Below, one piece after another: positions 1 to 36,286 of a stretch of DNA of 36,286 nt. Made by a program: the position numbers and the translations under genes. Each line of letters starts with the position of its first letter. The first letter of the stretch is position 1. Source of the DNA: Verrucomicrobiota bacterium (GTDB taxonomy: Bacteria; Verrucomicrobiota; Verrucomicrobiia; Limisphaerales; JADLHS01). The DNA lies in the NCBI GenBank assembly GCA_025350905.1, contig JANXWY010000265.1, positions 1 to 36,286 on the forward strand, given 5' to 3'. Below the pieces are notes generated by a model. The model had not been told where the DNA came from. It saw only the letters and a list, made by a program, of their open reading frames with translations, and did not search any database.

Positions 1-504
1 CGAGCCGGTGTTCATCATGATCTGGGCGGGCGCGTGGTTTACCGCCTCGGTCTGCATGGTGCGGATCAGGCAAATGTCGTCCGCCACTTTACTGAGATGA
101 GGAAGGGTCTCGCTTAACTCCATCCCGCATTGGCCGTGCGGGGCGAATTTGTATTTGCCGCCCAGCAGCGCGGAGTTGGGTTTGATGAACGCGGCGTGGT
201 AATTCTTAAGCAGGTCGGCGGGCGGGAGCTGGCCATTGCGCTTCGTCAACTCCGGCTTGGGGTCGAAGAGTTCGAGGTGACTCGGGGCCCCCGCCTGGAA
301 AAGATAGATTACGCGTTTGGCCTTGGGGGTGTGGTGCGGCGTGCGCGGGGCGAGCGGGTTGGGCAGCGCCGGGCCGGCGATGGCATCACGCCGGAATAGG
401 GAGTGCAGGGCGAGGCCCGCAAGGCCAACGCCGCAGTCGCGAAGGAACCAGCGGCGGGTGATCAGCTTGGCCACTTCGGTGCGGAGTTCGTCGCGGAGAT
501 TCAT
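1..504 (-). CDS. DUF1501 family exported protein (3' part cut by window edge)
   Basis: The first 168 codons of a DUF1501 protein; the rest lies beyond base 1. The ATG is at 504 and the protein begins MNLRDELRTEVAKLITRRWF. The TRRWFL stretch followed by a hydrophobic run (CGVGLAGLALHSLF) is a twin-arginine signal, so the protein is probably exported folded. The downstream sequence (KAKRVIYLFQAGAPSHLELFDPKPEL) is the conserved DUF1501 start, a family related to the sulfatase/alkaline phosphatase fold; its reaction is not established. Only three bases separate it from the stop of the upstream DUF1549/DUF1553 gene, the usual partner in Planctomycetes and Verrucomicrobia, so the two are almost certainly one transcript. 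Confidence 0.9.
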   Translation of the reverse strand, partial: MNLRDELRTEVAKLITRRWFLRDCGVGLAGLALHSLFRRDAIAGPALPNPLAPRTPHHTPKAKRVIYLFQAGAPSHLELFDPKPELTKRNGQLPPADLLKNYHAAFIKPNSALLGGKYKFAPHGQCGMELSETLPHLSKVADDICLIRTMQTEAVNHAPAQIMMNTGS

Positions 505-507
505 AAG

Positions 508-3500
508 TTAATTCTTGGTGAGCGTTTCGTCCAAATTGAGCAGCACCCGGGCGGCGATGGTCCAGGCCGCGGCGTCCTGCGGCGTCGTGCCCGGCGGGAG
601 TTCGAGGTGCTTGCCGGGTTCGCCCGCCGCGATTTCCACGGCGGGCAGCCAGCCGTCGGCCAGGAGTTTGCGACGCGAAGCCAGCAGTTTGAGCAGTTCC
701 GCGCGTTCGGTTGACTTCACACCGCGCGCCGTGCAGAGCCGGTAGGCGTAGTCGGCGCGCTCAGGGTCGGTGCCGCCGCCTTCGCGCAGGATGCGCAGGG
801 CCAGGGCCTCCGAGGCTTCCACGAACACCGGCTCATTCAACGACGTGAGCGCGGCCAGCGGCGTGTTGGAACGCGGGCGCCGGACGCAGGCGAAGTCGGC
901 GGTGGGCGCATCAAAATTGGAGAGCGCCGGGTCGGGCATGGAACGTTTGCGGAATACGTAGAGCGCGCGGCGATACCGCTCCGCCCCGGTGGCGACCGGC
1001 CAGTCGGGTTTGACGTAATTGAAATCGAGTACGTTTTGCGGTACGGGCGGGTAGAGGCTGGGGCCGCCCACTTTGTCCGTCAGCAAGCCGGAAGTGCCGA
1101 GCGCAATGTCCCGGACCACTTCCGCTTCGGCGCGGAAGCGCGGCCCGCGCGCGAGCAACCGATTGCGGGGATCTTTTTCGAGCAAGGCCGGCGTGACGCG
1201 CGAAGTCTGACGGTACGCGACCGAGTTGACCAACGTGCGGATGAGATGTTTCTGACTCCAGCCGTGTTCCATGAAATCCACCGCGAGCCAGTCGAGCAAC
1301 TCCGGATGGGACGGGGCCGACGCGCGGGCTCCGAAGTCTTCCGCGGTCTCGACCAGGCCCACTCCGAAGATGGCCTGCCAGACGCGGTTCACCGCCACGC
1401 GCGCCGTAAGCGGGGAGCGTTTGTCCGCCAGCCAGCGGGCGAAAGCGAGCCGCGTCGGAGGTTCACCGGCGGGCAGTGGGTGCAACGCGGCGGGCACTTG
1501 CGGGGCAACCCGCTCCTTCGGATTTTCCCATCCGCCCCGCTCCAGGCGAAAGGTTTCGCGGGCCTGCTCCGGGCTGCGCTCGGCGAGATGGAGAATCGAG
1601 GTCGTCGCTTCGGGAAACTGTTTCCACAGCGTGTCCATCTCCCCGTTGAACGACTTGAATTCCGGGACGCTCTGACGCCACGCGGCGAAAATCTCCGCTG
1701 CCTGTTCCGCCGTGCGTCGCTCGCGCGGGATTTGCAGGGCGAGCACCGCCGCGTACGGCGTGGCGGAGGCCTGCGGATCGGGCGTGGTGGTGAGGGCGAT
1801 ACGGAAGCGGCCAATCATCGTGGTCTTCGCGCCGTTGTCGTCGCCGCCATGGTTTTGACGCAGGGAAAATTTGAGTTTGGTGCCGGGCGGCAGCGTGAGC
1901 GGTGCTTCAAATTGCACCACGGCTACGGACTCGGTGTTGCGCCGGCCGACCCCGCGATCCGCCCGCCAGCCGGTCATATCGTTGGTGTCCGCCAGAAATG
2001 ACACCGGGCCACAAGTCCGCTTCCCGTCCTTGTCGGCCGACTTGTTGGTCCACTCGGGTTCCATCGCATGTTCCGGTTCCGAAAAATCCGCGGTGGCCTT
2101 CACCAGCTTCAGCCGCTCCCAGGTGTTCGTGTCCGGAGGCTGGGTTTCCACCACAAATTCCGTAAGCGCCCAAGTGCCTTTGAAACTGCGGCCCGGCCCG
2201 CCGAACGGCAGATCGCCATGCGTCAGAATCTCCAGCCGGATGCCCGTCACGTTGGTTACTGCCGGCGCGGCGATCATGTAGTTGTCGCCCGAAATCGTGC
2301 GGTGGCCGAGTGTGAGAATGGATTTGTCCGGCAACGCCGTGGGATGATTCAGTTCCGAGGTGGAATGGAGATCGGTGGCTTCCAGGATTTCCCACGTCGT
2401 CGCTTGTTGGCGTCGCAATTCTTCCGTCTCCCACGTGGCGAGCCGCGCGGCCCAGTCCGGCGTTTGTTGTTTCAGCCGCTGCTCCACCGCCGCGAGGCCG
2501 GTGCGCACCTCCGCGATTTTCTGCTCCTGCGCCGCCGAATAAACCCACGACTGGGCTTCGTAGGTGTTGTTGAGAAAAGCGAACAGGCCGTAATACTCGG
2601 TGTGCGAGATGGGATCGAACTTGTGCGTATGACACTGCGCGCACTGGAGGGTGAGCCCGAGCGTGCTCTTGCCGATCACGTCGATGCGGTCGAACATGCC
2701 ATCCATGCGAAACTGTTCCGGGACGATCGCGCCCTCCTCGTTGATCATGCCATTACGCAGGAAGCCGGTGGCGATGAGCTGGGCCTGCGAATGGTTGGGC
2801 AGCAGGTCGCCCGCGATTTGCTCGATCAAGAACTGATCGTACGGCTGGTCGCGGTTCAGCGCCTGAATCACCCAGTCGCGCCAGGCCCATTGCTCCCGCG
2901 GATGGTCTTTCTCGTAACCATTGGTGTCCGCGTAGCGCGCGGCATCCAACCAGTGCCGCGCCCACTTTTCACCGTAATGCTCGCTGGCGAGCAGTCGGTC
3001 GGTGAGGGCTGCGACGGCCCCCGGCAAATCCTTGCCGGCCGCGCGGGTAAACGCGTTGACCTCCACCGGCGACGGCGGCAACCCGATGAGGTCGAGGTAC
3101 AGCCGACGGCACAATTGAGCAGGCTCGGCGGGCGGCGAGAATTTCAGCCCTTCCTTCGCCAACCGCGCGGTGAGGAACGCATCCACGGGCAGCGGGCGGG
3201 AATTGGCGCCGACCGCTGGCACAGGCGGTTTGACCGGCGGTTCGAAAGCCCAGTGCCGGGCATACGGAGCGCCCTCGGCGATCCAGCGACGAAGGATTTC
3301 CACTTCCGCGGGTGGCACGGGATTTTTCTCTTTCGCCGGCGGCATGACGTCGTCGGGATTTTGAGTGAGGAGGCGGGCCAGGAGTGGGCTCGTTTCGGGT
3401 TTGCCGGGTACGATGGCGGGGTCGCCCGACTTTCCACCTTTCAACGCGCCCTCCCGCACGTCCAACCGGAGGCCGCTTTTGCGCTTCTGCTCATCCGGTC

Positions 3501-3675
3501 CGTGGCAGGGAATGCAATGCTCCGCGAGGATTGGCTGGATCTCGCGGTTGAAAATAATTTCCCCGGCGGCGGCGGGTGCGAGCAACGCCGCAAGGCTGGC
3601 GAGGGTTGCGAGGGTTGGGCCCAGGGCAATGCAAAAAAGGCGGTGCGTCATGCGCGGATTTAAGATGCGTTTCAT
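508..3675 (-). CDS. DUF1549/DUF1553 planctomycete-type cytochrome c domain protein
   Basis: A 1055-residue exported protein with the PSCyt1-DUF1549-DUF1553 architecture. Seen directly: a signal sequence around residues 9-37 ending in APAAAG, a haem c motif CIPCH at 54-58 in the PSCyt1 domain, a DUF1549 domain at about 163-370 with a second CxxCH (CAQCH, 345-349), a central beta-rich insert, and a DUF1553 domain in the last 300 residues (RLAFARWLADKRSPLTARVAVN). The family is common in Planctomycetes and Verrucomicrobia and is linked to periplasmic breakdown of complex carbon; its redox partner and substrate are unknown. The frame stays open for 311 codons upstream, to 4608, but that part lies opposite the oxidoreductase gene and has no signal peptide before it, so I start at the ATG at 3675. 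The ATG at 3651 is also possible. Neither has a clear Shine-Dalgarno sequence. Confidence 0.92.
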   Translation of the reverse strand: MKRILNPRMTHRLFCIALGPTLATLASLAALLAPAAAGEIIFNREIQPILAEHCIPCHGPDEQKRKSGLRLDVREGALKGGKSGDPAIVPGKPETSPLLARLLTQNPDDVMPPAKEKNPVPPAEVEILRRWIAEGAPYARHWAFEPPVKPPVPAVGANSRPLPVDAFLTARLAKEGLKFSPPAEPAQLCRRLYLDLIGLPPSPVEVNAFTRAAGKDLPGAVAALTDRLLASEHYGEKWARHWLDAARYADTNGYEKDHPREQWAWRDWVIQALNRDQPYDQFLIEQIAGDLLPNHSQAQLIATGFLRNGMINEEGAIVPEQFRMDGMFDRIDVIGKSTLGLTLQCAQCHTHKFDPISHTEYYGLFAFLNNTYEAQSWVYSAAQEQKIAEVRTGLAAVEQRLKQQTPDWAARLATWETEELRRQQATTWEILEATDLHSTSELNHPTALPDKSILTLGHRTISGDNYMIAAPAVTNVTGIRLEILTHGDLPFGGPGRSFKGTWALTEFVVETQPPDTNTWERLKLVKATADFSEPEHAMEPEWTNKSADKDGKRTCGPVSFLADTNDMTGWRADRGVGRRNTESVAVVQFEAPLTLPPGTKLKFSLRQNHGGDDNGAKTTMIGRFRIALTTTPDPQASATPYAAVLALQIPRERRTAEQAAEIFAAWRQSVPEFKSFNGEMDTLWKQFPEATTSILHLAERSPEQARETFRLERGGWENPKERVAPQVPAALHPLPAGEPPTRLAFARWLADKRSPLTARVAVNRVWQAIFGVGLVETAEDFGARASAPSHPELLDWLAVDFMEHGWSQKHLIRTLVNSVAYRQTSRVTPALLEKDPRNRLLARGPRFRAEAEVVRDIALGTSGLLTDKVGGPSLYPPVPQNVLDFNYVKPDWPVATGAERYRRALYVFRKRSMPDPALSNFDAPTADFACVRRPRSNTPLAALTSLNEPVFVEASEALALRILREGGGTDPERADYAYRLCTARGVKSTERAELLKLLASRRKLLADGWLPAVEIAAGEPGKHLELPPGTTPQDAAAWTIAARVLLNLDETLTKN

Positions 3676-3816
3676 AGAGATTAAACCACAGGTGGAGGAG
3701 GGGCAAAAGCAGAATTCGTGGCTTGGTGACGCGGGTACGGATTTGCGTTGTGTTTTCCACCCGGTGCCGTTCAATTTGCAAAAAAGAATCCGCAAAATTA
3801 AGAACCGAAAATCCGC

Positions 3817-5226
3817 ATGAAAACGAACGCCAACCCTCTGAAGCCGAGCGCAACCAAGACCAGCCGGCGGAATTTTCTCCAACGCACCACGGCGGCGGCC
3901 GCCACGTTCTCCATCGTCCCCGGTTACGTCCTCGGACTGCGCGGTCAGACGCCGCCCAGCGGGAAACTCAACATCGCCGCCGTTGGCATCGGTGGCATGG
4001 GCCGGAATAACATCGCGAAATGTGCGGTGAACGAGAACATCGTGGCCCTGTGCGACGTGGACGCCGGCCCGCGCGCGGGCAAGATTTTTGCCCTTTATCC
4101 CAAGGCCGTAAAATATCGCGATTACCGCGAGCTGCTCGATAAGCAGAAGGACATTGACGCCCTCATCATCGCCACGCCGGACCACACCCATGCGGTGATC
4201 GGTATGGCGGCCATCAAGGCCGGCAAGCATGTTTATATTCAGAAGCCGCTGGCGCACTCGCTGCACGAGGTGCGCGTCCTGACCGAGGCGGCCCGGCAGC
4301 ACAAGGTGGTGACGCAGATGGGCAACCAGGGTCACTCCAACGACGGCACCCGGCAGATTTGCGAATGGATTTGGAGCGGGGCGATCGGCAAGGTCAAAGA
4401 GGTTCACGCCTGGACCAATCGCCCGGTCTGGCCCCAGGGCATCGAGGTGGAACGACCCAAGGAAACGCCGCCGGTGCCGGAAGGATTCGATTGGGACCTG
4501 TGGATCGGGCCCGCGCCGATGCGCCCCTACCATCCGACTTATGCGCCGGACGCGTGGCGGGCATGGTGGGATTTTGGCACCGGCTCGCTCGGCGATCTCG
4601 GCTGCCATGTGTTAGACCCGGTTTTCTGGGCGATGAAGCTAGGACAACCCACGAGTATCGAAGGCAACATCTCCACCTATTGGGAAGGCTTCTGGAAGAA
4701 GACGGCCCCGAAGAACGAAATGTATCCGCGCTCCAGCATCGTGCGCTACAAATTCCCCGCGCGCGGCGAAATGTCCCCGGTCACGCTCACGTGGTGGGAT
4801 GGCGGGTTGATGCCACCCCGCCCGGAGGAATTGGAAGAGGGTAAACGCATGGGCGACGAAGATGGTGGCGTACTTTTCCTCGGCGACAACGGCACTTTAA
4901 TGTGCGGCTGTTACGGTCTGGAGCCGCGGCTCATTCCGGACAAGCGAATGAAAGAATTCAAGCAACCGGCGCCGACCATCGACCGCATACCGGATGGACA
5001 GAATGGGCATGAGAAGGATTGGGTGCGCGCCTGCAAAGGGGGCAAGCCGGCCAGTTCCAATTTCGAGTATTCCGGGCCGCTGTCCGAAATGGTTCTGCTC
5101 GGCAATCTGGCGGTTCGTTTTCCCGATCAACGCTTGCTGTGGGACGGGCCCAACATGAAAGTCACCAACGACGACGACGCGGATGCGTATATCAAACGCA
5201 CGTATCGCGCGGGTTGGACGTTGTAG
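3817..5226 (+). CDS. Tat-exported Gfo/Idh/MocA family oxidoreductase
   Basis: A 469-residue NAD(P)-dependent dehydrogenase-like protein. A Tat signal is visible at residues 16-40 (TSRRNFLQRTTAAAATFSIV), followed by the Rossmann fold with GIGGMG, the substrate-side motif ATPDHTHA, and IQKPLAH in place of the usual EKP. The QKP form with a Tat signal is typical of the large exported Gfo/Idh group in Planctomycetes and Verrucomicrobia. GSLGDLGCHVLD marks the C-terminal domain. The family acts on sugars, inositols or related polyols; the substrate here cannot be read from sequence. The gene diverges from the DUF1549/1553 gene across 141 bases, so the two may share a control region. The start is the ATG that gives the complete Tat signal. 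Confidence 0.92.
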   Translation: MKTNANPLKPSATKTSRRNFLQRTTAAAATFSIVPGYVLGLRGQTPPSGKLNIAAVGIGGMGRNNIAKCAVNENIVALCDVDAGPRAGKIFALYPKAVKYRDYRELLDKQKDIDALIIATPDHTHAVIGMAAIKAGKHVYIQKPLAHSLHEVRVLTEAARQHKVVTQMGNQGHSNDGTRQICEWIWSGAIGKVKEVHAWTNRPVWPQGIEVERPKETPPVPEGFDWDLWIGPAPMRPYHPTYAPDAWRAWWDFGTGSLGDLGCHVLDPVFWAMKLGQPTSIEGNISTYWEGFWKKTAPKNEMYPRSSIVRYKFPARGEMSPVTLTWWDGGLMPPRPEELEEGKRMGDEDGGVLFLGDNGTLMCGCYGLEPRLIPDKRMKEFKQPAPTIDRIPDGQNGHEKDWVRACKGGKPASSNFEYSGPLSEMVLLGNLAVRFPDQRLLWDGPNMKVTNDDDADAYIKRTYRAGWTL

Positions 5227-5246
5227 GTTGTACCTCGAATCTGAAT

Positions 5247-5323
5247 TGGGAGCGCCGGCATCCTTCCCGGCTGGTTGCGGCGGCGGGCGCAGGAAGTTGC
5301 CGGCAAGGATGCCGGCGCTTCCA
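5247..5323. repeat. REP-like palindrome, 25-base arms
   Basis: An inverted repeat between the oxidoreductase stop and the hydrolase start. The core arms are 5251-5271 and 5299-5319 and differ at one position of 21. Extending outward to 5247 and 5323 gives 25-base arms with two mismatches. The 27-base loop is G-rich. The key arm motif is GCGCCGGCATCC. It could form a strong hairpin in the transcript between the two genes. It resembles the dispersed REP/MITE-like palindromes of GC-rich environmental bacteria, but I see no second copy in this window. Confidence 0.8.
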
Positions 5324-5379
5324 GAAGCCACCGTTCTTATTTGAGCCATCGTGGTGAGCGTTTAGAGATTGGAAGCCTG

Positions 5380-6363
5380 ATGAAAATGCTGGTGCGCAGA
5401 ATCGCCAGACAATTGGCGCTCCTCGTTATCCTTGGTGTGCTGATTCTGGCGGCCTGGAAGGTGTTCCTTGATGCGACCTACTTCCGCGGTTACGACGCAA
5501 CGGCCCCGTTGAATTTTCAGCTCGCCGAGGAAAAGGAAACGCCGGCGTACCACTGGAAAAAGTTTTCCTATACCGGATTCCGGGGCGATCGGGTGCCGGC
5601 GGTCCTAGCGACGCCCAAGGAGGCGCCGGGACCGTTTCCGTGCGTGATCTTTCTTCATGGCATTGGGGACGACAAAGATTTCATGGCGGAGCACAAACTC
5701 GACGAGCCGTTCGTCAACGCAGGATTTGCGTTTGCCTGCTTCGACCAACTCATGCGCGGCGAACGGAAACGCCAAGGGCAGTCTGGCTGGGCCGAAGCGG
5801 CGGCGTTTCGTGTCCGGGCGGCACACACCGTCAATGACACGCGCCGGCTGATTGATTACCTGGTGACGCGGCCCGACATTGCAACCAATCGAATTTACCT
5901 GGTCGGCGCCAGCTATGGCGCGGTCACCGGTAGCACGGCCGCCGCATTTGACGAGCGCATTCGCGCGGTCGTCCTCACCTATGGCGGCGGGAACCTGCGG
6001 AAACTGCTCACGGGAGATGCGCTGCGCAACGAGATCAAGCTTTGGTCGCTGCCGATGGCCATCGTGGCGTGGTACTTTGGCAGCGTGTCCGATCCGGTCA
6101 ATTACATCGGCCGGATTTCGCCCCGGCCGATCCTGCTGCAAAACGGCAAAGCCGACACGGTGGTGGCGCCGGCGGCCGCCCAGGCTTTGCAGGACGCGGC
6201 CCGGCAACCCAAAACGATTCTGTGGTACGAGGGCGATCACTTGGGAAAAACCCGGGACTTGGATATGCCCTTGACGACCCGTGTCCTAACAGATGCACTG
6301 AAATTCATTCAGAAAGTGGACGCGACGGCAACGGCGGGAAGCGTTCCGGCCAAGAACCGCTGA
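5380..6363 (+). CDS. Membrane-anchored or exported alpha/beta hydrolase (dienelactone hydrolase/acyl esterase-like)
   Basis: A 327-residue protein with an N-terminal hydrophobic segment (RQLALLVILGVLILAAWKVF, about residues 8-27) acting as a signal or anchor, then an alpha/beta-hydrolase fold. The catalytic triad can be placed: Ser178 in GASYG, Asp259 in NGKADTVV and His287 in YEGDHLG; FLHGIGDD provides the oxyanion-hole region. Family knowledge points to an esterase or peptidase of the acetyl-xylan-esterase/dienelactone-hydrolase group; the substrate is unknown. The frame runs upstream to 5275, but those codons come from the palindrome at 5247-5323, so I use the ATG at 5380, preceded by GGAAG. 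It may be cotranscribed with the oxidoreductase upstream unless the hairpin stops transcription. Confidence 0.88.
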   Translation: MKMLVRRIARQLALLVILGVLILAAWKVFLDATYFRGYDATAPLNFQLAEEKETPAYHWKKFSYTGFRGDRVPAVLATPKEAPGPFPCVIFLHGIGDDKDFMAEHKLDEPFVNAGFAFACFDQLMRGERKRQGQSGWAEAAAFRVRAAHTVNDTRRLIDYLVTRPDIATNRIYLVGASYGAVTGSTAAAFDERIRAVVLTYGGGNLRKLLTGDALRNEIKLWSLPMAIVAWYFGSVSDPVNYIGRISPRPILLQNGKADTVVAPAAAQALQDAARQPKTILWYEGDHLGKTRDLDMPLTTRVLTDALKFIQKVDATATAGSVPAKNR

Positions 6364-6471
6364 ATGCGAGCACGCCTGACGAGCGACGGGATTTTGAGCG
6401 AAGCACGCAGCGGATTGGCGGCGCGCAATTCAATGTTTCCCCCGAAGCAAATTTCTGGCTGAATCCACGCC

Positions 6472-7566
6472 ATGCAATCCATGAACAAAACCAAAGTCGC
6501 GATCCTCGGCGCGGGGTTCATTGCCGACATCCATGTGGAGTCCTATCACCGCTTCGTGCCGGAGGCCGAGATCGTGGCGGTTTACACTCGCTCCGCGCCG
6601 AAGGCGGAAGCCTTCGCCGGCAAACACAAAATCGCGCAATGGTTCACCGACCTCGAAAAGGCCATCACCGAGTCGGGCTGCGACGTGGTGGACATCTGCC
6701 TGCCCAATTTTCTCCATCACCGTGCCGTGCTGATCGCCGCCAAAGCTGGCAAACAAGTTATCATCGAGAAGCCGTTAAGCGTCACGTTGGAGGAAGCCGA
6801 CGAAATGATCGCCGCCTGCCACGCGGCCAAGGTAAAATTAATGTATGCGGAGGAACTCTGTTTTGCGCCGAAGTACGAACGAGTGCGGCGGCTCGCCGAT
6901 GAAGGCGCGTTCGGAAAAATCTACATGCTCAAGCAGGCCGAGAAACACAGCGGTCCGCACACCAACTGGTTTTACGACATCAACCAATCCGGCGGCGGCG
7001 TGATGATGGACATGGGCTGCCACGCGCTGGCGTGGTTTCGCTGGATGCTCGGCGGGCGGCCCCGGGCTCTCAGTGTGCTGGCGCACATGCAGACCGGATT
7101 GCTGCACAAGGGCCGCACGCGCGGCGAGGAAAACTCGGTCGTGATCGTCGAGTTCGAGGGCGGCGCCATCGGCGTCGCGGAGGACAGTTGGGCCAAACCC
7201 GGCGGCATGGATGACAGCATCGAAGTGTACGGCACGGGTGGCGTATGTTACGCGGACCTGTTCCAAGGCAACGCCGCGCTCACGTACAGCGAGCAGGGTT
7301 ATGGCTACGCGATGGAGAAGGCCGGCTCGACCAAAGGCTGGACCTTTACTATTTTCGAAGAGATGTTCAATCAGGGCTACCCGCAGGAGTTAAAACATTT
7401 CATCGAATGCGTACGCGAAGACAAGCAACCGGTGGTGACGGGCGAGGACGGTCGCGCGGTGCTCGAGCTGATCTACGCCGCGTATCGCTCGGCAGGCACG
7501 GGGCAAAAGGTTATGTTGCCGTTCCACGCCAAGGTGGCGAAGCCGATTGATCTCTGGCTTGGATAG
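6472..7566 (+). CDS. Gfo/Idh/MocA family oxidoreductase, cytoplasmic
   Basis: A 364-residue dehydrogenase with no signal peptide. The Rossmann motif ILGAGFIADIH lies near the N terminus, followed by the conserved EKPLSVTLEEAD (the catalytic-lysine EKP motif, intact here unlike the exported paralogue upstream) and MMDMGCHALAWFRWMLGG in the C-terminal domain. The family oxidises or reduces sugars, inositols and related polyols with NAD(P). It lies 108 bases after the hydrolase on the same strand, so one transcription unit is possible. ATGs at 6472 and 6481 are both plausible and neither has a strong Shine-Dalgarno sequence; 6481 would begin MNKTKVAIL, closer to the usual family start. Confidence 0.92.
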   Translation: MQSMNKTKVAILGAGFIADIHVESYHRFVPEAEIVAVYTRSAPKAEAFAGKHKIAQWFTDLEKAITESGCDVVDICLPNFLHHRAVLIAAKAGKQVIIEKPLSVTLEEADEMIAACHAAKVKLMYAEELCFAPKYERVRRLADEGAFGKIYMLKQAEKHSGPHTNWFYDINQSGGGVMMDMGCHALAWFRWMLGGRPRALSVLAHMQTGLLHKGRTRGEENSVVIVEFEGGAIGVAEDSWAKPGGMDDSIEVYGTGGVCYADLFQGNAALTYSEQGYGYAMEKAGSTKGWTFTIFEEMFNQGYPQELKHFIECVREDKQPVVTGEDGRAVLELIYAAYRSAGTGQKVMLPFHAKVAKPIDLWLG

Positions 7567-7626
7567 ACCCAAACGGAGCAACCTGAACGCGACGGCGAAT
7601 CGCGCAGCGGAATTTCGGTGCCATTC

Positions 7627-10602
7627 TTATGCGGAGAGCAGAAACAATTTCCGCAATCCCCAGCCGGCTTTCGCGGTGAACCGCAGAACGCCGTCCTTCG
7701 CTTCGCATGGAACTTCTTCGGCTAGCGCTCCGGCGCGACCGTGGGCAAAGAACAGCACCGGGGAACGCACGGGTTCAACGAGCGGGATGCGTACCTTGCC
7801 ATCGCCCTGAATCCAAACTTCCAGGATGGCGCCACCGGGGACCCGACGATTTGCCGGGACCGGCGCCCAGCCGAGGGCGGCAAATGGTTGTTGGCCGAAA
7901 CGATGTTCCCGTCCATCCACGTTAATCGAAGCGCAATCGTAGCCACTGAACGCAACGAGGCGTTGATCGGCATCTACGCGGAACGCCACGATCAACCGGC
8001 CCACGTAATTGACGCGGTGGCCGTTGACCTCCAACTCGCGCAATTCGATCGCTTCCGCCGGCAGCGGATTTTGCTGGATGATTTCTGCGTCGCGCGCTTC
8101 GTCACGATGGAAGCCGCCCGGCCAGGATTCGACGTGGCTGCGGTAATGCATGGCGATAACCGTCGCGCCATTGGGGAAGCGCGTCGCCAGCCACGGGGTG
8201 GTGCGGGAGATGACGCTCGGATTGTCATTGGCCGACAAGCCCGCGCGCGAAAGTGGATAGGCGCCGAGGACATTGAGGATTTCAAACCACGTTCGCGCCT
8301 CGTATCCGAGCGACGCGCTCTGGTCGTCGCGCGGGCGGAAGCCCAAATAAGTCACCGAGCCAGTGTCGCCGACTTTGCGATGCAGGCCGACCGTGCGGTC
8401 GTAGGCGTGCGCGACCACTGCGACGCCGTCAGCCGGGTCTACGGGATAAATCCAATCCACGATAAAGTCAGTGAGGATCGTTTGCTCGGGCACAGTTGCC
8501 AGCAGTCCGGCGAATTGGGTCCGGGCGCCGGCGGCAATCAAACCCTGATGTGCCACGTCGTAGCGTTTGATGCCGCAGAGCGCCTGCCAGCGGGCGCGCA
8601 CGTCGGCGCCGGCGAGATCGAAGCGGGGCAGCGGGCCGGACCAGATCAGCCGGCCCCCGCGCGCGACGAATTGTTCGAGCAACTCGATCAACCCGGCGGG
8701 CGGGAGCGGTTCGAACAGCGCGACCAGCGTCGAGAAGGTGCGGCCGGCCATGGTGAGGGTGCCGTTTTCGTTCACGCGACCGTATTGCAGCAGCTTTTCC
8801 GGCGTGACGTAGTTGGCGTAGCCGTATTGCACCATCCACGAACCGAAACGCTCATCGGCGGCGACGAGCGAGATCGGGTAAAGCATGAGCACTTCGATGT
8901 CGCGATGCACCCCTTCGGTCACGGCCATGAATTGCGGCCGACCCCACGCGCCAAAGGCATCTTCGAGCGCGTGATGCCGCGCCAAGGCGACGTTGGGCAT
9001 ACCCCACGCAGCGGCGTAAGAGTTGGGAAACTTGTTCAGGATGCCGGTCGAGCACGCGAGGGCGAGGCCGTAGTAATCGCGATCGGACCAGCCGCCTTCG
9101 GCGTGGTCATTGCCGCTGCCGGTGAGAAATTCGTTCCAGCGGAAATAATCACTGCACGCGCAGGCGGCCTGCTGGACGGTGTTCGACCAGACGAAGTTGG
9201 GCGTGTAATCGTATTGCCGCGGCGCCTGCGGCGTGCCGCCGGACCGCCAGTGATCAATCGTCGGGCTTTGCGCCCAGGTCGCATGCGCGCGGGCTTCGAG
9301 TTCGTGACCGTAAAGTTTCTCGGCGTATTGCTTCGCCTGTACGAACAGGTCGGCGACCGTTTTCTCCAGCAGATCATAGTAGCGGCGGCGCAGCAGCCAC
9401 GTGTGTTGAACATCTTCGGGCGTGTTGCCGAGAACATGCTGGGCCGGCGCGCGCGCATCGAGGTTCGGCAGGAAGCCGTGCTGGCCGCGACAAAAATAGA
9501 CGAGATATTTCTCAAAGTCGCCAAACTCGGCGCCGTAAAGCTCGGCAAAGTTTTTCGCGAAATTTGGCGTGAGATATCGCAGCGTGAACTCGCCTTCGTC
9601 GTGGTGACCGAAATAATTCCAGTCGCCCTGGATGTGAATCTCGTCGCTGTAAAGCCCGTTGAGGCGGACGCCCGCCGAGTGATAGTCCTGCACCAACTCG
9701 TTGAGATACGGCAGCGCTTTCGGGCTGAAATAATCCATCTCGGGTGTTTGATAGGAAACGACGACGAGCACGCGGTCGAGATCGGCGACTTCCGTTTCAC
9801 CGCGGCCTTGGAGCGTGAGGCGATGGGCCGGAGAACCGCCGGCGGCCGATTCGCTCACGGAGATTTGCGGCAGCGCTTTCAGTTCCACGATGGCTTTCGG
9901 GTCCACGGCGTAGAAATCCGTGTTGCCGATGCGGCGCTCGCGATAGGCGAAGAGGCGCACGCCGGTGCGGGTGAGATTGATTGTGCCCTTGTTGTTCGTC
10001 CACTGGCGTTGTTCCCAAAGCTGGACGGTGAACTCGCCGGTCTTGGGATCGCGCCAGCCTTCGCGAAACTGGACCCAACGACCGGACTCGCCAGTTTTCT
10101 GTTGGTAAGCGCGGCCGAGTTCGAGCGGGCTTAGCAGGCTGAGTTCGAGACCGATGCCGTACTGGCCCGCGAAGTCGCTGATCTTTTTAATGCGCGTGAG
10201 GTATTCCGGCACATCCGGCGTGAACGCGCGCGGCTTGCCGCCTTGACCCGGACGATACGCGCTCCAGAACTCGTCGAACGCCACAATCACCGTCTTCACG
10301 CCGCCGGCCTGATGTTGTTCGCACAACTTGCGCAACGTCGTCTTGTTGGGAGTGCTGCTGAGGCTGAGATCAATTTCCTTGTCGGGATCGGTGAGTTCGT
10401 CGAGCTGCTGGTCGCTGACGAGAATGATGCTGGCCTTGGGCAACAGGAACGACCATTGGGCGGGGAACTGGATCACCAGATCGGGCCGGGCAGCGGCCCC
10501 GGATTGGGCGAGGGCGATACCGGCGAATGACACGGCGATGCCCGCTTGGGCCAGACAGGAGACGAATTCGCGTCGAGAAAACAATTGGGTGGGAAGCAAC
10601 AT
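7627..10602 (-). CDS. Tat-exported, glycoside-hydrolase-like protein of unrecognised family
   Basis: A 991-residue protein. An N-terminal Tat signal (SRREFVSCLAQAGIAVSFAG, residues 9-28) is followed by a long region that reads like a TIM-barrel glycosidase: repeated beta-strand/alpha-helix patterns, the strand AFDEFW near residue 110, and GLYSDEIHIQGDWNYFG with Glu321 as a candidate catalytic acid. A later segment (LIELLEQFVARGGRLIWSGP) resembles the GATase-like trimerisation domain of GH42 beta-galactosidases, followed by a beta-sandwich-like C terminus. I infer a secreted carbohydrate-active enzyme but cannot name the family. The frame extends to a TTG at 10644; the ATG at 10602 gives a normal Tat signal and is preferred. 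It converges with the Gfo/Idh gene that ends at 7566. Confidence 0.75.
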   Translation of the reverse strand: MLLPTQLFSRREFVSCLAQAGIAVSFAGIALAQSGAAARPDLVIQFPAQWSFLLPKASIILVSDQQLDELTDPDKEIDLSLSSTPNKTTLRKLCEQHQAGGVKTVIVAFDEFWSAYRPGQGGKPRAFTPDVPEYLTRIKKISDFAGQYGIGLELSLLSPLELGRAYQQKTGESGRWVQFREGWRDPKTGEFTVQLWEQRQWTNNKGTINLTRTGVRLFAYRERRIGNTDFYAVDPKAIVELKALPQISVSESAAGGSPAHRLTLQGRGETEVADLDRVLVVVSYQTPEMDYFSPKALPYLNELVQDYHSAGVRLNGLYSDEIHIQGDWNYFGHHDEGEFTLRYLTPNFAKNFAELYGAEFGDFEKYLVYFCRGQHGFLPNLDARAPAQHVLGNTPEDVQHTWLLRRRYYDLLEKTVADLFVQAKQYAEKLYGHELEARAHATWAQSPTIDHWRSGGTPQAPRQYDYTPNFVWSNTVQQAACACSDYFRWNEFLTGSGNDHAEGGWSDRDYYGLALACSTGILNKFPNSYAAAWGMPNVALARHHALEDAFGAWGRPQFMAVTEGVHRDIEVLMLYPISLVAADERFGSWMVQYGYANYVTPEKLLQYGRVNENGTLTMAGRTFSTLVALFEPLPPAGLIELLEQFVARGGRLIWSGPLPRFDLAGADVRARWQALCGIKRYDVAHQGLIAAGARTQFAGLLATVPEQTILTDFIVDWIYPVDPADGVAVVAHAYDRTVGLHRKVGDTGSVTYLGFRPRDDQSASLGYEARTWFEILNVLGAYPLSRAGLSANDNPSVISRTTPWLATRFPNGATVIAMHYRSHVESWPGGFHRDEARDAEIIQQNPLPAEAIELRELEVNGHRVNYVGRLIVAFRVDADQRLVAFSGYDCASINVDGREHRFGQQPFAALGWAPVPANRRVPGGAILEVWIQGDGKVRIPLVEPVRSPVLFFAHGRAGALAEEVPCEAKDGVLRFTAKAGWGLRKLFLLSA

Positions 10603-10700
10603 GCCGGCATTGATGCCAAAGCGCGGAGTAAAACTCAATGGCAACCCATCCGGGGTTTGGCGTGCGGTGCAAGGACGACCCCTTTACGACGATCACGCGG

Positions 10701-11105
10701 CTAGAAAAGCCACCAAACCCGGCTGGAGAATTTGATGATCCCTTCCAAAACAATAGAAAAGTACCAATAACCAAAAATCAGCCCAGTAATTGTAATCAGT
10801 ATGAAGACGGCCGAGCTCCAAATCATACTCCTCATTATTTGAGGATGATCATTGCGCTTATACAGAATGATCCCGGCTGCGTGGGCAAGAAGCGCTATCG
10901 GCACCATGATATTCAAAAAGAACTCAAGTGGTTCAGTGATAATATTGCCGTCTCGTGCAGGTGCCACAAAGACACCAAATGCCCTGAAGACTGGAATCAG
11001 CAAATTGATCAGCAGTAGCAAATTTAGCGTCAGGCAAAGGGGCATAAACAATCTTCCGCAAGCCCTTCTCAAACTTTGCGTGTGGATGATTCCTGCTTCC
11101 TTCAT
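10701..11105 (-). CDS. Small integral membrane protein, unknown function
   Basis: A 134-residue protein I do not recognise. It has three clear hydrophobic segments, at about residues 20-45 (LFMPLCLTLNLLLLINLLIP), 60-82 (FFLNIMVPIALLAHAAGIIL) and 92-122 (MIWSSAVFILITITGLIFGY), with short charged loops. Coding is supported by the ATG at 11105, the clean membrane pattern and the lack of a competing frame. The gene is AT-richer than its neighbours: I count 20 GC of 60 bases at 10741-10800. This suggests recent acquisition or weak selection. It sits between two exported-enzyme genes on the same strand and gives no functional clue by motif. Confidence 0.7.
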   Translation of the reverse strand: MKEAGIIHTQSLRRACGRLFMPLCLTLNLLLLINLLIPVFRAFGVFVAPARDGNIITEPLEFFLNIMVPIALLAHAAGIILYKRNDHPQIMRSMIWSSAVFILITITGLIFGYWYFSIVLEGIIKFSSRVWWLF

Positions 11106-11181
11106 ATCTCAATGGCAGCATGAATGCAAAACGCTAACGTTGAAGCGCACTACGGTGAGGCTATCGCGTCTCATGGGGGAC

Positions 11182-12897
11182 CTATTTCGGCGGTCGGGTT
11201 TGGTGTCCGTCCGATTTCCTTTCCGGATTGCGAGCGCCAATCGCCCGATCCAGCAAGTTTGCTGTGATTCTTTGAACGCGCGGGTCCGGTCCGTGCGGGC
11301 GACTCCAATGCGACCAGGGCAACGTATGGCCCGGCGGCGAACTCAAACCTTGCGCCCAAAAAATACTCGACGCGTTGAACACAAAGTTTCCCTTCGGTCC
11401 GGGATAAATTGTCGCCGCCCATTTTTGCGGTCGATCGCCGCCAACCCAGGCCGTGCCCGCCCCCACAATCTCCAGCCCGGGAATCGCGGCGGGATCGCCG
11501 TGATACTCCCAACCGATCAAACCCGGAATCGAATCTCCGGCCTGGACGCCCGTCCCCGCGAAGATCCAGTGCTCCGGTTTAACGATGGTCCAATCGCCAC
11601 CGCCATTGATGGGTTCAATGTTGCGCACGCCCATCAACAGGCCCTCATCGGGTCCGCGCTCGGGAAACGGTCCGTGGTCGCGCTCGCGTTCCACGGCGTA
11701 ATCATTGGTCGCGCCGTACGGACCGCCGCGAAACATGATGCGATTCTCCCGGCCATCCGCGCCCGCCCGCAACGGCGTGACCCAGCAAATGGCGTTGCCG
11801 GAGAGGAACAGCAGGTTCACGCCGGCATCGCGCATTCGCTCGACACTGCGAAACTGCCGGAGATCCCAATACTCATCGTGCCCGACGCTGATGAACGCTT
11901 TGCATTTCAAGCCCCGATCCGGAGTCAACAGGTCGCTGTTCGCGCAATAAGTCACGTCGTAACCGTGTTCTTCGAGCCAATACGCCAGTGGAAACTCCAG
12001 CGGCAGAAATTCGCCCGAGCCGAAGGTCAAAGGATCGTTCACGACGGCGGAGTGTTGGGATTCGCGGCCGTACGGGCGATCGAAACTCACGTCCGCCCAA
12101 GGCCCCTGCCCGTCGATCGGATGCGTGTAAACGGAAAAATTGTTGGGCCACCGATTGTACGCCTGCCACGTGTTGTCGGAGCATTGAAAAAGAATGTCGG
12201 CCGGTCGTTCGTCGCGGAAGATGAAAATGACGTAGCTTTGCCAATACGTTTCCTTTTCGTTCAGCGGGACGGTGGTCAGTCGGCCCAGGTAAACGCCGCT
12301 GACCCAGTCGTGCGGAATCGTCAGGCGGGTTGTGGCTTCCCAGGTGCATTCGTGGAGATTCTTTGCGGCAGGAGTAGGCGTCGGCTGCTTCTTCCCGATG
12401 AACGGGCCGAGCTGCTTCATTAAGCGGGCGCCCCGGCCACCGTAGTAACCCATGCGAAAGATTTCCAAATTGAAACAGCGGGGCGGATCCGTCGAGACCA
12501 TGAGGTCAATGGCTTCGCCGGCCTTCACGCTTTGCTTGGAACAATAGCCTTCAATCCACGGCGAACGGAATCCGTCCCGATCCGCGCGCACGCGGGTGAG
12601 TTGCCAGTCCAGGGCGCCCGGTTTTTTATTTTCCTCGCGGATGAGGGTCCGGGCCGGCGTTCTGTCAGGGGCGGCGGCGAAACCCGCACTTTCGAAATCT
12701 AAAAACGACACGCAAAACAGATTGATTGCGATTAAAAGCACGAAGGTATGGCGCGTCACGACGGCATTGGAGCCAAAACGCGTGGCAAACTTCAATCCTT
12801 GCCATGGCGGATCCGAGCGCGGAGATAATTTGCCCAAGCCGAAAGGACAATGCTTGCGAGTCGTCGCAGTGATGCCGGCGGCGAGGGTGGTGTTCAT
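11182..12897 (-). CDS. N,N-dimethylformamidase large-subunit-like exported protein
   Basis: A 571-residue protein matching the C-terminal large-subunit domain of N,N-dimethylformamidase. Visible family signatures are RMGYYGGRGARL (148-159), DNTWQAYNRWPN (241-252) and ISVGHDEYWDLRQ (336-348); in the studied enzyme this kind of region supplies tyrosine ligands to a mononuclear iron, so Tyr343 is a candidate. Real DMF hydrolysis is not implied; many homologues have unknown substrates. A hydrophobic segment at about 50-75 looks like a signal sequence preceded by an unusually long N-terminal tail. The ATG at 12897 overlaps the stop of the GT87 gene as ATGA, which favours this start by translational coupling, although a GTG just before the hydrophobic segment would give a conventional signal peptide. 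Confidence 0.82.
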   Translation of the reverse strand: MNTTLAAGITATTRKHCPFGLGKLSPRSDPPWQGLKFATRFGSNAVVTRHTFVLLIAINLFCVSFLDFESAGFAAAPDRTPARTLIREENKKPGALDWQLTRVRADRDGFRSPWIEGYCSKQSVKAGEAIDLMVSTDPPRCFNLEIFRMGYYGGRGARLMKQLGPFIGKKQPTPTPAAKNLHECTWEATTRLTIPHDWVSGVYLGRLTTVPLNEKETYWQSYVIFIFRDERPADILFQCSDNTWQAYNRWPNNFSVYTHPIDGQGPWADVSFDRPYGRESQHSAVVNDPLTFGSGEFLPLEFPLAYWLEEHGYDVTYCANSDLLTPDRGLKCKAFISVGHDEYWDLRQFRSVERMRDAGVNLLFLSGNAICWVTPLRAGADGRENRIMFRGGPYGATNDYAVERERDHGPFPERGPDEGLLMGVRNIEPINGGGDWTIVKPEHWIFAGTGVQAGDSIPGLIGWEYHGDPAAIPGLEIVGAGTAWVGGDRPQKWAATIYPGPKGNFVFNASSIFWAQGLSSPPGHTLPWSHWSRPHGPDPRVQRITANLLDRAIGARNPERKSDGHQTRPPK

Positions 12898-14111
12898 GAC
12901 TGAGTTCCGGCGGATGTCAGCGATTCCGTTCCGACCTCGTTTAGGATTTTGTCATGCGGTTTGCAAGCCGACCACAAGACGATGATCAGCAGCACGATTG
13001 TCATCGCCGGATGCCAGGCGAGCGCGAAGTGGTTGCCAAAGAGCGGACGGAGCAACTCGGGCAGCAAACCCATCGAGAGCACCATGGCGGCAAACACCCA
13101 GGCGCTTTGCCTCACGCCGTAATAGAAAGCCCACCACGCCATCAGACCCAACACGGGGGCGAGGATGACGTAACTATTTTCTTCGGACATGGGATTGAAG
13201 AGCATCAAGTAACCGGCCGCGCAACCCAGCCAGACCAGCGACCGGTGGGGCTCGAGTTCGCGCCGCGAGGCCCGCCAGCAGACCAACATCAACGCACCGC
13301 CCGCGAGTGCCCGCGCGACGAGTGAAGCCTTGCCGGTCAGCGCCGTACCGAATGTTCGGAGGAGTCCATTCAAGTCCGCAAAACGGTGCTCAGTGACTTC
13401 GGCGCATTGTCGCAAATTTTCCCAGGCGCCGAGATACTGTCGCCACGCATAATCCGGCGGCGCGAACAAGAATGGCAGCCCGATAAAGATCGGCAAGCCA
13501 AGCGCCAACCGCCACCAAAGTTGCGGATACGCCGCCCAGGCCAAGCCGATCGCAGCCAAGCCCAGCGGCTTGATGCACGTGGCCAGCCACAAGAGCAACA
13601 CCGCCGTGTTCCAGTGTTGCCGGCGCAGACACCAAGCGGCGAGCAGCAAGGCGGCGCCCAACTCCGCGTTCGCTTGACCGCACTGCAACGCCGGCAAACA
13701 CAGTGGCAATGTGATTGCGCTGACAATGACAAAGGTCTTCATCCGATCCGGTCCGCGCCGCTCGCCGCAGAAAAGCCACAGCCCGGCCGCTAGGCCACCC
13801 GCAGCCGCGGCGCGCCAAAAGATTTCCCCGAGCGCGCGGCCCACCAATTCGAAGGGCCCAAACAACACCGCAAAATGCGGAAGATAATTCATCCCCGTCG
13901 GTCCGTGATAGAGCGGTAGACGATGCCACCAATTCTGCACCGCTTCCTGATACAGCGGCACGACGGTCCGGCGTCCCGGCCGCGTGATTATCACCACGGC
14001 AAATACAACCATGGGTACAACCCAGAGAAGCCAGGCCAGCCATCTCCAGCGACGATCGCCCGCGGCAATGAGCGGATCGGGCGATGTTGTGGGAGTTAAT
14101 TTTTTGTTCAT
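12894..14111 (-). CDS. GT87/DUF2029-type polyprenol-dependent membrane glycosyltransferase
   Basis: A 405-residue polytopic membrane protein with about ten hydrophobic segments. Features matching the GT87 (DUF2029) family are the first periplasmic loop with VPLYQEAVQNWWHRLPLYHG and MNYLPHFAVLFGPF, the central LPLCLPALQCGQANAELGAAL, and CIKPLGLAAIGLAW. GT87 enzymes use polyprenyl-phosphate-linked sugars such as mannose or arabinose at the outer face of the membrane; the donor and acceptor here are unknown. Its stop overlaps the start of the DMFase-like gene (ATGA), so the products are probably made together. The ATG at 14111 follows a short hairpin at 14125-14140 in the leader. Confidence 0.85.
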   Translation of the reverse strand: MNKKLTPTTSPDPLIAAGDRRWRWLAWLLWVVPMVVFAVVIITRPGRRTVVPLYQEAVQNWWHRLPLYHGPTGMNYLPHFAVLFGPFELVGRALGEIFWRAAAAGGLAAGLWLFCGERRGPDRMKTFVIVSAITLPLCLPALQCGQANAELGAALLLAAWCLRRQHWNTAVLLLWLATCIKPLGLAAIGLAWAAYPQLWWRLALGLPIFIGLPFLFAPPDYAWRQYLGAWENLRQCAEVTEHRFADLNGLLRTFGTALTGKASLVARALAGGALMLVCWRASRRELEPHRSLVWLGCAAGYLMLFNPMSEENSYVILAPVLGLMAWWAFYYGVRQSAWVFAAMVLSMGLLPELLRPLFGNHFALAWHPAMTIVLLIIVLWSACKPHDKILNEVGTESLTSAGTQS

Positions 14112-14124
14112 CGGCTGGATTTCG

Positions 14125-14140
14125 CCACGGCTTGCCGTGG
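14125..14140 (-). promoter_or_regulatory. Short hairpin in the leader of the GT87 gene
   Basis: CCACGGC-TT-GCCGTGG forms a perfect 7-base stem 14 bases upstream of the GT87 start codon on the minus strand. It could influence ribosome access. There is no T-run, so it is not a normal terminator. Only the structure is seen; a regulatory role is inferred. Confidence 0.3.
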
Positions 14141-14312
14141 GAAGAATTGATCATGAAATGTTTCTCGAGATGCGAGGCGAGCTTACCAAGCGCACGTTCC
14201 GGATCCAATTCATTATTCCGCCAGCACGGGACAGGGCGAGTGCAATGGGCGCTACGGATTTGGGCAGGTCGGTTTCCCCCCTTCCCACCGGGGTTCATCG
14301 CCCGCAACCCCA

Positions 14313-15542
14313 TTAGCCAGTCGGCGGCGGAGGCGGGTAGGTTGCCATCTGATTCCGGCCACGGTACGCCGTGAGAAAATAAACCAGCACGGCGGCCACG
14401 GTCACGGCCAGCCCGCCCCAGAACATTGGCCACTTCGTGCCACTTGGCAGGGCGCACGCGGCAAACCACCAACCGGTACCGAGATAGCCAATCAAGTTGC
14501 CCACGCCCCCATTCATCAATGCCATCAACGCTTGCGCCCGCGCGCGCCACGCGGCCTCTACGCGCTGGTCCAGGTAAATTTGAGCGGTGATGAATACCAG
14601 GGTGAAGGAACAGCCGTGCAAGACCACGCCAGCCAGCAACCCGGCCTTGCTGTTGATCGCGCTCAATGCGAACCGCAGCACGCCGAAGCCCAGACCGCAT
14701 GCAAAAATCCATTTCAACCGCCATTTCAATAGCAGTCCGCCCAACATGAACATGGTGATTATTTCCGTCACTTGCCCCAGGGTCATCCAGGCGGTGGTTC
14801 GCAGCAGACCAAGTTCACGCAGATGGGGCGGGGTGTAGGGATAAAATCCGCACAGCGGAATCGCGAATAGTGCCACGGTGATAAATACCACGCGGTGGTC
14901 GCGATTTTTCAGTAGCGTGAGCGCATCCAAGCCCAGGCGTTGGCGCAAAGTCAGATGTTCGGCGGATTTGGGAGTAGCCAGGATCGGTAGAAAATAGGTG
15001 CACGCGCCGACCGCGAGCCAGGTCACGGCCCCGTAGTAACCCGCCCGAGTCGAGTCATCCGCGTTTAGCAAGCTCACCAGCCAGCAACCGCTCATCCAGC
15101 CCAACGTGGCCATCGCGCGGATCGGGCCAAACTCTTTTTTGGCATCTTCCAGGCGCGCGAAAACTATAGTCGAAGATATGCTCCACGTTGGTGACGAACA
15201 AAGCGCGTGAAGTTGGATCAGCGCCAGCACTAGCCACGGACTCCAGCGCAAATGGATCGCCGTAGTCGCCAGTGCCATCGCCCCGGCCGTGGCCAAAGAG
15301 AGCCCGCGCAACACCTTCACCGGTGATGCATGCCGATCGGCCATCGCTCCGAAAATTAATGGGGAAATGAATGCCGCAACCGCGGTGGTGGCAAAGGCGT
15401 AGGCTTTGATCGCGTGCAGTCCGTGCGCGTCGAGTACGCTGCTCAACGGTACCAACCACATTCCCAACGCCGCCCCCTGAATGAAGAACAGCGCCGTCAA
15501 TTCCGCGTACTCGGTCCGGCGAATCGTCGTCAGCACGGGCAT
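14313..15542 (-). CDS. MFS transporter, nucleoside:H+ symporter-like
   Basis: A 409-residue major facilitator with about twelve membrane segments. The N-terminal ELTALFFIQGAALGMWLVPLSSVL, the SPLIFGAMADRH loop between helices 2 and 3, GWMSGCWLV in helix 5, and the C-terminal LHGCSFTLVFITAQIYLDQRV match the NupG/XapB-type nucleoside:H+ symporter family, which is abundant in Planctomycetes and Verrucomicrobia. A nucleoside substrate is only a family-level guess. The frame can begin at a GTG at 15551; I chose the ATG at 15542 (MPVLTTIRR). It ends in a proline-rich tail 202 bases before the GT87 gene on the same strand. Confidence 0.88.
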   Translation of the reverse strand: MPVLTTIRRTEYAELTALFFIQGAALGMWLVPLSSVLDAHGLHAIKAYAFATTAVAAFISPLIFGAMADRHASPVKVLRGLSLATAGAMALATTAIHLRWSPWLVLALIQLHALCSSPTWSISSTIVFARLEDAKKEFGPIRAMATLGWMSGCWLVSLLNADDSTRAGYYGAVTWLAVGACTYFLPILATPKSAEHLTLRQRLGLDALTLLKNRDHRVVFITVALFAIPLCGFYPYTPPHLRELGLLRTTAWMTLGQVTEIITMFMLGGLLLKWRLKWIFACGLGFGVLRFALSAINSKAGLLAGVVLHGCSFTLVFITAQIYLDQRVEAAWRARAQALMALMNGGVGNLIGYLGTGWWFAACALPSGTKWPMFWGGLAVTVAAVLVYFLTAYRGRNQMATYPPPPPTG

Positions 15543-16094
15543 AGGACACACGGGTGGCGGCCAAAAAGCAAAGTCAATGCGTGCCGAGTCACGCGGTAAC
15601 GCTTTTCAATTTGCGGAAATTTGATCAAAGTCGTCGCGAGCCTGGCGCCGGGAGAAATTCGTTTCTCCAATTTACACATGGGTTTATGAATCGGACGGGA
15701 AGTATAAACCCCGCCGAAAATCAAAGTGGTCGTTAGCCCGTCTTGGCGGATTTGACGGTGGGCTCAACTTTTTCCTTACTCCGCAAGAGTTTGATCTTGA
15801 GAAGTAGTATCTGGCGTCCGATTTCAGAATTGGCTTTAGTGAAGACCTAGCCTATTCCCACGGGCACACCGAGGTGCATCTTCAACAGAAGTTATGTTTT
15901 TGCCCTACAGCTCGCGAAACAAGAACCGCAAGGAGGACGATCGGAAAGTTGGAGAAATCTGCGTCACCATGGAATCCCAAATCCGGTGCTCAGATTAGCT
16001 GCTCGACACATTTGCAGAAAACCTCTTCAGCGGCCCGAACCGCCGTCAGGTTTTACGTTTCATTTGTGTCGTCAGGCCCATATGGAGAATGCAT
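15543..16094. other. 552-base stretch without a convincing gene
   Basis: This lies between the MFS start and the mnmG stop. It holds the presumed MFS promoter, a perfect small hairpin at 15651-15668, and from about 15770 AT-richer sequence continuous with mnmG. A plus-strand open frame at 15874-16257 runs into mnmG antisense and shows no protein-like composition. I see no RNA gene, no clear terminator for mnmG and no integrase or attachment-site repeat. Confidence 0.6.
15651..15668. promoter_or_regulatory. Perfect small hairpin (7-base stem, 4-base loop)
   Basis: GGAGAAA-TTCG-TTTCTCC lies 109 bases upstream of the MFS start. The plus-strand RNA would have a UUCG loop. Without a T-run it is not a standard terminator. 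An operator or leader hairpin is possible, but only the symmetry is seen. Confidence 0.3.
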
Positions 16095-17996
16095 TTACAC
16101 CGTTCCGAAAAGCGACTGGGAACGCTTCAGCCAAACGGCAATCAGGCTAATGTCTGCCGGTGAAACTCCTGAAATCCTCCCAGCCTGCCCAAGAGAAATC
16201 GGCCGAATCTTACTCAACTTTGCTTTTGCTTCGGCACTCAGTCCAACAATAGCATGATAATCTAAAGAAGTAGGTATTTGCTTGTCTTCGTGTTTTTTAA
16301 AAGTTTCTACATCTTTAAGTTGTCTGGTGATATAGCCTGCGTACTTGAGCTCAATTTCAACTGCCTGAGTGACAACTGGAGGCAGCGAATCATTATTATT
16401 AGGCAATGATTCGTATGAGGTTTCGGTCTTTGTTAAAAGTTGGGCCAGCGTCTCAGTTCCGACTCTGGTTTGACCTAAACGAGAAATCTCCGTTGAGATT
16501 AAGTCGCATTTCTTTAGAAACAATTGATGTAGTTCGCCAGGTAGTAATCCAATCTCGTATCCTATCTGAGACAGTCTTCGATCTGCATTGTCTTGTCTGA
16601 GGAGCAATCGATATTCGGCACGCGATGTAAACATCCGATAAGGTTCGAGGGTTCCCAAATTAACGAGATCGTCAATAAGCACTCCAATGTAAGCTTGATT
16701 CCTCTGCAGCACGACTGGTTGACGACCAAGGCATCGGAACGCTGCATTGATGCCTGCCATGATACCCTGCGCGGCAGCTTCTTCGTAACCGGACGTTCCA
16801 TTTATTTGACCCGCCAAATAAAGATTATCACAACCTTTTGTTTCAAGAGTGGGGCGAAGTTGGGTCGGAGGAGCGAAATCATACTCCACAGCATAGGCAG
16901 GGCGAATTATTTCTGCATTTTCACAACCAATCACGGATCGGACAAGTTCGATCTGAACTTCGAATGGAAGACTCGTCGAAAGTCCGTTAATGTAAATTTC
17001 GTCAGTCGAGATACCCTCAGGTTCCAAAAAAATCTGATGTGTCTCGCGATCCTCAAATCTGACTATCTTATCTTCGATCGAAGGGCAATATCGAGGCCCA
17101 ATTCCAACGATTTCGCCAGAATACATAGGTGACAAGTGAATATTGTCTTTTACTATTTGTCTTGTCTTGCTTGTAGTTCGTGTAATGAAGCAGCATTTTT
17201 GACCAGCAGCTGCTTCAAGAATTGATCCAACAGGATATTTACTAGCTGTCTCATCAAACTTGTGATGGCGTTCGGATTGTTCCACGTGGAACGAACGATG
17301 AGGCCAAAAGCTAAAATATGGAATTGGATCGTCTCCACCTTGTTTTTCTAGTTTTGTAAAATCAATCGATCTTCCGGACAAACGAGGTGGGGTACCGGTT
17401 TTTAGCCGTATTAGCTCGATCCCAATTTGCCGCAAAGAAGCAGATACTCCAACGGTTGCGGCTTCACCAGCTCTACCGCCGTGTTCCTTCTGACTTCCGA
17501 CGTGCATCAACCCGTTTAGAAATGTTCCGGTGGTTATTATGACAGTATTGCTCCTGTAATAAACTCCAATAGAAGTCTCGACGCCGGACACGGTGGATTT
17601 ATCGAAAATGATTCTGGTTGTGTGTCCTTGCTTTACATCGAGATTTGGTTGCCTCTCACAAACCCACTTCATCCTGAATTGGTAGGCTTTCTTGTCACAT
17701 TGAGCACGCGGCGACCACACTGCAGGACCTCTCTTTGTATTGAGCATCCTAAACTGTAGTCCAGTCATGTCGGCATTGCGGCCCATCTCTCCACCGAGCG
17801 CATCGATTTCTCTAACGAGGTGGCCCTTTGCTGTTCCGCCAATTGCTGGGTTGCAAGACATCTGACCGATAGTGTCAGCATTCGTAGTCAGTAGCAAAAC
17901 AGAGCAACCGATTCGAGACGCAGCTAGCGCCGCTTCGACGCCCGCATGCCCAGCACCCACAACCGTCACGTCGTAAGTTTTTGGATAATAGTACAT
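16095..17996 (-). CDS. mnmG: tRNA uridine 5-carboxymethylaminomethyl modification enzyme MnmG
   Basis: A full-length 633-residue MnmG (GidA). With MnmE it adds the carboxymethylaminomethyl group to wobble U34 of certain tRNAs, using FAD, NADH and methylene-THF. Seen: the FAD dinucleotide motif VVGAGHAGVEAALAASRIG (12-30), SCNPAIGGTAKGHLVREIDA (47-66), the second FAD contact LYLAGQINGTSGYEEAAAQG, and the helical C-terminal domain ending SGVSPADISLIAVWLKR. Composition is odd: I count 17 GC of 60 at 16261-16320 against 42 of 60 at 19441-19500 in the nitrilase gene, and the AT-rich tract covers gene and flanks. The ATG at 17996 is preceded by a 5-base-stem hairpin (17998-18011) and no Shine-Dalgarno sequence. 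No mnmE is visible. Confidence 0.97.
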   Translation of the reverse strand: MYYYPKTYDVTVVGAGHAGVEAALAASRIGCSVLLLTTNADTIGQMSCNPAIGGTAKGHLVREIDALGGEMGRNADMTGLQFRMLNTKRGPAVWSPRAQCDKKAYQFRMKWVCERQPNLDVKQGHTTRIIFDKSTVSGVETSIGVYYRSNTVIITTGTFLNGLMHVGSQKEHGGRAGEAATVGVSASLRQIGIELIRLKTGTPPRLSGRSIDFTKLEKQGGDDPIPYFSFWPHRSFHVEQSERHHKFDETASKYPVGSILEAAAGQKCCFITRTTSKTRQIVKDNIHLSPMYSGEIVGIGPRYCPSIEDKIVRFEDRETHQIFLEPEGISTDEIYINGLSTSLPFEVQIELVRSVIGCENAEIIRPAYAVEYDFAPPTQLRPTLETKGCDNLYLAGQINGTSGYEEAAAQGIMAGINAAFRCLGRQPVVLQRNQAYIGVLIDDLVNLGTLEPYRMFTSRAEYRLLLRQDNADRRLSQIGYEIGLLPGELHQLFLKKCDLISTEISRLGQTRVGTETLAQLLTKTETSYESLPNNNDSLPPVVTQAVEIELKYAGYITRQLKDVETFKKHEDKQIPTSLDYHAIVGLSAEAKAKLSKIRPISLGQAGRISGVSPADISLIAVWLKRSQSLFGTV

Positions 17997-18320
17997 GGAT
18001 GATTTATCATCAGATCAGATTTGTGGTTGAAGTAGCAATCTTCAAGTCAGGGGGGACGAATCAGGCTAACAGCTGCAGGTTGGGACGTAGTCACATTGTT
18101 ACTGATCCGAGATTCAGACGAAATTTACTCTCTTTCACAGCTGCCATATTGAAGTTGTATTACTGACGTCCTTGAGTGTCAATCAGGGTTTCGTTTTCTA
18201 CTTTGCAGCATATGATGCGAGGGGTCTCAAATACTCCCGCGGTTTCCAGATGATAAGTTAGAAACTCCTTGGGTCATTTACTACTGATTGAACGAGCAGT
18301 AAGATCAGCAGCGACTGTAG
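17997..18320. other. 324-base intergenic stretch upstream of mnmG
   Basis: It contains the mnmG leader with the small hairpin GATGA-TTTA-TCATC at 17998-18011 and AT-richer sequence ending near 18300. Short plus-strand frames here have no supporting features. I see no RNA gene, and no match to a DnaA box that I would defend. Confidence 0.5.
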
Positions 18321-18818
18321 CTAACGTTTGCCATGTAGTGTGCTTGAGGATGTGAAGCGCTGTTTGGCTGATTGGTAATCGCCGGTCGCCGGGATCAGCG
18401 AACCTGCTCGGCCCAGACCAAACGGCGGCATGTTGTGGTAAATGGTTTCGTGCCCGCCGGGCTTGACCGTGTAGGTCTCATGCCAGATGCCGACATCTCC
18501 GCTGTTGCCCACCGCGCTGGTGAATGCGGCCCAGGCGGGCAAATGTTCGCGATCCTTGTTCGTGGCGTATTCCAGCAGGCAGGCCGCCGAACGCCAATAC
18601 TGCAATAGGATTGTGGTACGGCCAAACCAGGCGTGACTTACAAGACAGCCAAGTTCTTTGTGTGCCTCCAACTCGCGCACCATCCGCGGGAGCGACCGGG
18701 CCACTGGCAGCCATTTGTGGATCTTGAGTGGTTGGTTGATCCGCATGCCAATGAGGAAAACGCAGAATTCGCCGGGCATTGTGGCCGTCATTCGTTGTTG
18801 TATAATATGTTTGCTCAT
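18321..18818 (-). CDS. DUF4188 family protein (monooxygenase af470-like fold)
   Basis: A 165-residue soluble protein matching DUF4188. The hallmarks are FCVFLIGMRINQPLKIHKWL, SHAWFGRTTILLQYWRS, HLPAWAAFTSAVGNSGDVGI and WHETYTVKPGGHETIYHNMP. The Pfam family is named after a fungal fumagillin-cluster monooxygenase and probably has a dimeric alpha/beta-barrel fold; bacterial members have no established reaction. GC returns to the window's normal level here, so it is not part of the AT-rich mnmG tract. The ATG at 18818 gives a short non-conserved leader before the conserved MPGEF start region. It appears to be a single-gene unit. Confidence 0.85.
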   Translation of the reverse strand: MSKHIIQQRMTATMPGEFCVFLIGMRINQPLKIHKWLPVARSLPRMVRELEAHKELGCLVSHAWFGRTTILLQYWRSAACLLEYATNKDREHLPAWAAFTSAVGNSGDVGIWHETYTVKPGGHETIYHNMPPFGLGRAGSLIPATGDYQSAKQRFTSSSTLHGKR

Positions 18819-19031
18819 AGTGTGTTATTCATCATTTAAACAAAAGTTTATACGGCCGCCACCAACCAACAAACTTTGTTGCGAAGGACGCGTCCGACAC
18901 CCTGGCTCCGTACCGGTCAAAAAAGCTGGGCGGGAGGTCCAAAGAGGCCTTTGATCAAGTGGCGTGGTCACAATTACGCAATCCAACAACGCCCCTGCAA
19001 AGCGAGGGGAAGTGTGGCGGCAGCATCAAGT

Positions 19032-20015
19032 TTACTCTTCGAATTTAAGCGTGCGCGTGTTGCACTCTCGGCCGGTGGGCACGGTGAGCGGCGCGTAGAG
19101 GTCAGGACGTCGGGCTCGAATCCAACTCCGCCCGGTGGCATCGGCGAGCAAGCGCGCGTCGAGGTCGGCGATGACCATCTTATCGGCGGCTTTCCAGGTC
19201 TCGGCGAGAATACGGCCGTAGGGGTCGAGAATCATCGCGTTGCCCGTGCGAATCTCGTCGTCCACGCCGACGCCGTTGCTGAAAATGAGGAACAGGCCGT
19301 TGTCGTGCGCGCGACTGGGCAGCCAGCGCAGCAACCAGCCGCGGCCCTTGTCGCCGCGAAACTCGCGCTCGATCGCGGCGGGATCGGCGTAGCGGTTGTC
19401 CCAGAGCCGGCGGTCGATCAAGCCCATGAGATGCGGATTCTTGCTGCGGACAGCGCCCGTCTGGTGCGGCGCCAGCAAAATCTCGGCGCCGCGCAACGCA
19501 TTGATCCGGACGTTCTCGATGAGATTGCAGTCGTAACAGATCAGCACGCCAACGCGAAAACCCTCGGGCAAATCGAACACCGTGTAGTCTGTCCCGTCGC
19601 GAATAGCCGTGTGCTCGAAGGCGTGGAGCTTGCGGTGGCAGTGGATCGAACCGTCGGGCAAAGCCACGACGTAACTGTTATGAAACACGCCGACCCCGGC
19701 GGCTTCCACCAAACCCGCGCCCAAAGAAATCCGGTGGCGTCGCGCCAATTCGATCAAGCGCCATGTGCTGGGCCCATCCGGGATGGGTTCGGCCAAGGCA
19801 ACCAGTCGTTCGACTGAAAGCTTGCGGATAAACCAATAACCAGTGATGCAACACTCGGGGAAGACGACCAACTGCACGCCTTGGGCGGCGGCTTGTTCCA
19901 CGAAGGATTCGATTTTCTGCAAGTTGGCCGGCTTGTCGCCGGGCAAACTTTGGAACTGCACGGCGGCGACCCGCAGGATGCGTTTGTCCTTCGAGTGGTC
20001 TGGAAGTTGGGCCAT
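19032..20015 (-). CDS. Nitrilase-superfamily carbon-nitrogen hydrolase
   Basis: A 327-residue cytoplasmic enzyme with the complete Glu-Lys-Cys triad: Glu54 in VVFPEC, Lys129 in CHRKLHAFEH and Cys160 in VLICYDCN. The fold is the alpha-beta-beta-alpha sandwich of amidases, N-carbamoyl amidohydrolases and nitrilases. It hydrolyses a non-peptide C-N bond; the FPECCITGYW and YDCN context fits an aliphatic amidase or N-carbamoyl hydrolase better than a true nitrilase, but the substrate is not assignable. The ATG at 20015 follows no obvious Shine-Dalgarno sequence. It lies downstream of tRNA-Asp on the same strand and may receive read-through. Confidence 0.9.
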   Translation of the reverse strand: MAQLPDHSKDKRILRVAAVQFQSLPGDKPANLQKIESFVEQAAAQGVQLVVFPECCITGYWFIRKLSVERLVALAEPIPDGPSTWRLIELARRHRISLGAGLVEAAGVGVFHNSYVVALPDGSIHCHRKLHAFEHTAIRDGTDYTVFDLPEGFRVGVLICYDCNLIENVRINALRGAEILLAPHQTGAVRSKNPHLMGLIDRRLWDNRYADPAAIEREFRGDKGRGWLLRWLPSRAHDNGLFLIFSNGVGVDDEIRTGNAMILDPYGRILAETWKAADKMVIADLDARLLADATGRSWIRARRPDLYAPLTVPTGRECNTRTLKFEE

Positions 20016-20071
20016 TGATTTACGCTATGTCAGGAAGACAACAAAGATCACGAAAAACCTAAGTAAAAAAA

Positions 20072-20148
20072 TGGCGGGAGCGGCGGGGCTCGAACCCGTA
20101 ACCTCTGCCGTGACAGGGCAGCGCTCTAACCAATTGAGCTACGCCCCC
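20072..20148 (-). tRNA. tRNA-Asp (anticodon GTC)
   Basis: The minus strand reads GGGGGCG-TA-GCTC for acceptor and D arm, an anticodon arm CTGCC-CTGTCAC-GGCAG giving anticodon GTC, and a T loop TTCGAGC. The 3' acceptor CGCTCCC pairs over 7 positions (one G-U), followed by the discriminator G73, expected for tRNA-Asp, and an encoded CCA. The total is 77 bases. The outermost T-stem pair is A-C. A run of T follows CCA directly. Confidence 0.97.
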
Positions 20149-20162
20149 GCTTGGGGAGGGAG

Positions 20163-20191
20163 AGCCTAGGGAAACGCCGGCCGAGGGTCAA
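20163..20191 (-). promoter_or_regulatory. Sigma-70-type promoter of tRNA-Asp
   Basis: On the minus strand a -35 box TTGACC (20191-20186) is followed by exactly 17 bases and a -10 box TAGGCT (20168-20163), then 14 bases to the first base of the tRNA. The strong -35, 17-base spacer and GC-rich discriminator are typical of stable-RNA promoters. The match is by inspection only. Confidence 0.6.
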
Positions 20192-20385
20192 GCTGAAGTC
20201 GGAAAATATTCGGGCAGCAGACGCCAAGGAGGTGGGGGTGGGGAACCCCGCTGAAGAAACGTACTGCTACCCGAACGTTCCAACTCTTAAGGTTATTATC
20301 ATTTTTTGTCAACCACGGAAAAAACCAACAAATTAAACCCTTTTTAACTGGTCTGGACGGCTGGCAAACGTCGCCGCCATCGAAC

Positions 20386-21495
20386 CTAACTCAGGCGCAT
20401 CGGCATGACGACGTAAAGGAAAGGACCGTTGATTTTCAGCACCCCAGGGCTGAGTTCGTCGATCATCTCCAGGAACACTTCATCAACCGTGAGCGCGTTC
20501 AACGGATCAATCAGATACTTGGGATTGAAGGCCACAGCGATTTCCTTCCCCTTGTAGTTCACCGCCATGCTTTCGCGCGCTTCCCCGACTTCCGGGCTAT
20601 TGGCCGTAATCGCCAAATTGTTCCGGGTAAAGGAAAGTTTCACCGAGTTGGCCTTTTCGCTAGTCATGATTTCCGCGCGTTTGAGCGCATGGAGAAATTC
20701 CTCGCGCGGCAAGCCGACCCGTTCCTTGGTCTCCCCAGGGATCACCTGCCGATAATTAGGATAGTTCCCTTCAATCAACTTGGTGATTATTTTCACCGTA
20801 AAATTCTTGCCGGCAGAGAGCGCAAACTCGGCTTGGTTATCGCCATACTTAATCGCGGTTTCCCCGTTTTCCTGCAACAGACGGTTCAGTTCGGCCACGG
20901 CCTTGGCCGGAATAATAAATTCCCCCTGGCTTGGTTCGGGCACTTCCACTTCTTCGTCCACCAAAGCCAAGCGCCGCCCGTCAGTGGCTACGATGGTCAT
21001 CTTGTGGTCCTTCAAGCTGATGAAAATGCCATTCAAAACATACCGCGCCTCATCGGTAGAAATCGCGAATGATGTTTTCCGAAGCATGCCCCGAAATTTT
21101 TCCTGCCCCACCAACACTTTCTTCTCCTCTTTAAATTTAGGCAGCGGCGGATACTCCTCCGCGGACAAACCGTTAATCTTGTAGAACGACGATCCCGAGC
21201 GGACGCTGCAAACATTCTTTTCGTCCACCTCAATTTCGATTTCACCACCGCTGAGCTCGCGAGCGATGCCAAAAAGTTTTTTTACCGGCAGCGTGGTCGT
21301 TCCGGAATTTCTTACTTTGGCCTCCACCCCACACACAACGGTGACATCCAGATCCGTTGCGGTTAGCTCCAAGCGTTCGCCCTCGGCTCGCAAAAGCACA
21401 TTCGAAAGGATGGGCAGGGTCGTCCGCGTGCTCACGACATTTTGAACAGCTTGCAATCCGATGAGGAGTTGTTCCTTGGTAATGGTCAGGTTCAT
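20386..21495 (-). CDS. dnaN: DNA polymerase III subunit beta (sliding clamp)
   Basis: A 369-residue clamp of standard length with the three repeated clamp domains. It begins MNLTITKEQLLIGLQAVQNV; ATDGRRLALVDEEV lies in the second domain, and the C terminus ALTVDEVFLEMIDE-PFLYVVMPMRLS carries the conserved M-P-M-R-L ending that forms part of the partner-binding pocket. It forms a ring on DNA and tethers polymerase III. The ATG at 21495 is the family start. GC is lower than in the flanking metabolic genes (31 of 60 at 20821-20880). No dnaA or recF lies beside it in this window, so the classical dnaA-dnaN-recF order is not kept here. Confidence 0.98.
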   Translation of the reverse strand: MNLTITKEQLLIGLQAVQNVVSTRTTLPILSNVLLRAEGERLELTATDLDVTVVCGVEAKVRNSGTTTLPVKKLFGIARELSGGEIEIEVDEKNVCSVRSGSSFYKINGLSAEEYPPLPKFKEEKKVLVGQEKFRGMLRKTSFAISTDEARYVLNGIFISLKDHKMTIVATDGRRLALVDEEVEVPEPSQGEFIIPAKAVAELNRLLQENGETAIKYGDNQAEFALSAGKNFTVKIITKLIEGNYPNYRQVIPGETKERVGLPREEFLHALKRAEIMTSEKANSVKLSFTRNNLAITANSPEVGEARESMAVNYKGKEIAVAFNPKYLIDPLNALTVDEVFLEMIDELSPGVLKINGPFLYVVMPMRLS

Positions 21496-21546
21496 GCGGG
21501 TCTAATATCTGTTTCTTTTCAGAAAAAAACTATTCTTATTAAGGGC

Positions 21547-21555
21547 TGTGAATAA
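21547..21555 (-). promoter_or_regulatory. DnaA-box-like 9-mer upstream of dnaN
   Basis: The minus strand reads TTATTCACA, which fits the TTATNCACA consensus exactly, 52 bases upstream of the dnaN ATG in an AT-rich leader. One box is not an origin; DnaA control of dnaN is the simplest reading if it is real. Confidence 0.35.
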
Positions 21556-21680
21556 AACGCTAAAACCATCGAGGCAAATTTGCCACAACGACTTACATGG
21601 AAAAGAGGACCCTAAATAAAAAACGAAGGCCAGCCAAAAAGATAAATCTTTTTGACTTTATTGACACAAACCACGCACAA

Positions 21681-22847
21681 TTAACCGACCCCCTTGGTTC
21701 GCTTCACCTGTTTCGCCTGTTGGATTATCGCCGGCAACAGTTCCCCTACGTACGCCACTTCGGTTTGGGTGCTCGTCCGGCCTAGGGAGAAGCGGACGAG
21801 TGAGTTTGCCAGGCCTGGCGCCACACCCAGTGCCGCAATGACGTGTGAGGGATTCAACGAGCCTGCCGAGCAGGCCGAACCGCTCGAGGCACAAATCCCT
21901 TCCAAGTCTAAACCCGCGAGTAAAGAAATGCTATCTGCGCCCGCCACCAAAAAGGAAACCGTGTTTGCCAAACGCTGAGTCTCCGCACCAACCAGCAGCG
22001 TGTCCGGCAGACGTTTTATTAGAGAGGCGAGAACGGCGGCAAGCGGGGCAAGCTGCTGGCGACAAAAAACTGGTTCAAAGACGAAGCGTTCCAAGGCTTC
22101 CACCAACCCAACGATAGTCGCCAGATTCTCGGTGCCGGCTCGGCGTTCGTTTTCGTGGCCACCGCCAAACAGGATAGGATCCGGCAGCAGCGGGGAACGG
22201 ATAAACAAAAGGCCTGCGCCCTTTGGCCCATAAAACTTGTGGGCGCAGACGGAGACCAGATCCGCATTGAACTGATGAATGTCCGCAAATGGTTCCTTGC
22301 CGAACCATTGCACCGCGTCAGTATGAAATAAGACTCCGCGTTGGCGGCACAAGGCGCCCAAGGCGGCCACCGGTTGGAGCGTGCCGATTTCATTGTTCGC
22401 CGCCTGGATGGAAACCAGCGTGGTTTCCGGGCGAAGCGCGCGCGCCAAATCATCCGGTGATACGCGGCCCGCGCGATCGACGGGTAAATGAGTTACTTCA
22501 AATCCGTCCTTCGCCGCGAGGGAATCGAACGCATGCAACACGGAGTGATGTTCGATGGCGGAGGTAACCAAGTGACGTCCCTTCGGTTTGCGTAAGCGGG
22601 CGGTCCCAAAGATGGCAAGATTGTTGGCTTCCGTGCCGCCACTCGTAAAAATCACTTCACTTGGCTGGCTCTTGAGCAGGTGCGCCGCGCGATCGCGGGC
22701 GTCGTCCAACGCCGCGCGGGCACGCTGGCCGACGTGATGAAGGCTGGAAGGATTGCCCCAGACTTCCCCGAGATAAGGCAACATCGCGTCCCGGACCGCC
22801 GGGTCGAGGGGCGTAGTGGCATTGTGATCGAAGTAAATGGTCCGCAT
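21681..22847 (-). CDS. Cysteine desulfurase (NifS/IscS family)
   Basis: A 388-residue PLP enzyme that takes sulfur from cysteine for Fe-S clusters and thio-modified tRNA. Seen: the start MRTIYFDHNATTPLDP, TSGGTEANNLAIFG (68-81), the PLP contact His101, the Schiff-base Lys204 in CAHKFYGPKGAG, and the persulfide-forming Cys326 in SSGSACSAG. The short form of the active-site loop, together with the length, suggests the NifS/IscS-like group rather than SufS. The frame continues 24 codons upstream to 22919, but those codons lie partly over the heptamer array at 22857-22884 and read as a simple repeat, so the ATG at 22847 is the start. No iscU or iscA is adjacent. Confidence 0.95.
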   Translation of the reverse strand: MRTIYFDHNATTPLDPAVRDAMLPYLGEVWGNPSSLHHVGQRARAALDDARDRAAHLLKSQPSEVIFTSGGTEANNLAIFGTARLRKPKGRHLVTSAIEHHSVLHAFDSLAAKDGFEVTHLPVDRAGRVSPDDLARALRPETTLVSIQAANNEIGTLQPVAALGALCRQRGVLFHTDAVQWFGKEPFADIHQFNADLVSVCAHKFYGPKGAGLLFIRSPLLPDPILFGGGHENERRAGTENLATIVGLVEALERFVFEPVFCRQQLAPLAAVLASLIKRLPDTLLVGAETQRLANTVSFLVAGADSISLLAGLDLEGICASSGSACSAGSLNPSHVIAALGVAPGLANSLVRFSLGRTSTQTEVAYVGELLPAIIQQAKQVKRTKGVG

Positions 22848-22856
22848 GGTTAGCCA

Positions 22857-22884
22857 ATGAAGGATGAAGAATGAAGCATGAAGA
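22857..22884. repeat. Heptamer tandem array, four units
   Basis: ATGAAGG, ATGAAGA, ATGAAGC and ATGAAGA follow one another without gaps just upstream of the cysteine desulfurase start codon and downstream of rsmB. The period is exactly 7, with the seventh base varying. Confidence 0.8.
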
Positions 22885-22961
22885 AGCAAACAGAAGCGTT
22901 GCGAACCGCCCCACGGCAATGCCCCGCGGAGAACAGCCGTGTGTCCATCATCAAAAGCGAT

Positions 22962-24371
22962 TCACGGCGATTTGGCGAGGCGCGCGACAAAGGCCCCGTC
23001 CACCCCGTCGGCGAAGGGCAGCAGCTCGCGTTGACGCGCCAGCTTAAAACCGGCGTCTTCGCTGAGGAATTGACTAATAACCTCATCGTTTTCTTCGGGT
23101 TCCAAGCTGCAGGTGCTGTACACCAGCAGACCCCCGGGCTTGAGAAGCCCGGCGGCCCGACGGAGCAAACCCAATTGGGTTGACTGGAGGCGGGGGATTT
23201 CCTCCGGTTGTATGCGCCAGCGCAAATCCACGCGGCGGCGCAAAACGCCGGTGTTTGAACACGGAGCGTCCACCAAGATTTTGTCAAACCGCTGAGGCTG
23301 CGGGCTGCCGGAAGCGGTCGACTGGCGACCGGCGACCATAGCTTCGGAGTTTCCCGCGTCCCGCGTTCCGGGTTCCGCGTTTTGCGCCAAAGTAGTTACT
23401 GTTTCGACGCACGTGATGCCCAGGCGGGTGCAATTCTCCCGCACAAGCTTCAATCGCTCTTCCGCCACGTCTCCCGCGACGATATGGCCTTCGTTATTCA
23501 TCAATTGCGCGATGAAGGTTGTCTTGCCCCCTGGCGCCGCGCAAAAGTCGAGGATGGTTTCGCCGGGGCGCGGATCGAGTTCCCGGACCGCCAGGAGCGT
23601 GCTGGGGTCTTGAATGTAAAATCCCCCCTGCCGAAAGCTTTCCAACGTCGTGAGCGGCGGGTGGGATTTCAATTCAAACACCAAATTCTCGCCGGTCCAA
23701 TCGCGGGCCAGAAAATCATAGTCCACGCCCTCGTTGCGCCATTGGGCCAACAGTTTACCGGCTTCGGTGCGGAGCATGTTGACGCGGGCGTAAAGCTTGG
23801 CGGGCAGGTTGTTCCATTCGAGCAGCGCGCGCGTGGGTTCCCCACCCCAACGTTTACGCCAGCGTGCAACGAGCCAGTCCGGCTGCGACCAACCGAGCGC
23901 GGGTTGCGCGGTTTTGAGATCTGCCAGGCGGATTTTTGTCGCGACCGCCTCGCGCAGGAAACTGCGCAGGACGGCGTTCACAAAACCGGCTTGGGGACCA
24001 AAGCCGGCGCGTTTGGCCATGGCGACCGTCTCATGCACTGCGGCGTGGTTGGGGATCCGGTCGAGCCAGAAGATCTGGTAGAGTCCGAGACGCAGCAGGT
24101 CCTGCAAACCCGGTTTCTGGGGCCGCCCTTGTGTTTTTAGGGCGATGAGCCAGTCGAGCGTAGACTGCCAGCGCACGACCCCATAAACAAGTTCCTGGCA
24201 GAGGCGCCGGTCGAGATCCAGCAGGCCCGGTCTCGGCTCTCGACCCTCGCTGGTCGGGCCGGCGGCTTCCGTCAGCGCGCGTCCCAGCAGCGTTTCGGTG
24301 AATTCTTTTCCCGCCCGCCGCCGCGTCAGGACGCGGGCCGCAATTTCTCTTGGTTTTTGTCCGGGGATCAA
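22962..24371 (-). CDS. rsmB: 16S rRNA (cytosine-5) methyltransferase RsmB, with in-frame repeat insertions
   Basis: A 469-residue RsmB-like enzyme, which methylates C967 of 16S rRNA. An N-terminal NusB-like RNA-binding domain (REIAARVL to QAGFVNAVLRSFL) precedes the Rossmann methyltransferase with the AdoMet motif DFCAAPGGKT, VDAPCSNTGVLRRR and the catalytic-cysteine motif YSTCSLEPEEN. The start is a TTG at 24371: the codon just before it is TAA and the family N terminus requires this position. About 30 residues, from NAEPGTRDAG to GSPQPQ, sit between the strand VETVTTL and FDKILVDAP, where E. coli has a much shorter loop. That insert is encoded by heptamer repeats (23319-23386). A second small array codes for TSEGREPRP near the N terminus. 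Confidence 0.95.
   Translation of the reverse strand: MIPGQKPREIAARVLTRRRAGKEFTETLLGRALTEAAGPTSEGREPRPGLLDLDRRLCQELVYGVVRWQSTLDWLIALKTQGRPQKPGLQDLLRLGLYQIFWLDRIPNHAAVHETVAMAKRAGFGPQAGFVNAVLRSFLREAVATKIRLADLKTAQPALGWSQPDWLVARWRKRWGGEPTRALLEWNNLPAKLYARVNMLRTEAGKLLAQWRNEGVDYDFLARDWTGENLVFELKSHPPLTTLESFRQGGFYIQDPSTLLAVRELDPRPGETILDFCAAPGGKTTFIAQLMNNEGHIVAGDVAEERLKLVRENCTRLGITCVETVTTLAQNAEPGTRDAGNSEAMVAGRQSTASGSPQPQRFDKILVDAPCSNTGVLRRRVDLRWRIQPEEIPRLQSTQLGLLRRAAGLLKPGGLLVYSTCSLEPEENDEVISQFLSEDAGFKLARQRELLPFADGVDGAFVARLAKSP
23319..23386. repeat. In-frame heptamer arrays inside rsmB
   Basis: Two exact-period arrays within the coding sequence. CGACTGG, CGACCGG and CGACCAT occupy 23319-23339. TCCCGCG, TCCCGCG, TTCCGGG, TTCCGCG and TTTTGCG occupy 23352-23386. 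A weaker pair, GCTGCGG GCTGCCG, lies just before at 23297-23310. Together they account for the extra loop in the protein. Confidence 0.75.
24232..24252. repeat. Heptamer array near the 5' end of rsmB
   Basis: CTCGGCT, CTCGACC and CTCGCTG are three consecutive units of 7 bases. On the coding strand they encode part of the linker TSEGREPRPG in the N-terminal domain of RsmB. Confidence 0.6.
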
Positions 24372-24484
24372 TTAAAAATTAAAAGTGCAAAATTAAAAAT
24401 GCATTAGGCTGGGGAATTAGCAATGCAAAATGCCGTCCGGCCTGATGTTCCCCCGTTGTTTCGTAATTTTTAATTTTTAATTTT
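24370..24484. repeat. Inverted pair of AT-rich heptamer arrays between rsmB and greA
   Basis: The left array (24371-24405) reads ATTAAAA, ATTAAAA, GTGCAAA, ATTAAAA, ATGCATT. The right array (24464-24484) reads TAATTTT three times. The stretches 24370-24384 and 24468-24482 are perfect 15-base inverted repeats. The element fills almost the whole divergent intergenic region and therefore contains both leaders; the left array supplies the stop codon just before the TTG start of rsmB. Confidence 0.8.
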
Positions 24485-24496
24485 TGGTTCCCTTTT

Positions 24497-26323
24497 ATGA
24501 GAGAAGAATTCGAAAAAATGGCGGTGGCAGGAAAAATCGAAGGTCGACAGGTCGAGCCCCTCGTTCAACTCACTACCAGCGGCTTCTGCACCCACCGGAG
24601 CTGGGGCTTCGGTCGTATCAAGACGGTGGACACCGTGTTCGCCCGGTTCACAATTGATTTTCCCGGCAAGGCCGGCCACGCGATGGATCTCGCTTTCGCC
24701 GCCGAATCGCTCAAGCCGATTCCCAAGGAACATATCCTGGCCCGCAAAGCCGCCGACCTCGAAGGACTACGGCAGATGGCGGCGCTGCATCATCTCGATC
24801 TCATCAAGGTCGTCATCAACAGTTACGGCGGGCAGGCCACCCTGGACCAAATTCATCAAGTCCTCGTGCCCGACGTGATTCGTGACGACTGGAAGAAATG
24901 GTGGGAAACCGCCAAGTATGAAATGAAGAAGGACGGCCACTTCGTCGTGCCGCTCAAGAAAACCGCGCCGATTGAGTACCAAGCCGAGGAAACCTCGCTC
25001 CTCGACCGGCTGTTGGCCGATTTTCGCGCCGCGAAGGGTTTGAAGGCCCGCTTGACGGTGGCGCAGGAATTTACCCGGAGCGACGTCGATCTGACGAATA
25101 AGACCACCGCCGCCAAGGAAATCATCAACCTGCTCAACGCGGACATTCCATCCCATATGCGCACGCAGGCGGCGGTCGCCTTGGAAGCAATTTTCGCACG
25201 GGATGATCTGGCCGTGCTGGCCAAGTTTTCGCCGACGCCAGGCGAAATCAACGCCGCCCAAATCTGGAACCAAGACGGCGTGCGGTTTACCGCGCTGATG
25301 GAAGCCGTGCCCGCCGCCAAGCATCGGCGCACGCTGGAGTCGTTCAAAACCGCGCAGCCGGAGCGCTGGTCCGAGATGCTGCGGAGCGCCTTGAACACGG
25401 TGTCGGCCAAGCTCTGCAAGGAATTCGCCGCGATGCTCGCCAACGACGGGAAACTCGGCGAGTTAAAGGAGACCATGGCGCGGCTCATCAGCCAGCATGG
25501 CGCGAGCAGTGAATTGCTGCTCTGGCTGGGCAAGGAACGGAGCGACGATTTCGCCGACATTTTGGGCCCGCAAGTTTTCCGCGCCATGATCACGGCGATG
25601 GAACGCGATCAATTCAACGAGAAACGTTCCAGCCGGCTCCGGGAGTTCATGCTGGCGGATCAGGAGTTGATTGCCGACCTCACCGCCACCGCTGATCTCG
25701 AGGTCATCAAGGATCTGACGCGGGCGTTGCAACTTTCGACGGTGTTTGACGACATGGATAAGCGCTCCTTGCTCGCGCGCATCGTCAAGCGGCATCCGTC
25801 CGTCCAGTCCCTGGTCAGCGGTGAACAAACGAAGCAGGACGCCGTGCTGCATGTGTCCTGGGAAAGTCTGGAACGGCGCAAGGTGGAATACACGGAACTG
25901 GTGCAGAAAAAAATTCCGGCGAACTCCAAGGAAATCGCCGTGGCCCGCAGCTACGGTGATCTACGGGAAAATCACGAATACAAGGCCGCGAAAGAAATGC
26001 AAAAGGTCCTGATGCGCCGCAAGGAGGAATTGGAGGCGCAGCTGACCCGGGCGCGCGGCACTGATTTTACCGGCGCGCGCACCGACGTGGTCAGCATCGG
26101 CACGATTGTGCATGCCACCAACCTGGATTCCAGCGGGCCCGAGATTTTTACCGTTTTGGGGGCGTGGGATTTCGACGCCGACAAAAGCATCATCAGCTAT
26201 CTGACCCCGATTGGTCAGGCGCTGTTGAACCACAAGGCGGGCGAGGAGGTTGAGGCCGAGGTGGATGGCGCGCGCCATCGTCACCGCATTGACCGAATCG
26301 AGGCGTTCAAGCTGGCGAATTGA
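24497..26323 (+). CDS. greA: Long GreA-family transcript cleavage factor
   Basis: A 608-residue protein, against about 158 in E. coli GreA. The last 150 residues are a complete GreA: the coiled-coil with SYGDLRENHEYKAAKEMQKV, whose tip acids Asp488 and Glu491 match the catalytic pair that brings Mg2+ to stalled RNA polymerase, then the FKBP-like C-terminal domain (IGTIVHATNLDSSGPEIFTV to HRIDRIEAF). The first 450 residues are mostly helical, beginning with a small SWGFGRIKTVD beta motif. Chlamydial GreA has a similar long N-terminal extension, so this looks like a PVC-group form rather than a chance fusion. The extension's role is unknown. The ATG at 24497 lies directly after the AT-rich repeat and has no Shine-Dalgarno sequence. 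Confidence 0.92.
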   Translation: MREEFEKMAVAGKIEGRQVEPLVQLTTSGFCTHRSWGFGRIKTVDTVFARFTIDFPGKAGHAMDLAFAAESLKPIPKEHILARKAADLEGLRQMAALHHLDLIKVVINSYGGQATLDQIHQVLVPDVIRDDWKKWWETAKYEMKKDGHFVVPLKKTAPIEYQAEETSLLDRLLADFRAAKGLKARLTVAQEFTRSDVDLTNKTTAAKEIINLLNADIPSHMRTQAAVALEAIFARDDLAVLAKFSPTPGEINAAQIWNQDGVRFTALMEAVPAAKHRRTLESFKTAQPERWSEMLRSALNTVSAKLCKEFAAMLANDGKLGELKETMARLISQHGASSELLLWLGKERSDDFADILGPQVFRAMITAMERDQFNEKRSSRLREFMLADQELIADLTATADLEVIKDLTRALQLSTVFDDMDKRSLLARIVKRHPSVQSLVSGEQTKQDAVLHVSWESLERRKVEYTELVQKKIPANSKEIAVARSYGDLRENHEYKAAKEMQKVLMRRKEELEAQLTRARGTDFTGARTDVVSIGTIVHATNLDSSGPEIFTVLGAWDFDADKSIISYLTPIGQALLNHKAGEEVEAEVDGARHRHRIDRIEAFKLAN

Positions 26324-26365
26324 ATTAAAGCGGGCGAACGGCCGATGCCCATGGCAACTCCCGCG

Positions 26366-26815
26366 CTATACCTTACCGCCGTAGCTTCCGTAGTCGTCCA
26401 CATCCAGCAGGTCAAACCACGTCGTGATGTCCGTGCGCTCCGGGGCAACCTGCTGGTGGAGGGTGTTGAAGAACTCACGGGAATCAGGGTTATCGGGCGT
26501 GCGTCGCTCTTGCCACGCTGACCAGATTTCGATTTCAGCTTCTGTGCGTCGGGGTTTCGCGTTGGTTTTCACCCAAGCTAGAACCGCGCCATCTCCTTTG
26601 CCGGCGGCGAGCTGTTTCTTCAATGCCTGGGCGTCAATGCCCGCAAACTCCAGAAATCTTTTGTCCAGCGGACAAGCGTAACTGTATTCGCCATTTTTGC
26701 CCGCCAGCACCGCGCGGCCCTTATCCAGCATGCGGGGCAAAATCACATAACCTCCCAGTCGCACTCGTGGACTGCGCGGGGCTTGTTTCGTCAAATCAAT
26801 CTTTGGAATCTTCAT
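26366..26815 (-). CDS. DUF5069 domain protein
   Basis: A 149-residue soluble protein of the DUF5069 family, recognised by the start KIDLTKQAPRSPRVRLGGYV and ILPRMLDKGRAVLAGKNGEY, and by the FLEFAGIDAQALKKQLAAGK segment. The family is widespread in Verrucomicrobia, Planctomycetes and Cyanobacteria and has no assigned role. It converges with greA, whose stop is 42 bases away; no clear terminator is visible between them. The start is the ATG at 26815. Confidence 0.85.
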   Translation of the reverse strand: MKIPKIDLTKQAPRSPRVRLGGYVILPRMLDKGRAVLAGKNGEYSYACPLDKRFLEFAGIDAQALKKQLAAGKGDGAVLAWVKTNAKPRRTEAEIEIWSAWQERRTPDNPDSREFFNTLHQQVAPERTDITTWFDLLDVDDYGSYGGKV

Positions 26816-26966
26816 GATTTATGTTAGGTTGGTTGCCAGCGTCCAGCCCGGTGAAAGCACAGCGAGCTGGCCCGCACCCCACCCGACTGCCCGTGGCGAA
26901 ACCGACCCGTTTGAAACAAGGAATGGTCCAGCGAGCCAAACCCTGTTCAATAGACGCAGCCGGGCC

Positions 26967-27797
26967 TCACTTATTTTCGGGCTTCGCGGCCGGCGGCTTT
27001 TGCAACTTGTCCACCTCGTCGGCTTTGATCGTCTCGATCTTGGCGCCCTTTTTCATCTCCTCAAGCGACGGGACTTTGATGATGTCGCTGGTGAGTGGCG
27101 CCGCCGGCGGAGCGGGCGGCGCCGGGGGTTGGATGGAAACCAATTCAAGGTCGAACAGTAATGTTGCGGAGGCGGGTATGCTCGGCGGCCGGCCATTTTC
27201 GCCGTAAGCGAGGTCATAGGGGATGAACAATTGCCACTTAGCCCCGGTCTTCATATGAGTCAGGGCCTCGGTCCAGCCCTTGATGACGCCGCCGACGCGG
27301 AACGTCGCCGGCTTGCCGGCCTTCGCTGAACTGTCGAACTCTGACCCGTCGATGAACGTGCCGCGGTAGTTCACCGAAACAACGTCTTCGGGCTTGGGAA
27401 CATCGCCGGCGCCTTCAGTGACGACTTTATATTGGAGCCCGCTTGGCAGGGTAACGATGCCCGGTTTGGCTTTGTTCGCGGTGAGAAACGTCTCGCCTAG
27501 CGCTTTGTTCTTCGCGCCCAAGATGGCCCGGCGCTCCTGTTGATACTTCTTGATAGTCTCTTGCGCCTCCGGAGGAGTGAGGCCCGGTTTGTTCCCCAAG
27601 GCGTCCTGCATACCGCGATTAAATGCTGCCTCGTCGTATTCAAAATTGGCTTGTTTGAAATTGCCGCCAACACTGAGGCCGATGGCATAATTCGCCTTCT
27701 CTTTGTCGTCTTTGAAGGGTTTGGCGTCCTCGGCACGCAACCCATTGGCAACCATCAGGCAGCCGAAAATCGTAGCGGTCATCAGTTTCATCTTCAT
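26967..27797 (-). CDS. Exported FKBP-type peptidyl-prolyl cis-trans isomerase (FkpA/Mip-like)
   Basis: A 276-residue protein. A signal peptide (MKMKLMTATIFGCLMVANGL, cleavage near LRA-ED) leads into the N-terminal helical dimerisation domain (KANYAIGLSVGGNFKQANFE to KKYQQERRAILG) and the FKBP domain (LPSGLQYKVVTEGAG, VSVNYRGTFIDGSEFDSS, GVIKGWTEAL, IPYDLAYG). It then has an alanine/proline-rich linker and an extra charged tail of about 50 residues not found in FkpA. It isomerises prolyl bonds in proteins folding in the periplasm. The frame can start at 27839, but the ATG at 27797 gives the proper signal peptide. It diverges from the Prc protease gene across 167 bases. Confidence 0.92.
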   Translation of the reverse strand: MKMKLMTATIFGCLMVANGLRAEDAKPFKDDKEKANYAIGLSVGGNFKQANFEYDEAAFNRGMQDALGNKPGLTPPEAQETIKKYQQERRAILGAKNKALGETFLTANKAKPGIVTLPSGLQYKVVTEGAGDVPKPEDVVSVNYRGTFIDGSEFDSSAKAGKPATFRVGGVIKGWTEALTHMKTGAKWQLFIPYDLAYGENGRPPSIPASATLLFDLELVSIQPPAPPAPPAAPLTSDIIKVPSLEEMKKGAKIETIKADEVDKLQKPPAAKPENK

Positions 27798-27964
27798 GCC
27801 GCGGACGATAAAAAATCCCGCCCCGGAGTTCAAGTTCATTTTGGCTTCGGTTTCGGCCCCTAAAGCCCGCCGCCACCCGGTACCACCAAAAACTTTATTC
27901 GCCGCATTGAATGATTCGCCGTATGCTGGGTCTAAATCAGGCGGATCCGCCGCGATAAGAGATT

Positions 27965-30376
27965 ATGTCACGAAGATTTGTATTGATGATCGGGTTGCTC
28001 CTGGCCGGCGGACTCCCGGCAGTTTGGGTTTTGGGTGCTGGCAGCGCAAAATCAGAGGCGGCCAAGCCCGAAGCGATCGCTGAAGCCGTTAGCATCGCCC
28101 GAACCAACCTGCCCGCCCCAGGCCCGGATGATGCCCGCATCGCGTACGTCGCCGCCGGACTGCTCGAGCGCCAGCATTTCTTGCAACATCGGTTCGACGA
28201 TGAATTCTCCGGCAAATTCCTGGACCGTTACCTCGAAACCCTGGACCCGCAACATTTGCATTTCACGCAGGAAGATCTCGCCGAGTTCGAGCGCTATCGC
28301 ACCCGGCTGGACGACCTCACGCACGTGGGCGACACGACGCCAGCCTATCAGATCTTTAACCGTTTCTATGAGCGCCTGGCCCAGCGCGTCGCCTATGCCG
28401 GGACCTTATTGCAGGAGGAAAAATTCACTTTCGACACCGACGAGCGCATCGCCACCAACCGCAAGGATGCGCCCTACCCGCGGGATCTGATCGAGGCCCA
28501 CATCCTGTGGCGGCAACGTCTGCGCAATGAATATCTCGACGAAAAGCTCGCCAAAATGGTCGCCAAGAAAAAAGCGGCCAGTGCCATCACGCCGCCGCGG
28601 ACGAACGAGCCGGCCGCCAAACCCACGACCGCGACAAAGGAAACCAAACCCAAAACCACCGCGGAGGAAATTGTCGAAACCTTGAACCAGCGCTATGCGC
28701 GGAATCTCCGCTTCTTCCGCGAATGGGATGCGGACGATGTTTTGGAGCTTTATCTGACGTCGCTGGCGCACGTCTATGATCCGCACTCCGATTATTTCAA
28801 TCCGCGGCAGGCCGAGAATTTTGCCATCGGGATGAATCTTTCGCTCTTTGGCATCGGTGCGGAACTCCGTTCGGAGGATGGCTACTGCACCATTTTTAAA
28901 CTCATGGCCGGCGGGCCGGCGGCCAAGGGCAAGCAACTTGGAGAAAAAGACCGAATTGTGGCCGTGGCCCAAAGCAATGCGCCGCCGGTGGATTGTGTTG
29001 AAATGAGCCTCAACAAGGTCGTGCAGATGATTCGCGGCCCGAAAGGGACGGAGGTCAGATTGACCGTCATTCCCGTGACGGATGCTTCCGAGCGCCGCGT
29101 CGTGACGATTATTCGCGATGAGATCAAACTGGATGACCAGGCGGCGAAAGCCAAGGTCATTGACCTGCCGACCGCAGCCGGCCAAACCTTTCGCCTCGGC
29201 GTCATTGATCTGCCCACGTTTTACGTGCCGATGGATGTGGGCGCCTCGAGGAAAACCGCGCCCAACGGCGCGGGCGGCGAGTCCGACCAGCACTATACCT
29301 CGGTGGACGTGGCCAAGTTGTTGGCCAAACTCAAGGCGGAGAAATGTGAGGGCATCATTCTTGACCTGCGGCGCAATGGCGGTGGCTCCCTTGAAGAATG
29401 TGTCAAACTCACCGGCATGTTCATCAAGGAGGGCCCCATCGTTCAAATCAATGGGCCGGGCGGCCCCTCCCAAGTTACCGACGACCCGGACCCCAACGTG
29501 GTTTACGACGGTCCGCTGGTCGTGCTGACGAGCCGTTTCAGCGCTTCGGCGTCGGAAATTCTCGCCGGTGCCTTGCAGGATTATGGGCGCGCGATCATCG
29601 TCGGCGACCTGTCCACTCATGGCAAAGGCACCGTGCAGAACCTAAACCCGCTGCGGTTCGCCATGCCCCAAAGCGCCACGGCCACAAACGATCCCGGCAC
29701 GCTCAAGATCACCCGCGGCAAGTTCTATCGCGTCAGCGGTGGCTCGACCCAGCTCAAAGGGGTGCTGTCCGACATTGTGCTGCCGTCGAAACTCAATTAC
29801 ATGAAAGAGATTGGCGAGAGCGCGCTGGAGAACGCATTGCAATGGGACACCATTGCCAGCGCCAAGTATGACAAGCTGAATCAGGTTGAGCCTTATCTTA
29901 CCGACCTCTTGCGGCGTTCCAACGAACGCATTTCCACGAACCAGGACTTTGTTTACATTCGCGAGGACATCGAACAATTCCGCAAGTTCCAGGCGGACAA
30001 GTCGATTTCTCTCAACGAACAAGAACGCCTTCAAGAACTGGAAGCCAATGAAGTTCGCGAAAAAGCGCGCAACCAGGAACGCCTCGCCCGCAAGGCGCCC
30101 GAACCGACCGTTTATGAACTGACGCTCAAACAATTGATGTTGCCGGGTCTGCCCGCGCCCATGGTAAAAACTAACAGTCTGAGCTCAAAAACCGCCGGCG
30201 ACCCCGGGCTCTTACATGCCAGCATGGCCAACCCGGACGCCGGCAGTGAAACTGAGACCGCGCCCGTAACGGACGCGACGCTGGAAGAAGCCGGGCAAAT
30301 TCTCATGGATTATGTTGGCCTGCTCAGCCAGAAAGGGGTGGCCGTGATCAATGAAAAATCACCAATCAAAAACTAA
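27965..30376 (+). CDS. prc: Tail-specific periplasmic protease (Prc/CtpA, S41A)
   Basis: An 803-residue protease. A signal sequence (RFVLMIGLLLAGGLPAVW) is followed by the helical N-terminal domain with YLETLDPQHLHFTQEDL, a PDZ domain at about 290-385 (SLFGIGAELRSEDGYCTIFK, RGPKGTEVRLTVI), and the S41 core with the Ser-Lys dyad, Ser528 in FSASASEI and Lys554 in HGKGTVQ. The C-terminal DUF3340-like domain is present (WDTIASAKYDKLNQVEPYLT). Prc degrades or trims periplasmic proteins from their C termini. GAGA-type Shine-Dalgarno bases precede the ATG. The stop overlaps the next gene by 26 bases, indicating coupled translation. Confidence 0.96.
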   Translation: MSRRFVLMIGLLLAGGLPAVWVLGAGSAKSEAAKPEAIAEAVSIARTNLPAPGPDDARIAYVAAGLLERQHFLQHRFDDEFSGKFLDRYLETLDPQHLHFTQEDLAEFERYRTRLDDLTHVGDTTPAYQIFNRFYERLAQRVAYAGTLLQEEKFTFDTDERIATNRKDAPYPRDLIEAHILWRQRLRNEYLDEKLAKMVAKKKAASAITPPRTNEPAAKPTTATKETKPKTTAEEIVETLNQRYARNLRFFREWDADDVLELYLTSLAHVYDPHSDYFNPRQAENFAIGMNLSLFGIGAELRSEDGYCTIFKLMAGGPAAKGKQLGEKDRIVAVAQSNAPPVDCVEMSLNKVVQMIRGPKGTEVRLTVIPVTDASERRVVTIIRDEIKLDDQAAKAKVIDLPTAAGQTFRLGVIDLPTFYVPMDVGASRKTAPNGAGGESDQHYTSVDVAKLLAKLKAEKCEGIILDLRRNGGGSLEECVKLTGMFIKEGPIVQINGPGGPSQVTDDPDPNVVYDGPLVVLTSRFSASASEILAGALQDYGRAIIVGDLSTHGKGTVQNLNPLRFAMPQSATATNDPGTLKITRGKFYRVSGGSTQLKGVLSDIVLPSKLNYMKEIGESALENALQWDTIASAKYDKLNQVEPYLTDLLRRSNERISTNQDFVYIREDIEQFRKFQADKSISLNEQERLQELEANEVREKARNQERLARKAPEPTVYELTLKQLMLPGLPAPMVKTNSLSSKTAGDPGLLHASMANPDAGSETETAPVTDATLEEAGQILMDYVGLLSQKGVAVINEKSPIKN

Positions 30377-31031
30377 GCCTGGGCGAGCGACTCAGCTTGC
30401 CGGGCGAGGACTTTTGCGCTCGGCCCTCGGCCTTCGACCTTCGACCCTTTGGTCGTCCGCAGTTTTAGTCCTTAATTTAGCCTTGGTTTCGTCCGCCTTC
30501 GGTCAGGGCGCCCAGGCCAAACAGCGCGCCAAAGAATTGGTGAACCAGAACAATGTCCGACAGGGCGTCCCGCCGCCCGCCCCCGCCCCGCCCTCGCCCG
30601 CGGCCCCGGGTTCTCCCGGCAATCCCGCCGCACCCAATGCGGCGGCGCTCCAGGCGCAGAACATATCGAAAATCAAGACCGATCTGGCCGCGTTCAAGCC
30701 TGGTTCCGCGGTGACGCCGGAGCAAAAACAGCAACTCATCAAAGACCTGGCCGTCGCGGCGCGTTCCACCAAACCGTCGCTGCCCTCCGTAACCAAATTT
30801 GTAAATACGCTCGCGGCCGCGCTGGGGGAAAACAATCTGGGCGCATCCGAACAGGAACGGTTGGCGCTGAATCTCAACACGGTGTTCAACAGTAAGCCGC
30901 TTACGGCCGCGCAATTCGACGCCCTCATCGCGGACGTGCAGGCGATCTTGCAGGTGGGCGGGGCCAAGCGATCCGTGGCCGCGAGCATCGCGGCTGATCT
31001 CAAAGCGGTGGGCGCCGAGGTGCGGCGCTAA
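30351..31031 (+). CDS. Exported alanine/proline-rich protein of unknown function, overlapping prc
   Basis: A 226-residue protein I do not recognise. After a charged leader it has a hydrophobic stretch ([20 protein letters not shown], about 33-52) with a signal-peptidase-like SAFGQ end, then a proline-rich linker (around [20 protein letters not shown]) and a helical domain with repeated LAAFKPG and ALGENN-type helices. It begins inside prc (26-base overlap), so it is probably translated with the protease; substrate, adaptor or unrelated envelope protein are all possible. The codons before the hydrophobic segment (residues 24-33, GLRPS) come from a heptamer array. A later start skipping the array is not available as ATG. 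Confidence 0.75.
30420..30447. repeat. In-frame heptamer array in the signal region of the exported protein gene
   Basis: TCGGCCC, TCGGCCT, TCGACCT and TCGACCC are four gapless 7-base units. They encode residues 24-33, just before the hydrophobic core of the signal sequence. Confidence 0.75.
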
Positions 31032-31063
31032 ACCCCAAACCTGGCCCGCTCAGGAATGCCCCG

Positions 31064-31273
31064 ATGACCGTCAAATGTCCAACCTGCCGCAAGCCCGGCG
31101 ACTGGTTTGCGGGAGGGTTCGGTCCCTTCTGTTCGCGGCGCTGCCGGCTCGTTGACTTGGGCAAATGGTTTGCCGAGGAACATGCGATCGCCAGTCCGCT
31201 TCGTCCGGAACATCTCGAGCAATACGCTGATTTGCCGCCGGGTAAGCATCTGGACCAGCCAGAGGTGGAGTAG
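31064..31273 (+). CDS. yacG: DNA gyrase inhibitor YacG
   Basis: A 69-residue zinc-ribbon protein. All four zinc ligands are present: Cys5 and Cys8 in CPTC, and Cys23 and Cys27 in FCSRRC, followed by the family signature [13 protein letters not shown]. In E. coli YacG binds GyrB and blocks DNA binding by gyrase. CAGGAA lies before the ATG as a likely Shine-Dalgarno sequence. It starts 32 bases after the exported-protein gene and is probably in the prc transcript, an unrelated functional grouping. It converges with rluD 31 bases away. Confidence 0.93.
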
Positions 31274-31304
31274 TCCCGGCGGTGTCGGAGATCGGCGCTT
31301 CCCT

Positions 31305-32252
31305 TCATCGCTTCCGCAAGCACTTCAACGCTTCCTCAAAATCCGCCGGCCAGGGCGCCGTGAAGTTCACCGGCTTGCCGGTGCGCGGATGGATGAACCC
31401 TAGTTTGTGGGAATGCAGCAGCACGCGGGGGGCTTCGTAGCGCGTTAATTCTGCGAGGCGTTTCGTTTGGCGTGAGCCGTACGTGGGATCACCGACGACC
31501 GGAAATCCGACATGCTGGAAGTGAACGCGGATCTGGTGGGTCCGGCCGGTGTACAATTGGGCCTCGACGAGCGAGGCGGCGCGCAGTCGTTCAATGACGC
31601 GGTAGCCGGTGTGCGCCGCCCGGCCAACGCGTTCGTCGCGCACCGCCATGCGTTTGCGATGGGTCGGATGCCGCGCGATGGCGGCGCGGATGTTGCCGGT
31701 GTCGGCCGGCATTACCCCGCAGACGATGGCGAGGTAGATTTTTTCCACGGTGCGCCCGGCAAATTGCTGCGACAGCGCGACATGAGTTTCGTCGTTCTTG
31801 GCCACGACCAGGCAGCCGCTGGTATCCTTGTCGAGCCGGTGGACAATGCCCGGGCGGGCCACGCCGCCAATGCCGCTGAGTTCGCCGGCGCAGTGATGCA
31901 GCAGTGCGTTGACGAGCGTGTGTTCTTCGTTTCCGACGGCGGGATGCACCACCAATCCGGCCGGCTTGTTTAACACCAGCAACGCTTCGTCCTCGAACAG
32001 AATGTCCAGTGGAATCGCCTCCGGTTGCGCCTCGGCGACGCGGGCTTCCGGCCAGACGATCCGCACGATTTCGCCCGCGCGCGGCGCGTGCGTAGGTTTG
32101 GTGGGTTGCCCGTTGACCGTGATGTGACCCTGTTCGATCAGCCGTTGAATGGCGCCGCGCGAGGTGGCAGTCAACTGCCGGCGCAGAAAGGCATCGAGTC
32201 GCTCCCCGGGAAGGGAGTGTTCGATGGTCAGGGATTCGGGGCCGAGTGGCAT
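31305..32252 (-). CDS. rluD: 23S rRNA pseudouridine synthase RluD family
   Basis: A 315-residue enzyme with an N-terminal S4 RNA-binding domain (ERLDAFLRRQLTATSRGAIQ and onward, about 16-60) and the RluA-family catalytic domain. The catalytic Asp141 lies in GIVHRLDKDTSG, with LVLNKPAGLVVHP before it and LYTGRTHQIRVHFQHVGFPV after it. The S4 domain and length favour RluD, which makes pseudouridines in helix 69 of 23S rRNA, over RluA or RluC. The start is the ATG at 32252, immediately next to the heptamer hairpin at 32258-32317 that separates it from lspA. Confidence 0.93.
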   Translation of the reverse strand: MPLGPESLTIEHSLPGERLDAFLRRQLTATSRGAIQRLIEQGHITVNGQPTKPTHAPRAGEIVRIVWPEARVAEAQPEAIPLDILFEDEALLVLNKPAGLVVHPAVGNEEHTLVNALLHHCAGELSGIGGVARPGIVHRLDKDTSGCLVVAKNDETHVALSQQFAGRTVEKIYLAIVCGVMPADTGNIRAAIARHPTHRKRMAVRDERVGRAAHTGYRVIERLRAASLVEAQLYTGRTHQIRVHFQHVGFPVVGDPTYGSRQTKRLAELTRYEAPRVLLHSHKLGFIHPRTGKPVNFTAPWPADFEEALKCLRKR

Positions 32253-32257
32253 TGGGG

Positions 32258-32317
32258 AAGTACTCAGTGTTCAGTATTCAGAAATCGCGCGTTTCCGCGA
32301 CTGAACACTGAATACTT
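32258..32317. repeat. Inverted pair of heptamer arrays between lspA and rluD
   Basis: The left array TACTCAG, TGTTCAG, TATTCAG (32261-32281) and the right array CTGAACA, CTGAATA (32301-32314) both have an exact 7-base period. The arms 32258-32274 and 32301-32317 pair over 17 bases with one mismatch, so the lspA-rluD transcript would carry a hairpin just before the rluD start codon. Confidence 0.85.
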
Positions 32318-32331
32318 TCTTCATTCCGGGT

Positions 32332-32871
32332 TCAGCGTTTCGATTCCGCCGTTTCTGCTGGTTTAGCCGCGGGTTCGGCTTTCCACGTCAGCCAAAAAAC
32401 CAGCGCCACGCCGACGCAGATGCCGCTGTCGGCGACGTTGAAGGCCGGGAAACCGATCTCCTCGCCGCCTGGGCGTTTGAGATAAAAGTAAATGAAGTCA
32501 ATCACCTGCTGCCGCCCGGGCAGGAGCCGATCGGTCAAATTCCCGGCGATGCCGCCGAGGATCATGCCGAACGCGAGCTGACCGAGCCGGGTCCGGGTGT
32601 CGAAATGATTCCGCGCCAGAAAGAGGACGACGAGGGCCAGGAGGGCCACGATGGCGAGGAGTTCGTTGTTGCCCCGAAACATGCTCCACGCCGCGCCGGT
32701 GTTACCCCAATGCACAAACTTGAAAAAGCCCTCGAGGATGACGCGTTCCTGGCCGCGGCCAAGGAGTTGCAATACGATGAACTTGGTGAGTTGATCGAAG
32801 GCAAACACCAAGGCCGCCATGACCGCGATACGGCGGTTCGGCGTGCGCAGAAGAGTTTGGGCCAGACTCAT
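32332..32871 (-). CDS. lspA: Lipoprotein signal peptidase (signal peptidase II)
   Basis: A 179-residue inner-membrane aspartyl protease that removes signal peptides from prolipoproteins. The two catalytic aspartates are present: Asp114 in [10 protein letters not shown] and Asp148 in [14 protein letters not shown]. Four hydrophobic segments fit the family, with [11 protein letters not shown] in the first and [10 protein letters not shown] in the periplasmic loop. The C-terminal tail is Ala/Glu-rich. The ATG at 32871 is the start. It lies 80 bases upstream of rluD on the same strand, the lspA-rluD order found in many bacteria. Confidence 0.96.
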
Positions 32872-33019
32872 GACAGCAGTGCGCAGTAGTTAGCGGTTTA
32901 TGGCCCATAAAACAAATTCTTTCCATTCGCCCGGCGCGGCCACGGAATTGAACCACGGCGGCCGACCGCGGTCCGGCTGCGTTCCTTGTCCGGCCGACTC
33001 CGGCATTCTTGCTGTGAAA

Positions 33020-36000
33020 CTAAGGGGGGTTCGCTCCGGGCTTCCGATTGAACGCCATGTAGTAAAGCACCGGCACGGCCATGCGGCTGATGAGCAGCGA
33101 AGCGACCTCCCCGGCCATGAGCGAAATGGCCAGCCCTTGAAAGATTGGGTCGGCGAGAATCACACTCGCGCCCACGACCACCGCCATGGCGGTGAGCAGC
33201 ATCGGACGAAAGCGCACCGCGCCGGCATCCACCACCGCCGCGGCCAAAGGCATGCCTTCGCGGAGTCGTTGTTCGATGAAATCCACGAGGATGATCGAGT
33301 TGCGCACCACAATGCCCGCGCCCGCCATGAAGCCGATCATCGAAGTCGCGGTGAAGAACGCGCCCATCGCGCCGTGCGCCGGCATGATGCCCACCAGCGA
33401 AAACGGAATCGCCATCATCACAATCATCGGCGTCAGGAACGAACGGAACCAGCCGACCATCAAAACGTAGATCAACACGAGACACGCGGCGAACGCCGTG
33501 CCGAGGTCGCGGAAGACTTCGATCGTGATATGCCACTCACCGTCCCATTTGATGGCGGGTTCGTGATCGGTGAACGGCTGAACGGCGTTATGGATCTTGA
33601 TCTTCGTGGCCGCCGACGTAAGGAGGCTCTGACCATTGGGGTTTTCAGAATGAGCCTCCTCACGTCGGCTGCTACCTAGATCGGAAAACTCGCGCGCATC
33701 GAGCTTCTTCAGCGCTTTGTTCATCGCCAGAATCGCATACACCGGACTCTCGATCACGCCGGCCACGTCGCCGATGACATAGGTCACAGGCATGAGATTC
33801 TTGTGATAGATGCTCTTGTCGGTGATCGTGCGCTCGATGGTCACCAACTCGCGCAACGGAATGAGCGGTGGCGCGCCATTGGCCGCGCCGGGCTCGGGCA
33901 GCGCATTCGCGTCGCCCGAGCGCACCCGCAACGCGAGCAATTCCTCCGGGCTGGTGCGGCTGGCGAGCGGCAATTGCAAAACGATGTTGACGTCCTCCTT
34001 CTCGCGCGGCACGTGCAACAAGTCCACGGATTGCCCGCCGACCGCGATGGCCAGCGTCTGCGAAATCGTTTCGGCGCTGATCCCGTGCAATGCCGCCTTC
34101 TCCTTGTCGATCACGAAGCGGGTCTTCGGCTGGTCGTCCTCGAGATACCAATCCGTGTCCACCACGCCCGGGGTATTTTTGAAAATGTCACGCACCTGGC
34201 GCGCGAGCGCGTGGCGACTTGCTTCCGTAGGTCCATAAATTTCGGCGACGAGCGTTTGCAGCACCGGCGGGCCGGGCGGCACTTCCGCCACCGCGACCCG
34301 CGCCCCAAATTTCGCCGCGATCGCCGCCACGCGCGGGCGGACGCGCCGGGTGATGTCGTGGCTCTGCGCCTTGCGGTCGCCCTTCGGCACGAGGTTGACC
34401 TGGATGTCCGCCACGTTCGCGCCGCGCCGCAGGAAATAATGCCGCACCAGCCCGTTGAAGTTGAACGGCGACGCCACGCCCACGTAAACCTGATAATCCG
34501 TGACCTCGGGTTCGCTGCGAACGGCAGCGGCGATTTCACGCGCGGCTTGCGCGGTGCGTTCCAGCGCGCTGCCTTCGGGCATGTTGAGGATGATCTGGAA
34601 CTCGCTCTTGTTGTCGAACGGCAACATCTTCACCTTCACCCAACCGATGCCAACCAGGGCCAGGGCCACGAGCAACAAACCCACGATGCTCGCGAGAAAA
34701 ATCCACCGCCACTTCGCTTGGGCAATCATCGGTCCCATGAAACGGCGATAGAGCTTCGTGAAGAAATCCTCCTCATGTTCGTAGCCGCCGACGTGAGGAG
34801 GCTCTATTTTTGTCCCGCCGGCCGAGGGGAGAAGGGGAAAAGGTGCCGGGGGAGCTTCGGCAACGGATGGCTTAACCTCCTCGGCACCCTTTCCCCTGTT
34901 CTCTTTTTCGGTTTTGCCTTCAGCTAGCGCCTCCGCATGTCGGCGGCTACGGCCCCATTTGAGAATTCTCACCGCTGCCCAGGGCGTGACGATGAATGCG
35001 ATGAGCATGGACCAGAACATCGCCGCGCTGGAACCAATCGGAATCGGGCGCATGTAGGGCCCCATGAGTCCACCGACGAAGGCCATCGGCAGCACCGCGG
35101 CAATGACGGCAAACGTGGCGAGAATGGTAGGATTGCCGACTTCATTCACCGCGTCCACCGCGATATCGCTCCACTTCCGCCCTCGGTTGAATGGCAGATG
35201 AAAGTGGCGAACGACGTTCTCGACCACGACGATGGCGTCGTCCACGAGGATGCCGATGGCGAGCACCATGCCGAACATGGTGAGGACGTTGATCGAGAAC
35301 CCGAAGGCCAGCATCGTGCCGAAGGTGCCGAGCAGCGCGACGGGAACGACGATGGTGGGAATGAGGGTCGCCCGGATGTTTTGCAGGAACAGGTACATCA
35401 CGAGGAACACCAGGACGATCGCCTCGAACAGCGTCTTGAGCACCTCCTCGATGGAGATCGCGACGAACGTCGAGGTGTCCAGCGGGTAGTCGACGCGGAC
35501 GCCCGGGGGGAAGAAGCGGGAGAGTTCCTTCACCTTCTTGCGCACGGCCTCGGCGGTGTTGAGCGCGTTGGCGGAGGGCGCGAGCTTGATGGCGACGGCC
35601 GCGGAGAGGTGGCCGTTCACGCGCGCCTTGGTGCCGTAGTTCTCGGCGCCGAGAGCCACGCGCGCCACGTCCTTCAGCACGACCCGCGAGCCGTCCGAAT
35701 TCGCGCGCAACAGGATGTTCTCGAACTCCTCGGGAGTGCGCAGCGTGGTGCGCCCCTGCATGATCACGTTGAGCTGCTGCCCGGGCATCGCGGGATTCGC
35801 GCCGACCTGACCGACCGGGACCTGCTGGTTCTGGTTTTGGATCGCCGCGGTAACGTCGGCCGGCGTCAGGGCGAGGGCGGCGAGGCGTTCCGGGCGGAGC
35901 CACACGCGCATCGCGTACTGCGACCCGAACATGTTCGCCTCGCCTACGCCCGAGACGCGGCGGATCGGGTCGAGGATGCTCGACGCGATGTAATTCCCGA

Positions 36001-36286
36001 GGGCGATTTCATCGAGGCTGTCGTTGGTCGTCGACAGCGTGAAAAACATCATGAAGTTCCGGGTCGCCTTCGCCACCACGACGCCCTGCTGCTGGACGGT
36101 CGCGGGCAGGCTCGGCGCGGCGAGCTGCACCTTGTTCTGCACCTGCACCTGCGCCACGTCGGGGTCGGTGCCGGCTTCGAAGGTCAGCGACACATTGGCA
36201 TTGCCCTGCGAGCTGCTGGTGGAGGACATGTAGACCAGCCGATCGATGCCGGTCAGCGACTGCTCGATGATCTGCGTCACCGATTC
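33020..36286 (-). CDS. RND-family efflux transporter permease (N terminus beyond window), with in-frame repeats
   Basis: A 1088-residue partial protein open to the window edge (ESVTQIIEQSLTGIDRLVYM corresponds to about residue 60 of AcrB), so the true start is outside. The first third reads as AcrB/HAE1: porter domain, FLVMYLFLQNIRATLIPTIV and the charged helix-4 motif GILVDDAIVVVENV. After that motif the sequence changes type (VNEVGNPTILATFAVIAAVL, PIPIGSSAAMFWSMLIAFIV), resembling a different RND permease group, and remains so to the C terminus. Two palindromic elements (33606-33675 and 34781-34950) are translated in frame, the second in the central cytoplasmic loop. It uses the proton gradient to export substrates with an adaptor and outer-membrane channel, neither visible here. 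Substrate unknown. Confidence 0.9.
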   Translation of the reverse strand, partial: ESVTQIIEQSLTGIDRLVYMSSTSSSQGNANVSLTFEAGTDPDVAQVQVQNKVQLAAPSLPATVQQQGVVVAKATRNFMMFFTLSTTNDSLDEIALGNYIASSILDPIRRVSGVGEANMFGSQYAMRVWLRPERLAALALTPADVTAAIQNQNQQVPVGQVGANPAMPGQQLNVIMQGRTTLRTPEEFENILLRANSDGSRVVLKDVARVALGAENYGTKARVNGHLSAAVAIKLAPSANALNTAEAVRKKVKELSRFFPPGVRVDYPLDTSTFVAISIEEVLKTLFEAIVLVFLVMYLFLQNIRATLIPTIVVPVALLGTFGTMLAFGFSINVLTMFGMVLAIGILVDDAIVVVENVVRHFHLPFNRGRKWSDIAVDAVNEVGNPTILATFAVIAAVLPMAFVGGLMGPYMRPIPIGSSAAMFWSMLIAFIVTPWAAVRILKWGRSRRHAEALAEGKTEKENRGKGAEEVKPSVAEAPPAPFPLLPSAGGTKIEPPHVGGYEHEEDFFTKLYRRFMGPMIAQAKWRWIFLASIVGLLLVALALVGIGWVKVKMLPFDNKSEFQIILNMPEGSALERTAQAAREIAAAVRSEPEVTDYQVYVGVASPFNFNGLVRHYFLRRGANVADIQVNLVPKGDRKAQSHDITRRVRPRVAAIAAKFGARVAVAEVPPGPPVLQTLVAEIYGPTEASRHALARQVRDIFKNTPGVVDTDWYLEDDQPKTRFVIDKEKAALHGISAETISQTLAIAVGGQSVDLLHVPREKEDVNIVLQLPLASRTSPEELLALRVRSGDANALPEPGAANGAPPLIPLRELVTIERTITDKSIYHKNLMPVTYVIGDVAGVIESPVYAILAMNKALKKLDAREFSDLGSSRREEAHSENPNGQSLLTSAATKIKIHNAVQPFTDHEPAIKWDGEWHITIEVFRDLGTAFAACLVLIYVLMVGWFRSFLTPMIVMMAIPFSLVGIMPAHGAMGAFFTATSMIGFMAGAGIVVRNSIILVDFIEQRLREGMPLAAAVVDAGAVRFRPMLLTAMAVVVGASVILADPIFQGLAISLMAGEVASLLISRMAVPVLYYMAFNRKPGANPP
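33606..33675. repeat. Palindromic element, copy 1, inside the RND gene
   Basis: Arms 33606-33629 and 33652-33675 are 24 bases each and pair at 21 positions, with a 22-base loop. On the coding strand they translate as SSRREEAH and SLLTSAATK, an insert in a periplasmic loop of the pump. The right arm matches the left arm of copy 2 (34781-34804) at 23 of 24 bases when reverse-complemented. Confidence 0.85.
34781..34950. repeat. Composite palindromic element, copy 2, with a nested palindrome
   Basis: The outer arms 34781-34804 and 34927-34950 pair at 21 of 24 positions and belong to the same family as copy 1. Inside is a second inverted repeat, 34829-34848 against 34882-34903 (motif GGGGAAAAGGTGCCG). 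The whole is open in the RND frame and encodes about 57 residues, rich in Glu, Lys, Ala and Pro, in the cytoplasmic loop between the two halves of the transporter. Confidence 0.8.

Follow-up and report, generated by a model that had tools for sequence, protein, structure and literature searches.

How does a palindrome with a second palindrome nested inside it come to lie within a protein-coding gene without closing its reading frame? REP-type palindromes are usually treated as extragenic. The window analysed here, a stretch of 36,286 nt, is contig C355 of a 6.27-Mb genome recovered as a metagenome bin (489 contigs, 4.17% contamination), and the element in question, 170 nt at 34781-34950, touches 57 codons of a gene identified by domain search as ACR_tran (E = 1.6e-199), an RND-type pump whose frame is stop-free throughout the element. 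Judged by homologues of the pump, of which the first 14 named ones listed are labelled Verrucomicrobiota and one of these subdivision 3, the genome apparently belongs to that phylum. The initial annotation described a nested composite whose outer arms belong to the family of a shorter copy in the same gene (copy 1), and offered two explanations: that it is the full-length element, from which copy 1 arose by deletion, or that one palindrome family was inserted into another.

The composite element and its host gene

The element consists of two inverted GTAG-tagged REPs, set head-to-head in a REPIN-like manner around a GA/TC-rich hairpin (Table 1). Its outer arms (34780-34806 and 34925-34951), both of which contain GTAG, show 89% complementarity over 27 nt and are separated by 118 nt. 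As single-stranded DNA the 191 nt from 34770 to 34960 fold with -51.6 kcal/mol (z = -6.15), and as minus-strand RNA with z = -6.42; in each case 0 of 200 shuffles equalled the native sequence. Arms, inner hairpin and open frame are thus all as initially described, and so are the frames in which the arms are read: on the minus strand the first arm gives SRRHAEA, in the same frame as SRREEAH of copy 1, whereas the second gives PPHVGGY as compared to LLTSAAT. The latter shift arises because the REP-to-REP spacer of the composite measures 126 nt (0 mod 3), and that of copy 1 only 26 nt (2 mod 3).

Table 1. Position and strand of the pump gene and of the palindromic features within it
Feature	Coordinates	Strand	Remarks
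Host gene, RND (AcrB/AcrD/AcrF-type) pump	33020..36286	-	Truncated by contig end
Copy 1, ordinary head-to-head REP dimer, 26-nt spacer	33606..33675		Read GSSRREEAH...SLLTSAAT
Closing (distal) REP, GTAG-tagged	34781..34802	+	0 mismatches to pattern; gene reads PPHVGGY
18-nt linker, closing REP to end of 130-nt unit	34803..34820		From sequence
130-nt mosaic unit: REP head, 17-nt linker, GA/TC-rich hairpin	34821..34950	-	Gapless alignment with HemL (two genomes), DUF1553 and C356 copies
Inner GA/TC-rich hairpin, loop resembles TCCGTYGCCGAAG	34822..34911	-	Alignment columns 40-129; folding
Leading REP, GTAG-tagged, 2 mismatches	34929..34950	-	Read SRRHAEA, in the frame of copy 1

The pump gene itself, read from 36286 to 33020, is a junction of two subfamilies. 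Its identity to G032:C2 is 77% for residues 1-160 and 90% for residues 160-334, the switch lies at ~35212-35290 (about residue 334), and segments beyond it reach up to 98% identity to another subfamily, of which contig C356 has the matching first part. The switch may reflect genuine recombination or else a false join of short reads close to where the contig ends. Recombination at the element was considered, as the similarity of the two gene halves seemed to shift nearby, and was rejected, the shift lying at about residue 334. Elsewhere in the window, an 18-nt inverted repeat (32258-32317; 94% complementary, arms 24 nt apart) lies between two open frames.

The GTAG-REP family

The REP pattern GTAGCNGCCGACGTNAGNAGGC occurs at 224 sites (118 + 106) of the own genome with up to 3 mismatches, whereas its reversed control has 8. 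With a limit of 2 mismatches, 45 of 57 genomes including the own one hold at least one site, G048 being the richest with 335, and genomes with only 1-2 sites are near control level. Among the matches listed, the GTAG tag is present in the 80 zero-mismatch sites and in most of the 20 one-mismatch sites; the C356 and DUF1553 copies described below carry GTGG instead. Tetranucleotide tag, high-copy stem-loop of 20-40 bp and dimers in opposite orientation are those of the GTAG REP superfamily, and in the consensus fold given below the REP stem-loop corresponds to paired columns 2-26.

Neighbouring REPs were counted when less than 400 bases apart, with up to 5 mismatches per REP, over 267,928 bases of the own genome picked for REP sites, Y1_Tnp genes or weak matches. 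On this basis 71 of 82 pairs are head-to-head, 7 tail-to-tail and 4 direct. Spacers of the head-to-head pairs favour 26, 29, 44 and 50 nt; 65 of the 71 are at most 57 nt long and 8 are exactly 26 nt, and a spacer of 126 nt is found in C355 and C356 only. The phase 2 mod 3 prevails (43/71), in 23 of 32 dimers within long open frames and 20 of 39 others, a difference that is suggestive only. Flank preference is weak (TC/GTAG...CTAC/GA; C at -1 in 32/60, G at +1 in 34/60). One further dimer of the own genome (C48:11791-12034) has a 200-nt spacer that holds another palindrome, of GCCGGCATCCCTGCCGGC type, in a reading frame that continues for 521 residues to one side and 84 to the other.

A joined unit of 130 nt at three loci

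Searched as DNA, the inner hairpin has convincing matches in its own genome in C355 and C356 only. Some match at E <= 0.1 is present in 11 of 57 genomes, and the best outside the own genome (G002:C235, 70% over 93 nt, E = 5.8e-5) sits within HemL, behind a REP. A search for AGGAGGCTC followed after 8-32 nt by GAAAAGGAG returned 4 places in 3 of 57 genomes, with none for the reversed control; at three of these places exactly 17 nt separate the REP from GAAAAGGAG, and the fourth (in G048) is a plain dimer. Five copies of the joined unit were compared, from HemL of G000 and G002, a DUF1553/PSD1 gene of G002 and the RND genes of C355 and C356. Each is 130 nt long from GTAG or GTGG to a final GC, and they align without a gap, loop included, at 82% mean column identity; the unit ends in CTCTGC, or CTCGGC in its window version. 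Their consensus folds into the REP stem and, behind it, a long hairpin, with 37 pairs in all, 9 of which change on both sides with pairing kept in at least one sequence. Within the genus, HemL, DUF1553 and RND thus provide only three independent loci for the exact unit, since the two copies in HemL, like those on C355 and C356, probably go back to a single event. The idea that native loop residues persist inside the hairpin, where the codons for TEG and SVAEA resemble the loop of relatives, was rejected: ordinary REP-dimer spacers also contain ACTGAAGGC-like stretches, and the loop sequence is seen again in the DUF1553 copy and, in a less exact form, in HemL of G002.

The five copies served to build a covariance model, which was run on 293 genomes of the order and matched 68 of them at E <= 0.001, many of the weak matches listed being REPs or hairpins alone. 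That the training copies score 1e-21 to 1e-26 follows from how the model was built; the next match scores 1e-10. Among 27 further matches inspected, a non-random choice from the upper part of the list, 8 have a REP (up to 3 mismatches) at the head (L341, L313, L315, L342, L318, L319, L346, L323) and 19 are GA/TC-rich hairpins without a head REP, two with a doubtful REP of 6 mismatches. In 19 of the 27 an open frame crosses the hairpin and extends for at least 50 residues to either side. Inner-type hairpins lie in UvrC of the own genome (L348; Pfam UvrC_RNaseH_dom) and, judged by reading translations, also in UvrC (L343), PriA (L344), a BioA-like aminotransferase (L316, L321) and a CusA-like pump (L320). 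L323, by the same kind of reading, comes from another family of the order and represents the RND loop of the composite, filled with a REP and a GA-type hairpin, the orientation being opposite to that in the window and the hairpin sequence different. The pattern of the hairpin arms was found at 5 places in 4 of 12 genomes, with a long hairpin in G001 (L193) and none at G006:C75 (L195).

REPs and inner-type hairpins are each found alone, as expected of two nested families, and inner and outer palindromes also occur together elsewhere, joined in HemL and DUF1553. But did the inner hairpin jump into an existing REP dimer at the RND locus itself? Both families exist on their own, the stretches beside both REPs resemble ordinary dimer spacers (e.g. 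C186, C86), and there are other nested cases, such as the C48 dimer with its 200-nt spacer and the pump orthologue L072. Nevertheless we consider a local jump unlikely, as HemL and DUF1553 contain a join of identical length (130 nt) without a closing REP, and fresh nesting would not be expected to repeat that join. Of the proposed insertion of one family into another, the two families stand, whereas a fresh nesting at this site fits poorly with a join geometry fixed at three loci. A REP-hairpin join that is fixed in this way, at 130 nt and gapless, suggests that the joined unit spread. Vertical descent together with gene conversion could account for some of the copies.

Reading frame and selection

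Some stop-free frame runs through 68 of the 71 head-to-head pairs of the own genome, and 32 of the 71 are located within frames that stay open over at least 95 residues to either side. Two of these 32 are in the window gene; the other 30 were run against Pfam (E <= 1e-5), which gave 22 with a domain and 8 with none. In 7 of the 30 the domain runs across the dimer (ArgJ, N6_Mtase, Anticodon_1, SNF2, HATPase_c, ExoVII, Aminotran_3).

Over 700 nt the identity between the window and C356 is 87%, and it is 86% within the element, where there is no gap; the single pair of gaps in the alignment is at its far end. Substitutions at the first, second and third codon position number 9/7/9 in the element, as compared to 11/2/27 and 6/2/17 in the flanks (third positions, element versus flanks, Fisher p = 0.0086). 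Since the frame is kept while the peptide drifts between the two copies, the composite insert looks tolerated by the pump rather than functional. The opposing explanation, that the insert is a part of the protein or RNA under selection, serving as loop extension or mRNA hairpin, could appeal to the conserved frame and length and to the strong hairpin formed by the RNA strand. It is nonetheless very improbable, because the element is free of the codon-position bias that is strong in its flanks, is shared by C356 only, and matches no Rfam family at gathering score, with only 18 sub-threshold matches of miRNA-type hairpins.

We give slightly less credit still to an artefact of metagenome-bin assembly. 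The number of contigs, the contamination and the subfamily change near the contig end would all be in its favour, but this change is about 260-340 nt away from the element, with subfamily-A sequence continuous on both sides, and the element is present again in C356 at an identity close to that of the gene stretch around it. Moreover, its 130-nt part is found in other genes and in another genome.

Loops shared by unrelated palindromes

Orthologues of the pump were compared at 29 loci, 28 of which cover the loop at the composite site. The region of window residues 441-510 spans 75-183 nt in the 28 orthologues and 210 nt in the window and C356. Hairpin z at this site is -6.4 in the window, -3.1 in C356, -2.5 in L057 and -2.2 to +2.2 in the others. 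Among the homologues seen, the insert is shared by C356 only, which agrees with the expectation that relatives lack these residues. It is, however, no pure addition: the loops of relatives include some 23 native residues, KKYSRLTEGTPSAAEAGQVHLHS-like, in whose place the composite stands, and a simple clean insertion is therefore a poor description of the RND site. No genome among the 28 orthologues covering the loop has a bare REP dimer at the same boundaries, and by eye the composite was not seen in 80 further homologues of other groups, whose loop lengths vary.

The site of copy 1 is an empty loop of 42 nt in 17 of 29 rows. In longer rows it contains REP-like dimers in the window, L060 and L068, a GCAGAGGGG...CCCCTCTGC hairpin in L064, a palindrome of CCCTCACCCC type in L063, another GTAG-ended palindrome in L057 and a further type in L065 and L067. 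Hairpin z ranges from -1.5 to -8.1 in the eight rows of at least 84 nt; for 180 control windows from the same RND genes the minimum is -3.2 and the median -0.08. The suggestion that copy 1 derives from the full composite by deletion, prompted by the same outer arms in the same gene, can hardly be upheld, as copy 1 is an ordinary REP dimer with a common spacer length, the 126-nt spacer is confined to C355 and C356, and REP-like dimers without a GA hairpin occupy the same site in other genomes (L060, L068).

Insertions of at least 8 residues in the pump are confined to three short regions (core columns 219-223, 451-462 and 835). A third site in the pump, besides those of the composite and copy 1, likewise holds different palindromes, and L072 is a nested case in frame, a GTAG-ended palindrome enclosing a different inner one.

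HemL was sought in 38 genomes and matched in 36, and 30 loci from 30 genomes were examined; its identity is given by TIGR00713 above cut-off in G000 and G002. The loop after LEEL measures 27-30 nt in 15 of the 30 and 63-195 nt in the other 15, whose fillings were classed by eye as REP dimers (L278, L282), the 130-nt unit (L277, L280), a GA hairpin (L279, L285), another GTAG-type palindrome (L286, L292, L296), the CCCTCACCCC type (L281, L283, L287) and others (L284, L290, L291). Only 6 of these 15 reach z <= -3, which indicates that several are decayed or non-significant hairpins; the 130-nt copy of the own genome (L280) has z = +0.9, no better than shuffles. Insertions of at least 8 residues, present in 12 of the 30 sequences, all lie at one place among 444 core columns. 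Over the empty loop of 30 nt the net gain equals the element plus 2 nt in three cases, L282, L278 and L280 (73+2, 94+2 and 130+2). A structure model of HemL had a mean pLDDT of 57.6, too low for use, the insert (321-365) and much else being of low confidence. We further noticed a third in-frame palindrome family, CCCTCACCCCGGCCCTCTCCC..., in the same loops of HemL (L281, L283, L287) and of the pump (L063, L057). The same HemL and RND loops hold unrelated palindromes in different genomes.

Mobility and proposed mechanism

Target-site duplications, looked for at REP dimers as direct repeats of 2-5 nt at six offsets, were not detected in 60 pairs, there being no significant excess over shuffled pairs (lowest p 0.11). 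Y1_Tnp matches number 16 in the own genome and 53, as listed, in nine relatives. No copy of this REP (up to 4 mismatches) lies within 1 kb of the 31 loci examined (5 of the 16 and 26 of the 53, respectively), some of which end before 1 kb at contig ends; the nearest is about 1 kb away, on C407. When all 16 own loci were searched at up to 5 mismatches in the fetched sequence, single weak matches appeared at C210, inside the gene, and at C374, 335 nt off. As none of the 31 loci has this REP nearby, mobilisation by a RAYT can only be inferred. Many of the examined Y1_Tnp genes carry inverted repeats of their own, which, according to Di Nocera et al. 2013 (PMC3733652), is likewise the case for some RAYTs.

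The composite is probably a small mobile DNA hairpin. Its core of 130 nt is made up of a GTAG-REP, the 17-nt linker and the long GA/TC-rich hairpin, with a second, inverted REP closing the RND copy, so that the window element amounts to a REP dimer whose spacer holds a second hairpin family. In the mechanism that we propose, it may transpose as single-stranded hairpin DNA by means of a Y1 enzyme (IS200/IS605- or RAYT-like) acting in trans, and the insert would be translated as part of the pump. Selection would then spare only copies that are in frame, free of stops and placed in tolerant loops. Nesting may come about when palindromes land in or beside existing ones, after which a joined unit could move as one. 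Our main reading, to which we assign a probability of roughly two in three, is hence that of a non-autonomous mosaic palindromic element in a permissive loop of the RND pump, translated, mobilised in trans by a Y1 enzyme and spread as a unit.

But why would the same few loops be filled again and again? Tolerance of a few loops would be enough to explain this recurrence without targeting, while the nested cases (C355, C48:11791, L072) suggest that existing palindromes may in addition attract new ones. A wider generalisation would be that unrelated palindrome families share a few protein-loop landing pads across the order, landing in or beside each other, that the nested unit of the window is one product of this, a mobile 130-nt mosaic, and that new elements arise by fusion in coding sequence. 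We offer it tentatively, as something that could be so but probably claims too much. The loop sites, one in HemL and three in the pump, make it testable whether palindromes choose occupied sites or few loops tolerate them. In addition, there is a consequence for annotation, as it is repeat DNA that encodes stretches such as SRREEA...LLTSAAT of predicted proteins.

Comparison with known systems

MITEs are short and non-autonomous with inverted ends. They are also recognised by target-site duplications, which were not detected here. Rickettsia palindromic elements (RPEs) resemble it as palindromes within unrelated protein genes, and we know of no RPE that is a mosaic of two families. According to PMC3733652 the RPEs of R. 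conorii end in CGTC, and the window element carries GTAG instead.

REPINs, as described by Bertels and Rainey 2011 (PMC3116915), are similar in that two inverted REPs and a spacer form one hairpin and that REP distances are preferred; the window element too is a REP doublet able to form one hairpin. REPINs are, however, reported there to be extragenic and clustered beside RAYT genes, whereas the elements described here are often intragenic. Since none of the 31 Y1_Tnp loci has the same REPs beside it, we file the element as a GTAG-REP dimer and not as a proven REPIN-RAYT system.

Closest are the GTAG-REPs of Di Nocera et al. 2013 (PMC3733652), which share the GTAG tag, the short stem-loop, the high copy number and the dimers in opposite orientation. 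Intragenic GTAG-REP dimers are already known from that work: it reports intragenic dimers, most of them (of GTAG type) in the Verrucomicrobium Opitutus terrae, some dimer spacers with stem-loops of their own and, as a precedent for shared sites, different REPs in recB of two Xanthomonas. We found no earlier report of a 130-nt mosaic or of loop sites shared by several families, in a literature taken mostly from outside subscription journals, and the words hemL, composite and nested are absent from the main text of PMC3733652. In comparison with that work, two things are different here, namely a defined mosaic of 130 nt, which includes a second hairpin that is GA/TC-rich and dispersed independently, and the presence of several unrelated palindrome families at one protein loop across an order. 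Taken together, many of the REP-type palindromes described here sit within the open reading frames of conserved enzymes, and a fusion of two families has given a unit of exact length.
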